In this document: in pieces, positions 1 to 64,000 of the stretch | Layout: every line of letters starts with the position of its first letter | How positions within the stretch are numbered: the stretch's first letter is position 1 | Source: Bordetella parapertussis | Lineage (GTDB): Bacteria > Pseudomonadota > Gammaproteobacteria > Burkholderiales > Burkholderiaceae_A | DNA: 64,000 nucleotides | Reading direction: 5' to 3' | NCBI GenBank assembly: GCA_945862985.1 | Contig: CAMAZF010000001.1 | Coordinates: forward strand, 1 to 64,000 | Program-made: the position numbers and the translations under genes | Notes under the pieces: model-generated | What the model saw: the letters and a program-made list of their open reading frames with translations, nothing else | What the model was told of the DNA's origin: nothing | The model's database searches: none

Positions 1-419
<419 letters not shown>

Positions 420-640
420 AATCTCTGCAATATTTAAAACTCAACGCTGACGAGATTTTTCCTAAGAAAAACCTTTACTACTTTCTGTCAGTGATGAGCA
501 CTTGTGTTTTGAGACTTACATCTCAACTCAAATGCCCACACTTATCGGCTGTTAGTTTTTAAAGAGCGGGACTACTTTTTTACGACTTTTTTCACTGCTT
601 TGTTGCATTCGCGTGAACGCGTCAGCAGCGAAGAAGCGAG
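420..640 (-). other. rRNA operon leader
   Basis: This is transcribed leader between the rrn promoter and the 16S gene. It is AT-rich compared with its neighbours, has no convincing ORF, and contains a boxA-like antitermination element at 558-567. Sequences flanking mature 16S normally pair with the distal side of the gene for RNase III processing, but the partner side is outside the window. Confidence 0.75.
558..567 (-). promoter_or_regulatory. boxA antitermination element of the rrn leader
   Basis: On the minus strand the sequence reads GCTCTTTAAA, close to the boxA consensus TGCTCTTTAACA bound by the NusB/NusE complex. It sits about 75 nt downstream of the -10 element and about 140 nt before 16S, the expected place in a leader. 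The call rests on motif and position only. Confidence 0.7.
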
Positions 641-669
641 ACTATAACGGGGCAAAAATGCGATGTCAA
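641..669 (-). promoter_or_regulatory. Sigma-70 promoter of the rRNA operon
   Basis: On the minus strand there is a perfect -35 TTGACA (664-669), a 17-nt spacer and a -10 TATAGT (641-646), which is a near-consensus strong promoter. Transcription would start at about 634 and run through the leader into 16S. The 80 bases between this promoter and the end of the enoyl-CoA hydratase gene (670-749) show no gene and no obvious terminator hairpin. Confidence 0.85.
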
Positions 670-749
670 ACGACTGGGGGCAAAACAAGCCATCAAGCGG
701 TTGAGACTATGCAAAATCAATGGCTTAGCGTTTTCAACCCTTTTGGCGT

Positions 750-1529
750 TTAGCGATTGCGGAAAGCTGGCGTGCGCTTTTCGACGAACGCAGACATGCC
801 TTCCTTCTGGTCCTGCGTCGCAAATGCAGCATGAAACCCGCGACGCTCCAGCAGCAAACCCGCAGAGAGCGGCGTCTCGTAGGCCTGGTTGATGAGTTCC
901 TTGACCTGCATGAGCGCCAACAAGGAGTGCTTTGCCATCTCTGAGGCCATCGTCAGGGCCTCTTGGAGGACCTGGTCCGCAGGCACCACTCGGGACACCA
1001 AGCCGCTGCGCTCCGCCTCAGACGCGTCCATCATGCGGCCCGTGAGGCAGAGGTCCATGGCTTTGGCCTTGCCCATGGCCCGCGGGGTGCGCTGGGACCC
1101 ACCCGCGCCGGGCGGAATGCCCAGCTTGACCTCGGGCTGACCAAACTTGGCGGTATCGCCACAAATAATGGTGTCGCACATCATGGCCAGCTCGCAGCCG
1201 CCGCCCAGGGCATAGCCACTCACCGCTGCAATCACGGGCTTGCGAATGCGCAGGATGTCTTCCCAGTTTCGGCTGATGAAGTTGCCGCCAAAGGCCTCGC
1301 TGTAGGTCAGGTCCTTCATCCGCGTAATGTCCGCCCCCGCTGCGAAGGCTTTCTCGTTCCCTGTGAGCACGATGACGGAGATGCTCTCGTCGGCATCGAA
1401 GGCTCTGAGTGCCTCGCCCAGAGCGTCCATCAGGGCGTCATTCAGGGCATTGAGCTGCTTGGGGCGATTCAGGCGAATCAGTCCCACCTTATCGTGGACT
1501 TCTGTGAGCACCAGGGCTTCATCATTCAT
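750..1529 (-). CDS. Enoyl-CoA hydratase/isomerase (crotonase family)
   Basis: A 259-residue crotonase-fold protein of typical length, expected to hydrate trans-2-enoyl-CoA in beta-oxidation or a related acyl-CoA pathway. The oxyanion-hole motif AFAAGADI lies near residue 62. The CELAMMCD segment and the [20 protein letters not shown] block carry the two glutamates expected in active hydratases. The start ATG overlaps the trpC stop (ATGA) and has a good Shine-Dalgarno (AAGGAG), so it is translationally coupled to the trp genes although it has no known role in tryptophan synthesis. It is the last gene before the rRNA promoter. The exact acyl-CoA substrate cannot be read from the sequence. Confidence 0.93.
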
Positions 1530-2329
1530 TGCGCGTCTCCTTCAAAGAGCTGGGCCAGGGCCTGGCCAGGGTCGGGCTGGCGCATAAACGCCTCGCCCAC
1601 CAGAAAAGCATGCACGCCATGCTCGCGCATGTGTGTGACATCTTCGCGGGTATGAATGCCGCTCTCGGTCACCAAAAAGCGATCTGGCGGCACCGAGGCC
1701 AGCAGGCCTAAGGTGGTCTCTAGGCGCGTCTCAAAACTGCGCAGGCTTCGGTTGTTGATGCCCAGGAGGGGGCTGTTCAGCCGAAGCGCTCGATCCAGCT
1801 CATGGGCGTCATGAACCTCCACCAACACATCCATCCCGAGCTCAAAGGCGGCTGCCTCGAGTTCAGCCAAAAGGGTGTCATCCAGTGCGGCCACGATCAG
1901 CAGAATGCAGTCTGCAGCCCATGCACGGGCTTCGAGCACCTGATAGGGATCCACCATAAAGTCCTTGCGCAAGACAGGTAGGCCGCAGGCCGCTCGGGCA
2001 TCTCGAAGAAACTGAGGTTCGCCTTGAAAGTAGTCTCGGTCGGTCAGCACGGAGAGGCAGGCCGCCCCGCCCCGAGCATACTGCTGGGCATGGAGCGCTG
2101 GCTGAAAGTCTGCGCGAATCACCCCTTTCGATGGCGACGCCTTCTTAATCTCGGCAATCACCGCAGCCTGCCCCACTGAACGCTTGGCCTTGAGGGCCTC
2201 GAGAAAGCCGCGAGGCGGGTCAGCGGTTTGAATCTGGGCCAGCAGGCTTGTCTCTGACACGTGGCCGCGAGCAGCTGCCACCTCCTTTGCCTTGGTGGCC
2301 AGGATGGTCTTCAGGATATCGCCGCTCAT
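1526..2329 (-). CDS. trpC: Indole-3-glycerol phosphate synthase
   Basis: A 267-residue TIM-barrel enzyme that closes CdRP to indole-3-glycerol phosphate in tryptophan synthesis. Family hallmarks are [11 protein letters not shown] (catalytic Lys), [22 protein letters not shown] and VTESGI. It is monofunctional, with no fused TrpF domain. The gene starts 3 nt after the trpD stop with only a weak ribosome binding site, which suggests coupling to trpD, and its own stop overlaps the start of the enoyl-CoA hydratase gene. Confidence 0.97.
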
Positions 2330-2332
2330 GAA

Positions 2333-3394
2333 TTAGCCTGCTTGCGTGAAATCGATGAAGGATTGGAGCTTGCTTCTGGCCGCTCCACTCTCGAGAGCGG
2401 CTCGCGCCTGACGAATACCGTCAGCCAGGCTGGTGGCGACATCAGCCGCCCACAGCGCGGCGCCTGCGTTCATGACCACAATGTCTCGGGCTGGACCGGG
2501 TTCGTTCGAGAGTGCCGAGATGAGCCTGGCCTTGGCCTCGTCTAGCGTGCGTGCGCCCAGGCCTTTGGTGAGCTCTTCAGCCGAATAGGCGGGTACCCCA
2601 TACTGCTGGGCAAAGATCAGCTTTTCATGAATGTCGCCCTCTGGCGTGAGCTCCGCCATAAAGGTCTCGCCATCAATGGCAATCTCATCCAGACCGTTTC
2701 GCGCATGAACCACCACCACATGCCTGGAGCCCAGGCTGCGCAGCACCTCGGCCTGCGTGCGAACGAGCTCCACATTGAACACCCCCATGAGCTGGTGCCG
2801 AGCACTGGCTGGATTGGTGAGTGGCCCAAGGATGTTGAACACGGTCCGAACCCCCAGCTCTTTACGAATGGGGGCCACATGCTTCATGGCGCTGTGATGG
2901 TTGGGGGCGAACATGAAGCCCACTCCGACCTCACGGACGCACTGGGTAACGCGCTCGGGTGGCAGATGGATATTCACCCCCAAGGCCTCCAACACATCGG
3001 CGCTGCCGGTGCTCGATGACACTGCTCGCCCGCCATGCTTGGCCACCTTTGCGCCTGCAGCCGAGGCGACGAACATCGCGGTGGTGGAAATGTTAAAGCT
3101 GTGTTGGCCATCGCCTCCTGTGCCGCAGAGGTCGACCAGTCCTTCAACATCGCGCAGGTCCACCTGCACAGGGGTGGCGAACTCGCGCATGGCTTGCGCC
3201 GCTGCGGCGATCTCCGTCACAGACTCCTTCTTCACGCGAAGGGCCAACAGAAAGGCTGCCACTTGGGTGGCCGGAACCTCCCCGCCCATGATGCGCCTCA
3301 TGACCGAGAGCATCTGGTCTCGGCTCAAGTCCTGCCGCGCAACCAGTTGATTGAGCGCCTGGGGCAGCGTGAGTTCAAGCGCATCCGACATCAA
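2333..3394 (-). CDS. trpD: Anthranilate phosphoribosyltransferase
   Basis: A 353-residue enzyme transferring phosphoribose from PRPP to anthranilate. The signature [17 protein letters not shown] covers the PRPP-binding loop, followed by [21 protein letters not shown] and [10 protein letters not shown]. The length is normal for the family and there is no fused glutamine amidotransferase, which is separate here (trpG). The start overlaps the trpG stop by 4 nt (ATGA). Confidence 0.97.
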
Positions 3395-3978
3395 AGGATC
3401 TCCAAGAAGTTCTGCAAGAGTGCGTGGCCCTGCTCGGTCAGAATGGCCTCCGGGTGAAACTGCACCCCGTGAATGGGAAGGGACCGATGCGCAAGGCCCA
3501 TGATCTCTCCGTCCTCGGTGTCGGCTGTGACCAAGAGTTCAGCGGGAAGGGTGTCACGACAGACCGCCAGAGAGTGGTAGCGCGTGACCGTGAGCGGGTT
3601 CTTGAGGCCCTTAAACACACTCTGGCCCTGGTGGCGAATGTCAGAGGTCTTGCCGTGCATAAGAGTCTTGGCGCGAACCACCCTGGCCCCAAACGCCTGG
3701 CCAATGGACTGGTGGCCTAGGCAGACGCCCAAGAGCGGGGTGGGTTTGGACTGCTGTGCCACCGCCTGGATGAGTGCCACGGAAATGCCGGCCTCGGTGG
3801 GGGTGCAGGGGCCTGGGGAGACCACAATCCCGTCAGGACGGTGCACGTCGAGTACCTCCTGGACGCTCACCTCATCATTTCGGAGGGTGGTGACCTCCGC
3901 GCCCAGTTCGCCCAAATACTGGACCAGGTTGTAGGTGAAGGAGTCGTAGTTGTCGAGCATGAAAATGCGAGGTCTCAT
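3391..3978 (-). CDS. trpG: Anthranilate synthase component II (glutamine amidotransferase)
   Basis: A 195-residue class I glutamine amidotransferase supplying ammonia to TrpE. The catalytic triad is visible: the nucleophile Cys in [14 protein letters not shown], and His and Glu in [27 protein letters not shown] is the standard N-terminus. It may also serve aminodeoxychorismate synthase (PabA role), since no second copy is visible here; that is inference. Both ends overlap neighbours by ATGA (trpE upstream, trpD downstream). Confidence 0.97.
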
Positions 3979-5498
3979 GGCTCAAGCCCTCGCTCGGCAA
4001 TCTCCGCAGCCCGCAAGACCGCACGGGCCTTGTTCTCGGTTTCCTGCCATTCACTCTCGGGCACAGAGTCGGCCACAACCCCTGCGCCTGCACCCACAAA
4101 GAGGGTTCCATCTTTCAGTACGCCGGTGCGAATGGCAATGGCCAGGTCCATCTCGCCGCTAAAGGAGAGGTAGCCGCAGGCGCCGCCATAGAGGCCGCGC
4201 TTGACCGGCTCGAGCTCGTCGATGATCTCCATGGCGCGAATCTTCGGAGCACCGCTCAGGGTGCCCGCGGGGAAACTGGCCTTGAGCACATCCATGGCCG
4301 AAAGGCCCGGCTTTCGAATCCCCTCCACGTCGCTCACCAGGTGCATCACGTGTGAATAGCGCTCCACCACCATCTGCTCATTCACCTTCACACTGCCAAT
4401 CTCTGCAATGCGACCTACATCATTTCGGGCCAGATCGATGAGCATGACGTGCTCGGCACACTCCTTCGGGTCTGCGCGAAGCTCGGCCTCGAGCTGCTGA
4501 TCCTGTTCAGGGGTCTTCCCGCGGGGACGAGTGCCGGCAATGGGCCTGACGGTGACTTTGGTGCGAGCAGGTGTCTGCGGATCTGAGGGCTCCAGCCGGT
4601 CTTGCCGCACCAGAATCTCGGGCGAAGCGCCCACAATCTGGAAGTCGCCCATGTCATAGAAGTACATGTAGGGCGATGGGTTGAGCGCACGCAGCGCCCG
4701 GTAGAGCGAGAGTGGCGAGCCTGCGTAGGGCCTTTGCAACTGCTGGGCCAGCACAATCTGCATGGCATCGCCTGCGGCCACGTAGTCCTTGGCGCGTTGA
4801 ACGGCCGCCTGGTAGGCCTGCGGTGCGAAGTCTCGTCTCACCCCCTGCTCGGGCAGGGTCTGAACCACGGGAGCTGCCAGGGGGGCGCGCAGCTGGGACA
4901 CATGTGCATCGAGTGCAGCCTGGGCCGTGTCATAGGCCACACGCAAGGCTGCCTCGGTGGCGTCTTCCACAGCCGCATAGACCCACAGCGAAAGGCGGCC
5001 AGCGAGGTTGTCGAATACGGCCAGGGATTCTGTGAGCAGCATCAGCACGTCGGGCAAGCCTTGGGGGTCTGGCCGACGCTTGGCCCGCTCCGTGTCGAGC
5101 CGCGGCTCCATGTAACGAATGGCGTCGTATCCGAAGTAGCCTGCGAGGCCTCCCGCGAAGCGCGGCAGCCCCGGAACGGGGGCGGCCCGGAACTGCGCCA
5201 TGTAGCGCTGCACGAAGTCGAGTGGGTTGTCCTCCAGGGACTGCACGACTTGGCCTTGTCGGATCACCTGAATGGAGCGATCCCGCGCCTCAATACGGGT
5301 GCTGGCAGGAAGCCCAATGAACGAGAAGCGGCCAAATCGCTCCCCGCCCACCACTGACTCCAACAAAAAACTGTTGGGCTGGTTGGCCAACTTCAGATAG
5401 GCCGAGAGCGGCGTGTCCAGATCCGCATGGAGGCTGCGGCTCAGAGGAATACGGTTGTAACCCTGGCGAGCCAGAGCCGCGAAGGCTTCGAAAGACAT
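3975..5498 (-). CDS. trpE: Anthranilate synthase component I
   Basis: A 507-residue chorismate-binding enzyme making anthranilate with TrpG. The N-terminal domain contains the feedback-site type segment [18 protein letters not shown] (near residues 45-62), as in tryptophan-sensitive TrpE. The C-terminal chorismate-binding block includes [31 protein letters not shown] and [20 protein letters not shown]. It starts 2 nt downstream of the rpe stop. No trp leader peptide or attenuator was seen between rpe and trpE, so control is probably at the head of the operon or by feedback inhibition. Confidence 0.97.
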
Positions 5499-5500
5499 GC

Positions 5501-6196
5501 TTAGCTCGCGAGGGCCGCCTTGAACTGGTTGAAAATGCTGGTGTATCCCTTGCCATCGGCGTCTGGCGCACCAAATACAGCAGACCCCGCCACGAAGGTG
5601 TCTGCTCCGGCCGCAGCGACTGCGGCGATGTTGTCCACCTTGATACCGCCATCGACTTCTAGGCGAATGGGCTGTCCTCCAGCCGCCAGGTGAGCATCAA
5701 TTCGCGCGCGGGCAGCCTTGACCTTGCCCAGGGTGCTGGGAATGAAGGCCTGGCCGCCGAATCCTGGATTCACGCTCATGAGCAGAATCATGTCGATCTT
5801 GTCCATCACCCAGTCCAGCGCGTCAAGCGAGGTGGCAGGATTAAAGACGAGCCCTGTTTTACAGCCGTTGTCTCGGGCCAGCTGAAGGCTGCGGTCAATA
5901 TGCTGCGAGGCCTCGGGGTGGAAGGTGATGTAGTCGGCACCGGCTTTGGCGAAATCCACAATGAGCGCGTCGACGGGTGCGACCATGAGGTGCACATCGA
6001 TGGGGATTTTCACGTGCGGTCGAATGGCCTTACAGACCAGCGGACCGACGGTGAGATTGGGTACGTAATGGTTGTCCATCACGTCAAAGTGAATCAGGCC
6101 AGCGCCGGCGGCCTCGACGGCCCGCACTTCCTCGCCCAATCGGGCAAAGTCGGCGGACAAGATACTGGGCGCAATGAGTTTGGTTTGTGTGCTCAT
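5501..6196 (-). CDS. rpe: Ribulose-phosphate 3-epimerase
   Basis: A 231-residue TIM-barrel enzyme interconverting ribulose 5-phosphate and xylulose 5-phosphate in the pentose phosphate pathway. Motifs are [15 protein letters not shown] at the N-terminus, [37 protein letters not shown] and EVDGGI. It has a strong Shine-Dalgarno (GGAGGAG) just after the stop of the 27-residue membrane peptide ORF. In many betaproteobacteria rpe is followed by gph and then trpE; here gph is absent and rpe abuts trpE directly. Confidence 0.96.
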
Positions 6197-6214
6197 GTGT
6201 TGTTCTCCTCCAGA

Positions 6215-6298
6215 CTACTTTTTACCACGCATGGTCCAATAAACCAGGAAGATCAGCAGTGTCAATGCAATCCCCGCCTCCAGCAGAATGAGCCACAT
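6215..6298 (-). CDS. Putative 27-residue single-span membrane peptide upstream of rpe
   Basis: A very short ORF from the ATG at 6298. It codes for one hydrophobic segment of about 18 residues (LLEAGIALTLLIFLVYW) followed by a positively charged tail ending RGKK. An AGGAGAGGG Shine-Dalgarno lies at a suitable distance and the ORF stops 18 nt before rpe, whose own GGAGGAG follows. Its start overlaps the start of mltA on the opposite strand. The product resembles a small bitopic membrane protein; no function can be assigned. The alternative is chance, because its ribosome binding site lies inside codons of the MltA signal peptide. Confidence 0.5.
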   Translation of the reverse strand: MWLILLEAGIALTLLIFLVYWTMRGKK

Positions 6299-7496
6299 GC
6301 GATTCCCTCTCCTCTTCGTTTCGGCCGCGCTATGCGTGGCCCTAAGCCTACACGCCACACCGGTGCGTGCCAGCGGGCTCACCCCCGCCTTGAGCCAGAT
6401 TAAGCCCATTGACTTCGACCGGCTCTCTGGCTGGCAGTTCGATGCGCTCGAAGAGGCTTGGCCAGCCTGGCTGCGCAGCTGTCGTGCCCTCTCGCAGCGC
6501 GGACAGCCGTTCCAAGACCTCTGCGCTCAATCCGCTGTGCTGACGGCGGACGGGTCTGGTCAGGGGCCAGAACGCGAGGCAGTGCGATCATTCTTTGAGA
6601 CCCATTTCCAGCCCTTTCTGCTGCTCGACCCCAAAGCCCCAGAACGGGAAACGAACACGATCACGGGGTACTACGAGCCGCTGGTGCGTGGATCCCGTAG
6701 TCCCGGCGGTCTCTATCAGCATCCGCTGTACCGCGTCCCGCCCGACCTCATTTCCGTGCAGCTCGAGACGGTCTACCCCGATCTCAGGGCCTTGCGACTC
6801 AGAGGACGGCTCCAAGGGGGGCAGGTGGTGCCCTACCCAAGTCGAGGCGAGATCGAACGCAAAGGCCTGCTCAAGGGGCAGGAGCTGGTCTGGCTCGACG
6901 ATCCGATCGACGCATTCTTCATGCAGGTTCAAGGCTCGGGGCGGGTGCAGTTGCCCGACGGAAGCAGCATCCGACTGGGCTATGCCAACCAGAATGGGCA
7001 TCCCTACCAGTCCATTGGAAAGTGGTTGGTCGAGCGGGGGGAGTTGAGCCTGAGCCAGGCCAGCATGCAGGGCATCAAGGCATGGCTGGCACGAAACCCC
7101 CATCGGCAGGATGAGCTTCTGCATCAGAATCCAAGCCTCGTCTTTTTTCGCGAGCTCCCTGACTCCGGCGACCCTACCGAGGGACCTCTGGGCTCTCTGG
7201 GAGTGCCCTTGACGGCCGGCCGGTCCATTGCGGTGGATCCACGCTTCATTCCCTTGGGCCTGCCGGTGATTCTGAATACCGCTTTTTCGGAGGGCCCGGT
7301 TCAGCGCCTGGTCATGGCGCAGGACACGGGCTCAGCCATTCTTGGGGCCCATCGCGCAGACTTCTTTTTTGGCGGGGGTGAAGCCGCAGGTGAGTTGGCG
7401 GGGCGAATGAAAAGCCCCGGGCAGCTGATCGTCCTGCTGCCTCGGGCACTCAGCCCATCAGCGCTTGAGCGCCTCTTCCAGGGCGGCCGCCGTTAA
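6288..7496 (+). CDS. mltA: Membrane-bound lytic murein transglycosylase A
   Basis: A 402-residue periplasmic enzyme cleaving peptidoglycan with 1,6-anhydro bond formation. The MltA domain is recognised by TGYYEPLVRGS, the FFMQVQGSGRVQLPDG segment and, near the C-terminus, the 3D domain with VMAQDTGSAILGAHRADFFFG, which carries the conserved aspartates. The N-terminus (from residue 4) is a signal peptide ending near PVRASG; no lipobox cysteine is clear, so it may be a soluble periplasmic form despite the family name. An alternative start is the ATG at 6297. Neither start has a clear Shine-Dalgarno. The 3' end overlaps the convergent thioredoxin-fold gene by 39 bp. Confidence 0.93.
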   Translation: MSHMRFPLLFVSAALCVALSLHATPVRASGLTPALSQIKPIDFDRLSGWQFDALEEAWPAWLRSCRALSQRGQPFQDLCAQSAVLTADGSGQGPEREAVRSFFETHFQPFLLLDPKAPERETNTITGYYEPLVRGSRSPGGLYQHPLYRVPPDLISVQLETVYPDLRALRLRGRLQGGQVVPYPSRGEIERKGLLKGQELVWLDDPIDAFFMQVQGSGRVQLPDGSSIRLGYANQNGHPYQSIGKWLVERGELSLSQASMQGIKAWLARNPHRQDELLHQNPSLVFFRELPDSGDPTEGPLGSLGVPLTAGRSIAVDPRFIPLGLPVILNTAFSEGPVQRLVMAQDTGSAILGAHRADFFFGGGEAAGELAGRMKSPGQLIVLLPRALSPSALERLFQGGRR

Positions 7497-8228
7497 GGCA
7501 CCCTGAAGCCGCTTGCCGCTCGGCACAAACGTGGTGGGCGTAGCCTGAACATTGAGGCGCTGCCCCAATGCGATGATCTTGTCCTTCGGAAACTCGCAGC
7601 CACTGGGCGCAGCCGGAGGCTCTTTGCCGTTGAGCATCCAGTCATCCCATGCGGCCTCGCGATCTTTGGCGCACCAGGCGTTTCGGGAGACTGTGGTGGA
7701 TTCAGCCCGAAGAATGGGATAAAAGTAGGTGTAGATGGTCACGTTCTCCATGCCCATGAGCACGGCTCGAAACCGTTTACAGAAGCTGCAATACGGGTCC
7801 TCAAAGACGACCAACGTGCGAGAGCCATCGCCACCTTTGCCACGAACGGTCTTCACAGCCAATTCCAGTGGAAGCGACTTAAAGTCAATCGACTGCAGGG
7901 CGTCCTGGCGAACCGCCGTGAGGTTTTGCCCCGTTTTGAGGTTGATCATCTGCCCCTCAATGAAGGCATACCCGCCCTTTTCGTCGGCATAGATGAGATC
8001 GGTCCCGATGAGCACTTCCACGATGCCCGGCATGGCCGTTTTATTGACTGAATCCACCTTAAAGCGGCCCTTGAGCCAGTTCTCGACTGACTTCTTGACC
8101 GCAGCAGTCACGGCGGGACTGGCGGGCTGAACCTCCGACTTCGCCTCGGGCTTGGCCTGTGCCCAGGCAGCGTTCATCAGGAGGGCTGCCAGGACGACGG
8201 CCAGAATACGAGCAAACATAGCGAGCAA
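7458..8228 (-). CDS. DsbC/DsbG-like periplasmic thiol:disulfide interchange protein
   Basis: A 256-residue secreted thioredoxin-fold protein. A signal peptide ends around NAAWAQA. A dimerisation-type domain follows (roughly residues 40-115, with VEVLIGTDLIYADEKGGYAFIEGQMI). Then comes the thioredoxin domain with VVFEDPYCSFCKRF, the active-site CxxC, and the cis-Pro region near VQATPTTFVPSG. The active site is CSFC rather than the CGYC of E. coli DsbC. The likely role is isomerising or reducing disulfides in the periplasm. It is co-directional with the downstream monooxygenase and purD genes. Confidence 0.88.
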   Translation of the reverse strand: MLAMFARILAVVLAALLMNAAWAQAKPEAKSEVQPASPAVTAAVKKSVENWLKGRFKVDSVNKTAMPGIVEVLIGTDLIYADEKGGYAFIEGQMINLKTGQNLTAVRQDALQSIDFKSLPLELAVKTVRGKGGDGSRTLVVFEDPYCSFCKRFRAVLMGMENVTIYTYFYPILRAESTTVSRNAWCAKDREAAWDDWMLNGKEPPAAPSGCEFPKDKIIALGQRLNVQATPTTFVPSGKRLQGALTAAALEEALKR

Positions 8229-8235
8229 CCTTTCG

Positions 8236-9411
8236 TTAGAGACGGCCAGTGAGGGCGCGTCGGGTCAGCCATTGTCGGGGACTGGTCCACTGGTCCAGAA
8301 GCCGCATGCCCCAGCTTCGACCCATGGCTACCCCAGGAGTTTCCGATTGCATCAGACGGAAAATGGCATCCAGGCCCCATTGCACCTGAGCAACCGCCCG
8401 TCCTCGCCGAGCAGCATACGCCTTCAAAAGGCTTGGGTCGCCAATCGCCTGGCCCTCAGGTCGATGAGACAAAACCTCACGAAGGGCTTGGAGGTCTTGC
8501 AGCCCGAGGTTGAGCCCATAGCCTGCCAGTGGGTGCACGGTGTGAGCGGCATCTCCCAACAGCAGGAGTTTAGAGAGGGTGACGCGCTCAGCACGGGTCA
8601 TGGCCAAAGGAGCTGCAACGGGCCGCTCGTCTAGGGCAGTCAGGACCCCATACCGGTGATGGCTGTCTTCAGTGAGACGCTCGGCCAGTTCAGTGGGCGA
8701 TGTGCTCTTGACCTGCAGTGCTTGGGCAGCCGGAAGGGAGTAGACCATCGACACCCGGTTGGGCTCGGCAAGGGGCAACAGGGCCAGAATGCCTTTGGGC
8801 GCAGACTCTGACCCAAACCACTGGCTGGCCACGCCCTCGTGCGGGCGTTCAGTCTGAAATCGCATGACCAACGCAGTCTGTTCATAGTCCCGGCGAGACC
8901 AGAGAATGCCTGCAGCCCTGCGAAGCCGGCTGTTGGCGCCGTCCGCGCCCACCACCAGGTCGATACCGGGGAAGCAGTCATCCACAATCTGGGGGCCGAC
9001 TCGGCCTGTCTCAAAGCCCGGTAGACGATGGACACGATCGCCCAGCTGGAGCACAGCCGCCTCCGCCGCTGCCAGCAGATCGGAATGCAGGACCATATCG
9101 GCCAGCTGAGGCACTTGCGCCTCTTCGGCTCTCAGGTGCACCTTGCCCTGAGGCTCACCCTGACTCACCTCCATGCAGGTCACTGGCTGGTGCGCAGCGA
9201 TCTTGCCCCAGACCCCCAGAGACTCCAGCAGGCTCCGCGACCCGGGGGCGAGGGCATAGGCTCTCGCCTGCGCGCCGTCCTCGCGAACCTCGGCCTCATG
9301 CGGCGCATACCAATCCACTCGCACGCCCTCATGGGCCAGAACCAGACAGCTCAATGCGCCTGTGATCCCCCCGCCCACCACGGCCGCCTTGGAATGGCTG
9401 AGGGGTCTCAT
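8236..9411 (-). CDS. UbiH/UbiF-family FAD-dependent monooxygenase
   Basis: A 391-residue flavoprotein hydroxylase. An N-terminal Rossmann motif (VVGGGITGA) binds the FAD ADP part, a DG-type motif lies near VVGADGANSRLR, and the second FAD motif GDAAHTVHPLAGYGLNLGLQD is the signature of the ubiquinone-biosynthesis hydroxylases. The start chosen, ATG at 9411, overlaps the purD stop (ATGA); an upstream in-frame start at 9531 would lie inside purD and is rejected. It probably hydroxylates the quinone ring in ubiquinone synthesis, but which position (UbiH, UbiF/Coq7 or UbiI role) cannot be told from sequence alone. Confidence 0.88.
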   Translation of the reverse strand: MRPLSHSKAAVVGGGITGALSCLVLAHEGVRVDWYAPHEAEVREDGAQARAYALAPGSRSLLESLGVWGKIAAHQPVTCMEVSQGEPQGKVHLRAEEAQVPQLADMVLHSDLLAAAEAAVLQLGDRVHRLPGFETGRVGPQIVDDCFPGIDLVVGADGANSRLRRAAGILWSRRDYEQTALVMRFQTERPHEGVASQWFGSESAPKGILALLPLAEPNRVSMVYSLPAAQALQVKSTSPTELAERLTEDSHHRYGVLTALDERPVAAPLAMTRAERVTLSKLLLLGDAAHTVHPLAGYGLNLGLQDLQALREVLSHRPEGQAIGDPSLLKAYAARRGRAVAQVQWGLDAIFRLMQSETPGVAMGRSWGMRLLDQWTSPRQWLTRRALTGRL

Positions 9412-10694
9412 TTCACGGCTCTCCAGCCAATGTCTCTTCGAGCATGCTGCCCCTCGAAATGGATCTGATCGACCAGCCGGTAAGCCCGGTGCTGGGCATC
9501 CTTGAGATTCGCCCCCATGGCAGTCGCGCAAAGGACTCGACCCCCACTGGTGACCAGTTGATCTCCCTCGAGACGAGTGCCTGCGTGAAAGACGACAGCG
9601 TCCTCGGTGTCTTGGGGTAGGCCTGTGATGGGGTCGCCCGTTCGGGGGGTGTCTGGGTAGTGCTGCGCGGCCATGACCACGCCAACGGCAGGACGGTGAT
9701 CCCAGAGGGTCTCGGCCAAGGTCTCAGCCGCATCAAGTCGGCCCGCAATCGCATGCTCAAGCAGCACCGAAAAGTCGCCCTTCATGCGCAGGAAGATGGG
9801 CTGCGTCTCAGGATCGCCCATCCGACAGTTGAACTCCACCACACGGGGCTCACCGGCTGAATTGATCATGAGACCCGCGTAAAGAAACCCGGTGTAGGGC
9901 GTGCCCTCTGCCTTCATGCCATTGAGCACCGGACGGATGATTTCCCGCATCACCCGCGCGTGGACCTGGGGGGTCACCACCGGCGCAGGAGAATAGGCCC
10001 CCATGCCTCCGGTGTTTGGTCCTTGATCCGCATCGAAGACACGCTTGTGGTCTTGACTCGTGGCGAGGGCAAAAGCATGTTCGCCATCGCACATCACAAT
10101 AAAGCTCGCTTCCTCTCCCTCGAGAAAGTCTTCGATCACCACTCGAGCGCCCGCATCACCAAACTTGTTGTCAAGCAGCATGGTGTCGATCGCGGCATGC
10201 GCCTCAGCAAGGTTCATGGCAACCACGACGCCCTTTCCAGCGGCCAGGCCATCGGCCTTGATGACGATGGGTGCACCGCGCTCGTCCACATAGCGATGAG
10301 CAGCACCTGCTTCGCTGAAGGTCTCAAACTGAGCAGTGGGGATGCCATGACGCTTCATGAATTGCTTGGCAAAGTCCTTACTGGACTCGAGCCTTGCAGC
10401 CGCACGTGTCGGTCCAAAAATCTTCAGGCCTTTGGCTCGAAAATAATCCACCACACCCGCGGCCAGAGGAGCCTCAGGTCCCACGAGGGTCATGGCAATG
10501 CCCTCCGCCTGGACATACTCAGCCAACGCGGCGTGATCCTTCACGGGGTCAAGGTCGAGATGAACAAAACTGGGGTCTCGGCGCGTTCCTCCATTCCCCG
10601 TCGCCAAGAACACACGCTGAACGCGCGGCGAACGTGCCAGCCGCCAGGCCATGGCGTGTTCGCGCCCCCCACTCCCAAGAACCAGAATCTTCAT
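9408..10694 (-). CDS. purD: Phosphoribosylamine-glycine ligase (GAR synthetase)
   Basis: A 428-residue ATP-grasp enzyme catalysing step two of purine synthesis. The start MKILVLGSGGREHAMAWRL is diagnostic. IVIKADGLAAGKGVVVA lies in the ATP-grasp domain and VVEFNCRMGDPETQP in the metal/substrate site. The length is normal. It starts 9 nt after the yebC stop and its own stop overlaps the following monooxygenase start, so yebC-purD-monooxygenase looks like one transcript. Confidence 0.97.
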   Translation of the reverse strand: MKILVLGSGGREHAMAWRLARSPRVQRVFLATGNGGTRRDPSFVHLDLDPVKDHAALAEYVQAEGIAMTLVGPEAPLAAGVVDYFRAKGLKIFGPTRAAARLESSKDFAKQFMKRHGIPTAQFETFSEAGAAHRYVDERGAPIVIKADGLAAGKGVVVAMNLAEAHAAIDTMLLDNKFGDAGARVVIEDFLEGEEASFIVMCDGEHAFALATSQDHKRVFDADQGPNTGGMGAYSPAPVVTPQVHARVMREIIRPVLNGMKAEGTPYTGFLYAGLMINSAGEPRVVEFNCRMGDPETQPIFLRMKGDFSVLLEHAIAGRLDAAETLAETLWDHRPAVGVVMAAQHYPDTPRTGDPITGLPQDTEDAVVFHAGTRLEGDQLVTSGGRVLCATAMGANLKDAQHRAYRLVDQIHFEGQHARRDIGWRAVK

Positions 10695-10703
10695 GCGCCC
10701 AGC

Positions 10704-11429
10704 CTATTCCGAGATCACAGCGTTCGAGTAGACATCCTGAACATCATCGAGATTCTCGAGCGCATCCAGAAGCTTTTGCATTCGCATGCCTTCATCACCT
10801 GCCAGCTCTGACTGATTGTCCGGCCGCATGGTGACCTCGGCCAGCTCGGGCTTGAGGCCTTTGGCCTCGAGCGCAGCCCTGACCGCCGTTAACTCTGCAG
10901 GGCCTGTGAGAACCTCAATGGTGCCCTCATCGTCAACGATCACGTCCTCCGCACCTGCCTCAAGCGCGGCCTCCATCACGGCGTCCTCTGACGTGCCGGG
11001 CGCAAACAACAGCTGCCCGCAATGCTTGAACATGAAGGCCACCGAGCCGTCGGTTCCGAGGTTTCCGCCATGTTTGGAGAAGGCGTGGCGCACCTCCGCC
11101 ACCGTGCGGGTGCGATTGTCCGTCAGGCAGTCGACGATCACCGCCGCGCCCCCAATCCCATAGCCCTCGTAACGGATCTCTTCGTAGTTCACACCATCAA
11201 GCTGGCCCGTTCCGCGCTTGATCGCGTCGAGGACTTTGTCTTTGGGCATATTGGCATCGCCCGCCTTATCCATGGCCATGCGAAGCCGCGGGTTGGTGGC
11301 TGGATCACCGCCGCCCAGCTTGGCGGCCACCGTGACCTCTTTGATGATTCGCGTGAAAATTCGCCCCCGCTTCTCGTCTTGCCGACCCTTGCGGTGCTGA
11401 ATATTGGCCCATTTGGAATGTCCCGCCAT
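10704..11429 (-). CDS. yebC: YebC/TACO1-family protein
   Basis: A 241-residue protein with the universal N-terminus [22 protein letters not shown] and the segment [24 protein letters not shown]. The family includes proteins described as DNA-binding regulators and, for TACO1/YebC-type members, as translation factors relieving ribosome pausing at polyproline. Which applies here is not visible. It heads a minus-strand set with purD and diverges from the quinone oxidoreductase. Confidence 0.95.
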
Positions 11430-11470
11430 ATTGAACGCTGCCTTCTGCTTCTTTAGGTTTAAGCCCTTAT

Positions 11471-11499
11471 TTTACGCGGGGCCAGGGCTGGTCTACAGT
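11471..11499 (+). promoter_or_regulatory. Possible sigma-70 promoter for the quinone oxidoreductase
   Basis: TTTACG (11471-11476) and TACAGT (11494-11499) are separated by 17 nt and lie about 30 nt upstream of the start codon at 11529. Each hexamer matches four of six consensus positions, so this is a weak prediction supported mainly by spacing and place. Confidence 0.35.
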
Positions 11500-11528
11500 T
11501 TGGCACCCCCTCTCACACGGAGCATTCC

Positions 11529-12500
11529 ATGACCAGAGCCGTACAAATCCAGGCACCGGGCGGTCCGGAGGCCATGAAGATCATTGAAGTGTCTGTCGGA
11601 AAACCAGGCCCAGGCCAGGCGCTGGTGCGTCATCACGCCATCGGCCTGAACTACATCGATGTCTACTTCCGCACCGGAACCTACCCGGCCGAGGCCTATC
11701 CGTGCACACTGGGTATGGAGGCCGCAGGCGTTGTAGAAGCGGTGGGCGAGGGAGTGACCCATGTCAAACCTGGCGATCGAGTGGCCTACTCGGGTCGCCC
11801 CATGGGCGCCTACTGCGACGCCCGCGTCATGCCCGCGGCGCTGCTCATCAAGCTACCGAAATCCATCAGCTTTGAAACGGGCGCTGCCATGATGCTCAAG
11901 GGCATGACGGCCCAATATCTGTTTCGACGGACCGCGAACCTCCAGAAAGGCCACACCATTCTGTTTCATGCGGCTGCGGGTGGCGTGGGCCTCATTGCCA
12001 TGCAATGGGCCAAACACATGGGCGTCACGGTCATTGGCACCGCTGGATCTGATGAGAAATGTGCACTGGCCAAGGAGCACGGCGCAGACCACGTGATCAA
12101 TTACAGCAGTGACGACTTCGTGGCCAAGGTCAAAGACATCACCAACGGACGTGGAGTGGATGTCGTCTATGACTCCGTGGGCAAGAGCACCTTCGAAAAG
12201 AGCCTGCAGTGTCTTCGCAAGTACGGGCTGATGGTGAGCTTTGGAAATGCCTCTGGCAAAGTGCCCCCACTCGACCTCGCTGTTCTCCAGGGGCACCTGT
12301 TCATTACGCGCCCGTCCCTCATGCCGTATACCGCAACGCGTCCTGAGCTGGAGCAGACGGCAGGCGAGCTCGTCAAAATGGTGAGCTCTGGCAAGGTCAA
12401 GATCAAGATCGATCAGACCTACGCACTGGCCGATGTTGCCCAGGCGCATCGAGACCTCGAAGCCCGAAAGACCACCGGCTCGACCATCCTGCTGCCCTGA
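11529..12500 (+). CDS. qor: NADPH:quinone oxidoreductase (zinc-free MDR family)
   Basis: A 323-residue medium-chain dehydrogenase/reductase of the quinone oxidoreductase type. It has the GLNYIDVYFRTGTYP segment, GMEAAGVVEAVGEGV, the nucleotide-binding AAAGGVGLIAMQWAKHMG and YDSVGKSTFEKSL. The catalytic zinc ligands of alcohol dehydrogenases are absent. It is expected to reduce quinones using NADPH in the cytosol. CGGAG upstream serves as ribosome binding site. It is followed 3 nt later by tcdA. Confidence 0.94.
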   Translation: MTRAVQIQAPGGPEAMKIIEVSVGKPGPGQALVRHHAIGLNYIDVYFRTGTYPAEAYPCTLGMEAAGVVEAVGEGVTHVKPGDRVAYSGRPMGAYCDARVMPAALLIKLPKSISFETGAAMMLKGMTAQYLFRRTANLQKGHTILFHAAAGGVGLIAMQWAKHMGVTVIGTAGSDEKCALAKEHGADHVINYSSDDFVAKVKDITNGRGVDVVYDSVGKSTFEKSLQCLRKYGLMVSFGNASGKVPPLDLAVLQGHLFITRPSLMPYTATRPELEQTAGELVKMVSSGKVKIKIDQTYALADVAQAHRDLEARKTTGSTILLP

Positions 12501-12503
12501 TTC

Positions 12504-13274
12504 ATGGGGGAGGGCAACCCGAACACTGACGGGGTTCCACGTCGCCTGGCCAGCAGCGCAAGGCTCTTCTCTCAGGAGGGCTTTGCGCGGCTTCGGTCAG
12601 TTCGGATTGGGGTGGTGGGCTTAGGCGGCGTGGGCTCATGGGCCGCAGAGGCGCTTGCCCGCAGTGGAGCTGGTGAGCTGGTCTTGGTGGATCTTGACCA
12701 TGTGGCGGAGTCCAACCTCAATCGACAGGTCCAGGCCACGCTCGCTAGCCTCGGCCAGCACAAGGGCGAGGCTCTGAGAGCTCGAATCGCAGAGATCAAT
12801 CCTGACTGCAGGGTGCAGGTCATAGACGAATTCCTCAGCTCCGAGAACGCCGCCCCTATCTTGGCACAGGCAGATTATTGGATCGATGCATGCGACGACC
12901 TGGCCGCTAAGCGCGCCATGGTGCTGTATTTTCCAAACAGCCAGCGTGCTTCCAGGCTCATGGTGTGTGGGGGCGCAGGCGGAAAGACAGACCCCACCCG
13001 CATTCGAGCGGGCGACCTTTCAAGCTCCGAGCAGGACCCCTTGCTCTCCAAACTGAGGTATCAACTGCGCAAGTCCCATGGCTTTGCGCGCGAGGGACGG
13101 ATGCGCGTATCCGTGGTCTATTCTGAGCAGCCCTCCGTCTCCACCCCCGACTGTGATCCGGCTGCACGACTGGCCTGCTCGGGGTATGGATCTCTGGTCA
13201 CCGTCACGGCTGCCCTTGGGCTTGCAGCAGCCGCTCAGGTGATGAGCCGAATCACTTCAGCTCCGACTCGTTGA
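12504..13274 (+). CDS. tcdA: tRNA threonylcarbamoyladenosine dehydratase
   Basis: A 256-residue E1-like (ThiF/MoeB) ATP-dependent enzyme that cyclises t6A37 in tRNA to ct6A. It shows VGLGGVGSWAAEALARSG (nucleotide binding), LVDLDHVAESNLNRQ, WIDACDDLAAKRAMV and the C-terminal CDPAARLACSGYGS segment. The length and order match TcdA/CsdL. The 3' end overlaps the convergent phoD gene by 23 bp. No strong Shine-Dalgarno is seen; coupling to the upstream gene 3 nt away is likely. Confidence 0.93.
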   Translation: MGEGNPNTDGVPRRLASSARLFSQEGFARLRSVRIGVVGLGGVGSWAAEALARSGAGELVLVDLDHVAESNLNRQVQATLASLGQHKGEALRARIAEINPDCRVQVIDEFLSSENAAPILAQADYWIDACDDLAAKRAMVLYFPNSQRASRLMVCGGAGGKTDPTRIRAGDLSSSEQDPLLSKLRYQLRKSHGFAREGRMRVSVVYSEQPSVSTPDCDPAARLACSGYGSLVTVTAALGLAAAAQVMSRITSAPTR

Positions 13275-14610
13275 TCTCGTGAGACCAGAGGGGCGTGCCG
13301 TCACTGTTGTATGACTTGAGCACGATTTTTCGGGCCTTGCGGTCTCCGGAGACATCCATCGTGCAGAAGTTGCGTTGCTGAACCAGCGTGCCGGGCACCA
13401 AGAAAGACTTCTTGTCCTCGTCTCCCATGCCCTTTGAGGGTCCAGCGGTGAGAGGAGAGCAGGTCAGCTCATAGAGCGGGTAGTGGCCATGTCGGGGAAG
13501 GCGAATCAGTTCGGTATGGTGGCGATCACCACTGAGAAACAGCACGCCGCGAACCCGATTGGCTGCAAGCCATTCCATAAAGTCTGCGCGCTCGGCCTTG
13601 AACTGGGTCCATCCCTCAAATCGGTTGTAGTCGTTGAGAAACTGTCCACCGGCAGCGATCACCTTAAAGGTCGCCGTTGAGGCGAGTAACGCATTCTTGA
13701 GCCAGCGCATCTGCTCCACACCGAACTGCACCTTGTTGGGGTTGCGCAGGTCCTCATCAGAGTCTCTGAAGCTTCGGTTGTCGAGCAGGAAGAACTCCAC
13801 ATCTCCTTCCATGAAGTTTCCATAGACGCCTGCATGCCCCGGAAGCCCCATGCTGCGGTTTGCCCAATACCGCTGAAAGAGGTTCAGCGCATCCGCTTTG
13901 AGCGTGAAGCTCTGATTGGAATTGTTGGGTCCGTAGTCATGATCGTCCCAGATGGCGTGGTGACGACCGGTCTGAAGCAGCTTTTGGAGCTGCGGCAAAG
14001 CGCGGTCGTGGCGATACCGATGGGCCATGCCTTCGGCACTCGTGTAATCGTTCTCGCGAAAGTAAACGTTGTCGCCCAGCCAGAGGGTGAGGTCAGGCTT
14101 AGCCTCGGCCATGCGTTCAAAGATCTGATAGTCGCCGCCGTAGGGCCGACCGTCGCGGTCCTTGTCCGCCTCGTTAATGTATGCACAGGACCCCATGGCC
14201 ATGCGAAAGCTTGGCGGCTGTACCCCATTTCGATACTGCCAGCGTGGCTGGGTCTTGAACTGGAGCACCGGCCCACTCTTCCCGTCCACACTTACCTGAT
14301 AGGCATAGGTCTGCCCGGGCTTGAGTCCGCGTAAGCGTACCGTTGCCGTGGCAATCCCCTCGTCCTTCGTGGTCAGGCTCATCTCACGCTTCTGGTCCGG
14401 TGCCTCGAGCGGCCAGTAAGACAAGGCAAACGAGCCCGGCTGCTCGGTCTGAAGCCAGACACTGACGTTGTGCATATCCGCATCGCCCACCATGGGGCCG
14501 GCTCGAAGCGCATTGGCGGCGTGAGCAAGCGAGCTCAGGCTCAGGAATGCGACGCATCCGAGGGCAAGCGACAGGGATCGGCCAGATCGAAAGAGGACTT
14601 GAACGGTCAT
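13252..14610 (-). CDS. phoD: PhoD-like alkaline phosphatase/phosphodiesterase
   Basis: A 452-residue exported metallophosphoesterase. It has a signal peptide (cleavage near AHAANALR) and an N-terminal PhoD_N-type beta domain (about 35-125). The catalytic domain contains MAMGSCAY, LTLWLGDNVYFRENDY, HHAIWDDHDYGPNNSN and FLSGDRHHTEL, which carry the metal ligands. It likely releases phosphate from phosphodiesters in the periplasm. A strong AAGGAG precedes the start. No convincing Pho box was found upstream, although phoBR is elsewhere in the window. Confidence 0.93.
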   Translation of the reverse strand: MTVQVLFRSGRSLSLALGCVAFLSLSSLAHAANALRAGPMVGDADMHNVSVWLQTEQPGSFALSYWPLEAPDQKREMSLTTKDEGIATATVRLRGLKPGQTYAYQVSVDGKSGPVLQFKTQPRWQYRNGVQPPSFRMAMGSCAYINEADKDRDGRPYGGDYQIFERMAEAKPDLTLWLGDNVYFRENDYTSAEGMAHRYRHDRALPQLQKLLQTGRHHAIWDDHDYGPNNSNQSFTLKADALNLFQRYWANRSMGLPGHAGVYGNFMEGDVEFFLLDNRSFRDSDEDLRNPNKVQFGVEQMRWLKNALLASTATFKVIAAGGQFLNDYNRFEGWTQFKAERADFMEWLAANRVRGVLFLSGDRHHTELIRLPRHGHYPLYELTCSPLTAGPSKGMGDEDKKSFLVPGTLVQQRNFCTMDVSGDRKARKIVLKSYNSDGTPLWSHEINESELK

Positions 14611-14688
14611 GCAGGGGCTCCTTTTGATGGTCTGGCCTCATCACACCTGAATTTCGTGCAGTTTGCCACCGTGGGAGACGAGCTTTGC

Positions 14689-14694
14689 TATACT
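14689..14694 (+). promoter_or_regulatory. -10 element of the tRNA-Phe promoter
   Basis: TATACT lies 10 nt before the tRNA-Phe 5' end, so transcription would start just upstream of the gene. No good -35 hexamer is present at the ideal spacing. Confidence 0.45.
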
Positions 14695-14704
14695 TCGACC
14701 CCTT

Positions 14705-14780
<76 letters not shown>

Positions 14781-14813
14781 TCTTGTCCCTGTCCTTAGCG
14801 GGGGCACATAATA

Positions 14814-15119
14814 ATGGGCATGAATCGCTTGCCCATAGAGCCTCCTCTCCTTGCAGCTTTTTGCGAAGCCAATGGCATACGCAAGCTCTCGCTATTCGGC
14901 TCACAGTTACACGGCACAGCCCGGCCCGATAGCGACATTGACTTGCTGGTGGAGTTTTATCCGGACAGCATTCCGAGCTTTTTCGAGATTGCACGCATGG
15001 AACGCGAATTGTCAGAAATGCTTGGTGGGCAAGAGATTGACTTGAAAACTCCCATGGGGCTCTCCCCATTGTTTCGTAACCAGGTTATGAAAGAGGCGCT
15101 TCTGCAGTATGGGAATTAA
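14814..15119 (+). CDS. mntA: MntA-type nucleotidyltransferase antitoxin
   Basis: A 101-residue minimal nucleotidyltransferase. The catalytic GS...DxD motif is present (FGSQLHGTARPDSDIDLLVE, near residues 28-47). In characterised MntA/HepT pairs this antitoxin neutralises the HEPN toxin by transferring AMP groups to a tyrosine next to its RNase motif. The ATG at 14820 is an alternative start. The gene overlaps hepT by 11 nt, so the two are coupled. It lies inside the tRNA-Phe-flanked cassette and is more AT-rich than the surrounding chromosome. Confidence 0.92.
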   Translation: MGMNRLPIEPPLLAAFCEANGIRKLSLFGSQLHGTARPDSDIDLLVEFYPDSIPSFFEIARMERELSEMLGGQEIDLKTPMGLSPLFRNQVMKEALLQYGN

Positions 15120-15456
15120 AGACAGTGCGCGGATCGCACATATTCTCGAGGCCGCGCAAGATTTAAAAAACTTTCTTCAAGGAAAAGAACGCTCATCACT
15201 CGATTCCGAAAAGGTGCTGCTCTACGCGGTTGTGAGAGCCATTGAGATTATTGGTGAAGCCTCTTCTCAAATATCCGCGGAGACCAGATCTCGATTCTCG
15301 GAATTACCATGGCGCGACGCAATCGGTATGCGCAATCAACTCATACACGCCTATATCACTGTTGATGTAGATATCGTCTGGAAGACAGCGGTCGTCGCTA
15401 TTCCTCAGTTCGTAGAGGATATCAAGCGATCAGGACTCGACCAACTCAAGGACTGA
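15109..15456 (+). CDS. hepT: HepT-type HEPN ribonuclease toxin
   Basis: A 115-residue all-helical HEPN protein (DUF86 family). The RNase motif Rx4HxY is visible as RNQLIHAY near residue 75, preceded by the helix AVVRAIEIIGEASSQIS. It is expected to cleave RNA when not modified by MntA. The last codon and the TGA stop (GAC TGA, 15451-15456) lie within the tRNA-Phe repeat copy, so integration or excision at the repeat defines the 3' end of this gene. Confidence 0.92.
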   Translation: MGIKDSARIAHILEAAQDLKNFLQGKERSSLDSEKVLLYAVVRAIEIIGEASSQISAETRSRFSELPWRDAIGMRNQLIHAYITVDVDIVWKTAVVAIPQFVEDIKRSGLDQLKD

Positions 15457-15497
15457 AAATCCGCGTGTCGGTGGTTCGATTCTGCCCTTGGCCACCA
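15450..15497 (+). repeat. Direct repeat copy 2 (truncated tRNA-Phe, attR-like)
   Basis: 48 bases identical to 14733-14780 except for one transition at 15483. The copy lacks the acceptor 5' strand and D-arm, so it is not a tRNA gene. It ends with the CCA triplet. It is the displaced 3' tRNA half expected at the far end of an element integrated into tRNA-Phe. Confidence 0.92.
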
Positions 15498-15562
15498 CTC
15501 ATCGGCTCCACCGCGGCATTAGATTGCCTCCTAGCCATGTCGTTAAGAGACAATCAAAGCCT

Positions 15563-16213
15563 ATGAACCTCCACGATGACTTCAGCCAACGCGTCGTTTT
15601 AAACCACAACGAGTTGCCCTGGATATCCAGCCCAGAGGCCGGTGTTCAACGCAGATTACTCGACCGCTGTGGCGATGAAGTGGCTCGTGCCACCTCGATT
15701 GTTCGCTATGAGGCTGGCTCTCAGTTCGCGCTCCACCGCCATGATCTAGGAGAAGAAATGCTTGTGCTCGAGGGTGTCTTCAGCGACGAGACGGGAGACT
15801 TTCCTGCAGGTTGTTACATCATGAATCCACCGGGATCGAGCCATACGCCATTTAGCAAATCCGGGTGCCTGCTCTTGGTCAAACTGCGTCACCTCGGTCC
15901 CGACCAGCAGCACCGAGAGGTGGTTGACACCACCAAGGCCCCTTGGCTTCAAGGACTCGTTCCCGGGCTTCATGTCATGCCGCTGATGCAGCAAGGCACC
16001 GGTTCAACCCTGGTGCGATGGGCCCCAGGAACCTTCTTTAATCCACATCGGCATTTTGGTGGGGAAGAGATTTTTGTGGTGGACGGTGTGTTTGAGGACG
16101 AGCATGGGCGCTATCCCAAAGGGTCCTGGATTCGCAGCCCGCACATGAGTCAACACCAGCCCTTTAGCAGGGAAGGCTGCACCATCTTTGTAAAAACAGG
16201 GCACCTGATCTGA
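15563..16213 (+). CDS. ChrR-like double cupin protein
   Basis: A 216-residue protein made of two similar cupin halves. Each contains a metal-binding type block: HRHDLGEEMLVLEGVFSDE in the first and HRHFGGEEIFVVDGVFEDE in the second, each followed by a histidine near the end of the barrel. This matches the cupin found in ChrR-type anti-sigma factors, but the zinc-binding anti-sigma domain and a neighbouring ECF sigma gene are absent, so a regulatory role is not supported. The start at 15563 is preferred; an in-frame ATG at 15488 lies inside the tRNA repeat and is rejected. Confidence 0.8.
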   Translation: MNLHDDFSQRVVLNHNELPWISSPEAGVQRRLLDRCGDEVARATSIVRYEAGSQFALHRHDLGEEMLVLEGVFSDETGDFPAGCYIMNPPGSSHTPFSKSGCLLLVKLRHLGPDQQHREVVDTTKAPWLQGLVPGLHVMPLMQQGTGSTLVRWAPGTFFNPHRHFGGEEIFVVDGVFEDEHGRYPKGSWIRSPHMSQHQPFSREGCTIFVKTGHLI

Positions 16214-16226
16214 GCGACACCCTTCT

Positions 16227-16697
16227 CTACTCGGTGTAACGCCCCTCGCGGATCAGCGCTGCCAAACGCTGCCGCTCCTCATCGCCCGCAGAGGCGATTT
16301 CTTCCAACAACGCCTCGACTCCGCGAGCGCTGAGCGCCACAGAGCCCATGGCCCATTGAGGAAAGAGGCGCTCCGCTTCATCGATTCGCTCTACCCATTC
16401 GAACTCCGCGTGTCGATGGTCGGATTGGATCCGAGCCAAGAGGCCGTCGAGAGCCGGCTTTGGCCCCTCCAAGACCTGCACGATGTCCTCTTGTTGGATC
16501 AGCAACAGGCCCGTGAGTCCGAGGCGTCGATTCTTCCGATGGCACTGGACGAGCAGCTCTGCATGCTCAGACTCACTCATGAGCGATCGACTGCGATAGA
16601 TGACACGGGCGACCCGCTCACCGCTCCCCAAAGCAGATTGTCCCAGCTCTGAAGACAGGGCTTCTAGGGGCTTTGACCAAGACGATGGGGTGCTCAT
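16227..16697 (-). CDS. BLUF-domain blue-light photoreceptor
   Basis: A 156-residue single-domain flavin photoreceptor. Residues known to shape the FAD hydrogen-bond network are present: Tyr34 (RVIYRSRS), Asn56 (RKNRRLGLTG), Gln74 (DIVQVLEG), Trp115 and Met117 (PQWAMGS). The N-terminal ~28 residues and C-terminal ~35 residues are family-variable; there is no fused EAL, GGDEF or cyclase output domain, so signalling would need a protein partner. The spacing Asn-Gln-Trp equals that of PixD; the Tyr-Asn spacing is two residues shorter. Convergent with the cupin gene. Confidence 0.9.
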   Translation of the reverse strand: MSTPSSWSKPLEALSSELGQSALGSGERVARVIYRSRSLMSESEHAELLVQCHRKNRRLGLTGLLLIQQEDIVQVLEGPKPALDGLLARIQSDHRHAEFEWVERIDEAERLFPQWAMGSVALSARGVEALLEEIASAGDEERQRLAALIREGRYTE

Positions 16698-16800
16698 GCA
16701 CGGAATTATTCCCTGCTTTTTGGATACTGCGGGTGAATATTCATTCGCACAAAACTAGTGCACCCAGTCAAACGAGGGGGCTCTACACTGCGCCGCATTC

Positions 16801-17127
16801 ATGAGCCATCTCGACAAAGAGAACGCGTGTTTTGAGTGCGGGCAGTGCTGCCAAAAGCTGCGCGTGAGCTTTTATCACGCCGAACCTGTTCCCGTTGAAC
16901 TGACTGTCAAACTCACCCCTCACCGGGCCTGTATGAAGGGGACAGAGGACGCTCAAGGATGCATTGCACTCTCCCACTCCCCAGCGCAGGGCTACCGGTG
17001 CACAATCTATGCTGATCGCCCCAGCCCTTGCCGAGAATTTAATCCAATCCATGAGGACGGAACCCCCAATTCCACGTGCGCTCGACTTCGTATGGAGGCT
17101 GGGCTAGCTCCCATTGTTGAGTCATGA
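16801..17127 (+). CDS. YkgJ-family cysteine-cluster protein
   Basis: A 108-residue protein with the signature CFECGQCCQKLRVSF near the N-terminus and further cysteines at CIALSHSPAQGYRCTIYADRPSPCREF, the pattern of the YkgJ (Fe-S/zinc cluster) family. Its biochemical role is not established. Its stop overlaps the start of the next gene by ATGA. Confidence 0.87.
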   Translation: MSHLDKENACFECGQCCQKLRVSFYHAEPVPVELTVKLTPHRACMKGTEDAQGCIALSHSPAQGYRCTIYADRPSPCREFNPIHEDGTPNSTCARLRMEAGLAPIVES

Positions 17128-17594
17128 ACCCCGACACGCCCACCATGCCTCTCGCTCAAGACAAGCTCTCAAGCTTGCTCGCCCACTACGCTCAGAGTCA
17201 CCAACACCCCGTGAATGAATCCATTCATTGTGTAGCCGTGCCAGCCATCATGCTGTCCTTGCTCGGGCTACTCTTTGAGCTTCACCCATTCGTGTTTTCT
17301 GGGTTTATTGCAGCTAGTCTCATTTATTACGCAAGGCTTTCCACTCGGGCGCTCTGGCTCATGTCCCTCTGGTCTTTGGCGCTCTTGCTGATCGTCCTGC
17401 TGATGGGTGAATCTCGGCTCGAGTCCTGCGTCATCATTTTTGTGATGGCTTGGATTGCCCAGTTCGTTGGGCACAAGATGGAGGGGCGAAAGCCCTCGTT
17501 CTTTGAAGACATTCAATACCTCTGGGTGGGCCCACTCTTTGTGGCGGATGTGCTCCTCTCGCCGCGCGGATGGCGCTGGCACAGACCAGACTAG
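17124..17594 (+). CDS. Mpo1-like (DUF962) membrane protein
   Basis: A 156-residue integral membrane protein. HYAQSHQHPVNESIHCVAVPA and FVGHKMEGRKPSFFEDIQYLWVGPLFVADVLL are the two conserved blocks of the family that includes yeast Mpo1, a dioxygenase acting in 2-hydroxy fatty acid alpha-oxidation. The conserved histidines that would bind iron (HYAQSH, HPVN, GHKMEG) are present. Three or four transmembrane helices are apparent. The start overlaps the YkgJ stop and the end overlaps the acetyltransferase by 25 bp. Confidence 0.85.
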   Translation: MNPDTPTMPLAQDKLSSLLAHYAQSHQHPVNESIHCVAVPAIMLSLLGLLFELHPFVFSGFIAASLIYYARLSTRALWLMSLWSLALLLIVLLMGESRLESCVIIFVMAWIAQFVGHKMEGRKPSFFEDIQYLWVGPLFVADVLLSPRGWRWHRPD

Positions 17595-18193
17595 AACTTC
17601 GCGTGCCCTCTTCCCTGACTGCTTTACAACCTCAAAACGTCACCCTGGTTCGCCCTCACCAGGAGGGACTCCCGGAGTACTTATCTGCACTGGAACAGGG
17701 CTTCAATCCAAACCCCATGCTCGGCGAAAAAGGACGTCAGTTGGCGATGGCCCTGGCACGGTTCCAGCCAGATGAATACCTCGCACAGGCCCATGACCCA
17801 GAAGGAGTGGGCCCGCCCATCCTGTGTCCCGATGGCTCGACGGTCCCACGTCTGCCCTCCATTCTTCGGTGGATCTGGGCGGAGGGCTTCGTTGGAACCA
17901 TCGGGTTTCGGTGGGCTCGAGAAAGCACCGACCTTCCACCGACCTGCCTGGGTCATATTGGCTACGCCGTGGTGCCTTGGGCCCACAATCAAGGCATTGC
18001 CACAAAGGCATTAGGCCTGATGCTGCAGGAGGCTCGGGCACTCAAGATGCCATTTGTGACCTTGTGCACCCGAGAGGACTTTCTTGCCTCGCAACGCGTG
18101 ATTCTCAAGAATGGTGGCCATGAAGTCGAGCGCTTTGTGTCTCCCCCTGAACTCGGCAGCGAGCCAGGCATTCGCTTCAAAATCACCCTCTAG
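17570..18193 (+). CDS. GNAT-family N-acetyltransferase
   Basis: A 207-residue acetyltransferase. The acetyl-CoA binding motif A is recognisable in GHIGYAVVPWAHNQGIATKALGLMLQEA (Q/RxxGxG/A pattern), with the preceding strand FVGTIGFRW and the motif B-like region near LASQRVILKNGGHEVE. The substrate is unknown. The start lies within the end of the preceding gene; no good ribosome binding site separates them, which suggests coupled translation. Confidence 0.85.
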   Translation: MALAQTRLELRVPSSLTALQPQNVTLVRPHQEGLPEYLSALEQGFNPNPMLGEKGRQLAMALARFQPDEYLAQAHDPEGVGPPILCPDGSTVPRLPSILRWIWAEGFVGTIGFRWARESTDLPPTCLGHIGYAVVPWAHNQGIATKALGLMLQEARALKMPFVTLCTREDFLASQRVILKNGGHEVERFVSPPELGSEPGIRFKITL

Positions 18194-18203
18194 AGGAATT
18201 TTC

Positions 18204-18620
18204 ATGGGAACAACCACCCTGCTTCTGCCTGTCACCACCATCACCGCGAGCCTGCTTGGACTCTTTTTGGTCAAGCTCTCGCTCGATGTGATCAAGCTTC
18301 GCAGAGCCAACAAAGTGTCGCTTGGGCATTCCAACATCGTGGATCTTGAGCGAGCCATGCGCGCACAAGGCAATTTTGCAGAGTATGTGCCCACGGCACT
18401 GATCCTCTTGGGACTGTTGGAGTGGCATCGGGCCCCTCTGGTTTTGGTGATCGTTTTGGCAGCCCTCTTCGCTGCCGGACGTTGGTTTCATGCGAAGGGA
18501 ATCGTAGAGCCACCACCGCACTTCAAAAACCGAATTCGGGGCATGAAGCTCACCCTCTACTCCATCATTGGCCTGGGGGTGTGCAATTTAGTTTGGCTTG
18601 GGGTGGGTCTATCCCAGTGA
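18204..18620 (+). CDS. MAPEG-family membrane protein
   Basis: A 138-residue membrane protein with four predicted transmembrane helices and the MAPEG signature RANKVSLGHSNIVDLERAMRAQGNFAEYVPTALILLGLLE. The family covers glutathione-dependent and eicosanoid enzymes; the bacterial substrate is unknown. The ATG at 18204 follows AGAGGAAT and is preferred to an in-frame upstream ATG inside the acetyltransferase gene. The 3' end overlaps the convergent tad-locus gene by 12 bp. Confidence 0.87.
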   Translation: MGTTTLLLPVTTITASLLGLFLVKLSLDVIKLRRANKVSLGHSNIVDLERAMRAQGNFAEYVPTALILLGLLEWHRAPLVLVIVLAALFAAGRWFHAKGIVEPPPHFKNRIRGMKLTLYSIIGLGVCNLVWLGVGLSQ

Positions 18621-19352
18621 TGAAGAGCGGCTCAAATCAATAGCGGGCTGTAGCAGGGATCTCCCCATTCGTCGAATCGGTAGCATCGGCTTTCCCGTGT
18701 TGAGAGGATGCCTCCCCTGAAGAAAGAGACAGTCCTCACTCATGGCCGAAAGGGCGCTGCAGCCCCTAACTTCGGCCATGACTCGCCCCATGATCCGACC
18801 CACGAAGGGCACCGACATCGCCATAACTGAAATCACCTCCACTCTGACCGTACTGACTTCATTGAGTGGCTTGCCTCCCTGTGGAGCAATGAGCGAGAGG
18901 GTTTCACCAGGAGACGGTGGCAGAAACCGTTGATCTTGCGCAGAAGTCCAATCCCTCAGATCGTCAACCGTTGGACTGATGAGATTGATCTGAACCGTTC
19001 GTTGCGCTCTCGCCCTCAGATAATCAGGTGAAGGGTACAGAGTTGAGACTGCCCACGTTGTGACGGATCCGGTCGTTCCATCCGGCTTTGCCCACATCCA
19101 GCCCAAGACCTGTGAGGCGGCTCTCTCCCGATGCGCGGATTCTATGCCCTGCAGCGAGATCAAACGTGCAATCTCCTGAGCCGAGTAGCTCAACATCAGG
19201 CTATGGAACGCGATCAGCAGAACTTGAACAACTCCCAAGGCCAATAGGAGAAACGCGGGGAAAGACACCACCCACTCGACGATTCCCATGCCATGAGGTG
19301 CCGCGTGTCGGCGCCTCACAGGAGCTCCCGAACGCCTGACGCTCCTGCGCAA
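18609..19352 (-). CDS. TadE-like minor pilin/pseudopilin, last gene of tad locus
   Basis: A 247-residue protein with a basic N-terminus and one hydrophobic helix preceded by a prepilin-like site (HGMGIVEWVVSFPAFLLLALGVVQ, Gly followed by a Glu a few residues on), then a large periplasmic part. This is the architecture of TadE/TadF minor pilins. It is not clearly similar to the other TadE-like gene at 25594-26268. The length is longer than a typical TadE. It probably contributes to Flp pilus assembly. Its start lies inside the preceding gene by 37 nt. Confidence 0.7.
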   Translation of the reverse strand: MRRSVRRSGAPVRRRHAAPHGMGIVEWVVSFPAFLLLALGVVQVLLIAFHSLMLSYSAQEIARLISLQGIESAHRERAASQVLGWMWAKPDGTTGSVTTWAVSTLYPSPDYLRARAQRTVQINLISPTVDDLRDWTSAQDQRFLPPSPGETLSLIAPQGGKPLNEVSTVRVEVISVMAMSVPFVGRIMGRVMAEVRGCSALSAMSEDCLFLQGRHPLNTGKPMLPIRRMGRSLLQPAIDLSRSSSLG

Positions 19353-19567
19353 CGGTACATCCAGAATCTTCTGGGCCGAGAGATGGTCTTCACCACGGTT
19401 CCAGTAGAGGACAAGAATTCGATACGCATCGGAAGGCGCCCAAATAGCGTGTGCACCGCGACTACGCCGGGAAATACCAGCACATCACCCGGTGCCAACC
19501 CTGATCGCGCCGACCCTATAAACCTCGACCAGAACCGATCACAGCAAATGATCTGAGCTTGTCCCAT
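19316..19567 (-). CDS. DUF192-like small protein in tad locus
   Basis: An 83-residue protein whose middle (VHTLFGRLPMRIEFLSSTGTVVKT) and following PRRFWMYRCAGASGVREL resemble the core of DUF192 proteins, with the N-terminal part shortened. There is no signal peptide. The ATG at 19567 overlaps the tadC stop (ATGA), so it is read with the pilus operon. The role is unknown; it may be an accessory factor. Confidence 0.6.
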   Translation of the reverse strand: MGQAQIICCDRFWSRFIGSARSGLAPGDVLVFPGVVAVHTLFGRLPMRIEFLSSTGTVVKTISRPRRFWMYRCAGASGVRELL

Positions 19568-20472
19568 CACGCCCCCCCAACTGACATCACGGCTTGACTG
19601 AGGGGCGCCAACAAAACGATGAACGTACAAGGAAAGATGCAGATCATCAGGGGAGCCATGAGCTTGACTGGCGCCTCCAAGGCCCTCTTCTCAATCACCA
19701 TTTGAGCCTCGCGGCGACATTGTTCGGCCTGCCGTCTGAGCACCGCGGAGATGCTCTGGCCCTGTGTCTCCCCCAACACGCAAGTAGACGAGAAGCGGTG
19801 AACGACGGGGACGGGTAAGAGACGTCTCAAACGGGAGAAAGAAGGTTCGGCTCCCAGTCCACGCTTCATGTCTTCGAGTGTTTGTCTCATAGCAGCAATC
19901 CAGGCCTCGTCCCCGTCTCGGAACCCTCTAGAGAGACTGACCTCCATGGATCGACTTAGGCTCTGACCAGCCTCAAGGGCAATCACCAGGCCATCCAGTA
20001 AGCCGGGCATGCCCTCTAAACAGGCCTCCGTGCTCCGTCGATGCCTAGCCTTCAAACGGGCGGGTGGATCAAACCACCCCGCCATCCCGCTGCAGACAAC
20101 AAGCAGGAGGGAGAGTGGGATATCCAGTGCGAGAAGCAGAGCAACTCCTGCTCCGATCGAAGCAGAGATGGCGCAAAGCAAAACTTGGAGTGCTCGCTCA
20201 AATGCCTCATCCCAGAAGACCCACCCCTGCAGCTCCGAGCGATCGCGAAGCGAGGGGTCCGGTTTGCTCCACCGAATGCAAGAGGGGCGAATGTGAGCGG
20301 CGAGAAACAGAACGAGGCTCGGATAAGGGAGGCGGCTGGAACCCAATCGATGCGAGCGCTTCCATTCCGGCCACTCAGAGGTCGCCGCGGCAAATTGGGT
20401 CAAAAACTGACTGACGAGATAGGCTAAAACAGCTGTAGAGAATCCAATCAACGATAAAAAAGTTATGAGCAT
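19567..20472 (-). CDS. tadC: Flp pilus inner-membrane platform protein TadC
   Basis: A 301-residue type II secretion F (GspF/TadC) membrane protein. Hydrophobic segments occur at the N-terminus, mid-protein (ISASIGAGVALLLALDIPLSLLLVVCSGMAGW) and C-terminus (MICIFPCTFIVLLAPL). The conserved GLLDGLVIALEAGQSLSRSME and RRQAEQCRREAQMVIEKRALEAPVKLMAPLMI blocks are present. TadC works with TadB as the platform for the TadA ATPase. The start at 20472 overlaps the tadB stop (ATGA), which decides it over a longer in-frame alternative. Confidence 0.9.
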   Translation of the reverse strand: MLITFLSLIGFSTAVLAYLVSQFLTQFAAATSEWPEWKRSHRLGSSRLPYPSLVLFLAAHIRPSCIRWSKPDPSLRDRSELQGWVFWDEAFERALQVLLCAISASIGAGVALLLALDIPLSLLLVVCSGMAGWFDPPARLKARHRRSTEACLEGMPGLLDGLVIALEAGQSLSRSMEVSLSRGFRDGDEAWIAAMRQTLEDMKRGLGAEPSFSRLRRLLPVPVVHRFSSTCVLGETQGQSISAVLRRQAEQCRREAQMVIEKRALEAPVKLMAPLMICIFPCTFIVLLAPLSQAVMSVGGA

Positions 20473-21302
20473 CAGCGCGATCTCCTCACCCGTGTGATTT
20501 TGCGAATCCAAAGTAGGCCAATGAGTTCCAGAGACAAGACACCCCATAGGAGGCTGGATCCCAAAACCGAGTCAAAGAAGAATCCCCAAACGGAGGCGTC
20601 TATAAGCCCGGTCATCAGCAATAGGGCAGGCGGAATTCCGATCATCACAAGCGCCTGAAGGCGCCCCTGAGAAGTCAGAGCATCCGCTTTTGCCTGAAGA
20701 GCGAGTTCGGCAGAGAGATTCTGTCCAATCGTCTCAACCAACGGAGCAAGGCTTCCACCAGAACGACTGGAGACTCCCGCACAGAATGCAAGGTCCCGAA
20801 TGGCTGGGATGCCGCTGTTGTCCGCCCACCGCTTGAGTGCCTCCTCTTGAGATAGGCCTAACCGCAGCAAATTCTGCAGACGGTCAATCTCTTGGCGAAT
20901 GGGTAACGCCATCTGATCTCGCGATTGTGCAACCGCTGAGCGAAGGGCGGCCCCGGCGCGAAGCGCGCCTGCAAGGGCATCACAAAATTCTGGGATCTGA
21001 CGCTCTACCATCCTGAGCCAAAACCGCTTTCGAGCCTGAGTGTGAAGTCGACTTCCAAACACGATCAGAACCGCGACAGTTAGCCCCCAGAGCACTGAGG
21101 ACAGAAAAACACCGATTAAGATGCCAAGGACGAATGAGGCAAACAATCGGATGGCTGGAAATGATCCAAGACTCATCACCCAAGGAGACTGCAGGGAGCG
21201 GCGGACCCAATTGAATGAAGAGCCTCCCGCAGCCAATGAAGCAAGCAGTACTGCAAGCCCAGTGAGGATCGCAATGAGCGTAGACATCCAATCGAAGCTC
21301 AT
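20472..21302 (-). CDS. tadB: Flp pilus inner-membrane platform protein TadB
   Basis: A 276-residue GspF-domain membrane protein. Paired N-terminal hydrophobic helices, the F-domain block IPEFCDALAGALRAGAALRSAVAQSRDQM, and C-terminal helices (VMIGIPPALLLMTGLI and a terminal one) match TadB. ATG at 21302 overlaps the tadA stop and is preferred to a longer frame. It forms the inner-membrane platform with TadC. Confidence 0.9.
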   Translation of the reverse strand: MSFDWMSTLIAILTGLAVLLASLAAGGSSFNWVRRSLQSPWVMSLGSFPAIRLFASFVLGILIGVFLSSVLWGLTVAVLIVFGSRLHTQARKRFWLRMVERQIPEFCDALAGALRAGAALRSAVAQSRDQMALPIRQEIDRLQNLLRLGLSQEEALKRWADNSGIPAIRDLAFCAGVSSRSGGSLAPLVETIGQNLSAELALQAKADALTSQGRLQALVMIGIPPALLLMTGLIDASVWGFFFDSVLGSSLLWGVLSLELIGLLWIRKITRVRRSR

Positions 21303-22864
21303 AGCAACAGATACTCCCCTTTGGTGGGCACCCATTCCATCAGCGCCTGAAGCTGAACTTTTCCGGACTCGATGCCGCAGACCTCTGTGATGCTTTCGAT
21401 GCGTCTTGTACCGTCCGGAAATCGCTTCTGATGAACGATGAGGTCTAGTGCGCCAGAGATTTGCTCACGAATGGCTTGCACGGGCAGATCAAAACCCGCC
21501 ATCAAAACCATGACCTCTAGGCGCCCCAGGAGCTCTCTAGGATTGTTGGCATGAGCAGTGGTCATAGAACCCTCGTGTCCCGTATTCATGGCCTGGAGCA
21601 TGTCCAGAGCCTCTCCTCCACGGCACTCCCCCACAATGATTCGATCCGGTCGCATACGTAGCGCATTCCGGACCAGATCACGTATTCGAATCGCACCCTG
21701 CCCCTCGTGATTGGCATCACGACATTCAAGGGCCACTAGATTGGGTAAGGTCAAGGCTAATTCAGCAGAATCCTCAATGGTGACCACGCGTTCATCAGCG
21801 GAAATCTGAGTTGCCAAGGCTCGCAAGAGCGTGGTCTTCCCAGAACCGGTTCCACCGCTCACAATGACATTTTTCTTGGCCTTAACTGCAGCTCTTAGGT
21901 AGCTGGACATTGTGTCGGGCATCGCGGCAGCCGACATGAGTTCCTCGAAATGGAGGGGCTGATCCGGAAATCGTCGAATCGTGAGGCTATGCCCTCCGAC
22001 TGCCGGTGGAGACAACACGGCGTTGATTCGGGATCCACAGAGTAGTCGGCCGTCAGCCATGGGATGACTCTCATCCAAGCGCCTCCCCAAAGGGGTGAAC
22101 ATCCTCTCAAGAACCAGTCGCAGGGATTGAGCGTCGGAGAATGAATCTTGCACCTGTTCGCACCTTCCCTCCCTCTCCACAAAAATGGAGGTAGGGCCAT
22201 TCACCATGATTTCGGTCACAGCAGAGTCTGAAAGGAGTGGCTCTAGCGGCCCAAATCCAACGGATTCAGCAACCAGCCGATTCATGAAAGCTGGACGAGC
22301 CGCATCCGGCAAATCTTGAACCTCAGAGATCACGGCCTCTGCAAGTTCGGCAGTCTCAAGTCGAAGCGCATCGTCGGACATATTCGACCACTCTCGTCGT
22401 CTCCTCTCCAATGCGACTCGAAGTTTAAGCAAAGCCTGTCGGAGCTGAGTCGAACTCCACTGATTCTTTTGAGGGTCATGCGCCAAACCATCGAGAGACA
22501 CATCGGACGGAGACCGATGCATTCGACCGATTGAGTTGGTCATGGTCGATGCTGGCAGCTCTGAAGCCTCTGTCGCCATCACGGAGATCCTCCAAGGACC
22601 GATCTCGATTTGGTCTCCAGTCCTCAGCGGTCCGTATTCTTGAACTGTCTGCTGGTTCACTCGCGTCCCAGACAGCGACCCTCCGTCCATCAGAATCCAC
22701 CCACTCCTCCCACGGCGGAGTTCACAGTGCGCCTTCGCGACAGCTAGGCCAGGCAGCGAAATGTCTGAGTCATCAGACCGACCCATACGGATTGAATTCC
22801 CAGTATCTGGAAAGCAGAAGCGGCCCTCGACCTGAAGACCTTTACTGACTTGTAGTTCAATCAC
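21299..22864 (-). CDS. tadA: FHA-domain TadA/CpaF pilus ATPase
   Basis: A 521-residue fusion. An N-terminal forkhead-associated domain (about residues 20-95) has the phosphothreonine-binding pattern [23 protein letters not shown] and [10 protein letters not shown] linker of about 60 residues leads to a CpaF/VirB11-type secretion ATPase with FGPLEPLL, Walker [10 protein letters not shown] near residue 340, [28 protein letters not shown] and TAHANNP. It powers Flp pilus extrusion. A GTG start at 22864 with GGAGGAG seven bases upstream, overlapping the cpaC stop, is preferred to ATG at 22888. The FHA domain suggests control by serine/threonine phosphorylation; that is inference. Confidence 0.92.
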
Positions 22865-24245
22865 GGTGGTTCTCCTCCGAGGTGTCATGACCTAAAGAGG
22901 CAGGTTCATGAATCTTGGTACGCACACCTGCCACGGCAGCCTCGGCGGCTCCAATACGATCGAGATTGCCTTTCGATGCAGCAGTCACGCGCCTCGGGGT
23001 GAGCAGTACAACCATCTCGCTGCGCCGCTCCAGGAAGTCTTTCGAGCGAAAGAGTGCCCCAAGCCCTGGGAGATCAGCCAAACCCGCCAGCTTGTCTCGA
23101 CTGAAGCTTCCCTCCTCAGAGATAAGGCCTGACAAAACCAATGTCTGCCCCTCTCTTAGAGACACCTCAGACTGGGTCATTCGTGAGAGGAATCCGGGAA
23201 GTTCACCGACTTTAATGGCAGGATCCACGGTGGAGAGTTCAGTCGTGATCTTGGCCTCGATGAGCCCCCCTGGGCGAGAGATCGGAGACACCTCAAACCG
23301 GATGCCATAGGGCTTGAACTGCACCGCGCTGCTACCGAGCGCATTGGTTGTGGGAAGGGGGATCTCGCCGCCTGCGAGGAAACGAGCCTGACCTCCGCTT
23401 CGACAAGTCAGGGTGGGCTCCGCTAACACGACCGCAGCGCCTGACTGCTCCATCAGATTAATGATGGAAAGGAGGCTTGTTTGAATGCCAAGGTAAGTGC
23501 TGACCGGTGGAATACGTCCAGAGGGTGATCCACCGGGCTCCTTGGAGAGAGAAGGAAAGTTGAGCTGAACCGTACCACTCGAGTTTTCTGAGATGGGCGT
23601 TGCTTGTGGCCGAAAGTTTGAATTTGTGGCCACATCTCCCACCACTGCAACGACAGGGCCCATGAGCGACTTCTGCCAATTAAACCCAAGACTCTCCATG
23701 GCATTTTTCTTTACCTCAAGAAAGCGAACCTCCATTGCGATCATGCTCTCGTCCTCTGATCTCTCTACAGCCAATTCAATGGTTGATTCGCGCTTTGCCA
23801 ATGCGCGAAGCGCCTCAAGTTCATCTTCTGTTCGAACCACTCCACTGATGAGAATTCTGGAGCCCTCGCGTCGTGTGATCACTCGAGAGGGTGCCTTGAT
23901 CAGGAGCTGGACCTGCCGATCGATAGAGGCAGACGCGAGATCGATCACTCGAATGTGTCTCTTTGTAAGGACACCCTTGAGATCCCAAATGAGCATTTCG
24001 GTCTCCCCGACATGTCGACCGATAAGCAACAGTTGGTCGGAATCCAGTGTCTTGGCGGAGACCACTCGACCTCTTGAAAAAAGCACCCTCTTTGCACCTG
24101 GTGCTGTAAGCACCATAGACTCCCCCGGACGTAATTCGATCGACTCGGCTCGGCCAGAGCTCTCACCGCTTACTCCAGGTGAGGCTTGAGAGGCGGTCGC
24201 TATCAGCAGAGCGGACAGGTAAAGAACCACGATGAGCGATTTCAT
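22857..24245 (-). CDS. cpaC: Outer-membrane secretin RcpA/CpaC
   Basis: A 462-residue Flp pilus secretin. It has a signal peptide (cleavage near ASQASP), an N-terminal pilus-specific domain (RPGESMVLTAPGAKRVLFSRG), a BON-like middle region (SRILISGVVRTEDELEALRAL) and a secretin domain with VLAEPTLTCRSGGQARFLAGGEIPLP and LREGQTLVLSGLISEEGSFSRDKLAGLADLPGLGALFRS. It forms the outer-membrane channel. It overlaps cpaB by ATGA and tadA by 8 nt. Confidence 0.92.
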   Translation of the reverse strand: MKSLIVVLYLSALLIATASQASPGVSGESSGRAESIELRPGESMVLTAPGAKRVLFSRGRVVSAKTLDSDQLLLIGRHVGETEMLIWDLKGVLTKRHIRVIDLASASIDRQVQLLIKAPSRVITRREGSRILISGVVRTEDELEALRALAKRESTIELAVERSEDESMIAMEVRFLEVKKNAMESLGFNWQKSLMGPVVAVVGDVATNSNFRPQATPISENSSGTVQLNFPSLSKEPGGSPSGRIPPVSTYLGIQTSLLSIINLMEQSGAAVVLAEPTLTCRSGGQARFLAGGEIPLPTTNALGSSAVQFKPYGIRFEVSPISRPGGLIEAKITTELSTVDPAIKVGELPGFLSRMTQSEVSLREGQTLVLSGLISEEGSFSRDKLAGLADLPGLGALFRSKDFLERRSEMVVLLTPRRVTAASKGNLDRIGAAEAAVAGVRTKIHEPASLGHDTSEENHRD

Positions 24246-25069
24246 CCATTGACTCCTTCATCGTGAATCAGAATCTCGACAGCCCTCGGCTTGGCAGGGC
24301 TTCCACGACGATCATCTCTGCCATTCACATTCAGCACATAACGCACCTGACTCGTGGACGCTGCGCCCAAATAGGCTGAGACAGACGCCTCTGGCAGTTC
24401 TAGAAAATAGGTCACTGAGGCAGGCGCAGGATGTTTTGTGACTAGTGCCCCATCTGTTGAGGGGTCACCCGAACTGAGGACCCGGACTCCTGTCGCGATG
24501 GAGCGTGCAACAGATGGTGCAGAAGGGGACATCTCCTTTGAGAAGCCGCCCTGGTCGGATCGAAGGGAAGAAAGATCGTCTGGGCTCACTCCAATCGCCC
24601 AGACATCAATTCGGTCTCGAGGCGTCATCGCAGACCATGCCATTTGCCCAGAAGATCGATCGACCGGGATGAGACGAAAGCCGGGACGCGCTAAGGAGAG
24701 GGCATCCTGATGCCGGATTGCAGCAAGATTCTGTGGGAGCAACAGCTCACCTTTCTTTGCGGGAGTGCCCAGCTTGCGCCCAGAGACTTGAGAAAACTGG
24801 TCTGGAGAGAACACCCCCTCCGGTACGAGGCTTTTCTGTACCGATCGAACCGCAAGCGTTTTGTCGGTCAGCACATCTCCGGCCTCAAGTGATTTGGAGA
24901 GCACAAGGACATCGATGGTTCCACCCTTTGGCTTAGAGAGCGCCTGAAAGTGGGCCTGCTGCTGCTCCGTCCAGTCATGGGCTAAAAGCACTGCTGCTCC
25001 CGCAGCGATAAACGCTAAGGCAAATGCCAATATTCGAGGACGTTGCCTCAAGGTTTGAATCCACAACAT
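24242..25069 (-). CDS. cpaB: Flp pilus assembly protein CpaB/RcpC
   Basis: A 275-residue protein with one N-terminal transmembrane anchor (ILAFALAFIAAGAAVLLA) and an SAF-type domain (VLSKSLEAGDVLTDKTLAVRSV, followed by the RcpC-like domain with GFRLIPVDRSSG and TPRDRIDVW). CpaB/RcpC interacts with the secretin in tad systems. It starts 13 nt after the stop of the 48-residue ORF and overlaps cpaC. Confidence 0.88.
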   Translation of the reverse strand: MLWIQTLRQRPRILAFALAFIAAGAAVLLAHDWTEQQQAHFQALSKPKGGTIDVLVLSKSLEAGDVLTDKTLAVRSVQKSLVPEGVFSPDQFSQVSGRKLGTPAKKGELLLPQNLAAIRHQDALSLARPGFRLIPVDRSSGQMAWSAMTPRDRIDVWAIGVSPDDLSSLRSDQGGFSKEMSPSAPSVARSIATGVRVLSSGDPSTDGALVTKHPAPASVTYFLELPEASVSAYLGAASTSQVRYVLNVNGRDDRRGSPAKPRAVEILIHDEGVNG

Positions 25070-25082
25070 GTGACCTCCAGTA

Positions 25083-25229
25083 TCAACGGGTAGAAAGAAG
25101 TGAAGCGAGCTGCGCGAGGCCCTGCGACATGATTAAGGTTGGGGCCGGTCCAAGCAGCCAACGGAGAAGGAAGACCGCAATTGAAACCAGCATCAAGGCC
25201 TCGATCACCGAGGAGCCGTGGGGCCTCAT
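25083..25229 (-). CDS. 48-residue prepilin-like small protein in tad locus
   Basis: A short ORF starting ATG at 25229, which overlaps the preceding stop (ATGA) and has an AAGGAGAT ribosome binding site 7 nt upstream. The product begins MRPHGSSVIEALMLVSIAVF: a Gly, a Glu five residues after it, then a hydrophobic helix of about 17 residues, the layout of a type IV prepilin cleavage site. A short polar tail follows. It could be a second Flp-type (pseudo)pilin or a membrane accessory peptide. It is too short for most annotation pipelines; position and coupling argue that it is real. Confidence 0.7.
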   Translation of the reverse strand: MRPHGSSVIEALMLVSIAVFLLRWLLGPAPTLIMSQGLAQLASLLSTR

Positions 25230-25597
25230 GGTTGAATCTCCTTCGGCATTGATGCATTCAGATCGAAGGAGAGAGCGGTTTCTGGAAACCGCAGTCGCAG
25301 TGAGCGGGAAGCAAAGAGTTCAGTGAAGTCTTTGACAGACAACCGAGTCCGCCACCCAAACCATTTCGCGCTACCGATGGCGTCGGATTTCCTGGTTAGC
25401 TCCCAATAGCGAATGTGGCCCGCCTCATAGACCAAGCCTACGCAGACGCCCCTATGTCCCTCAGAATGGGCAAGTAGACTGACGGACGTGGCTGGGGCTG
25501 GCGGACAAGATGGCCCATCCACCGTAACCGATTCCACCTGAAGTGGCGCGCCGTTAAACAGAACGACAAAGTGTGCCGCAACAACGAAATTGCTCAT
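25226..25597 (-). CDS. Uncharacterised tad-locus protein
   Basis: A 123-residue protein coupled by ATGA to the TadE-like gene upstream and to the 48-residue ORF downstream. It begins with a hydrophobic, beta-looking N-terminus (VVAAHFVVLFNGAPLQVESVTV), has no prepilin site or clear signal peptide, and contains two cysteines, Cys31 (GPSCPP) and Cys52 (GVCVG). I do not recognise the family. Its fixed place between pilin-like genes suggests a pilus accessory role. Confidence 0.65.
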   Translation of the reverse strand: MSNFVVAAHFVVLFNGAPLQVESVTVDGPSCPPAPATSVSLLAHSEGHRGVCVGLVYEAGHIRYWELTRKSDAIGSAKWFGWRTRLSVKDFTELFASRSLRLRFPETALSFDLNASMPKEIQP

Positions 25598-26268
25598 GAA
25601 CTTGGCTCCCCAAGCGATTGGGCGGGCTTCAGTGGGTCGAGGCGATGAAAACCGCTCCGAATGGATTCGGTCTGAGTGTCGAGTCCGAGAAAGTCCGTCA
25701 GTGGCATCAGCACTAACAGGGAAGGCGCATGTGCCGCACTCACCGATGACGTCAGCACATCTGAGGGCTCAGAGCCATGCCTAATTCTTTCTTGAGCCTC
25801 AGTTGCATCGATGGCTCGCCAATCATGAGGCACGACTGCAAGGCGAAGGGACTCCGGAGCAATCTGCAAAAATCGGCTAGGGGCATTGAGATCAACTTGG
25901 GCGTCAAGAACGGCGAGAGGGTTTCCGTCCGGCAGGCCGAAGATTGATTGCCCTCCATGAGAGGCTAGGCTTCTCAAAGAGGTTGACCAATCCCTGAGCG
26001 TGGTGGCGTTGGCGTGCTGCTGCCCAAGCCTATGCTGGGTGAGTTGTGCACCCCTTGGGAGCATCAACTGCAACGCCTCCGATGGGCAATTCGTGGGTGA
26101 CAGTCGACACGACTCGGCATGAAGCCGAATGGCCTCTGCGCTCTGAGCCCTTTGCTCAGCCCAGTCTTGACTGAAGGAGAGTAACGTGAGGACTCCTGTG
26201 AGCAACAGCGCAATGATGAGTACCTCTACAAGCGCTTGCCCCCGGGGTGGTGGACCTAAATCTCTCAT
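25594..26268 (-). CDS. TadE-like minor pilin
   Basis: A 224-residue protein beginning with a prepilin-type site (RGQALVEVLIIALLLTGVLTLLSF: Gly, then Glu, then hydrophobic helix) and an extended periplasmic domain with one Cys pair (SCRLSPTNC). This matches TadE/TadF minor pilins. Overlaps with both neighbours are ATGA type. Confidence 0.78.
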   Translation of the reverse strand: MRDLGPPPRGQALVEVLIIALLLTGVLTLLSFSQDWAEQRAQSAEAIRLHAESCRLSPTNCPSEALQLMLPRGAQLTQHRLGQQHANATTLRDWSTSLRSLASHGGQSIFGLPDGNPLAVLDAQVDLNAPSRFLQIAPESLRLAVVPHDWRAIDATEAQERIRHGSEPSDVLTSSVSAAHAPSLLVLMPLTDFLGLDTQTESIRSGFHRLDPLKPAQSLGEPSS

Positions 26269-27587
26269 TTAGTCGATCCGATCTGTTGAACGACCTTCGC
26301 AGCCAACAATTCGGGCCCCGATGGTGTCGTGAGGCGCGCGTGCCAGAAGGGGTATAGATGCGTGGTCCCATTGGCGACTGAGTGCAGAGCCTGCTCTCCT
26401 CTCGGGGGGCGAAACTCGGTCAAACCTACGGCCATCGTCCAGAGCGTATGAGGCGTATCGACAGCGGTTTGAAAGCGATCGGAGAGTTTTCCCAAGCGAG
26501 AGAGTGCCGCCGACTTCTCCTTGTGCAGACGAACGGCTATGGGAACTCGGAACGAATGTGTGACCGAACTGGAGTCTGGCGTCAGGTGGTGAAGTCGCGT
26601 CAACCCCAGATAGCCCCGAATGTGCTCCGTCGATTGAAGGGCCAAAGAATTGGCTTGTGGGTTTCGAGTCGACGCGACGACTCCTCTTGATTCGGATGTC
26701 CCAGCACTGGCCTGCGCATCCCCCCAAGAGAGTGGCCAGAGTTCCTGTGTTCCTCGGCAGAGCCTAAACCAGCCACTTGCTCGCCACCGGTGTAACGAGA
26801 GTGAGTCTTGAGACTCCCAGGCAGAGTGGTTTTCATTCAGTCGTGTCGATCCCTCCCTGATGAGTCGTCCCAGAAAGTGACTGGCCTGACGAGGGACGCA
26901 GCCGAAATTCGGAAAGAACCATGCCGCCTGGTCAAAGTTTCGATTTTGGCTATATCGGTCGAGAGAGGATTCGAGAAACTGAGCATTGCGAGTGGCTTGC
27001 TGAGGTGACGAAGCCTCGACTGACCAATAGAAGGAAGGGTTGGTTGGTACTGACAGTGTTTGACCAAAGTAGCGCTTATCGGCAGACCAAATCACTTCGT
27101 TGACCAGCGCTTGAGCCGCAAACGGCGTGAGGGCTCGATGAATAGCCTCTTGAGAGGCCATGAGCGCATGCGTGTATGCGCTGCGAAAAGGTATCTCGAG
27201 ACGGGCCGCGATATGTGACACCTCTCGAGTTGCCTTTGCGGTGGCATGAAGCGTCTGCGAAAACTCGCGAAATCCAGGCCAGATGGAGGCTAAAGTGGCG
27301 CTCTGCTCTGTGAGTGTCTCAACGTGTTGCACATAGCTCAAAAGACTGAGCGTCTGCGCGATCATGAGCTCATTGGCGATGATGGCCCGATTGGCATAAG
27401 CCTGATAATTCAGAGTCTGTGCTTGCCACGAGGCCACCGAGAGAGCAGCCATATCTGCCAAATGCTGCCCCCGTTGCCTGTCATGAAGGACACCCGACGT
27501 GCTCAAATAGACCATGAGCCCGACCGATGTGAGAAAGGTCAGGCCAAGGCCCATCAAGAGCACAGAACCCCGAGGTGAGCGACGCAT
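26265..27587 (-). CDS. TadG-like Flp pilus assembly protein
   Basis: A 440-residue protein with an N-terminal basic stretch plus one membrane helix (SVLLMGLGLTFLTSVGLMVYLS) and the TadG N-terminal-like motif in which residues after the helix read QHLADMAALSVASWQAQ. The rest is periplasmic and poorly conserved, with no von Willebrand A domain recognisable by eye. It starts within the flp stop (TGATG). Its likely role is in pilus assembly or adhesion. Confidence 0.75.
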   Translation of the reverse strand: MRRSPRGSVLLMGLGLTFLTSVGLMVYLSTSGVLHDRQRGQHLADMAALSVASWQAQTLNYQAYANRAIIANELMIAQTLSLLSYVQHVETLTEQSATLASIWPGFREFSQTLHATAKATREVSHIAARLEIPFRSAYTHALMASQEAIHRALTPFAAQALVNEVIWSADKRYFGQTLSVPTNPSFYWSVEASSPQQATRNAQFLESSLDRYSQNRNFDQAAWFFPNFGCVPRQASHFLGRLIREGSTRLNENHSAWESQDSLSLHRWRASGWFRLCRGTQELWPLSWGDAQASAGTSESRGVVASTRNPQANSLALQSTEHIRGYLGLTRLHHLTPDSSSVTHSFRVPIAVRLHKEKSAALSRLGKLSDRFQTAVDTPHTLWTMAVGLTEFRPPRGEQALHSVANGTTHLYPFWHARLTTPSGPELLAAKVVQQIGSTK

Positions 27588-27850
27588 CAGTGGTTATCGT
27601 CGTTGTAGTTTGAGAGGTCCTTTCGATTATTTGCTTGCAATCGTGCAGAGTTCGCGCTGGTACTCGCTGCACTGAGTGCAGCGCCTCCATCGTTCCCCGC
27701 AATTTCTTGCGCAATACCTGCCGTCTGATTACGTATGGTCTGGCCTAAAAGGCTGTAAACACCAATTGCTGCGACCGCAACGACCGCAACAACAACGATG
27801 TACTCTGTCATGCCCTGTCCAGAAGGGCGACGAGACGTGAAACGCTTCAT
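27587..27850 (-). CDS. flp: Flp major pilin
   Basis: An 87-residue Flp/Fap pilin. The leader MKRFTSRRPSG is followed by the cleavage region GQGMTEYIVVVAVVAVAAIGVYSLLG, with Glu at +5 and adjacent Tyr, the hallmark of Flp pilins. The C-terminal part is polar and Asn/Ser/Asp-rich and is longer than in the smallest Flp pilins. It is the first gene of the tad locus. Its Shine-Dalgarno lies inside a strong hairpin (27855-27884). Confidence 0.93.
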   Translation of the reverse strand: MKRFTSRRPSGQGMTEYIVVVAVVAVAAIGVYSLLGQTIRNQTAGIAQEIAGNDGGAALSAASTSANSARLQANNRKDLSNYNDDNH

Positions 27851-27854
27851 GAAT

Positions 27855-27884
27855 GACTCCTAGTCTGGAAATGAGACTGGAGTC
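27855..27884 (-). promoter_or_regulatory. Hairpin covering the flp ribosome binding site
   Basis: On the minus strand an 11-bp inverted repeat (GACTCCAGTCT and AGACT-A-GGAGTC, one bulged A) with a 7-nt loop ends 4 nt before the flp ATG. The 3' arm contains the GGAGT Shine-Dalgarno. The hairpin could limit translation or protect the 5' end of the abundant pilin mRNA. Confidence 0.65.
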
Positions 27885-27956
27885 TGTGCGTTCAGGCACC
27901 TTAAGAGCAGTGGGCGTTCGTTCTAGGCCAACTGGGGAAGCAGGCTTCAGTCAGAC

Positions 27957-28673
27957 TCACATCCACCGCCCCAACAGCGGAATCAAGATGGCTCCCACAA
28001 TGCCGTGAAGGCCCATGCCCACGCTAGAGAATGCGCCGGCCTCAGGATGGACTGCAAAAGCCCTAGAGGTGCCAATCCCATGCGCGGCCACTCCAACTGA
28101 GAACCCGCGGCTTCCCCAATCCTTCATGCCCAAAGCATTCAAAAGGTGAGTCGCCATCATGGCGCCCAGAATACCGGTGGTCACTGCGTAGACTGCTGTC
28201 AGGGTGGGAGACACAGACAGGTTTTCGGCAATGCCCATGGCGATGGGTGCAGTGACCGATTTTGCGAGTAAAGGAAGGGCCAGCGCATCTGGCACACCCA
28301 TTCCATGGGCCACACCGTAAGCCACAGCCATAGAGGTTGCCCCTCCCATAAGGAGTGCCAGGCCCAGACCCAGAAAACGTCCTCGCAGTAAGGCCCAACC
28401 CTGGGCGATGGGCACGGCCAAAGCCACAGTCGCTGTGCCCAGGAGAAAGTGAATGAACTGAGCGCCTTCAAAGTATTCGGCATACGGAAGTTCAATCCAC
28501 ACCAGAGCCCCCGAGAGCAAGAGCACGGAAATCGCGACAGGATTCACCCACGCCTGACGACCAGAAGCAGCATGAATCCACAGCCCAAACTGGTAGGCGA
28601 AGAGCGTCATGATCAAGCTCAGCAGTGGGGTTCCGCTGAGATAGACCCAGATTTCATTCAAGTCTGAAATCAA
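27957..28673 (-). CDS. lrgB: LrgB-family membrane protein
   Basis: A 238-residue polytopic membrane protein. The LrgB blocks LLAKSVTAPIAMGIAENLSVSP and VAAHGIGTSRAFAVHPEAGAFSSVGMGLHG are clear. LrgAB/CidAB-type pairs affect murein hydrolase activity and, in several bacteria, export of pyruvate or related small acids. The start overlaps the lrgA stop by ATGA. 106 bp separate it from flp downstream. Confidence 0.93.
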   Translation of the reverse strand: MISDLNEIWVYLSGTPLLSLIMTLFAYQFGLWIHAASGRQAWVNPVAISVLLLSGALVWIELPYAEYFEGAQFIHFLLGTATVALAVPIAQGWALLRGRFLGLGLALLMGGATSMAVAYGVAHGMGVPDALALPLLAKSVTAPIAMGIAENLSVSPTLTAVYAVTTGILGAMMATHLLNALGMKDWGSRGFSVGVAAHGIGTSRAFAVHPEAGAFSSVGMGLHGIVGAILIPLLGRWM

Positions 28674-29047
28674 CGGTCTCTCCCTGCTCGCTCGCGTCTC
28701 TTGAGAACAAGGGCCGTAGTCGCCATGCTGGCAGCCACACTCAGAGACAGGGCCAACATGAGTTCAACGCCATACTCAGCCAGTTGTGGAAGAAAGACAA
28801 TGACGCCCACGGCAGCCGGCACGAATAGCAGCCCCAAGTGCTGGGTGAGGCCATTGGCCACCAGCGCGAGGTCGGGATCAACCTCCCGCCGAATGATCAG
28901 GAGCGCAAGTAGCAGAAAGAGCCCAACCACTGGGCCTGGAATGGGCAAACCAAACACGCGGGAGACAAGCTCACCCAAGCCCTGAAAGAACAACAGAATA
29001 GCGAATCCACGAATCATCCCCCCACGGTAGCGGGGTTCTCTATCCAT
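28670..29047 (-). CDS. lrgA: LrgA/CidA-family membrane protein
   Basis: A 125-residue holin-like membrane protein with four hydrophobic segments and the family motif FFQGLGELVSRVFGLPIPGPVVGLFLLL. It functions with LrgB in the inner membrane. The ATG at 29047 is used; a GTG one codon upstream is also possible. Only 29 bp separate it from the divergent Crp/Fnr gene, which is the obvious candidate regulator. Confidence 0.9.
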   Translation of the reverse strand: MDREPRYRGGMIRGFAILLFFQGLGELVSRVFGLPIPGPVVGLFLLLALLIIRREVDPDLALVANGLTQHLGLLFVPAAVGVIVFLPQLAEYGVELMLALSLSVAASMATTALVLKRRERAGRDR

Positions 29048-29076
29048 CACAAGCGAGTGACGCTCATAATTTGATT

Positions 29077-29805
29077 ATGCGTACCATCCAGATTCGTGCG
29101 GCCTGGAATGGCCACAGTGACTGCCAAGCCTGTGGAATTCGACAGTCTGCTCTCTTTGCCAGTCTTCCCGAGGCAGCCTTCACTCAGGTCCATCAGCAGA
29201 TTGATGACCTGGAATTTGGAATAGGATCCACCCTCTTCGATCAGGGCGGTCAGGCTGCCCATCTCTTCACCATCCGATCTGGGCTCGTGAAGCTCTCGCT
29301 GATTAGCCCAGGAGGGGAGGAAAGGATCCTCCGCGTGATGCGATCGGGAGGTCTGTGCGGCCTGGACGCGATGAGCACAGGGGTCTACGGTCAGATTGCA
29401 ACTGCCCTTACGCCCGTCTCCGCCTGCCGCATTCCGATCTCGCTCGTGGAGCAACTGGACCGTGAGTCTCCAGACCTGCACGCAAGCCTCATGGGAAAGT
29501 GGGCGGAGACCCTTCGAGAGTCCGAAACCTGGTTCGCAGAACTCAACACCGGAACGGCGGAGCAGCGTATTGCGCGGTATCTACTCAAAATGCAGGTCAG
29601 CGCTACGGACCCCACTCAAGAGACCGTTCAGTCGTATCTGTTCAAGCGGGACGACATGGGGTCGATGCTCGGTCTCACCCTTGAGACCGTCAGTCGCAAG
29701 CTCAATGGGCTCCACCGTGAGGGGGTGATTGAGCTGCCCAGCCGCACGAGTCCTGTTGCGAATATTCTGGATATGCAACAACTGATGCGCGTGGCAAACA
29801 CCTAG
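29077..29805 (+). CDS. Crp/Fnr-family transcription regulator
   Basis: A 242-residue regulator: a cyclic-nucleotide-type sensor domain (about 25-140) and a C-terminal winged helix with LTLETVSRKLNGLHREGVI, whose E..SR residues match the FNR recognition helix. The N-terminus has Cys16 and Cys19 aligned to FNR C20/C23, and Cys117 fits FNR C122. The position equivalent to C29 is Ala25, so a standard four-cysteine [4Fe-4S] cluster is not expected. The ATG at 29077 is preferred to TTG at 29071. It is divergent from lrgAB and its stop overlaps the convergent peptidase gene. Confidence 0.9.
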   Translation: MRTIQIRAAWNGHSDCQACGIRQSALFASLPEAAFTQVHQQIDDLEFGIGSTLFDQGGQAAHLFTIRSGLVKLSLISPGGEERILRVMRSGGLCGLDAMSTGVYGQIATALTPVSACRIPISLVEQLDRESPDLHASLMGKWAETLRESETWFAELNTGTAEQRIARYLLKMQVSATDPTQETVQSYLFKRDDMGSMLGLTLETVSRKLNGLHREGVIELPSRTSPVANILDMQQLMRVANT

Positions 29806-31226
29806 CGCTTGGGCATGGGGTACACCGCAAGGCTCTCAAACCCCTTTTCTGACACTGCGGATACGCCAAAAATATAGGAGTCCTTCGAGAGCGGCAGCGT
29901 CACCTTGGTCACATTCCCCAATGACTCAGAGCCCTCCCAGACCACTGCCTCGGTCTGTCTCCAATGCACCCGATACCCCTTAGCCCACCCAGAGAGGTCC
30001 TTCTCCCAAGAGAGCGTGGTCTCATTTGTCAACTTTGAAACATCCATGACAACAGCAGATGGAGGGGGCGGTGCCCAGGCCAAAGCTGCCAATGCCACCC
30101 CATTTGCTCTCGCAACCGTCGCCACATAGTCAGGCTCCACAAACTCCGGTAAGTCTCCATAGGTCTTGCCGTCCTGCACTCGAACATCCTGGTGCTGATG
30201 ACGAAAATTCTCGAACGGCTCTGTCATTCGAACAGCGGCATAACCCCGCTCAAGAAATGGCAGGTGATCGCCGCCCCGGAGGTATCGATCTCGACGCTTG
30301 ATGAGTTGAACGTTGAGATTTGGAATAGATTGCTCGGCGACACGCTTGATGTGGCGAGCCAGTTGAAACGCGGGCAGATCCTCAGCGCCCCCCGCCAACG
30401 CAACGGCTTGGATCCGTGATTGAACGCGCTCCATGAACTCTTGCTCAGTGGGGGCCACCGGACGACGTCCCATCATGTGTAGCCAGGCCTGCAGCAATGG
30501 ATCCACTCCACCTGCAAAGAGCCGAATGCGATTGGGGTCTCTCTGACCCTGATCACCTGTCGCGCTTCCCACGATGTCGTTGGTGATCATCGCCTCAATG
30601 GGCAGTGACACCTGGACAGCCGATTTCGCAAAATGAGTGGCGCCAAGCAGGCCCTGCTCTTCACCGGAGACAGCCAGAAAGATTATGGTTGCGTCGAATC
30701 GATGAGGCGCGAGCGCACAGGCCAACTCCATGACGACAGCAGTGCCAGATGCATCATCGTTTGCGCCGGGTGCATCTCCAATGGCGTCATCATTGTTGCT
30801 GTTTCGAGAGTCATAGTGCCCACTGACGATGAGCACTCTGGATCGTCCGCGCTCGGAGGCAGCCGGCAGGGTTGCAACCACATTGACAAGTTCAGCCCCA
30901 TTGGGAAGCCCCCGCCCTGGGGGCTCTTGCCATCTTTGTGTCGTCACTTCTAGCCGTCCGCCCGAACGAGCCGAGCAGGCCTTGAGTTCTCTCTCAATCC
31001 ACCGACGCGCTGCTCCGATGCCCCGCGTCTCAGAGCTGACATCAGAGGCAGTGTGACGGGTTCCAAAGCCAGCGAGTGTCTGAATTCTGCTCTCGATCGA
31101 TGCGGCCGAAACCGGTGCGATCACCTGCTGCAAGTCGGATGCAGGAGCTGCAGCAACATGCAGGCTCAGGCACAAGAGCAGGGGAAGGATCGCCACCTGC
31201 GAACATCTCTTAACCCTCAAGGGCAC
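29802..31226 (-). CDS. Secreted M28-family zinc aminopeptidase
   Basis: A 474-residue exported peptidase. A signal peptide ends near LHVAAAPAS. The M28 catalytic region has the zinc ligands and catalytic acids in GHYDSR, GANDDASGTA, and SGEEQGLLGA, with later Asp in TNDIVGS and His in GGDHLPFLERG. A C-terminal ~85-residue beta domain (TTLSWEKDLSGWAKGYRVHWR) looks like a fibronectin type III fold. The likely role is periplasmic or extracellular peptide trimming. It overlaps the DUF1289 gene by 17 bp. Confidence 0.9.
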   Translation of the reverse strand: MPLRVKRCSQVAILPLLLCLSLHVAAAPASDLQQVIAPVSAASIESRIQTLAGFGTRHTASDVSSETRGIGAARRWIERELKACSARSGGRLEVTTQRWQEPPGRGLPNGAELVNVVATLPAASERGRSRVLIVSGHYDSRNSNNDDAIGDAPGANDDASGTAVVMELACALAPHRFDATIIFLAVSGEEQGLLGATHFAKSAVQVSLPIEAMITNDIVGSATGDQGQRDPNRIRLFAGGVDPLLQAWLHMMGRRPVAPTEQEFMERVQSRIQAVALAGGAEDLPAFQLARHIKRVAEQSIPNLNVQLIKRRDRYLRGGDHLPFLERGYAAVRMTEPFENFRHQHQDVRVQDGKTYGDLPEFVEPDYVATVARANGVALAALAWAPPPPSAVVMDVSKLTNETTLSWEKDLSGWAKGYRVHWRQTEAVVWEGSESLGNVTKVTLPLSKDSYIFGVSAVSEKGFESLAVYPMPKR

Positions 31227-31416
31227 GCTCTTTGTAGGTGGTGTAGCGAAGTGCGGTGCGCTCTGAATCGATGCGATCCCAGACCTTGTCTTTCTCGGAC
31301 TGGCTCATGAAGATCCACTGACTGATTTCTTGGAATGTCCGGCCGCAGCCCTGACAAAGGTCATCACCTTGGGCGGTCGAGCAGATGGCAATGCAGGGAG
31401 AGTCTGGTCTGGGCAT
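31210..31416 (-). CDS. DUF1289 cysteine-motif protein
   Basis: A 68-residue protein with the full DUF1289 pattern PCIAICSTAQGDDLCQGCGRT (four Cys, probably metal or Fe-S binding), then ISQWIFMSQSEKDKVWDRI. The function of the family is unknown. The ATG at 31416 is chosen because the upstream candidate at 31437 overlaps the hemoglobin gene; both are in frame. Confidence 0.87.
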   Translation of the reverse strand: MPRPDSPCIAICSTAQGDDLCQGCGRTFQEISQWIFMSQSEKDKVWDRIDSERTALRYTTYKERALEG

Positions 31417-31423
31417 CACGAAC

Positions 31424-31804
31424 CTATCGAGAAACAATGTCGGCTTCCATCATGCCAATTCGAGTCAAGATGGTCTGTACATCTTCCTCAGTGACCTCAT
31501 GGTCACGAAGGGTATCGGCCAGAATGTTAGCCACTTCCTCGAACGAGGCCTTGGTGATACCCGACTTCGCATGAGCCTCGCGCATATCGCCCCCTTCATA
31601 CACAGCCGCTGGCTTCCCTAAGGCCCAGGCGAAGTACTTGATCTGATGGCCGATCAGGGCCTCCATATCGACATCCATGAAGTAACGAGCGAGGTTGGGA
31701 CGACTCAACACCCGCTGATAAAAGATCTGCACAACGTTGGTGAGACCTTTCACGCCGCCATACTTGTCAAACAGATTGTTAGTGCTTGCTTCGCTCTCTG
31801 TCAT
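31424..31804 (-). CDS. Group 1 truncated hemoglobin
   Basis: A 126-residue 2/2 globin. It begins LFDKYGGVKGLTNVVQIFYQRVLSRPNLARYF, a standard truncated globin start with the Phe-Tyr pair, and the helix carrying the distal/proximal region includes IGHQIKYFAWALGKPAAVYEGGDMREAHAKSGI, where the AHAKSGI His is the proximal haem ligand. It probably binds O2 or NO. The start at 31804 matches the family; a longer frame to 31882 would run into the antiporter gene. Confidence 0.92.
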   Translation of the reverse strand: MTESEASTNNLFDKYGGVKGLTNVVQIFYQRVLSRPNLARYFMDVDMEALIGHQIKYFAWALGKPAAVYEGGDMREAHAKSGITKASFEEVANILADTLRDHEVTEEDVQTILTRIGMMEADIVSR

Positions 31805-31859
31805 GGATGCTGTTTTACCACTGCTTAGCCCTCTGAGGGAAGTCTGAGTGAGCCGTGAT

Positions 31860-33353
31860 TCACGACAAGGGGCGGACACCAACCTTCTTGATGCGGCCTC
31901 CCTCCATATCGCTGACCATCAATGCATGTCCTGACACATCAAACTCATCTCCCACGACCGGTGGTTTGTCGAGCGCCAGAGCTAACCAATCCGACATGGT
32001 CTGCCCAGGCTTCGCCTTCAAATCCAGGCCGTAGAAATCAGCGATGTCCTGCGCAGGGGCTTCCCCATCGAGCAAGAAATCCCCGAAAACCTTTCGACTA
32101 GCCTGACGATCCTTCACATCCGGGAGCACCATTCCCAGTGCTCGCGCGACATGAGACAGAGAGACTCCCTGCACCAAGAGAGACAAGAGCACTGCCATGA
32201 GCGCCAAGCTCAGCATCTCGTGCTGAGGGTCCACGCCCGCCATGATCGGAAAGAGGGCCAGAATGATCGGGACAGCCCCTCGAAGGCCAACCCAAGAGAC
32301 GAAACCCATCTCTTTCAGGGTGAACTTGAAAGGCCATAGACACAAACAAACGGCCAGAGGTCGAATCACAAACATCAAGAGGAATGCCAGGACGAGCCCC
32401 GGTACAGCCATCTTCAACACATCGGAGGGGACAACCAACAGACCCAGCAGCAGGAACATGGAAGCCTGAAAGAGCCAGGCCAGTCCATCCATGGCGGGAA
32501 TGACGGTCCTGACGAATCGGCCCCTTAGATCAGCCAGCAAGACTCCGAAGACATAGATCGACAGAAATCCAGAGCCACCCAGAAGAGTCGAGAGGCCATA
32601 GACAGTCAAGCCCGCAGCAATCAGGAGCAGTGCATTGAGCCCGTGATTGTGTGAGGCCTCAACTTTCAAAAGCCGAATCAGGGTTCGAAAGCCGTACGCG
32701 CTTGCGACCGGAACAATCAGCCCGATGCCAACCTGCTGGACTGCCATGAGCGCCAGGCCCAGAGCATCCACCTCGATGGGGAGCACCCCTGAGGTGGCTG
32801 ATGCAAACAGGATGGCGATGAGTGTCAGGAAGACAGCCATGGGGTCATTGAGCCCAGACTCAACTTCGAGGGTGGTTAAGACCCTTTCGTTAAGCCTCAA
32901 GCCACTGCCATTGAGCAGGGCGAACACTGCGGCAGCATCTGTCGACGAGACGATCGCACCGAATAAAAACGCACTCGTCCAGCTGATCCCCAGGAGAAAA
33001 TAGCCCGAGAGTGTGAGTAGTCCACAAGTCAGCAACACCCCAATCGTCGCAAGGGTCGAAGCGGGTTTCAGCGCAACCCTGAACATGGAGAATTGGGTTC
33101 TGAGCCCCCCGTCAAGAAGAATGACGGCCAGTGCAATATTTCCGAGCCAGAAACTCAACGCGTAATCATTAAAAGCGACGCCTCCGGGTCCCTCCTCTCC
33201 GGCCAACATGCCAATCACCAGAAAGATGAGCAGCATGGGGAAACCGGTTTTGGCGGTTAAATGTCCAAGCAGAATGCTCACCAACACCAGCGCGGCGCCC
33301 AACAGGATGGAGCCCCCTAATAGGTCTAGGGTGAGGTCTAAATTCGCTCCCAT
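31860..33353 (-). CDS. NhaP2/CvrA-type potassium/proton antiporter
   Basis: A 497-residue CPA1 antiporter with about 12 transmembrane helices (residues ~10-390). AIVSSTDAAAVFALL and EVESGLNDPMAVFLT carry the conserved aspartates of the ion site, and SWVGLRGAVPIILALFP is a CPA1 hallmark. A cytosolic C-terminal part (from ~400) ends with a transporter-associated regulatory domain (SGHALMVSDMEGGRIKKVGV). It likely exchanges K+ (or Na+) for H+. It follows the carbonic anhydrase-like gene by 6 nt. Confidence 0.92.
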   Translation of the reverse strand: MGANLDLTLDLLGGSILLGAALVLVSILLGHLTAKTGFPMLLIFLVIGMLAGEEGPGGVAFNDYALSFWLGNIALAVILLDGGLRTQFSMFRVALKPASTLATIGVLLTCGLLTLSGYFLLGISWTSAFLFGAIVSSTDAAAVFALLNGSGLRLNERVLTTLEVESGLNDPMAVFLTLIAILFASATSGVLPIEVDALGLALMAVQQVGIGLIVPVASAYGFRTLIRLLKVEASHNHGLNALLLIAAGLTVYGLSTLLGGSGFLSIYVFGVLLADLRGRFVRTVIPAMDGLAWLFQASMFLLLGLLVVPSDVLKMAVPGLVLAFLLMFVIRPLAVCLCLWPFKFTLKEMGFVSWVGLRGAVPIILALFPIMAGVDPQHEMLSLALMAVLLSLLVQGVSLSHVARALGMVLPDVKDRQASRKVFGDFLLDGEAPAQDIADFYGLDLKAKPGQTMSDWLALALDKPPVVGDEFDVSGHALMVSDMEGGRIKKVGVRPLS

Positions 33354-33359
33354 GTCACC

Positions 33360-34454
33360 CTAGCGCGGGGCGTGGAGACTGAGACGCTCAAGCCGTCTCA
33401 CCCTCCAATCCAGCACGGCTGTACACACCGACATCTTCTTGGCGAGCTCAGGCCGAACCTTCTCTATGGTCTGGGCTGCAAATGAAGACAGGAACTGCGC
33501 CTTCACCTCGGCACGAGCCCGGTCCGCGCCTACGTCCTCAAATGGAACCGATGCAAGGAGCAGAAAGCCATCATCTGGAATTCGTCCAGAGGCCATATTG
33601 GACTGAATGATTCCAGCAGCCGTTTGAATGGGATGCGCCAAATCCGGACTATAGGGGCCAATGATGAGCGCGAGATTTGGGGTGTGTAGCCAATCGAATC
33701 CTCTACCCAGGCAGATCACCCACTCGCGATGCTCTATATCGAGCGCTCGAGCCTGACGGGCATTGAGCTCACGAATCTTCGAGACATGTGCCCGATTTCC
33801 CTCAAGCAGCGGCAAAAAGTCCTGTTGCATCACGAGGGGCATATCCGGCAACAGTGCTGCAAGACGGGCACGAAGCCCAACCGGATCCAGATCTGGGAGC
33901 GACGCGATGTCCAGCGGATCTGCGCCGCGGGGGCCATGAATCAGTAACGCATCCTCATCTGTTTCAAAGCCACAAACCACCGGGTACACCGTCTGATGAT
34001 CCGTGCCGAAGATACGCTCTACCTGGTTCTGGATCTGCCAGGTGTGCTGCATACTGGCCGCTCGGTCGTACTGAAACCCTGCACACCCTCGAAGTGGGTC
34101 CCCTCGAGAAAAGTGATAAGTGATGAGCAGGAGCACCCTTCGACCCTGATGCACCATCTTCATGACCTGGTGATGCAAGACCTCTCCAAGGTGAGGCCAA
34201 CCCAAGTCGAACATGCCTCCTAGATTTCGAAAAGGCATCAGAATGCCCGCAGGGGTCTGTGTTGCGACCGAGAGATTGATTCGCCCGTCCATACACTTGA
34301 GGACCAACACAGCGGTGGGATGCTGGGCGAGGTAATGCTCGCGCGCAAGGCTGGCCTCTGAGCCGGCGAACGCTTCACCGTGGCGCTTAGCAAGATCGAA
34401 GAGCCGATCAATCCGCTCTGCGATGGGCGCATGAATGGGCAGTCGATCTGGCAT
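33360..34454 (-). CDS. Beta-class carbonic anhydrase-like protein (CsoSCA-like motifs)
   Basis: A 364-residue soluble protein. VLKCMDGRINLSVATQ (Cys54, Asp56, Arg58) fits the CxDxR zinc/catalytic dyad of beta carbonic anhydrases. ITYHFSRGDPLRGCAGF (His114, Cys124) fits the H-x9/10-C zinc pair whose wide spacing is seen in the carboxysomal enzyme CsoSCA rather than the H-x2-C of ordinary beta enzymes. No Rubisco or carboxysome shell genes lie nearby. The remainder (~150-360) is not recognised. The neighbour downstream is a K+/H+ antiporter, so a bicarbonate/pH role is plausible. The assignment is by motif only. Confidence 0.65.
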   Translation of the reverse strand: MPDRLPIHAPIAERIDRLFDLAKRHGEAFAGSEASLAREHYLAQHPTAVLVLKCMDGRINLSVATQTPAGILMPFRNLGGMFDLGWPHLGEVLHHQVMKMVHQGRRVLLLITYHFSRGDPLRGCAGFQYDRAASMQHTWQIQNQVERIFGTDHQTVYPVVCGFETDEDALLIHGPRGADPLDIASLPDLDPVGLRARLAALLPDMPLVMQQDFLPLLEGNRAHVSKIRELNARQARALDIEHREWVICLGRGFDWLHTPNLALIIGPYSPDLAHPIQTAAGIIQSNMASGRIPDDGFLLLASVPFEDVGADRARAEVKAQFLSSFAAQTIEKVRPELAKKMSVCTAVLDWRVRRLERLSLHAPR

Positions 34455-34470
34455 GTCAGCCGCTCAGGAC

Positions 34471-34896
34471 CTACTTCGCAAACAGCCTTGACGGGTCTGC
34501 CATGGCCTTGAACTCAATGGCATTACCGGAAGGGTCAAGAAAGAACATGGTCGCCTGTTCCCCAACCTCGCCCTTGAACCGAATGTAAGGCTCAATGACG
34601 AACTTCACTCCTGCCGCCTTCAAGCGATCTGCCATCGCTTGCCACTCCTGCATGGACAGAACCATTCCGAAATGCCGGACCGGGACCTTTTTGCCGTCGA
34701 CGTCAGAGCAGATGTCATTCGAGGCCTCGCCATGTGCAAGGTGAGCCACAATCTGATGGCCATAGAAATTAAAGTCAATCCAATCCTCAGAACTGCGACC
34801 TTCTGGACACCCAAGCAAGCCGCCATAGAACGCGCGCGCCTCTTGGAGATTATCGACTGGGAAGGCTAGGTGAAAGGGATGTGCGACGTCCGACAT
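34471..34896 (-). CDS. VOC-family (glyoxalase/dioxygenase fold) protein
   Basis: A 141-residue protein with two beta-alpha-beta-beta-beta modules: [25 protein letters not shown] at the N-terminus and [15 protein letters not shown] in the second half, ending [15 protein letters not shown]. Conserved metal ligands are His near residue 9, His in VRHFG and the Glu in AIEFK. The substrate is unknown. It overlaps the upstream methyltransferase by 31 bp. Confidence 0.88.
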
Positions 34897-35888
34897 GCTG
34901 ATTGACTCCTCTGAGAATGGATTGACAGTCCCCAGCCTAGAAGATAACGCCCTTCTGAGATCGGGACGAGACGGGAGAGAAGGCCGGACCTTAGGGCCAA
35001 GAGCCGCTGCATGAGGCTCTCGGCGGAGGCCGTGTCAAGGGCAGCCGAGACCAGCTCAGCCTGTCGGGCGCGAGCCTCTTGGGTTACACGTCTCCAATGC
35101 GTCCAGGCCTGCTGTGCGGGGGCTACGCCCTGTGTCTGAGCGAGGCCCAATATCTCTGCGCAGGCCTCTCGAGCCTGAAACAGAAGATCGGGGATGGGGG
35201 ACTCGGCGGCCCTTCGATCCAGTTCGTCCTGTGCAGCATTAAAGCGCTCTCGAGCCTGCCTCGCCGGAGCGCTTCTCTCCAGCTGCTTGCGCCCTTGAAT
35301 AGAACGAGAGAGCGCCATCGGCTCGATCATGGTCGAGGCGATCGTCATGAGTCCGCCCTCAGAGAAAAGCCAGTCTGCGTGGGCCACCTCCTCTCGGGCC
35401 GCCATGACCAGACGACTCTGGGCATGGTGAAGGAACAACACCAGGTTCGGAGTATCAGAGAGGACCCGACTGACCTCGGGCACCCAGGCCGTTGGGTCTG
35501 CATACTCCACCCCGAACTGCGAGACCAGCCAGTCAAAAGAGCCAGAGGGCTGCTCGGTCTGGGTCATCGATGTGCGGCCCCGAAACTGAATACGCTCCAG
35601 GTTTGACGCCTTCATCTGGGAGTGCCAACCGGGTGAAATGGCTGCGAGATCAATCCCCAAATAACTGCCCCAATCGGGTGCCTCATTCAGCAGCAACAAT
35701 GCGAGCGGACCGTTACCGCAGCCAAGATCAAGGATACGATCACCCGGGCGAATATGTTGGATCCAGGCGCTGCGCCAGAACGACTGAATAGCGCCCTCGT
35801 AGATTCCTCGGAAAGACCCGACACAGGAGTGCAAAGCTCCTGAGGCCCAATAGGCTGTCCAGTCCGTGGCGGAAGGGTTATGTTTCAT
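34866..35888 (-). CDS. Class I SAM-dependent methyltransferase
   Basis: A 340-residue protein with the SAM-binding motif [17 protein letters not shown] near residue 50 and [10 protein letters not shown] as motif [11 protein letters not shown] fits the post-motif region. The C-terminal ~170 residues are helical and arginine-rich with no recognised domain. The length exceeds that of BioC and the segment after motif II is different, so despite lying back-to-back with bioA it is not clearly the pimelate methyltransferase. The start at 35888 leaves 35 bp to bioA; an in-frame ATG at 35915 is less likely. Confidence 0.8.
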
Positions 35889-35923
35889 GGCATGGATGAT
35901 GCGTCGAGCATACACTCTGCGCC

Positions 35924-37312
35924 ATGGTCGAAACCCTAGCCCAGCGAAGTCTCAGAGCCATTTGGCATCCATGCACCCAAATGTGGCAGGCAGACCGTGA
36001 TCCGCCATTGGCGGTGGCTCGCGCGCAGGGTCCTTGGCTCGAGCTTGACGATGGATCACGACTGTTTGACGGCATCAGTTCGTGGTGGGTCAATCTACTT
36101 GGTCACGGGCATCCACGCGTGGTGGAAGCGCTCAAAGACCAGCTCGATACGCTCAGTCATGTGATGTTGGCCGGATGTACGCATGAGCCTGCCGTTGCGC
36201 TTGCGGAGGCGCTGCACGATCTGTCGCATGGGCACCTGGGCCACTGTTTTTTTGCGAGTGACGGGGCCTCCGCAGTCGAAATTGCGCTCAAGATGAGTGC
36301 GCATTCCATGCATGCGCGCGGTCAGGCTGGTCGTAATCGATTTGTATGCCTGACTCAGAGCTACCACGGTGAGACGCTTGGGGCACTGTCGGTGACCGAC
36401 GTCCCGATCTTTCGAGAGTCATACGCCGCTCTGATTCGAGAGCCGCTGCTCGTACCGTCTCCAGATCCCCGCCAAGCGCCCGCCGGCATGTCGGAGGAGG
36501 TCTGGGCAGAACAGGCTGCTCGCGCACTGGAGCGTACGCTCGAGACTCATGGTGCATCGATCTGTGCCCTGATCCTTGAGCCATTGGTCCAAGGTGCAGC
36601 TGGAATGTCCATCTACCCACCGGCTTATCTGCGGCGGGCTCGCGCGCTGACTCGCGCTCACGGCATTCATTTGATTGCAGATGAGATCGCCGTGGGCTGT
36701 GGTCGAACGGGCACTTTCTTTGCCTCAGAGCAATCGCTTCCTGCGGCTGCATGCGCAGCGGACTGGCCTGACTTCATCTGCCTCTCAAAGGGCATCTCAG
36801 GGGGGTTCTTGCCCCTGTCTCTCGTCCTGACTCAAGACGAGGTCTATCAGGCTTTTTATCATCCTCAGATCCAGAGAGGCTTTCTGCATTCGCATTCCTA
36901 TTCAGGCAACCCGCTCGCCTGTCGAGCAGCGCTCACCGTGCTCCAAGTGCTCCGAGATGAGCAGCTCTTGGAGAAAACTGCCCGAGCCGCCCAAGCACTC
37001 ACCTCAGCACTGTATGTGGCGTTAAGCCCCGCCTTGAAGGCTGGAGCCCTTCGCCATTTCAGAACCATCGGGAGCATCTGGGCCGTGGACATCAGCCCCA
37101 GCCATCTCGGCCAAGACTGCACTCGGCGCATTCGGGACACCGCGAGAGCCAAAGGCCTGCTGCTCAGGCCCATCGGTCCCACTGTCTATTTGATGCCTCC
37201 ATTCGTGCTGCACGAGGGCCATGTGGAATGGCTCAGCGACACCTTTACGCAGAGCATCCTTGAGAACCTAGGCCATCATGCTTCTGGATCGACTCCGCCA
37301 ACGCTTGCGTGA
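35924..37312 (+). CDS. bioA: Adenosylmethionine-8-amino-7-oxononanoate aminotransferase
   Basis: A 462-residue PLP-dependent class III aminotransferase making DAPA from KAPA using SAM as amino donor. The N-terminus IWHPCTQMWQ and GISSWWVNLLGHGHP are characteristic of BioA, as is SHVMLAGCTHEPAV. The PLP lysine is in FICLSKGISGGFLPLS and the preceding DEIAVGCGRTG carries the PLP-contacting Asp. It overlaps bioF by 35 bp. First gene of the biotin operon. Confidence 0.97.
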   Translation: MVETLAQRSLRAIWHPCTQMWQADRDPPLAVARAQGPWLELDDGSRLFDGISSWWVNLLGHGHPRVVEALKDQLDTLSHVMLAGCTHEPAVALAEALHDLSHGHLGHCFFASDGASAVEIALKMSAHSMHARGQAGRNRFVCLTQSYHGETLGALSVTDVPIFRESYAALIREPLLVPSPDPRQAPAGMSEEVWAEQAARALERTLETHGASICALILEPLVQGAAGMSIYPPAYLRRARALTRAHGIHLIADEIAVGCGRTGTFFASEQSLPAAACAADWPDFICLSKGISGGFLPLSLVLTQDEVYQAFYHPQIQRGFLHSHSYSGNPLACRAALTVLQVLRDEQLLEKTARAAQALTSALYVALSPALKAGALRHFRTIGSIWAVDISPSHLGQDCTRRIRDTARAKGLLLRPIGPTVYLMPPFVLHEGHVEWLSDTFTQSILENLGHHASGSTPPTLA

Positions 37313-38498
37313 CCGAGGTGCCGCGACCCTGATCCGGGAACGCGCGACTCTTTTTGGGCCGAGCGGTCGAACCGTGCTCCGCGGGCGTGGCAGCGAGACC
37401 GCGTCTGCACGGCCACTTTTGAACTTTGCAAGCAACGACTATCTCGGGCTCGCCAACCATCCCGACATCGTCGCTGCTTTTCATCAAGGTCTTGAGCGAT
37501 ACGGGGCGGGGTCCGGCGCGTCGGCGATGGTGAGCGGCCATAGCCAGGCTCACGAGGAGCTTGAATGGGCCATTCGGGACTGGGTGGCTCCGCTCTTTCC
37601 TGACTGCCGATGCCTACTCTTTTCAAATGGATATCTTGCCAACCTAGCCCTGCTGACATCGCTGGGTGAGCGTGGTGACGGCCTGTTCTGCGACAAACTC
37701 AACCATGCATCATTGATTGATGGCATGCGCCTCAGTGAGGCGGATCATCGCCGATATCCCCACGCAGACCTGACAGCCCTGGAGCGGCAGCTCGAGGCAA
37801 GCCGGGCACCTTTCAAATTGATCGTGACGGACGGCGTCTTCAGTATGGATGGGGATATTGCGCCCTTAGCAGGGTTGATTGACCTGGCTGAGCGATTCGA
37901 TGCGTTTGTGGTGGTGGACGATGCACACGGCATGGGTGTCCTGGGTGATGAGGGCCGAGGCGCTCTGGCCCTCGCCCAGATCTGCAGTGACCGTATCATT
38001 TTGATGGGCACCCTTGGCAAGGCAGCAGGAGTGTCGGGGGCCTTTGTCGCTGCTCATCCCACCGTGATTGAGTGGATGCAACAGACCGCACGCAGCTTCA
38101 TCTACACCACCGCTCCACCACCCGCAGCCAGTCACGCCCTTCTCGAGAGCCTGCGCATCATTCGTGGTGAAGAGGGGTCGAGACGACGAGATCGGCTCAG
38201 GGGGCTCATCCTTCAACTCCAGGCTGAGGCTGGTGCATTCGAGGGGCTCGGGGTTCATCTTCTGCATTCCATGACCGCCATCCAACCCTTGGTGGTGGGG
38301 GAGAACCGGGCCGCGCTCTCTCTTGCGAGCATGCTTGAACAGAGAGGCATCTGGGTTCCAGCCATTCGCCCGCCTACAGTCCCAGAGGGGACTGCTCGGT
38401 TACGCATCTCCCTGTCGGCCGCTCACCAGGAGAACGATGTGAGTCAGCTCTGTTCGCTGCTTCGATCCACTTTGGAAGGAGTGGCCCCAAAGGACTAA
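37278..38498 (+). CDS. bioF: 8-amino-7-oxononanoate synthase
   Basis: A 406-residue PLP-dependent alpha-oxoamine synthase that condenses pimeloyl-ACP/CoA with L-alanine. LLNFASNDYLGLANHP, GSGASAMVSGHSQAHEELE, VVVDDAHGMGVLGDEGRG and MGTLGKAAGVSGAF (Schiff-base Lys) are diagnostic. It begins within the end of bioA, so the two are coupled. The stop lies inside an inverted repeat leading into amt. Confidence 0.96.
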   Translation: MLLDRLRQRLRDRGAATLIRERATLFGPSGRTVLRGRGSETASARPLLNFASNDYLGLANHPDIVAAFHQGLERYGAGSGASAMVSGHSQAHEELEWAIRDWVAPLFPDCRCLLFSNGYLANLALLTSLGERGDGLFCDKLNHASLIDGMRLSEADHRRYPHADLTALERQLEASRAPFKLIVTDGVFSMDGDIAPLAGLIDLAERFDAFVVVDDAHGMGVLGDEGRGALALAQICSDRIILMGTLGKAAGVSGAFVAAHPTVIEWMQQTARSFIYTTAPPPAASHALLESLRIIRGEEGSRRRDRLRGLILQLQAEAGAFEGLGVHLLHSMTAIQPLVVGENRAALSLASMLEQRGIWVPAIRPPTVPEGTARLRISLSAAHQENDVSQLCSLLRSTLEGVAPKD

Positions 38499-38517
38499 AA
38501 TCTCGATTTTTTGGGGC
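38484..38517 (+). repeat. Inverted repeat between bioF and amt
   Basis: GCCCCAAA (38484-38491) and TTTGGGGC (38510-38517) form a perfect 8-bp stem with an 18-nt loop that contains the bioF stop codon. The right arm covers the region where the amt ribosome binding site should be. It could act as an attenuating or translation-coupling hairpin. No T-tract follows, so a simple terminator is unlikely. Confidence 0.55.
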
Positions 38518-38525
38518 GAATCCTG

Positions 38526-39731
38526 ATGAATGCTGCAGCTGCGACGAGCGTAGACACGCTTTTTATTCTGCTTGGGGCCATTATGGTGCTGGCGATGCAC
38601 GCAGGATTTGCCTTTCTTGAGGTCGGGACCGTCCGTCACAAGAATCAGGTGAATGCGCTCGTCAAGATCGTCTCAGACCTCTCTGTGAGTGGGCTCGCTT
38701 ACTTTTTCATTGGTTATTACCACGCCTATGGGATTCATTTTTTCGTGGGCGCGGAGGCCCTGACCCAGGACCACGGGTTCAGCCTCACGAAGTTCTTTTT
38801 CCTCTTTACGTTCGCTGCGGCGATCCCAGCAATCATCTCAGGCGGCATTGCTGAGCGCGCGCGATTCGGGCCTCAGCTGATTGCGACAGCCCTTATGGTA
38901 GGGCTCGTGTACTCCCTCTTTGAGGGTATGGCCTGGAACAATCTCTTTGGCTATCAGGACCTCTTGAAGGGCTGGTTCGGAGAGACCTTTCATGATTTCG
39001 CGGGATCGGCCGTGGTTCACGCCGTAGGCGGATGGGCGGCGCTGATTGCTGTGCTCTTCCTTGGCCCTCGGGCTGGCCGCTACCGGTCGGGAGGCGCTGT
39101 CGCCGCACACCCCCCAAGCAGTATCCCCTTTCTTGCATTGGGCAGCTGGATCCTGATCGTCGGATGGTTTGGGTTTAACGTCATGAGTGCCCAGAAGATT
39201 GAAGCGATCTCAGGACTCGTAGCACTCAATAGCCTCATGGCCATGATCGGGGGAACCCTCGCAGCCCTCGCCGCCGGACGCAATGACCCTGGCTTCGTCT
39301 ATAACGGGCCGCTGGCAGGCCTCGTGGCCGTCTGTGCAGGCAGTGATGTGATGCATCCCATTGGCTCGTTGGTGGTGGGACTGCTCGCAGGCCTCTTGTT
39401 TGTGCAGATGTTCACCTTCACTCAGAACCGCCTCAAGATCGACGACGTGCTGGGCGTCTGGCCTCTTCACGGATTGTGTGGCGTCATGGGGACAGTTGCG
39501 GTGGGAATATTCGGGCTCCCGGCTCTGGGCGGACTGGGCGGAGTGGCCCTGGGCAGCCAGATCGTGGGCGCCTTCACCGCGATCGTGATTGCAGTTCTGG
39601 GCGCGACCTTGATCTACGGAGGACTTCGCTACACGATCGGGTTGCGCCTCGACCGAGAGGCGGAGTACGAAGGCGCTGACATCAGCATCCATAAGGTCTC
39701 CTCAACTCCCGAGCGAGAGACCAGTTGGTAA
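38526..39731 (+). CDS. amt: Ammonium transporter (Amt family)
   Basis: A 401-residue membrane channel for ammonium with 11 or so transmembrane helices. GFAFLEVGTVRHKNQVNALVK, FAGSAVVHAVGGWAALIAVLFLGPRAGRY, NVMSAQ and DVLGVWPLHGLCGVMGTVAVGIFG are Amt signatures, including the twin pore histidines (HAVGG and PLHGLCG). No PII gene (glnK) is adjacent. It lies inside the biotin operon between bioF and bioD, 27 nt after bioF and overlapping bioD by 7 nt. Confidence 0.95.
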   Translation: MNAAAATSVDTLFILLGAIMVLAMHAGFAFLEVGTVRHKNQVNALVKIVSDLSVSGLAYFFIGYYHAYGIHFFVGAEALTQDHGFSLTKFFFLFTFAAAIPAIISGGIAERARFGPQLIATALMVGLVYSLFEGMAWNNLFGYQDLLKGWFGETFHDFAGSAVVHAVGGWAALIAVLFLGPRAGRYRSGGAVAAHPPSSIPFLALGSWILIVGWFGFNVMSAQKIEAISGLVALNSLMAMIGGTLAALAAGRNDPGFVYNGPLAGLVAVCAGSDVMHPIGSLVVGLLAGLLFVQMFTFTQNRLKIDDVLGVWPLHGLCGVMGTVAVGIFGLPALGGLGGVALGSQIVGAFTAIVIAVLGATLIYGGLRYTIGLRLDREAEYEGADISIHKVSSTPERETSW

Positions 39732-40432
39732 GTGGAGGGTCCGGCCTTTTCGTGGCCGGAACAGACACTGAGATTGGCAAGACGCTGGTGTCCTGCAGTC
39801 TCGTGCGACTCGGTCGAAGATGGGGAGTGAGAACAGCAGGCTTTAAGCCGATCTCTGCAGGCCGATTCAACGCTGCACTGAATGAGGATGTGGCGGCCCT
39901 ACATGAAGCCACTCACCTCGCGGAAATTGACCCCCAGACGGTCGGTCCGATCCAGTTGCTCGCCGCCTGCGCGCCTTCCGTAGCGGCTGCTCGAGAGGGG
40001 CTCTCTCTCTCGTTTGACCCCATTTGGTCTGCCATGGATCGGCTGCGCCGAGCGGTTGATTGCCTCATCGTGGAGGGGGTTGGAGGGTTCGATGTTCCCC
40101 TGAACCGTGAACAGTCGACCGCAGATCTCGCCCGAGACATGGGGTTGCCAGTCGTTCTGGTCGTCGGCATGCGCCTGGGCTGCATCAACCATGCACTGCT
40201 CACCCTCAGAGCCATCCAAGATGAAGGGCTTCCCATTGCAGGGTGGATTGCCAACACCGTGGATCGGGACATGTTATTTTCCGACGAGACCTTCTTTGAG
40301 CTACAGGACGCCGTGCAGCACCGTTTTCAGGCGCCCTGTCTCGGGAGAATTCCCAGACTAGACCAGACTCTCTATGACCCGCTCGACGCTCTCTACACCG
40401 ACGCCCTCCGACCCTACTTTTTCGCTCCCTGA
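39725..40432 (+). CDS. bioD: Dethiobiotin synthetase
   Basis: A 235-residue P-loop enzyme closing the ureido ring of dethiobiotin with ATP and CO2. [20 protein letters not shown] is the BioD P-loop start; GFKPISAG and [13 protein letters not shown] follow as expected. A TTG start at 39725 gives the usual length and overlaps the amt stop; GTG at 39752 would cut into the P-loop. It overlaps bioB by 59 bp if bioB starts at 40374. Confidence 0.95.
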
Positions 40433-41375
40433 GGTGCCCGCTCGCCCCCGCTGGAGCACACAAGCGGTGATTGATTTGTATGAGTTGCCGTTTCTAGACC
40501 TCGTGTTTGAGGCTCAGAAGGTCCATCGGGATCATCAGCCGCGCAATAGCGTTCAGCTCTCCACCCTTTTATCCATCAAGACCGGCGGGTGCGCGGAGGA
40601 CTGCGGATATTGTCCGCAGTCGGCTCATCATGAAGGCAGCGTCAAGGCAGAAAAGCTCATGGAGGTCGGCGATGTCCTTGAGGCCGCTGCCGAGGCAAAG
40701 GCCCAAGGCGCAAGCCGCTTCTGCATGGGTGCCGCCTGGAGGAGTCCGAAAGACAAAGACATGGCTGCGCTCACAGACATGATTAAAGGGGTTCGCGACC
40801 TTGGGCTCGAGACCTGCATGACTCTCGGGATGCTGACCGATGATCAGGCCCATGCACTTGCAGAGGCGGGGCTTGACTACTACAACCACAATCTAGACAC
40901 CTCTGCGGACTTCTATGGGCAGATCATCTCAACCCGTCAGTTTGAGGACCGTCTCGAGACCCTTGACCGGGTTCGAGATGCTGGCATTCATGTCTGTTGC
41001 GGCGGTATTGTGGGCATGGGTGAATCACGTCGGCAACGCGCGGGCCTGCTGGCCACGCTGGCGAACCTCTCGCCTGCTCCGGAGTCGGTGCCGATTAATC
41101 AGCTGGTGCCGGTTCCCGGCACCCCCCTTCACGGCACTCCCGCACTCGACCCGCTCGAATTCGTGCGCACCATTGCGGTCGCAAGAATTCTCATGCCCAA
41201 GGCACGCGTGCGCCTCTCTGCGGGGCGTGAGGGAATGTCTGATGAGCTCCAAGCCCTTTGCTTCATGGCCGGCGCCAACTCTATTTTCTATGGGGATCGG
41301 CTGCTGACCACCTCCAACCCCCAGGCTGAGCGCGACCGGGCGCTCCTTCAGCGGCTTCAGATTCTGCCTGTATGA
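40374..41375 (+). CDS. bioB: Biotin synthase
   Basis: A 333-residue radical-SAM enzyme inserting sulfur into dethiobiotin. The CxxxCxxC cluster motif is in [17 protein letters not shown] and the second-cluster ligands are expected at the conserved Cys in [17 protein letters not shown] and [13 protein letters not shown]; the Arg ligand lies in [10 protein letters not shown]. The ATG at 40374 overlaps bioD by 59 bp; GTG at 40434, just after the bioD stop, is an alternative. Neither has a good Shine-Dalgarno. Confidence 0.97.
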
Positions 41376-42403
41376 CTTCGACCCAGCTCAGCTGGGATGC
41401 TGCGCTGTATGGGGGCGCGTGGGTCGCACACGGACGGGCTGCCGTGCAGTGGGCACTGAGCTCTGAACACCTCTCATCTGATCGAACAGCGGGCTGGATC
41501 CGAAAGGCGGGCGCCGCGAGGGGAGAACAACGCGGATTTCGTTCTCTTCTCTCTCGAGCATTCATCTTTTTGGATGGATCGGAGCACTTGGCTGCTCGCA
41601 CGGCGGCTGCATCTCACTTCTCAGTCCACCAAGTGCTCCAGCGAAAGGCCTTGCTCCATCAATGGGCCGACGAGGTGGCGGGCGCCATTCCTGCAGGCAG
41701 TCCCGTTGATCTGGTGGAGCACTATGCCCGACAGGTACCCCTTCGGATCATGTGTCATTGGATGGGGATCAAGGTTGAGAGTAGCCCTGGCCTCTGGTCT
41801 GCCTCTCGAGCGCTCGCGCTTTTTTTGGAACGGCCGAGCCTTCATGCCAGCGTTGCCCGAGAGGCAGAGGACGCCGCACGATGGCTCATCGCCGCCCTGG
41901 GCCTTCAAGAGCCCTTGTCAGATGGGCAGGTTCAGAGGCTCATGCTGTTTTTCGCAGGTCTCGAGACGACTCGGCACTTGCTCTCTGTCAGTCTCCTCAT
42001 GGGGCTTCAGAGCACACAGACCTGGCAATCCCTCGCGCAAGAGTCTTGTGCACAAGCCGTCGTGCACCAGGTTCTGAGAGAGCACCCTCCCATTCGAATC
42101 ACTGGGCGCCGGGTGAAGCACAGTCATCTTGCGTTCGGACAGGCGCTGCGAAGAGGTGACCTGGTGGTTGCAGACCTGCACTCTGCGGGCCTGCCCTTCG
42201 GGAGTGGCCCGCACACTTGCCTGGGTGCAGCACTCACGCGAACCGAGGCGATCACGGCCTTAAAGGCCCTGTCTCAAGCACGTCCTCTGCTCCGACTTGC
42301 CAAGGCGCCCTCTCCTGAGGCCTGGCTGGCTGGCCCCTTGTACAACGGGCTCACTGAATTGTGGGCAACAGACGCTCCAGATGATCTGCCACAGTCTCAG
42401 TGA
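41372..42403 (+). CDS. Cytochrome P450, short, in biotin operon
   Basis: A 343-residue P450, about 50 residues below the bacterial norm of ~400. Motifs present are the helix C region [17 protein letters not shown] (from residue 68), the oxygen-activation motif AGLETT (195-200) and the haem-binding loop [10 protein letters not shown] with Cys283 as thiolate ligand. The normally invariant ExxR reads QVLR (Gln233), and only 46 residues separate its Arg from Cys283, roughly 20 fewer than usual, so the meander is shortened. ATGA overlap with bioB suggests co-translation. Bacillus BioI is a P450 that makes pimeloyl-ACP, which suggests a similar role; that is inference. Confidence 0.85.
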
Positions 42404-43313
42404 ACGTGGCGTAAACCGGGTTGGCGACAAACCCCAGGTGCGGTGAGAGCGTGAGCTGCTCCATGGTTCTAAAAGGATGGTCTGAAGGCAAGGGCTCTTG
42501 CTCGAAAACATCGAGTGCAGCCATGGCGGGTCGGCCTTGCTTTAAAGCATTCAGAAGATCATGCTCCACGACCAGGCCCGCGCGTGAGGTGTTGACCAGT
42601 ACGCTGTCGGGGCGCATCGCGGCGAGTCGTTCAGCATTGATCAAGCCTCGCGTGGAGTCAGCCAACACCATGTGCAGGCTTACCGCCTTGCTCAGTCGAA
42701 GCAAGTCTTCTAGAGAAGACCACTCAGCCCCACCGGCCTGAGCACGCTCCACAGTAAGGTTAGGACTCCAGGCCAGCACACGCATCCCAAAGGCCTGGCC
42801 CACGCGCGCGACACGAGCGCCAATATTCCCGAGGCCAATTAATCCGAGGGTCTCTCCCTCTAGGATGTCTGACAACTGGGGGAAATGGAGGCCCTGACGC
42901 CAGTCTGCATGAGGCTCTCTGAGCACCTTGAACCCAGCTTCGAGCCGCTTGAGGCTCGCGAGGATCAGAGCCCAGGTCAGCTCACAGGTGCTGGCCTTCG
43001 ATGGCCCGAATTGGGTATTGAAAACAGGGAGGCTTCGCGCCTGACAGGCGGCCTCATCCAGAAGGTTGTTTCGAGTCCCGGTGTAGATCACGAACTTTAA
43101 GTGGGGCGCTTGGTTGAGCTCTGCCTCTCCGAAGGGGGTGCGATCTCGCATCAGAACGACCCCACTGGCCCGAGACAAAGCGGTCTCCAGGGCCACGCCA
43201 CGCAAGGGAGCCGAATGGAGCTCAAGCGTGGCCATGCGCTCCAGCGCCCGAATTCGCGGGGTGTTGGAGAATGCATGCTCGAAGTCGTCAAGAAAGAGCA
43301 CGACAGGTTTCAT
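42351..43313 (-). CDS. D-2-hydroxyacid dehydrogenase family protein
   Basis: A 320-residue NAD-dependent dehydrogenase. The Rossmann motif GLIGLGNIGARVARVGQAFGMRVLAWSP lies mid-protein, and the catalytic Arg (NTSRAGLVVE), Glu (DVFEQEPLP) and His (LSPHLGFV) are all present. The substrate is not predictable. The ATG at 43313 with AAAGG 9 nt upstream is preferred to ATG at 43322. The 3' end overlaps the convergent P450 gene by 53 bp. Confidence 0.9.
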   Translation of the reverse strand: MKPVVLFLDDFEHAFSNTPRIRALERMATLELHSAPLRGVALETALSRASGVVLMRDRTPFGEAELNQAPHLKFVIYTGTRNNLLDEAACQARSLPVFNTQFGPSKASTCELTWALILASLKRLEAGFKVLREPHADWRQGLHFPQLSDILEGETLGLIGLGNIGARVARVGQAFGMRVLAWSPNLTVERAQAGGAEWSSLEDLLRLSKAVSLHMVLADSTRGLINAERLAAMRPDSVLVNTSRAGLVVEHDLLNALKQGRPAMAALDVFEQEPLPSDHPFRTMEQLTLSPHLGFVANPVYATFTETVADHLERLLPTIQ

Positions 43314-43351
43314 TTGGGACATCCTTTCGGTTGGAGTCGAGGAGATCAGCC

Positions 43352-43822
43352 ATGCAGCTTCACTTGATTGCGGTGGGGACCAAGCAGCCTCATTGGGTGG
43401 ACGAAGCTTACCGGGAGTACGCGAGTCGATTCCCTGGGGAATTCCCGCTCACATTAAAAGAGATCAAAGCCGAACCTCGGACGCTCGGAAAGACAGTGGA
43501 GGCCATGATGCAGGCCGAGGCTGCACGCATCCGCCAGGCCCTGGCCACAGGCTCGCTTCTGGTGACCTTGGACGAACGAGGCAGAACCCTCACCAGCGTA
43601 GCCCTGGCCCAGCAGCTTGATCGTTGGCGTCTCGATCAGAGTGCCGTGAGCTTTGTCATTGGGGGTCCGGACGGCCTGGATCCTGGTCTGAAGGCTGAGG
43701 CAGCCCTTTCGATTCGATTATCCGACTTCACCTTGCCGCATGGCATGGCACGCGTGCTCCTCGCGGAGCAGCTCTATCGTGCCTGGTCCATCCTCACGGG
43801 TCATCCTTACCACCGCAGCTAG
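43352..43822 (+). CDS. rlmH: 23S rRNA pseudouridine-1915 N3-methyltransferase
   Basis: A 156-residue SPOUT methyltransferase of standard length. MQLHLIAVGTKQPHWVDEAYREYASRFP is the family start. LVTLDERGRTLTS, FVIGGPDGLDP and SDFTLPHGMARVLLAEQLYRAWSILTGHPYHR are the SAM-knot motifs and C-terminus. The ATG at 43352 with GAGGAG upstream is chosen over a longer frame. It modifies helix 69 of 23S rRNA. Confidence 0.97.
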   Translation: MQLHLIAVGTKQPHWVDEAYREYASRFPGEFPLTLKEIKAEPRTLGKTVEAMMQAEAARIRQALATGSLLVTLDERGRTLTSVALAQQLDRWRLDQSAVSFVIGGPDGLDPGLKAEAALSIRLSDFTLPHGMARVLLAEQLYRAWSILTGHPYHRS

Positions 43823-43894
43823 CGCTTTGTAGTGCGGCGCAAGATGCTTATGTCCGCATGTAAGCAGACAATGGGGCAAAACAGGGAGAAAAAC

Positions 43895-44638
43895 ATGACC
43901 GCTATCCAACAGGGGCTTCCCCTGACCGCCCCCATCCAATGGCTTCGAGGGGGGTGGCACGACATGCTGTGTGCCGGGCTTCGAGGCGCCTGGTACGGAG
44001 CCTGTTTCGCCGTGATGGGATATCTGATCTCCTACGTCTATGGCTCACTCTGGCAAGCCACCATGGGTCTGACGGCCGGGTTTTTTCTGATGGGCCCATT
44101 CATCTGCACAGGGATCTACGAGCTCTCTCGTCAAAGGGAGAAAGGAGAGGGGTACAACCTCGTCAAGAGCTGGTGGGCCTGGCTGAGAAACTGGAAGTCG
44201 ATTGGCTTCTTCGCTGCAATGCTTACCTTCTTCATGATCGTCTGGGCTCGAGTCTCGGTGGTGATCTTTGCCCTCTTTGCCTCCCACGACTACCCCACGG
44301 TTCAGAGCATGCTGCAGCAGATTGTCTCCATGCAGAACCTCGAGTTCATCTTGGTTTGGCTCTGTGTAGGCTTTGTGTTCGCAAGTCTGGTCTTTGCGAT
44401 CTCCGTGGTGAGTGTTCCGCTCTTACTCGACCGGGGAACCGACACCTTAGAGGCTGTGTTCTCCAGTGCACGGGCGCTTTGGAGCAACCCGGGCACCTGC
44501 CTGGTTTGGGGGCTCTTGATCGTGATGATCATTGGCGGCAGTCTTCTGCTGTTTATGCCCCTGCTGATTGTGACTGCGCCCTGGATCGGGCATGCCACCT
44601 GGAGAGCTTATCGGGCGCTTGTGGCTTCAGCGGACTGA
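43895..44638 (+). CDS. DUF2189 integral membrane protein
   Basis: A 247-residue membrane protein with about six hydrophobic helices. The pattern APIQWLRGGWHDM, GPFICTGIYELSRQREKGE and SVPLLLDRGTDTLEAVFSSARALWSNP matches DUF2189. The function is unknown. The ATG at 43895 has AGGGAGAA upstream. The 3' end overlaps the convergent ubiJ gene by 31 bp. Confidence 0.85.
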   Translation: MTAIQQGLPLTAPIQWLRGGWHDMLCAGLRGAWYGACFAVMGYLISYVYGSLWQATMGLTAGFFLMGPFICTGIYELSRQREKGEGYNLVKSWWAWLRNWKSIGFFAAMLTFFMIVWARVSVVIFALFASHDYPTVQSMLQQIVSMQNLEFILVWLCVGFVFASLVFAISVVSVPLLLDRGTDTLEAVFSSARALWSNPGTCLVWGLLIVMIIGGSLLLFMPLLIVTAPWIGHATWRAYRALVASAD

Positions 44639-45159
44639 AGCCTTTTTTCAAAACGTGCAAGCCGATCACGCAAGGCCTGGAGGTCTTGCTGGTGGGCGTC
44701 AAAGCGAGCGCGTTTTAACAATACATCGCTGTTCTGGATGGCTTGATTCAGTGCGCGTTGTGCGGCCTGGACAGGCCAAGATGCTCCTACCGTTTGGCCA
44801 AGAGGAGAGAGCCGTGTGCGCATCAGCTGAATCAGTGGATTGAGCCTTTGCGCAATCTCAACATCGCCCTCAATTCTGAGTCCTTTCATGGACGGGCCTG
44901 AGGCTGTCTTTGAAAAGAACTGATCGACGCTGGCAATGAAAAAGGCTGGCGTAAGCGTCAGACGAACATCGATCGGTGTGGATTCAGAGGTTCCCACGGA
45001 CTCCAGCAACCCGTCTTGAGCGAAGCGCGCGCAAAGGCTTGGGATTTGGAGTGGCGCAAACCCTTCAAAGCTCACCGCGATGTGGCTGCCTGCCAATGAG
45101 CGAAGTTGATCGTGGAGCGCACGATCTCGCTCAATGGCGAAGTTCAACGCAGCCAGCAC
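44608..45159 (-). CDS. ubiJ: Ubiquinone biosynthesis accessory factor UbiJ
   Basis: A 183-residue SCP2-domain protein (residues ~10-115) with a C-terminal coiled coil (DLQALRDRLARFEKRLQSAEA), the layout of UbiJ, a lipid-binding subunit of the ubiquinone biosynthesis complex. It is placed after ubiE and the Tim44-like gene. ubiB, usually next, is not present: a convergent gene follows. The start codon is GTG at 45159. Confidence 0.85.
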   Translation of the reverse strand: MLAALNFAIERDRALHDQLRSLAGSHIAVSFEGFAPLQIPSLCARFAQDGLLESVGTSESTPIDVRLTLTPAFFIASVDQFFSKTASGPSMKGLRIEGDVEIAQRLNPLIQLMRTRLSPLGQTVGASWPVQAAQRALNQAIQNSDVLLKRARFDAHQQDLQALRDRLARFEKRLQSAEATSAR

Positions 45160-45168
45160 GATGAAGCC

Positions 45169-46146
45169 CTATACGCCAGACTGGTTCTGGGTGATGCCCG
45201 CGAGCAACCAGCCCGCATTGGCCTGCCCGAGAGACTTGTGGAGGGTCCAGGTCTCATCAAAATGCGTGGGCAGGGCGTCGACTGCCTCGCGAATGAGCCC
45301 ATGAAAGCGAATGAAGACCGCATCGACAGGCTGACCATCTTCGCCCGTGTCACGCGACTGGCCAAACCACTCGACATGGAGTTCATCGACCGTGGTGACG
45401 TTCGCTGACGGTCCCCGCTGAAAGAGCTGCTGTCTCAGGCCTTCAGCCATCCCCTCGGTGGTGAAGGCTCGAATGTCGTCCAGACGCCCTTCATCCCAAA
45501 CCTTCTGAAGGTGGAGGAACTGCTCCCGGGCGACCGAGAGGAAGCGCTCGACCTCAGACTCCGTGATCTCAGGTGAAGAGACCGCCTCAGGTGAGGCCGC
45601 CAATGGAGTGGAGCCAACCGAAGACGCCTCGGGGTTCAACGACTGCGGGGGCTGCTGGAGGGTTTCACGAAACTGAACAGGGGCACCATTCGCGCCTGCG
45701 GGCTGTGCCTGACGGCCACGAGACATCACGAGGCGGAACAAAAAGACAGCCAAGAGCACGCCAGCCACGATGAGCAGCATGCTCATGAGCTCCTCTCCAA
45801 ACCCCAGATAAGAGGCAAGTGCCGCAAGACCCAGGCCCGCTGCGAGGCCAGCGACGGGACCCATCCAGCTGTTGCGGGCGGGAGCGGCTGCAGCTGCGGG
45901 TGCAGCCGCAGGGGCTGCAGCGGGCTGGGCTGCAGGCTGACCTGGCTGCTGGGCTGGTTGCTGGGCGGGCTTCGTGGGGGGAGCCTGGCGCTGCACGGGC
46001 GCCTGACGACCAAATGAAGAGCCTCCCCCCATCCGCTTGGCGTCCGCTTCAATCGGTACCAAGGCGATGAGACTGAGGGCGACGCTCATGACCCCCAATG
46101 AGGCCCACTGGGCAGACCGGGTCAGGCGGCGAGAGAGCATGGACAT
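45169..46146 (-). CDS. Tim44-like domain membrane protein
   Basis: A 325-residue protein. It has a signal/anchor segment (ending near IEADAKRMGGGSSFGRQ), a low-complexity Ala/Pro/Gln linker (residues ~45-90), two hydrophobic segments (VAGLAAGLGLAALASYLG and MLLIVAGVLLAVFLFRLVM) and a C-terminal Tim44 domain (residues ~195-325). The last third contains FLHLQKVWDEGRLDDIRAF and WTLHKSLGQANAGWLLAGI. The family is common in proteobacteria between ubiE and ubiJ; its function is unknown. AAAGGA precedes the start. Confidence 0.9.
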   Translation of the reverse strand: MSMLSRRLTRSAQWASLGVMSVALSLIALVPIEADAKRMGGGSSFGRQAPVQRQAPPTKPAQQPAQQPGQPAAQPAAAPAAAPAAAAAPARNSWMGPVAGLAAGLGLAALASYLGFGEELMSMLLIVAGVLLAVFLFRLVMSRGRQAQPAGANGAPVQFRETLQQPPQSLNPEASSVGSTPLAASPEAVSSPEITESEVERFLSVAREQFLHLQKVWDEGRLDDIRAFTTEGMAEGLRQQLFQRGPSANVTTVDELHVEWFGQSRDTGEDGQPVDAVFIRFHGLIREAVDALPTHFDETWTLHKSLGQANAGWLLAGITQNQSGV

Positions 46147-46176
46147 GGGAAGGTTCCTTTTCAGAAAAACGGGTTA

Positions 46177-46920
46177 TTACAGATTGGACCCAACTTTTAC
46201 CGCTTGGTGCAGAGCAACCACACCAGCCGTATGGGTGGAATGGCGAACCACTCCAAAGCCCGCATCCCGCATCATGGCGGCGAGGGCCTCGGGGTCGGGG
46301 TGCATGCGGATGGATTCGGCCAGATATCGATAGCTGTCTGCATCTCCGGTAACACGCTCGCCCAGCCAGGGCAGGATTCGAAAGGAGTAAGCGTCGTACA
46401 GGCCCTCCAGAGGCTTGGCCACTTTGGAGAACTCCAACACCAGCAATTTGCCATGAGGCTTGAGGACACGATGAAGCTCTCTCAGAGCCTGGTCCTTGTG
46501 GGTCATATTGCGCAGGCCAAAGGCGAGGGTGATGCGATCGAACTGGTTGTCGGCAAAGGGCAGTGCCTCGCAGTCGCAGACCACCGCCTCAATGGGTCTG
46601 CCTGCATTCAGGAGGCGGTCCCTGCCCCGCTCGAGCATCTGTGCGTTGATGTCCGCCATGACGACTCGGCCCTCCGGACCGACCCGGTTCGAGAAGGCCA
46701 GCGCAAGGTCACCGGTTCCACTGGCGACGTCCAAAACCCAATCCCCTGGCTGAACCTGAGCCTGAGCAACCGTCCAGGCCTTCCAGAGTCTGTGCAACCC
46801 CGCAGACATCAGGTCATTCATGAGGTCATACCGGGATGCCACACGGTCAAAAACGCGGCGAACCTCTCGAGCCTTCTCCTGCTCGGGGATGGTCTTGAAT
46901 CCAAAATGGGTGGTGGTCAT
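46177..46920 (-). CDS. ubiE: Ubiquinone/menaquinone C-methyltransferase
   Basis: A 247-residue SAM methyltransferase. [47 protein letters not shown] is the UbiE N-terminus. [16 protein letters not shown] is motif I, and [39 protein letters not shown] is diagnostic. It methylates the quinone ring. The ATG at 46920 is used; the frame extends upstream to 46968 without homology. Confidence 0.96.
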
Positions 46921-46971
46921 GCGATTCTGTTTCCTGTCCGGGCAAAGTCTAGACGGCTCTCCGCCCATTAA

Positions 46972-46989
46972 CTGTCATATAGACGCAAT
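46972..46989 (+). promoter_or_regulatory. Pho box upstream of phoB
   Basis: CTGTCATATAGACGCAAT lies about 25-40 nt before phoB. The first half matches the PhoB direct-repeat consensus (CTGTCAT) exactly; the second is degenerate. The position suggests phosphate-starvation autoregulation of phoBR. A prediction from motif only. Confidence 0.5.
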
Positions 46990-47012
46990 ATTTCGGGAAT
47001 AAATTCGCCATC

Positions 47013-47717
47013 ATGTCGAGTACCATCCTTGTCGTTGAAGACGAACCTGCGATTGCGGAATTGGTCGCTGTCAACCTGAGCTTTGCCGGGCACAAGGTGT
47101 TGCGTGCCGCCGACTCCATTCAAGCCGATACGCTCATACGCGCAGAGCTCCCAGACCTCATTCTATTGGACTGGATGCTGCCAGGTGCGAGTGGCGTTCA
47201 ATATGCCAAGAAGCTCAGAGCCGAAGAGCGTACCCGGGATGTGCCCATCATCATGCTGACTGCCAGATCTGAAGAGGGCGACAAGGTTGAGGGCCTCGAT
47301 AGTGGCGCTGACGACTACATGACCAAGCCCTTCTCTCCCAAAGAATTGCTGGCCAGAATTAAGGCCGTCATGCGTCGACGGGCCCCACAGCTCACTGATG
47401 ACGCAGTGGATATTTGCGGCCTGAAGCTTGACCCGTTGACGCATCGCGTCTCTGGCGGTGGGATGCCCCTGGACTTGGGGCCAACGGAGTTCCGGCTGCT
47501 TCATTTCTTCATGACGCACCCCGAGCGCGTTCACAGCCGAAGCCAGCTGCTCGATCATGTCTGGGGCGATCACGTGTTCGTAGAGGAGCGGACGGTGGAC
47601 GTGCACATCCGTCGTCTTCGTCAAGCGCTGACGCCCACCGGGCATGAGCGTCATGTGGAGACGGTTCGAGGCAGCGGTTACCGCTTCACCGCCAGCCCTG
47701 CTGCTGTCGCAGCCTGA
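47013..47717 (+). CDS. phoB: Phosphate regulon response regulator PhoB
   Basis: A 234-residue OmpR-type regulator. The receiver domain has acidic residues in VVEDEPAI, phospho-acceptor Asp in [10 protein letters not shown], Thr in MLTARS and Lys in MTKPFSP. The winged helix has [31 protein letters not shown] and [15 protein letters not shown], which is PhoB-like. It precedes phoR by 33 bp. Confidence 0.95.
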
Positions 47718-47750
47718 CGCCTCCCAACTGATTCCGAAGATAATGCCGGG

Positions 47751-49064
47751 ATGACCGGTCTCTGGGTTCGCGTTCTCGTCACTGTTCTGTTGATTCTGCT
47801 GGCCTCCCTGCTGGCAGACCTCATTGCGGGAGGCCGCGCTGCCTTCACGGTCGCCTTTAGCTCGCTGGTGATCTGGGTGTTCTTTCAGCTCTGGCACCTC
47901 AGAAAGATGACGCGCTGGCTAGAGGATTTCAAGCTGAACAAAACCCCAACCGGGCTGGGCACCTGGGACGTATTGTTCTCTGCCGTGTTTCGGCTTGCCC
48001 GATCCTATGAGCGCCAACAGGCCCAGCTCAAGCTGATGCTGAGCTCTTTTCGCAGTGCGACAGAGGCCATGCCGGATGGTGTCGTCTCTCTGGATGACCA
48101 CCATCAGATCACCTATGCATCGAGACGTGCCGCCTTGCACTTGAATCTGCGGGTTCCAGACGACTACGGCCGCAACATCCTCAATCTGCTGCGCCATCCG
48201 GACTTCAGTGAATATCTGGAGCAGGACCAATGGTCTGAGCCGGTCACGCTGACGGGCGTGCCTGGCGTTGGCCGCAGCCTCCAGGTTCAGTTGATTCCCT
48301 ACGGCGAACGTGAGCAGCTGCTCCTCACCAGGGACGTGACAGAGGTTCTCAAGCTAGAGACCACTCGGAGAGATTTTGTGGCCAATGTGTCGCATGAGCT
48401 CAAGACTCCCCTCACAGTCATCTCTGGCTTTGTGGAGACGCTACAAGAACTTCCCCTCGACAAGAATCAGCGTGCAGACATTCTGGAGACCATCCGAACC
48501 CAGGCCCAACGCATGCAGAGACTCATTGAGGATCTGCTCGTTCTGTCGAGGATTGAGTCGGACAAGACTCCGCCCGCCGAAGACCAGCTCGACATGCGAA
48601 AGACGCTTCAGCAGCTCGCTGAGGATGCGCACCACCTCAGCCGCGGCAAGCATCAGATCACGCTGGGACAGCCCCTCAGCCCAGATCTGCTCATTGGGGA
48701 TGAGCAGGAGCTTGCCAGTGCCTTTGGCAATCTGGTGAGTAATGCAATTCGGTACACGCCCCCGCATGGCACGATTACCCTCAGTTGGAGACGCAATGAA
48801 GAAGGACAGGGCGTGTTCGAGGTGAGCGATACAGGGCCGGGCATTGAACCCGAACATATCGGCCGGCTGACCGAGCGCTTCTATCGGGTTGACAAGGGGA
48901 GGTCCAGATCAACGGGTGGAACCGGCCTGGGGCTCGCCATCGTGAAGCACATCGCTTCTCGGCATAACGCGAACCTGCGAATTGAGAGCGAGCTTGGAAA
49001 GGGCAGCCGCTTTGGGCTGGTCTTTCCAACCCAGCGACTGCTTCGTGAGCCTCATCGCGCCTAG
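47751..49064 (+). CDS. phoR: Phosphate regulon sensor histidine kinase PhoR
   Basis: A 437-residue kinase. It has two N-terminal membrane helices (to ~residue 50), a PhoR-type domain, a PAS domain (about 95-195), the H-box FVANVSHELKTPLTVISGFVETL, and the ATPase domain with N box GNLVSNAIRYTPP, G1 VSDTGPGI and G2 GGTGLGLAIVKHI. Length and order are normal for PhoR. The 3' end is 3 bp from the convergent oxidoreductase. Confidence 0.95.
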   Translation: MTGLWVRVLVTVLLILLASLLADLIAGGRAAFTVAFSSLVIWVFFQLWHLRKMTRWLEDFKLNKTPTGLGTWDVLFSAVFRLARSYERQQAQLKLMLSSFRSATEAMPDGVVSLDDHHQITYASRRAALHLNLRVPDDYGRNILNLLRHPDFSEYLEQDQWSEPVTLTGVPGVGRSLQVQLIPYGEREQLLLTRDVTEVLKLETTRRDFVANVSHELKTPLTVISGFVETLQELPLDKNQRADILETIRTQAQRMQRLIEDLLVLSRIESDKTPPAEDQLDMRKTLQQLAEDAHHLSRGKHQITLGQPLSPDLLIGDEQELASAFGNLVSNAIRYTPPHGTITLSWRRNEEGQGVFEVSDTGPGIEPEHIGRLTERFYRVDKGRSRSTGGTGLGLAIVKHIASRHNANLRIESELGKGSRFGLVFPTQRLLREPHRA

Positions 49065-49067
49065 ACG

Positions 49068-52000
49068 CTAGACGAGGACGCGCTCAATTCCCCCGTGGTT
49101 CGCTTTGGCCACGTAGTCCTCCATCCAGCTTGCGCCCAAGAGGTGGCGAGCCATTTCCACCACGATGTAATCAGCCTGAACCCCCGTGTCGTCGGTGAAG
49201 CGATTGAGACCCTGCAGACAGCTGGGGCAGGCGGTAAGGATCTTGACGGCCTGATTGGGGTCGTCACCACGCGCAGCCTCGGCACCCTTGCGCATCTCGG
49301 ACTCCTTGCGAAAACGCACTTGGGTTGAAATGTCAGGCCGCGCAATGGCCAATGTCCCTGACTCGCCGCAGCACCGATCGTTCTTCTCCACCGCTCCGTT
49401 GAGGTCGCTGTTGACCAAGGTGTTGACGACCTTCATGGGGTTGTGTTGCTTCATGGGGCTATGACAAGGGTCGTGATACATGTATCGAACGCCGGTAACG
49501 CCTTCGAGGCGCAGCCCCTTCTCGAGCAAGAATTCATGGATATCCAGAATGCGGCACCCCGGGAAGATCTTGTCAAACTCGTATCCTGCAAGCTGGTCGT
49601 AACAGGTTCCGCAAGAGACGACCACGGTCTTGATGTCGAGATAGTTCAGGGTATTGGCGACCCGATGGAAGAGCACTCGATTGTCCGTGATGATCTTGTC
49701 GGCCTTGTCGAACTGGCCGGAGCCGCGCTGGGGATACCCACAGCACAGGTAGCCCGGAGGCAGGACGGTTTGCACATTGGCCTGCCAGAGCATGGCCTGG
49801 GTAGCCAGGCCCACCTGAGAAAAAAGGCGTTCCGAGCCACAGCCTGGGAAATAAAACACGGCCTCAGCATCGGCGGAGGTGGTCTGCGGGTTGCGGATAA
49901 TGGGCACGTAGCGGGCGTCTTCGATGTCCAGCAACGCCCTTGCAGTCTTCTTGGGCAGATTGCCGGGCATGCGCTTGTTCACGAAATGAATCACCTGTGC
50001 TTGCGCAGGCGCTCGCCCCAGCGTGGCCGGCGGCTTCTGAGTCTGCTTCTTGGCAAAAGACTTCAGAACACCATGAGCGAGGCGTTGGGCCTTGTAGCCC
50101 CACTCGATCATGACCTTTCGAGCGAAGGCAATGGTCTCTGGCTGGGTTGCATTCAGAAAGAACATGGAGGCCGCTGTGCCTGGATTGAAGCGCTTCTTGC
50201 CCATGCGACGCAGAAGGTCACGCATGTTCATCGAGACTTCACCGAAGTCAATGTCGACCGGGCAAGGGCTGGCACATTTGTGACAGACCGTGCAGTGATC
50301 CGCCACATCTGAAAACTCTTCCCAATGAGCAATGCTCACCCCACGACGGGTCTGTTCCTCATAAAGGAAGGCCTCGATCAGCAGGGAGGTCGCGAGAATC
50401 TTGTTGCGAGGGGAGTACAGAAGGTTCGCTCGGGGCGAGTGGGTGGCACAAACCGGCTTGCACTTGCCGCAGCGCAGGCAGTTCGCAAATGAGTCCGCGA
50501 TCGATCGGATGTCGCTCTGCTGAAGAATGAGACTCTCTGCCCCCATCAACCCAAATGAAGGCGTGTAAGCGTTTCGAAGGTCTCCGCCTTCAAGCAGCTT
50601 TCCGGCATTGAATCGTCCCTCTGGATCCACCTTCTGCTTGTAATCTGCAAACGCCTTGCGCTCCTGCGCAGAGAGGAACTCTAGCTTGGTGATCCCAATG
50701 CCGTGCTCTCCGGAAATGACGCCATCCAGATCCTTTGCGATCTGCATGATGCGGGCAACGGCCTGGTGTGCCTCCATGAGCATGTCATAGTCGTCGGAAT
50801 TGACAGGCAGGTTGGTGTGCACATTTCCGTCTCCGGCATGCATGTGCAGGGCTACGAACACACGAGAGCGCAGGACTTTCTGGTGTGTGGCTCGCAGACG
50901 CTCGACCACCGATGCATAGGTCTGACCCGGAAAAATCTGTTGGAAGCCGGAGAGAAGCTCACGCTTCCAAGACACCCTGATGGTGTGGTCCTGCAAAAGC
51001 GCCCCAAGGGTCTCATGGCCGCGTACGTCAGAGGGCAGCCCCTCTAGGCCCAGAGCAGCAAGGTCTGGTGCAGCCTCACCCAGCGAGCGGTCAAGATGCG
51101 CCAGAAGGTAGGACCACCTGGACTCGACCTGTTTCAATAACGCACCGGCCTCGCCCACGCGACGATCCAGCTCCGCTTGTCGATCCTCTGATGCGTCCTC
51201 GTCTTCAGGGAAGGCAATGTCGTTGAGGGTCTGGCGCAGCGCGCGAGTGAGCTTGAGCTTGTTGGCGATCGAGAGCTCAATGTTGATGCGCTCAATGGCG
51301 TTCGTGTATTCGCCCATGCGCGGCAGTGGGATCACGACGTCTTCATTGATCTTGAAGGCGTTGGTGTGCCGAGCGATGGCGGCGGTGCGGGCACGGTCTG
51401 CCCAGAAGGCTTTGCGCGCTTCGGGAGAGACCGCAATAAATCCCTCCCCTGAGCGGCCGTTGGCCAGGCGAATGACCTCGGAGGACGCAAGCGCCACCGC
51501 GGTCTCATCGTCACCCACGAGGTCCCCAATGAGGACCATCTTGGGCATGACGCCCCGCTTGCTCTTGGTGGAATACCCAACCGCACGCAGGTAACGTTCA
51601 TCGAGGTGCTCCAGGCCCGCGAGAAGGGTTCCCCCTGGCCGAGTGTCCAGGTAATCCTTAATCTCCACGATGGAGGGGACCGCCTCTTGGGCATTCCCAA
51701 AGAATTCGAGACAGACCGTTCTCACAAACTGAGGCATGCGATGAAGCACCCAATGGCAGCTCGTGATGAGGCCATCGCAGCCTTCCTTTTGAATACCGGG
51801 GAGCCCGCCAAGGACCTTGTCCGTGACATCCTTTCCAAGCCCAAGCCTGCGGAATTGTCGCCCTTCAAGGCGCAGCAGCGTGCGGGCGAGCGGCTCGCCC
51901 TGGAAGTGAGTCTCACAACCTGCGCCAACGAGCTGATGAGGCGCATAGCGAGCCACTTCAAACTCAACCCATTCGAGGTCGTGAATCTTGCCCATGTTGT

Positions 52001-53030
52001 GGGCAAGACGAGTGACCTCGATCCAATCTCCTTGAGGGTCCACCATCCGCCAGGACGCGAGGTTGTCAATGGCTGTGCCCCAGAGCACGGCCTTCTTGCC
52101 GCCCGCATTCATGGCGATGTTCCCGCCCACACAGGAGGCATCGGCGGAGGTGGGGTCGACAGCAAACACCAAGCCGGAGCGATCGGCGGCGTCTGAGACC
52201 CGTCGAGTGACTACGCCCGCGCCCGCAAATACCGTTGCGACTGTCGCATCACATCCCGGAAGGCATCGGCGTTGGACCGAACCGAGGTCATCGAGCTTCT
52301 CCGTGTTGATGACCACGGACTTCGCGGTGAGGGGGACCGCACCGCCGGTATAGCCCGTGCCTCCCCCGCGGGGAATAATGGTGAGGCCAAGCTCGATGCA
52401 GGCCTTCACGAGCCCGGCAATCTCGATCTCGGTGTCTGGGGTCAAGACCACCAGGGGCAGCTCGACCCTCCAGTCCGTTGCATCGGTGACATGTGAGACC
52501 CGAGAGAGGCCATCGAACTTGATGTTGTCAGGGTCCGTCAGGCGGGCCAGGCGCTTTCGAATCTGGCGACGCAGGGCCTGCATCTCCTCGAAGGCCGCAC
52601 CAAATCGCATCACCGCGGACTTGGCCAAGAGAAGGAGCGCCTGAACCTTCTCATCGCGCTGGGCTGACATCTGATCCTGGGGCGCGCGCTCACGACGGCG
52701 ATCGATGTCTTGCAGACGATGGTGGAGGGCATCAATCAGCGCCTTGCGACGCTTTGGACTTGAGAGTAGATCGTCTTGCAGATAAGGGTTGCGCTGAACG
52801 GCCCAGATATCCCCAAGCACCTCGTAAAGCATTTTGGCCGAGCGTCCGGTCTTGCGCTCACGACGCAGCTCCACCACAAGGCTCCAACCTTCCTCCCCGA
52901 GGACACGGCGAATGATCTCTTGATCGGAGAAAGAGGTGTAGTTGTAAGGAATCTCTCGCAGGCGCTCTGCGTGGGGCTCCGGCGTAGCTTGCAGCTGAAC
53001 GGCAAGGGCGGGCGTCAGGGGAGCATTCAT
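49068..53030 (-). CDS. Giant FAD/Fe-S oxidoreductase (DUF3683-FAD-CCG)
   Basis: A 1320-residue multidomain enzyme. It has an N-terminal DUF3683 (to ~150) and an FAD-binding type 4 domain (~200-380, [17 protein letters not shown]). An FAD-oxidase C-terminal domain (~390-840) ends with [15 protein letters not shown] and GEHGIG. Two 4Fe-4S motifs follow ([25 protein letters not shown]), then CCG domains ([32 protein letters not shown]). Related enzymes oxidise D-2-hydroxyacids such as D-lactate, glycolate or D-2-hydroxyglutarate (YdiJ-like), passing electrons to quinone. It is common in betaproteobacteria. Confidence 0.92.
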
Positions 53031-53131
53031 GGTTGAGCGGCCATTCGGGCAAAGAGAAGGAGACCTTGGATTTTAGCGCTCTCACCCAGCCTAAGCCCCT
53101 ACAAGCCTCTTCCCCAGTACACTCGCATTCC

Positions 53132-54658
53132 ATGACGACTGACTATCTGCGACGCATTCTCGGCGCAAGAGTTTACGAGGTGGCCCATGAGACCCCCCTC
53201 GAGCGGGCCCCTGGACTGAGCCAGCGCCTCGGCTGTGAAGTTCTCCTGAAGCGGGAGGACACCCAGCCTGTCTTCTCCTTCAAAGTCCGGGGGGCCTATA
53301 ACAAAATGGCCCAGTTGGCTCCGCAGCAGCTTCAAAAAGGGGTCATCGCAGCCTCCGCAGGAAACCATGCTCAAGGCGTGGCTTTGTCGGCCAAGTCCCT
53401 CGGATGCCGAGCGGTCATCGTGATGCCCGTGACGACGCCCTCTGTGAAGATCGACGCGGTTCGAGCCCGAGGGGCAGAGGTCGTACTGGCTGGTGAATCC
53501 TACTCCGACGCCTATGCCCACGCTTGCGCCCTACAGGCTGCTGAAGGCCTCACCTTTGTTCACCCTTTTGACGATCCAGATGTGATTGCCGGTCAGGGCA
53601 CGATCGGAATGGAGATCCTGCGCCAGCACGCAGGACCGATCGACGCTATTTTTATCGCGGTTGGCGGTGGCGGACTGATTGCTGGGGTGGGTGCACTTGT
53701 CAAGGAGCTCAGGCCAGACACTCAAATCATTGGAGTGCAAACCGAAGATTCTGACGCGATGGCTCAGTCACTCGAAAAGGGGCATCGGGTCCAACTGCAG
53801 GATGTCGGCCTCTTTTCTGACGGCACGGCGGTCAAGCAGGTCGGCGAAGAGACCTTTCGCCTGGCTCAAAAGGTCGTTGACCAGATGATTCGGGTCAATA
53901 CGGACGCAGTGTGTGCAGCCATTAAGGACATCTACCAGGACACCCGGGCTATCGAAGAGCCCGCCGGCGCACTGGCGCTTGCAGGTCTGAAGGCCTATGT
54001 AGAGAACGTTGGAGCACTTCGCCCTGACGGGACGCCCAAGACACTCGTGGCCATTGCCTGTGGTGCCAATATGAACTTCGATCGGCTCCGGTTTGTGAGC
54101 GAGCGCAGCGAGATCGGCGAGCAGCGTGAGGCCATTTTTGCGGTCACCATTCCCGAGGAGCGTGGGAGCTTCAAGCGATTCTGTGGACTGCTTGGCAGTC
54201 ACAGCGTGACCGAGTTCAACTATCGGATTGCAGATGCTCAACAGGCCCACCTGTTTCTCGGTCTACAGGTGAAAGATCGTGCAGAGGCCCAGTCTATTTC
54301 GGCACGGCTCATTTCAGAGGGCTTTGCGACGCTCGATCTATCCGCAGACGAGACCGCAAAGAATCACATCCGCCATATGGTGGGCGGCCGTTCCCCGCTG
54401 GCCAAAGAGGAACGGCTCTTTCGCTTCGAGTTTCCGGAACGTCCAGGTGCGCTGTTGAGGTTTCTCTCGGCCATGAATCCCACCTGGAACATCTCCCTCT
54501 TTCATTACCGAAACCACGGATCAGACACCGGAAACATCCTGGTGGGACTTCAAGTGCCATCAGACGATGCGGCGGCATTCGAATCCTTTCTCCTCGCCCT
54601 GGGCTATCCGCACTGGGAAGAGACTCAGCACCCCGCCTATCAGCTCTTTCTGAACTGA
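53132..54658 (+). CDS. ilvA: Threonine ammonia-lyase, biosynthetic
   Basis: A 508-residue PLP enzyme of normal length that converts threonine to 2-oxobutanoate for isoleucine. The PLP lysine is in FSFKVRGAYNKM, the substrate loop SAGNHAQG follows, and GGGGLIAGVG binds the phosphate of PLP. Two C-terminal ACT-like domains (from ~residue 330: AIFAVTIPEERGSFKRFCGLLG and RLFRFEFPERPGALLRFLS) give feedback control by isoleucine and valine. The ATG at 53132 is preferred to an in-frame ATG 33 codons upstream without homology. Confidence 0.95.
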   Translation: MTTDYLRRILGARVYEVAHETPLERAPGLSQRLGCEVLLKREDTQPVFSFKVRGAYNKMAQLAPQQLQKGVIAASAGNHAQGVALSAKSLGCRAVIVMPVTTPSVKIDAVRARGAEVVLAGESYSDAYAHACALQAAEGLTFVHPFDDPDVIAGQGTIGMEILRQHAGPIDAIFIAVGGGGLIAGVGALVKELRPDTQIIGVQTEDSDAMAQSLEKGHRVQLQDVGLFSDGTAVKQVGEETFRLAQKVVDQMIRVNTDAVCAAIKDIYQDTRAIEEPAGALALAGLKAYVENVGALRPDGTPKTLVAIACGANMNFDRLRFVSERSEIGEQREAIFAVTIPEERGSFKRFCGLLGSHSVTEFNYRIADAQQAHLFLGLQVKDRAEAQSISARLISEGFATLDLSADETAKNHIRHMVGGRSPLAKEERLFRFEFPERPGALLRFLSAMNPTWNISLFHYRNHGSDTGNILVGLQVPSDDAAAFESFLLALGYPHWEETQHPAYQLFLN

Positions 54659-54726
54659 CGGCCCAAGCCGCCGGAGTCTATTTTTTTGACTCCCTGGCGC
54701 TGCCTCGGCTCACTAGCCTAGGCGAC

Positions 54727-55383
54727 ATGACACTGACCGCCCCCCTCATTGCAGTCGTAGAAGACGACGACCGACTCTCCCAACATCTCTGCGCGCTCCT
54801 CCAACACCTGGGCTGGAGAACACAGGCGTTCAACCGTGCAGATCGATTCTTCGCTGCAAGGCGCCGCATCGCGTTCGATGCCATCGTCCTAGACCTTCAC
54901 CTGCCGGATGTCAGTGCGACACAACTGATTCAGAGGCTCTCGCCCGATGATCGGAGCAAGACCATCGCGCTCACGGGCCGCATGGATGACGCGATGGTCG
55001 AGACGAGCTTTCGTGAGGGGCTGGCTGATTTTCTGCTCAAACCCTGTCGGCTCCTCGAACTGAAGTGCCGCTTATTACGTATATTTAATCGAGAGTGTGA
55101 GCTCACTTCTATACCTAAACCCCAAGTGCCGGCGCATCTGTCCAGTCAGGCACTGACGGACAAGGAGCGGCTCTGCCTTGAGCACTTGTTCGAACACCAA
55201 GGCCAAATTGTGAGTCGCGCGCAGCTGTTATGGTGGGTCTGGCACCTTGACGAGAGAATTACGTCACGTAGAGTTGACACTTATGTGTCACGCATCCGCC
55301 AAAAACTCGGCCTCGATGGAGACGGTCCTTATCGCCTGGTCTCCATCTATGGTCGGGGCTACCGCCTCGAAACCAGCGCCTGA
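54727..55383 (+). CDS. OmpR-type response regulator, orphan
   Basis: A 218-residue regulator. The receiver has acidic residues in VVEDDDRL, the phospho-acceptor Asp in AIVLDLHLPD, Thr in IALTGRMDD and Lys in LLKPCRL. The C-terminal winged helix is recognisable (RIRQKLGL...YRLVSIYGRGYRLE). There is no histidine kinase gene beside it, between ilvA and hemA, so its partner and targets are unknown. A short inverted repeat (CCCCAG/CTGGGG) follows its stop. Confidence 0.85.
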   Translation: MTLTAPLIAVVEDDDRLSQHLCALLQHLGWRTQAFNRADRFFAARRRIAFDAIVLDLHLPDVSATQLIQRLSPDDRSKTIALTGRMDDAMVETSFREGLADFLLKPCRLLELKCRLLRIFNRECELTSIPKPQVPAHLSSQALTDKERLCLEHLFEHQGQIVSRAQLLWWVWHLDERITSRRVDTYVSRIRQKLGLDGDGPYRLVSIYGRGYRLETSA

Positions 55384-55385
55384 CT

Positions 55386-55405
55386 CCCCAGAGCCCTGGG
55401 GTTTC
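55386..55405 (+). terminator. Weak terminator-like hairpin after the response regulator
   Basis: CCCCAG (55386-55391), loop AGCC and CTGGGG (55396-55401) form a perfect 6-bp stem followed by TTTC. The stem is short and the T-run weak; it sits only 22 nt before hemA, so it could also serve the hemA leader. Confidence 0.35.
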
Positions 55406-55423
55406 TCGTAGAATCAAGCCCTT

Positions 55424-56695
55424 ATGCAGCTTTTCGCCCTCGGCCTCAATCACCAATCCGCCCCCCTGGCGGTTCGGGAAAAGCTTGCCTTTCCTGGGGA
55501 CCAGCTGCACTCCAGCCTGATTGACTTGCGCTCCAACCTATCTGGGCTTGCCCCCGAACAAGCGCTCCTCTCCACCTGTAACCGCACCGAGCTCTATCTC
55601 GCGAGCCCAGAGCCGGCGTCTGCGCGCCATCAGGCGCTGCACTGGCTCGCTGAGCGGTCACGGGTTCCTGCTGACAGCCTGCAGCCACACCTCTACCTTC
55701 ATCAAGAGGCCGACACCGTTAGGCATGTATTCAGAGTGGCCAGTGGGCTGGACTCCATGGTGCTTGGCGAACCCCAAATCCTTGGCCAGCTCAAGCAAGC
55801 CGCCCGGCAGGCGCACGAAGCGGGCAGTCTTGGCACCCACCTGCACCACTTGTTCCAACGAGCCTTCTCGGTGGCCAAAGAGGTGCGCACCAGCACGGAG
55901 ATTGGCGCACACTCCGTCTCCATGGCTGCTGCGGCGGTCAAGTTGGCGGAGCGAATCTTCGGAGACCTGAGTCAGACGAAGATGTTGTTCATTGGCGCTG
56001 GCGAGATGATTCAGCTCTGTCTGGCTCACTTTGCCGCTCGTCAGCCCGCAGCCCTTGCCATTGCCAATCGCACGGTTGCGCGGGGGGAGGTTCTGGCTAG
56101 CCAATACGGGGGCCGAGCACTTGCATTGACTGAACTGCCCGAGCACCTCCATCAGTTCGATGTGGTGGTGAGCTGTACGGCGAGCAGCCTCCCCATTTTG
56201 GGCCTCGGCATGATTGAGACGGCACTCAAAAAGCGCCGGCATCGTCCAATCTTCTTGGTCGACCTTGCAGTGCCGAGAGACATCGAGGCTGAGGTCGGCG
56301 GGCTCTCTGATGCGTTTCTCTATACGGTCGACGATCTCGGATCTCGGGTTCAGGAGGGGGTGAAAGCCCGTGAGGATGCGCTGGAGCATGCAGAGGCCAT
56401 CATCGACCATGGCGTCAAGACTTTCCTCAATTGGAAATCTGCGCGCGCTCAGGTTCCACTCATCCAAGCCCTCAATCAACACCTCGGTGGAATCCAGGGC
56501 CAAGAGCTTCTTGCGGCCCAACGTCGCCTCGCCAAAGGCGAGCCTGTCGAGGAGGTGCTTCGAAGTCTCGCTCACGGACTCACCCAAAAGCTGAGTCATG
56601 GCCTGTACGCAGGGCTCTCTAGCCCGGACGCTCAGACCCGTGAAGAGACGGCCGACCTCGCGCGCCGTCTGTTTCGCCTCCAAGATTCCCTCTAG
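55424..56695 (+). CDS. hemA: Glutamyl-tRNA reductase
   Basis: A 423-residue enzyme for the first committed step of haem synthesis by the C5 pathway. GLNHQSAPLAVREKLAF is the N-terminus, STCNRTELY carries the catalytic Cys, VFRVASGLDSMVLGEPQILGQLKQA follows, and FIGAGEMIQLCLAHFA begins the NADPH domain. Length is normal. It lies 9 nt before prfA and starts the hemA-prfA-prmC set found widely in proteobacteria. Confidence 0.97.
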   Translation: MQLFALGLNHQSAPLAVREKLAFPGDQLHSSLIDLRSNLSGLAPEQALLSTCNRTELYLASPEPASARHQALHWLAERSRVPADSLQPHLYLHQEADTVRHVFRVASGLDSMVLGEPQILGQLKQAARQAHEAGSLGTHLHHLFQRAFSVAKEVRTSTEIGAHSVSMAAAAVKLAERIFGDLSQTKMLFIGAGEMIQLCLAHFAARQPAALAIANRTVARGEVLASQYGGRALALTELPEHLHQFDVVVSCTASSLPILGLGMIETALKKRRHRPIFLVDLAVPRDIEAEVGGLSDAFLYTVDDLGSRVQEGVKAREDALEHAEAIIDHGVKTFLNWKSARAQVPLIQALNQHLGGIQGQELLAAQRRLAKGEPVEEVLRSLAHGLTQKLSHGLYAGLSSPDAQTREETADLARRLFRLQDSL

Positions 56696-56704
56696 AAAGC
56701 TGTT

Positions 56705-57787
56705 ATGAAGCCCAGCCTGCTGACCAAGCTGCAGCAGATTCAGGCGCGTTTTGCGACCGTTGAATCTGAGCTCTCCGATCCAACCATTGCACAGCGCATG
56801 GATGACTTTCGCCGGCTCAGCAAGGAGCGGTCTGACCTGACTCCAGTCGTTGACGCCTTCGTGGAACATCAGGCCGCGGCTCGAGATCTTGAATCCGCCG
56901 AGACATGGCTCTCTGACCCAGACCTCAAAGAGTTTGCTCAGGAGGAGATAGGCCGGCTCAAGTCACTCCTTGAGGCACAAGAGGAAGCCCTGCAGGTTCT
57001 GCTGCTGCCGAAAGACCCGATGGATGAGCGCAACGTCATTCTTGAGATTCGGGCAGGCACAGGCGGCGATGAATCGGCACTCTTCGCAGGTGATCTGCTT
57101 CGCATGTATCTGCGATATGCCGAGCGTAACCGTTGGCAATCCGAGCTCCTCTCGGCCCATGAGAGTGATCTTGGGGGCTATCGAGAGGTGGTGGTTCGCC
57201 TCGCCGGTGACCAGGTTTATTCGCGATTGAAGTTTGAGTCTGGAGGGCATCGGGTTCAGCGCGTTCCCGCCACCGAGGCCCAAGGACGCATCCATACCTC
57301 CGCATGCACCGTCGCCGTGCTGCCAGAAGCGGATGAGATTGGCGATGTGCAGCTGAACCCAGAAGACCTTCGCATTGACGTCTTTCGGGCCTCTGGCGCT
57401 GGAGGGCAGCATGTGAATAAGACTGAGTCGGCCGTGCGCATCACTCACCTTCCCACTGGAATCGTGGCTGAGTGCCAGGACGATCGCAGCCAGCACAAGA
57501 ATAAGGACAAGGCCCTCAAAGTCTTGGCCGCCCGTGTGCGCGACCGAGAGGTCATGGCACAGCAGCAGAAGGAAGCGTCGGCACGCAAGCTCATGATCGG
57601 GTCTGGTGACCGCTCCGAGAGGATTCGCACCTATAACTTTCCACAGGGCAGGATCACCGACCATCGAATCAACCTGACGCTCTACAAGATCGATCAGATC
57701 ATGGACGGTGACCTTCACGAACTGACCCAGAGCCTGATGGCCGAGCACCAAGCAGAGCTTCTCTCAGCGATCGGCGAGGATGCCTGA
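56705..57787 (+). CDS. prfA: Peptide chain release factor 1
   Basis: A 360-residue class I release factor for [27 protein letters not shown] is the RF1 block, the GGQ motif occurs in [24 protein letters not shown], and [16 protein letters not shown] follows. The codon-recognition PxT-type region is at [24 protein letters not shown]. It overlaps prmC, its modifying enzyme, by 8 nt. Confidence 0.97.
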
Positions 57788-58649
57788 GGAACCATCGGAC
57801 CCCCTCCGGACCATCGCGCGTTCAGACCGTTGGGAGATTTGTGCAGCTGCCACGGGGCGTAGCGTACCGTGGCTGATGGCGAGAGATCTCTGCACCCTCG
57901 AGGCGCTCAAGTCCTGTGAAGGCGAGGGCGCTGCGGCCTTGGCGAGGCGAATGGCTCGAGCGGTTTGGGACGAACAGCCCCTGGCTCAGGTGGTTGGGCA
58001 CACCCAGTTCTTCGGTCGAAGGTTCTGGGTGAATCAAGCGGTGCTCATTCCACGGTCGGACTCCGAATGCCTGATTCATGCAGCGCTCGGGGTGATTCAA
58101 CAGCAATGGACTATCGCCCGTCGAGCCCTGCGGATCCTGGACCTTGGAACCGGCAGTGGGTGCCTGGCCATCACGCTCGCACTGGAGGCCCAGACACAAG
58201 GGATCCCTGTCGAGATCACTGCAACCGACCTCAGCGCCGATGCGCTTCGGATGGCCAAAAGCAACGCAGTCTGGCTGGGTGCCTCGGTCATCTTCCTGAA
58301 GGGATCTTGGACTGAGGCCCTCCCCTCTGACAGTGGGCAATTCGATCTGATCCTCTCGAACCCGCCGTATTTGAGTGGCTCTGACCCGCATCTGGCCGAC
58401 AAGAGTCTGCAGTTCGAGCCCATGCTGGCCTTGGTGGGCGTTGATCAGGATTCAGATGGTCTTCAGGCCTATCGGGCGATCGTTCCGCAGGCACGATCCA
58501 GGCTAGAACCAAGCGGTGCCCTGCTGGTCGAACACGGGTGGACACAACAGGCCGCCGTCGCGGACCTGATTCGCTCGACAGGGTTCACCTCAGCTGAGCG
58601 CCTGACGGACTTGGCTGGACGCCCCCGGGCAGTACTCGCTCATTTATGA
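57780..58649 (+). CDS. prmC: Release factor glutamine methyltransferase
   Basis: A 289-residue SAM methyltransferase modifying the GGQ glutamine of RF1/RF2. [17 protein letters not shown] is motif I and [12 protein letters not shown] is the NPPY active-site motif. [19 protein letters not shown] and LLVEHGWTQ are further family blocks. Translationally coupled to prfA. Confidence 0.95.
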
Positions 58650-58678
58650 TCACGGCATTCAACACTGAAGAGGACACC

Positions 58679-59002
58679 ATGGACGCAAAAGCGTTTGTTC
58701 AGCAAACCGTCACCGACAACCCTGTTGTTTTGTTTATGAAGGGGTCACCCCAGTTCCCCCAGTGCGGGTTTTCCAGTCGAGCCATCCAGCTGCTGAAAGC
58801 CTGCGGAGTTCAGCAGGTCGCCACCGTGAATGTGTTGGAAGATGACGGCGTTCGCCAGGCAGTCAAAGACTTTTCAAACTGGCCCACCATTCCTCAGCTC
58901 TATGTCAATGGCGAGTTCATTGGCGGGTCGGACATCATGGGCGAGATGTATGAGTCTGGCGAGCTTCAGCAGCTTCTCGGATCCAGCCCAGGCGCAGCGT
59001 AA
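58679..59002 (+). CDS. grxD: Monothiol glutaredoxin (Grx4/GrxD)
   Basis: A 107-residue CGFS-type glutaredoxin. MKGSPQFPQCGFSSRAIQLLKACG contains the CGFS active site, and WPTIPQLYVNGEFIGGSDIMGEMYESGEL the glutathione-binding TIP and the C-terminus. These proteins handle Fe-S clusters with BolA-type partners. The ATG at 58679 is preferred (GAAGAGGA upstream) to the frame start at 58646. The 3' end overlaps the convergent membrane protein by 68 bp. Confidence 0.95.
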   Translation: MDAKAFVQQTVTDNPVVLFMKGSPQFPQCGFSSRAIQLLKACGVQQVATVNVLEDDGVRQAVKDFSNWPTIPQLYVNGEFIGGSDIMGEMYESGELQQLLGSSPGAA

Positions 59003-60047
59003 GACTCAACAGGATTCTCACTCCCAGCACAATAAAGACCAGCCGAACGGCTTGGAATGCGGTCACGGTGGGGGGGTCGAGTGCGAGCACCTTGGCGGTA
59101 ATGGCCATTTCGGCGATGCCTCCAGGTGCAGTGGCGACAAATGCGCTGGCGTAGGGAAGGCCAGCGCCCCAGTGCACGAGTATAGCCAGGGCTGCGCCCG
59201 CGAGAAGCAGAAGTGCCGTCAGGCTGGCTGCAGCAGCCAGAAACCGTGGAGAGTCACGAAACATCTCACGGTTAAATCTTTGGCCCAGCGCCCAGCCAAT
59301 CAGAACCTGGGCACCCGCCACCACGCTAGGCTGCAGGCGAGCTTCTGGGATGAGCGCCGCCACACCAATGGTGAGGGCGAGGGGCCCCATTACCCAGGGG
59401 TTGGGAAGGCGCAGCTTGAGGCCGAGGTATCCGGCTGAAGCAGCCAGAGCACAGACCCAGAGCATATCCAACCAAGGCAGAAGCCGAACGGCGTCAGCCC
59501 CAGTGGCCTCGAGCGGCGCGCTCGCGGGCTGAGTGGCCAGCCAAGTCGCCACAAGCGGGACGAGGGTGACGACCAAGGCCACGCGGACCGTGTGTGACAT
59601 GGCCACCAGGTCAGCGCGCGCACCATCTCTTGCCGCCTGAACCGCCATATCACTGGCTGCGCCGATGGCTGCTGCGAAGAAGCAACTCCGGCCATCAAGC
59701 CCGGTGAGCCGCTGCAGGAAGACGGCCCCCAGCATGCTCAGCAGGCAGGTCGCGAGTCCAGTGAGGATCATCCAGCCCAGCAGTGCACCGAGGGCCGCGA
59801 TCACGACCGGAGTAAAGTAAAGCCCTAAGGCTGCTCCAATCGAGATCTGCCCTAAGGTCAAGCCCCACGAAGGGAGTCTGGACACCCTACCCAACAACGA
59901 GAGTAGAGAAACGGCCGCGAGGCTTCCCAGTAGCCAAGGCAGCGGAGTTTCTAGCCAGTGAAAGAGAGCACCTCCAGCGACTGCCCAAGCACCGGTGGCG
60001 GCTGCAAGCGCCCAACGCTTGGGGCGGGAGTGGGAGGAATGTGCCAA
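58935..60047 (-). CDS. AbrB-family integral membrane protein
   Basis: A 370-residue hydrophobic protein with about 10 transmembrane helices in two similar halves, of the type annotated AbrB/ammonia-monooxygenase regulator (PF05145): LPWLLGSLAAVSLLSLLG, GQISIGAALGLYFTP and AFVATAPGGIAEMAITAKVLALDPPTVTAFQAVRLVFIVLGV are typical. The transported substrate is unknown. The tRNA-Thr gene lies just upstream. Confidence 0.85.
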   Translation of the reverse strand: MAHSSHSRPKRWALAAATGAWAVAGGALFHWLETPLPWLLGSLAAVSLLSLLGRVSRLPSWGLTLGQISIGAALGLYFTPVVIAALGALLGWMILTGLATCLLSMLGAVFLQRLTGLDGRSCFFAAAIGAASDMAVQAARDGARADLVAMSHTVRVALVVTLVPLVATWLATQPASAPLEATGADAVRLLPWLDMLWVCALAASAGYLGLKLRLPNPWVMGPLALTIGVAALIPEARLQPSVVAGAQVLIGWALGQRFNREMFRDSPRFLAAAASLTALLLLAGAALAILVHWGAGLPYASAFVATAPGGIAEMAITAKVLALDPPTVTAFQAVRLVFIVLGVRILLSLTLRLGWIREAAEARQTHTSRP

Positions 60048-60054
60048 GGGGGGT

Positions 60055-60130
60055 TGGTGCCGACTATCTGACTCGAACAGATGACCTACCGCTTACAAGG
60101 CGGTTGCTCTACCAACTGAGCTAAGCCGGC
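60055..60130 (-). tRNA. tRNA-Thr (anticodon TGT)
   Basis: A complete 76-nt tRNA with encoded CCA. The acceptor stem GCCGGCT pairs with AGTCGGC (one G-T), and the anticodon stem CCGCC/GGCGG encloses loop TTGTAAG (anticodon TGT). It lies between sspB and the AbrB-family gene. No repeat of its 3' end was noticed nearby, unlike tRNA-Phe. Confidence 0.97.
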
Positions 60131-60152
60131 ATGCTCATCTTCCTATTGTCGC

Positions 60153-60575
60153 TTATTTCACTCGCCTGAGCGCGGGACGACCCTTAGGAGCCGGACCGGG
60201 GTCAGAAGGGGGAGGGGAATCCTCTGGAGGGTCATCCACGACCTCCTGAACCGCTGGGGGTTTGGGAACCTCAAACGCCATTCCATGACCGGTCTCTTTG
60301 GCGTAGATGGCAGCAATTTGGGTCATGGGCACCCAGAGATCTTCTGCCACCCCAGAAAATCGAGCTGTGAACGTCAGCTCGGAGTTGGTCATTTGGAGTC
60401 GATGTGTGGCCAGCGCGCTGATGTTCAAAACGATCTCACCACTCCTGACATGGGCCATCGGAACCCTCGTGTGCTCGTCGACCACCACCGCCACATAGGG
60501 CGTGTAGCCGTTGTCCGTGCACCACTCGTAGATGGCCCGCACAAGATACGGTTTGGTCGACGCGGGCTCATTCAA
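60153..60575 (-). CDS. sspB: ClpXP protease specificity-enhancing factor SspB
   Basis: A 140-residue adaptor delivering ssrA-tagged proteins to ClpXP. Start TKPYLVRAIYEWCTDNGYTPYVAVVVDEHTRVP, then IVLNISALATHRLQMTN and TFTARFSG, the peptide-binding domain. A flexible acidic/proline tail ends in PALRRVK, the ClpX-binding motif. Overlaps the sspA stop by ATGA. Confidence 0.95.
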   Translation of the reverse strand: MNEPASTKPYLVRAIYEWCTDNGYTPYVAVVVDEHTRVPMAHVRSGEIVLNISALATHRLQMTNSELTFTARFSGVAEDLWVPMTQIAAIYAKETGHGMAFEVPKPPAVQEVVDDPPEDSPPPSDPGPAPKGRPALRRVK

Positions 60576-61171
60576 CGGCGCATGACCTTCTCTGAGGGGG
60601 TGAGCGCTTCGAAGAACGCTGGCCTCGCGAAAATACGCTCTGCGTACTTCAGGACAGGAGCAGCGGTCTTGGGCAGTTCAATCCCATAGTGGTCCAGTCG
60701 CCAGAGCAACGGGGCAAGTGCCACGTCAATCATGGTGAAGTCTTCGCCCATCATGAACTTCGATTTCGTCACCACCGGTGCAAGTTGAGACAGGCGGTCA
60801 CGAATGATGGCGCGGGCGCGGTCGATTCGTTTTGCATCCTGCTTCTCAATGGCATCGAGGTGGATGAAAACTTCTCGCTCGAAATTCAAGAGCAGCAGTC
60901 TTGCGCGAGCTCGTTGAACAGGATCTGCAGGCATGAGCTGTGGGTGGGGAAATCGCTCATCAATGTACTCGTTGATGATGTTGGACTCATAGAGAATGAG
61001 ATCTCGCTCGACCAGAATGGGAACCTGACCGTAGGGGTTCATCACCGAGATGTCTTCGGGCTTATTGAAGAGATCCACATCGCGAATCTCGAAGTCCATG
61101 CCCTTTTCAAAGAGCACAAAGCGGCAACGCTGGCTAAAAGGGCAAGTGGTGCCCGAGTAAAGAACCATCAT
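60572..61171 (-). CDS. sspA: Stringent starvation protein A
   Basis: A 199-residue glutathione S-transferase-fold protein that binds RNA polymerase in many proteobacteria. It starts MMVLYSGTTCPFSQRCRFVLFEKGMDFE and has YGQVPILVERDLILYESNIINEYIDERFPHPQLMP. The ATG at 61171 with GGGAG upstream is preferred to GTG at 61180. A strong hairpin with a T-tract lies directly upstream. Confidence 0.95.
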   Translation of the reverse strand: MMVLYSGTTCPFSQRCRFVLFEKGMDFEIRDVDLFNKPEDISVMNPYGQVPILVERDLILYESNIINEYIDERFPHPQLMPADPVQRARARLLLLNFEREVFIHLDAIEKQDAKRIDRARAIIRDRLSQLAPVVTKSKFMMGEDFTMIDVALAPLLWRLDHYGIELPKTAAPVLKYAERIFARPAFFEALTPSEKVMRR

Positions 61172-61186
61172 ATTTAACACACTCCC

Positions 61187-61217
61187 AAAAAGCGCAGGGC
61201 AGGCTCAAGGCCCGCCC
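61187..61217 (-). terminator. Intrinsic terminator or attenuator between petC and sspA
   Basis: On the minus strand an 8-bp GC-rich stem (GGGCGGGC/GCCTGCCC, one G-T) with a 5-nt loop is followed by TGCGCTTTTT. It ends bc1 transcription in principle, but the T-tract is only about 16 nt before the sspA start codon, so sspA would need a promoter overlapping it, or partial read-through. Confidence 0.65.
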
Positions 61218-61252
61218 CACGATGTGACTGAACTCACGAATGCCTGAACGTG

Positions 61253-62056
61253 CTACTTGATGTCTTTCCAGAATGACGCGTTCAGGCGCCACGCAAAGAC
61301 AAAGAAGACTGCCAAAAAGAGCAGTACCCAGACCCCAATTTGTTTGCGCGTCATGGCCGCAGGCTCGGCAGCCCAAGCCAAGAAAGCCGTGAGGTCTGCA
61401 ACCGTGTTGTCGTACTCAGCGGTGGAGAGACTTCCCTTGCTGGTCTGCACAAACTTATCGAAGACTTGAACGTCTTGGCCATGATCCTTCACGGTCTTGA
61501 ACACGGCCTCGTTCTGGCCCTGCAGCTCCCACAAGACATGAGGCATGCCCACAGCGGGATAGGTCAGATTATTCCAGCCTGTGGGTCTGGAGGGGTCGAG
61601 GTAGTAGCTACGAAGATAGGTGTAGATCCAGTCAGCCCCCGAACCCGAGTGACTGGACCGCGAGCGCGCCGTGAGCGACAGATCAGGGGGGGCCTTTCCG
61701 AACCACTCTGCTGCATCCTTCAGGTTTAGGGTGGTCATGATGGGATCACCAAACTTAGCGGACGTCAGAATGAGATTGGATTTGATCTGCTCCTCATTCA
61801 GCCCCAGCTCACGCAGCTTGTTGTAGCGGACCTGTGAGAGGCCGTGACAGCCAAGGCAGTAATTGACGAAGAGCTTGGCGCCATTCTGAAGGGCGGCCTG
61901 GTCGGTCAGCTTGCCTGTGGGGAAGGTGTCGAGCTTGACTGCGCCGCCCGCGGCCAGTGCGAAGGACCCCAGAAGGGTAAACCCCGCGGCGGCTAATGCT
62001 CGTGAACCATTGCGAATCAGGGCCCCAATGGAAAGTGTGGAGATGGAGGATGTCAT
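61253..62056 (-). CDS. petC: Cytochrome c1 of the bc1 complex
   Basis: A 267-residue membrane-anchored c-type cytochrome of complex III. It has a signal peptide (to ~LAAGGAVKL), haem-binding motif CLGCH in LFVNYCLGCHGLSQVRYNKL, and a C-terminal membrane anchor (IGVWVLLFLAVFFVFAW). The axial Met region is near PAVGMPHVLWE. The start at 62056 has GAGAGAGAA upstream; an in-frame ATG at 62074 lies closer to the petB stop but lacks a ribosome binding site. Confidence 0.95.
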   Translation of the reverse strand: MTSSISTLSIGALIRNGSRALAAAGFTLLGSFALAAGGAVKLDTFPTGKLTDQAALQNGAKLFVNYCLGCHGLSQVRYNKLRELGLNEEQIKSNLILTSAKFGDPIMTTLNLKDAAEWFGKAPPDLSLTARSRSSHSGSGADWIYTYLRSYYLDPSRPTGWNNLTYPAVGMPHVLWELQGQNEAVFKTVKDHGQDVQVFDKFVQTSKGSLSTAEYDNTVADLTAFLAWAAEPAAMTRKQIGVWVLLFLAVFFVFAWRLNASFWKDIK

Positions 62057-62082
62057 GGGTTCTCTCTCAGTCATAGGGGTTG

Positions 62083-63483
62083 TCAGTGGGCTTGAAAGCT
62101 CACGCGCTCAGGCACTGGCTTGTACTCACCCATTCGAGTCCAGACCGGCATCAGCAAGAAGAAACCGAAATAGAAGACCGTTCCCACTTGGGACACGATC
62201 GTCCCGGCCGTGGTGGGGGGCATCACGCCCAGGTAGCCCAGAATGAAGAAGTTCACAACGAAGATGCCGTAGAGCCACTTTTGCCAGCCTGGTCGCTGCC
62301 GAATGGACTTGACAGGAGATTTGTCGAACCAAGGCAGGAAGAACATGATGATGACCGCACCACCCATGACGACCACACCCCAGAACTTCGCATCGAACAC
62401 GCGGAAGGCCACGGCGAGCACGATCATCGCTACCGCGCCCCCCACTTTCAGCAGGCCCTGCTGCTTGACCCAGAAGTAGCCAGCCGCCAATGCGGCGGAT
62501 GCCACCATCACCCAAGTGAAGACGTCGGTGGTGGCACGCAGCATGGAGTAGTAAGGCGTGAAATACCAGACCGGGGCAATGTGCGAGGGAGTGACCAATG
62601 GATCTGCGGGCACAAAGTTGTTGAACTCGAGGAAGTAGCCGCCGCCCTCAGGCATGAAAAAGACCACCGCAAAGAAAATGAGGGCGAAGCCAGCAATGCC
62701 CACCACGTCGTGCACGGTGTAGTAGGGGTGGAAAGGAATGCCATCGAGGGGAATGCCATTGGCATCTTTCTTGGCTTTGATCTCCACACCGTCGGGGTTG
62801 TTCGAGCCGACTTCATGCAGCGCAATGATGTGCGCGGCCACAAGGCCCAGAAGAACCAGCGGAATGGCAATGACGTGGAAGGCGAAGAAACGATTGAGCG
62901 TGGCGTCGCCCACCACAAAGTCGCCTCGGATCCACACTGCGAGATCAGGCCCGATCAAAGGGACTGCCGCAAAGAGATTCACAATGACCTGTGCACCCCA
63001 GAAGGACATCTGTCCCCAGGGAAGCAGGTAGCCAAAGAAAGCCTCTGCCATCAGGCACAGGAAAATGAGGCACCCAAAAATCCAGATCAGCTCGCGCGGC
63101 TCACGATAGGAGCCATAGATGAGGCCACGGAACATGTGAAGGAAAACCACCACAAAGAATGCCGATGCGCCCGTTGAGTGCATGTAGCGGATCACCCAGC
63201 CGAAGGGGACCTCCCGCATGATGTATTCAACACTGGCAAAGGCCACTGGAATGCCTGCGGCATTGAGCGATGCATCTGGCTTGTAATGCATCACCAGAAA
63301 AATGCCGGTGACAATCTGGAGCACCAGCACCAACATGGCCAGGCTTCCAAAAAAATAGAAGAAGTTGAAGTTCTTCGGGGCGTAGTACTCGGACAGATGT
63401 CCCTTGTAGAGGGAAATCAGGGGGAACCTGCGGTCAACCCAGCCCACGATGCCGGAGGCCTGAACCACTTTCTCTGCTGCCAT
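62083..63483 (-). CDS. petB: Cytochrome b of the bc1 complex
   Basis: A 466-residue polytopic subunit with full-length cytochrome b fusion (b and subunit IV parts). The haem ligands fall in RYMHSTGASAFFVVVFLHMFRG and FFAFHVIAIPLVLLGLVAAHIIALHEVGSNNPDG. The quinol site PEWYF-type motif reads PVWYF (HIAPVWYFTPYYSMLR). Start ATG 63483 with GAGGAG. The N-terminal WVDRRFPLISLYKGHLSEYYAPKN is typical of betaproteobacteria. Confidence 0.97.
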   Translation of the reverse strand: MAAEKVVQASGIVGWVDRRFPLISLYKGHLSEYYAPKNFNFFYFFGSLAMLVLVLQIVTGIFLVMHYKPDASLNAAGIPVAFASVEYIMREVPFGWVIRYMHSTGASAFFVVVFLHMFRGLIYGSYREPRELIWIFGCLIFLCLMAEAFFGYLLPWGQMSFWGAQVIVNLFAAVPLIGPDLAVWIRGDFVVGDATLNRFFAFHVIAIPLVLLGLVAAHIIALHEVGSNNPDGVEIKAKKDANGIPLDGIPFHPYYTVHDVVGIAGFALIFFAVVFFMPEGGGYFLEFNNFVPADPLVTPSHIAPVWYFTPYYSMLRATTDVFTWVMVASAALAAGYFWVKQQGLLKVGGAVAMIVLAVAFRVFDAKFWGVVVMGGAVIIMFFLPWFDKSPVKSIRQRPGWQKWLYGIFVVNFFILGYLGVMPPTTAGTIVSQVGTVFYFGFFLLMPVWTRMGEYKPVPERVSFQAH

Positions 63484-63522
63484 GTTGATGCTCCTCGAAT
63501 GTCGGGGTTTTTGGGGCGGGCC

Positions 63523-64000
63523 TTAAGCCTCGCCCTTCTCATCGCGGCCGATCACAAGCTTCGTGTCGGAGAGGTACATATGACGGGGCACTTCGAGGTT
63601 GTCGGGCGCGGGCTTGTTTGCAAAGACGCGACCAGCCATATCGAAGGTGGATCCGTGGCAAGGGCAGAAGAAGCCGCCGGTCCAATCTGCCGTCATGCCA
63701 TCTGAGGCGCCTGAGGCGAACTTGCTCACAGGCGAGCAGCCCAGGTGGGTACAGATGCCCACGGTCACCAAATATTCAGGCTTGATGGAGCGATGCTGGT
63801 TTTTGGCGTAATCGGGGATGGGGTAGTCCTTGCGGTCCGAGCCCGGGTCAGCAAGCTGAGCCTCCACGCCCTTGAGGCTCTCGAGCATTTCAGACGTACG
63901 ACGCACAATCCAAACGGGCTTTCCGCGCCATTCCACAATCTTGACCCCTCCAGGCGCGAGGTCTCCGATTTCAACTTCGACGGGAGCGCCGGCGGACCGC
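63523..64000 (-). CDS. petA: Rieske iron-sulfur subunit of the bc1 complex (partial)
   Basis: The C-terminal 158 residues of the Rieske protein. The 2Fe-2S motifs are CTHLGCSP and FFCPCHGSTFD, with the disulfide pair and His ligands intact. The open frame continues through the GTG at 63936 to the window edge (KIVEWRGKPVWIVRRT), so the true start and membrane anchor lie beyond 64000. It is followed by petB 39 bp downstream. Confidence 0.96.
   Translation of the reverse strand, partial: RSAGAPVEVEIGDLAPGGVKIVEWRGKPVWIVRRTSEMLESLKGVEAQLADPGSDRKDYPIPDYAKNQHRSIKPEYLVTVGICTHLGCSPVSKFASGASDGMTADWTGGFFCPCHGSTFDMAGRVFANKPAPDNLEVPRHMYLSDTKLVIGRDEKGEA

Follow-up and report, generated by a model that had tools for sequence, protein, structure and literature searches.

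Cytochrome P450s of proteobacterial biotin operons and a reduced family member behind bioB in the window genome

A lineage of cytochrome P450s was found settled in the biotin operons of proteobacteria, and the gene at 41372-42403 on the plus strand of the window (the 64,000-nucleotide stretch of DNA analysed here) appears to be the copy carried by the window species. Gene order and profile matches suggest that this family probably has a BioI-like role in biotin synthesis, namely the supply of the pimelate moiety. The family is the stronger finding; the window copy is a much reduced member, with about even chances of being a still-working P450 or a recently inactive one, as judged from its sequence.

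Results

The biotin operon of the window genome has the order bioA-bioF-amt-bioD-bioB-P450. The bioA gene (35924-37312, TIGR00508, 467.5 bits against a cut-off of 405), the bioF gene that overlaps it (37278-38498, TIGR00858, 431.5 bits, cut-off 426.45), bioD (39725-40432, TIGR00347, 149 bits, cut-off 83) and bioB (40374-41375, TIGR00433, 406 bits, cut-off 225) all lie on the plus strand, and each of their products exceeded the threshold set by one NCBIfam equivalog model bearing its name. Between bioF and bioD lies an ammonium-transporter-like gene (38511-39731, plus strand; PF00909, 290 bits), on which the earlier note was silent and which the congener G007 lacks among its own biotin genes. 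A class I methyltransferase gene (34866-35915, minus strand) stands head to head with bioA, and beyond it the gene at 33360-34454 (minus strand) matched the carboxysome shell carbonic anhydrase catalytic domain (PF20686, 26.9 bits against a cut-off of 21.5).

The P450-derived gene encodes 343 aa from an ATG start that, as the earlier note had described, lies inside the bioB stop; by the ORF coordinates the two genes share the four nucleotides ATGA. No Shine-Dalgarno sequence was visible by eye upstream of this ATG, which fits translational coupling to bioB. Since the next gene, for a 2-hydroxyacid dehydrogenase (42351-43322), is convergent with the P450 gene and overlaps it by 53 nt, the P450 gene is the last of the operon, which confirmed its reported place at the end of the biotin genes. 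The same note had labelled the gene a cytochrome P450, a label that holds by descent, given the clade placement and phmmer matches, and only marginally by signature. The Pfam model PF00067 scored the protein at 22.7 bits, just under its cut-off of 22.8, and a whole-genome search in the Pfam P450 test did not match the gene at E 0.001. TamI was its top PDB match by phmmer (E 5.5e-22), Bacillus BioI was absent from its best 60 PDB matches, and its best NCBIfam match was TIGR04515, at 54 bits against a cut-off of 343.

In length the window protein falls 80 residues short of its Collimonas relative (423 aa). Counted between residues shared in the alignment, the losses amount to 17 residues N-terminally, 10 more up to the F-G region, 25 from that region to helix I, 22 from helix I to the Cys (in essence the meander) and six C-terminally. 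Two signatures are kept: the I-helix oxygen-activation motif, AGLETT, which fits (A/G)Gx(D/E)T (41954-41971, plus strand; aligned residues 195-200), and the Cys loop, FxxGxHxCxG (42197-42226, plus strand), with Cys283 at 42218-42220. Two others, not remarked on in the earlier note, are lost. The ExxR position in helix K (42068-42079, plus strand; residues 233-236) reads QVLR, with Gln in place of a Glu shared by all 17 core relatives, G007 and two BioI proteins; the catalytic motifs are conserved among the relatives. At the junction of residues 273 and 274 (42188-42193, plus strand) about 21 residues of the meander are missing; the conserved meander Asp, Pro and Arg (alignment columns 384, 391 and 398) are present in all 17 core relatives and G007, and the window protein has gaps at these columns. 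The G007 protein keeps both the ExxR Glu and the meander, with Leu replacing the Phe of the Cys loop, and an abbreviated N terminus is also seen in the P450s of G007 and G214, which directly follow bioB.

The core of a typical P450 pairs the ExxR Glu with the meander Arg, and their joint loss therefore looks like a single remodelling and not like two accidents; an assembly error may also lie behind the ExxR change or the meander deletion. In a survey of 48 Streptomyces species, all 1625 P450s had the ExxR Glu, and 34 sequences that lacked a motif were excluded as fragments or pseudo-P450s (PMC6408508). Because the Glu is absent here, the gene was filed as P450-derived.

A tree including BioI had been proposed as a check by the earlier note. 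The tree built here from 42 P450s united the 15 bio-linked rows with four close unlinked rows in a single 19-row clade (support 100/100); the window protein fell inside it and Bacillus BioI outside. The window and G007 proteins were sisters within the clade (97/94), a grouping that came with the tool's warning that two long branches meet (2.0 for the window, 2.5 for G007); the best identity of the window protein within the tree set was 33%. When the clade and BioI were forced to be monophyletic, the constraint was not rejected with 40 rows (p = 0.209) and was then rejected in a denser tree of 37 rows (AU p = 0.003), with the window and G007 proteins left out of both tests. Separate recruitment of the clade from Bacillus BioI is graded as favoured only, because the 37-row set, to which a BioI, a Paenibacillus P450 and a Nostoc P450 had been added and from which six distant rows had been dropped, was chosen after the first test. 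Descent as an ordinary BioI orthologue was thus weakened by the denser tree, not by the first. A profile built from 12 clade members found BioI as the best of all PDB sequences (321 bits, with PksS at 314, 8yhn at 299 and PikC at 298), and the single Collimonas P450 scored 258 with PikC and 256 with BioI.

A search of 100 relatives' genomes gave five matches: the window genome, G007, G032 and two weak ones in G083 and G076. In G007, of the same genus, the operon is A-F-D-B-P450, with the P450 gene behind bioB; a chorismate-binding (pabB-like) gene adjoins bioA there (L038 14961-16994). In G032, judged to be Collimonas by 97% identity to L050, the order is P450-bioF-A-D-B. Named genomes were scanned with six peptide patterns from the Collimonas protein, a procedure that finds close relatives, so that the sample is uneven. 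Of the 27 P450 loci in this pattern-based scan, 17 were at least 60% identical and 10 at most 36%; bio genes or bio fragments adjoined the P450 at all 17 close loci and bio genes at none of the 10 distant ones. Nine of the close loci are from Collimonas, and the others include Glaciimonas soli and G. immobilis (the former with two additional, broken copies), Oxalobacteraceae CAVE-383 (P450-bioF only), Devosia elaeis, a betaproteobacterial MAG and Mesorhizobium norvegicum, in which a bioF fragment is all that is left beside the P450. The broken copies in G. soli (L063 and L068) are of the bioB-P450 pair, and an intact operon is present in L057. In D. elaeis (L061) P450-bioF-bioA-bioD-bioB follows on from riboflavin genes, which encode RibD, RibBA, RibH and lumazine-binding domains, and an integrase-core ORF lies behind the P450-bio cluster; the whole looks like a mobile vitamin cluster.

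Six plasmid records held a clade P450 at 50% identity or more, four of them bio-linked. The Cupriavidus P-10 and N-1 plasmids have bioA-F-D-B-P450, P-10 with the same 4-nt overlap as the window; Cupriavidus EM10 has this order with several genes split over frames, and Polaromonas P1-6 has bioF pieces, a bioD fragment, bioB and the P450 in two frames. Those of C. pinatubonensis and Massilia putida were not bio-linked in the plasmid records. In the C. pinatubonensis plasmid a gene for pyruvate carboxylase, a biotin enzyme, lies behind the unlinked P450 (L084 7318-10827).

Among 399 genomes of the order, 27 had a P450 match at 1e-60. Six were at least 45% identical, and three of these are bio-linked: G032; G214, with the order bioB-P450-F-A-D; and G229, a genome of 1.2 Mb in six contigs, estimated to be 100% complete, that has kept P450-bioF-A-D (18-kb stretch). 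No bio gene was found over 14-16 kb around the P450s of G251 and G337, in the 1.5-kb flanks of that of G309, or, in flanks of up to 1.5 kb, at the other 24 loci fetched from the order sample (about 40% identity or less). A pabB-like gene stands beside the unlinked P450 of G337 (L115 2636-3835), and G251 is similar by eye. Five close relatives (L084, L085, G251, G337 and, for its 1.5-kb flanks, G309) had no adjoining bio genes in the stretches covered. Clade P450s stand directly behind bioB in G007, Cupriavidus P-10, N-1 and EM10, Polaromonas P1-6, G214 and the betaproteobacterial MAG, and ahead of bioF in Collimonas, Glaciimonas, Devosia and others. With clade P450s recurring beside bio genes, a chance neighbour of bioB was rejected as an explanation.

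The earlier note had also pointed out that neither bioC nor bioH is in the operon, which is correct, and had suggested searching the rest of the genome for them. In the window genome, which is 91% complete, no BioC scored over the cut-off (the best match, 42.8 bits against 185, was its own UbiE) and neither did any BioH (best 53 bits against 207); alpha/beta hydrolases, potential substitutes for BioH, are encoded in the genome. A BioC-like remnant lies at about 108.7-109.5 kb of contig C1 (L041 1230-2000), with no Pfam methyltransferase match, beside a ComF-like gene of 39 bits that is under its model's cut-off; the congeners G004 and G009 had partial BioC-like matches similar to this remnant. 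BioW was found in none of 12 genomes, the window genome and G007 included, and the control was detected in B. subtilis.

None of the 15 P450-operon genomes of the named scan had a BioC over the cut-off. A BioC-like methyltransferase under it, at 163-173 bits (cut-off 185), was present in 12 of the 15, and in each of the 12 it adjoins comF. Of the other three, a 1.7-Mb Collimonas MAG had no BioC match at 1e-15, and matches reached at most 66 bits in Devosia (partial, beside comF) and 74 bits in Mesorhizobium. BioC-like genes were also present in G214 (168 bits, beside comF), G229 (167 bits, no comF in the locus) and G032. No BioH exceeded the cut-off in the 14 genomes searched for it (10 of the 15 named ones plus G214, G229, G251 and G337), 12 of which are P450-operon genomes. 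Across the order, BioC was over the cut-off in 210 of 399 genomes, the window genome, G007, G032, G214 and G229 not being among them. Among the matches listed, 12 genomes of family f8 and six of family f31, most of them without a close P450, had a BioC at E-values of 4.6e-41 to 1.2e-52, which were taken to be under the cut-off from the E-values (the weakest over-cut-off match among those listed was 3.7e-55). A simple division, in which genomes with the P450 lack BioC and others have it, therefore fails, since same-family genomes without a close P450 show an equal sub-cut-off BioC. As such a BioC is usual in those families with or without the P450, the missing full-score BioC is no evidence of replacement there, and, given the BioC-like gene in most P450-operon genomes, the P450 need not be their sole route.

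The reading frame of the window copy is open, its deletions are in-frame and the ATGA overlap is kept. In a neutral simulation the frame stayed open in 55 of 2000 copies at 0.1 substitutions per site and in 0 of 2000 at 0.5, which rules out an old pseudogene. Because the open frame excludes long neutral drift, selection must have kept the gene through most of its divergence, and any loss of function can only be recent. The protein keeps 53 of 78 clade-invariant positions and 54 of 262 variable ones. Its codon make-up is gene-like, which says little: the CAI-like value was 0.714, with 0.716-0.764 for the other eight genes, and incorrect frames of that stretch gave 0.636-0.705. Quick trees, each of 10 or 11 rows, gave the P450 end branches of 7.2 for the window and 8.4 for G007; the corresponding values were 0.35 and 0.39 for BioB, 0.38 and 1.18 for BioF, 0.80 and 1.14 for BioA, and 0.07 and 4.5 for BioD. 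The long end branch of the window P450 fits relaxed selection. A bioB match was present in two of 11 same-genus genomes; the nine without one indicate that the genus can live without making biotin.

Discussion

For the P450 family, these results are best read as a probable P450 route to pimelate, because clade P450s are recurrent members of bio operons, BioI is the nearest structure by profile, BioW is absent from the 12 genomes searched and neither BioC nor BioH reached the cut-off in the window genome. In the proposed mechanism, a P450 family recruited to proteobacterial biotin operons would bind a long-chain acyl-ACP, receive electrons from a host ferredoxin or flavodoxin, and oxidise and cleave the acyl chain at C7-C8 to release pimeloyl-ACP. 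BioF would use this product directly, and BioW would be unneeded if BioF takes pimeloyl-ACP. The window copy has evolved very fast and has shed both the ExxR Glu and the meander, on which the Arg that partners this Glu normally lies. Such a route had been raised by the earlier note for the window gene alone; the family context, the BioI profile match and the lack of BioW now speak for it, and the BioC-like gene in 12 of 15 genomes and the reduced core of the window copy speak against it.

The strongest challenge concerns the window gene itself, which could be a recently inactivated or heme-less remnant, with bioF, bioA, bioD and bioB using imported pimelate, KAPA or dethiobiotin, or with auxotrophy in the making. 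The missing ExxR Glu and meander, a total shortening by 80 residues relative to Collimonas, the extreme branch and the lack of a bioB match in nine of 11 same-genus genomes make this a serious possibility, held a little below even chances since the open frame, in-frame deletions, ATGA overlap, Cys loop and I-helix motif are all kept and, with little weight, the codon make-up is gene-like. It is compatible with a family role in pimelate supply.

Other readings concern the role of the P450 where a methyltransferase is at hand. The P450 may be accessory, pimelate being made by the BioC-like methyltransferase and an unrecognised esterase while the P450 does something else, for example for a biotin-related compound or a variant precursor. 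The 163-173-bit BioC matches beside comF, the similar genes of G214 (likewise beside comF) and G229, and the equally strong matches in same-family genomes without a close P450 are all in agreement with this, as is a Streptomyces BioI-like P450 that serves alpha-methyl-KAPA synthesis (PMC13336041). However, the window genome, G007, Devosia and Mesorhizobium lack a BioC match of that strength, and clade P450s are mostly accompanied by bioF-A-D and usually by bioB too, so that an accessory role is possible but rather unlikely. Oxidative replacement of BioH, in which the P450 would demethylate the pimeloyl-ACP methyl ester in genomes with BioC and without BioH, would suit both the BioC-like gene in 12 of 15 genomes and the sub-cut-off BioH in all 12 P450-operon genomes of the 14 searched. 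It is nevertheless quite improbable, given the want of a comparable BioC in the same four lineages; moreover, a variety of hydrolases can replace BioH, and a negative search with a single profile therefore carries little weight. Lastly, the methyltransferase divergent from bioA (34866-35915) could be the substitute BioC of the window species, as its head-to-head position, its PF13649 domain and its occurrence at E 1e-10 in one of 31 genomes, the window's own, might suggest. This is highly improbable: it had no BioC match at E 1e-5, and it is unmatched in G007, which has the P450 and no BioC. As a BioC candidate the gene is unsupported.

Pimelate supply thus remains the preferred role for the family. 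A bolder proposal is that a second P450 lineage, separate in origin from BioI, entered proteobacterial biotin operons by a recruitment of its own, spreads on plasmids and between classes and works as a pimelate route without BioW, and that the window's reduced member still works without the ExxR-meander lock; taken as a whole this is doubtful on the sequences at hand. Bio-operon P450s without BioW would provide a context where pimelate can actually be supplied through a P450, and the window copy offers a way to probe how far the P450 core can be pared down. In the literature covered (titles and the beginnings of abstracts, with most subscription papers outside this coverage), no proteobacterial bio-operon P450 was named. 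BioI has been described as unique to B. subtilis (PMC12915131), as limited to few microorganisms (PMC11089781) and as an enigma in B. subtilis, where it is non-essential and its product is unusable by BioF (PMC7645780).

Among known systems, BioI (CYP107H1) resembles the window case in gene arrangement: in B. velezensis and B. amyloliquefaciens the P450 stands directly behind bioA-F-D-B, as in the window operon, the full order in B. velezensis being bioW-A-F-D-B-P450. The Bacillus system thus includes BioW, unlike the 12 genomes tested here. The BioC-BioH route is expected to yield the same end product as the P450 route, but neither of its genes is in the window operon or over the cut-off in the genome. 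BioE, reported in Burkholderiaceae, is a diiron oxygenase and belongs to another protein family than the P450s. With respect to the reduced core, CYP157-type P450s, which are ExxR variants, and TIGR04515 proteins, which are P450-derived glycosyltransferase activators, have partly lost the P450 signatures. The window copy shares such partial loss and differs from both in its combination of features, having lost the Glu and the meander while keeping the heme Cys, in a biotin context.
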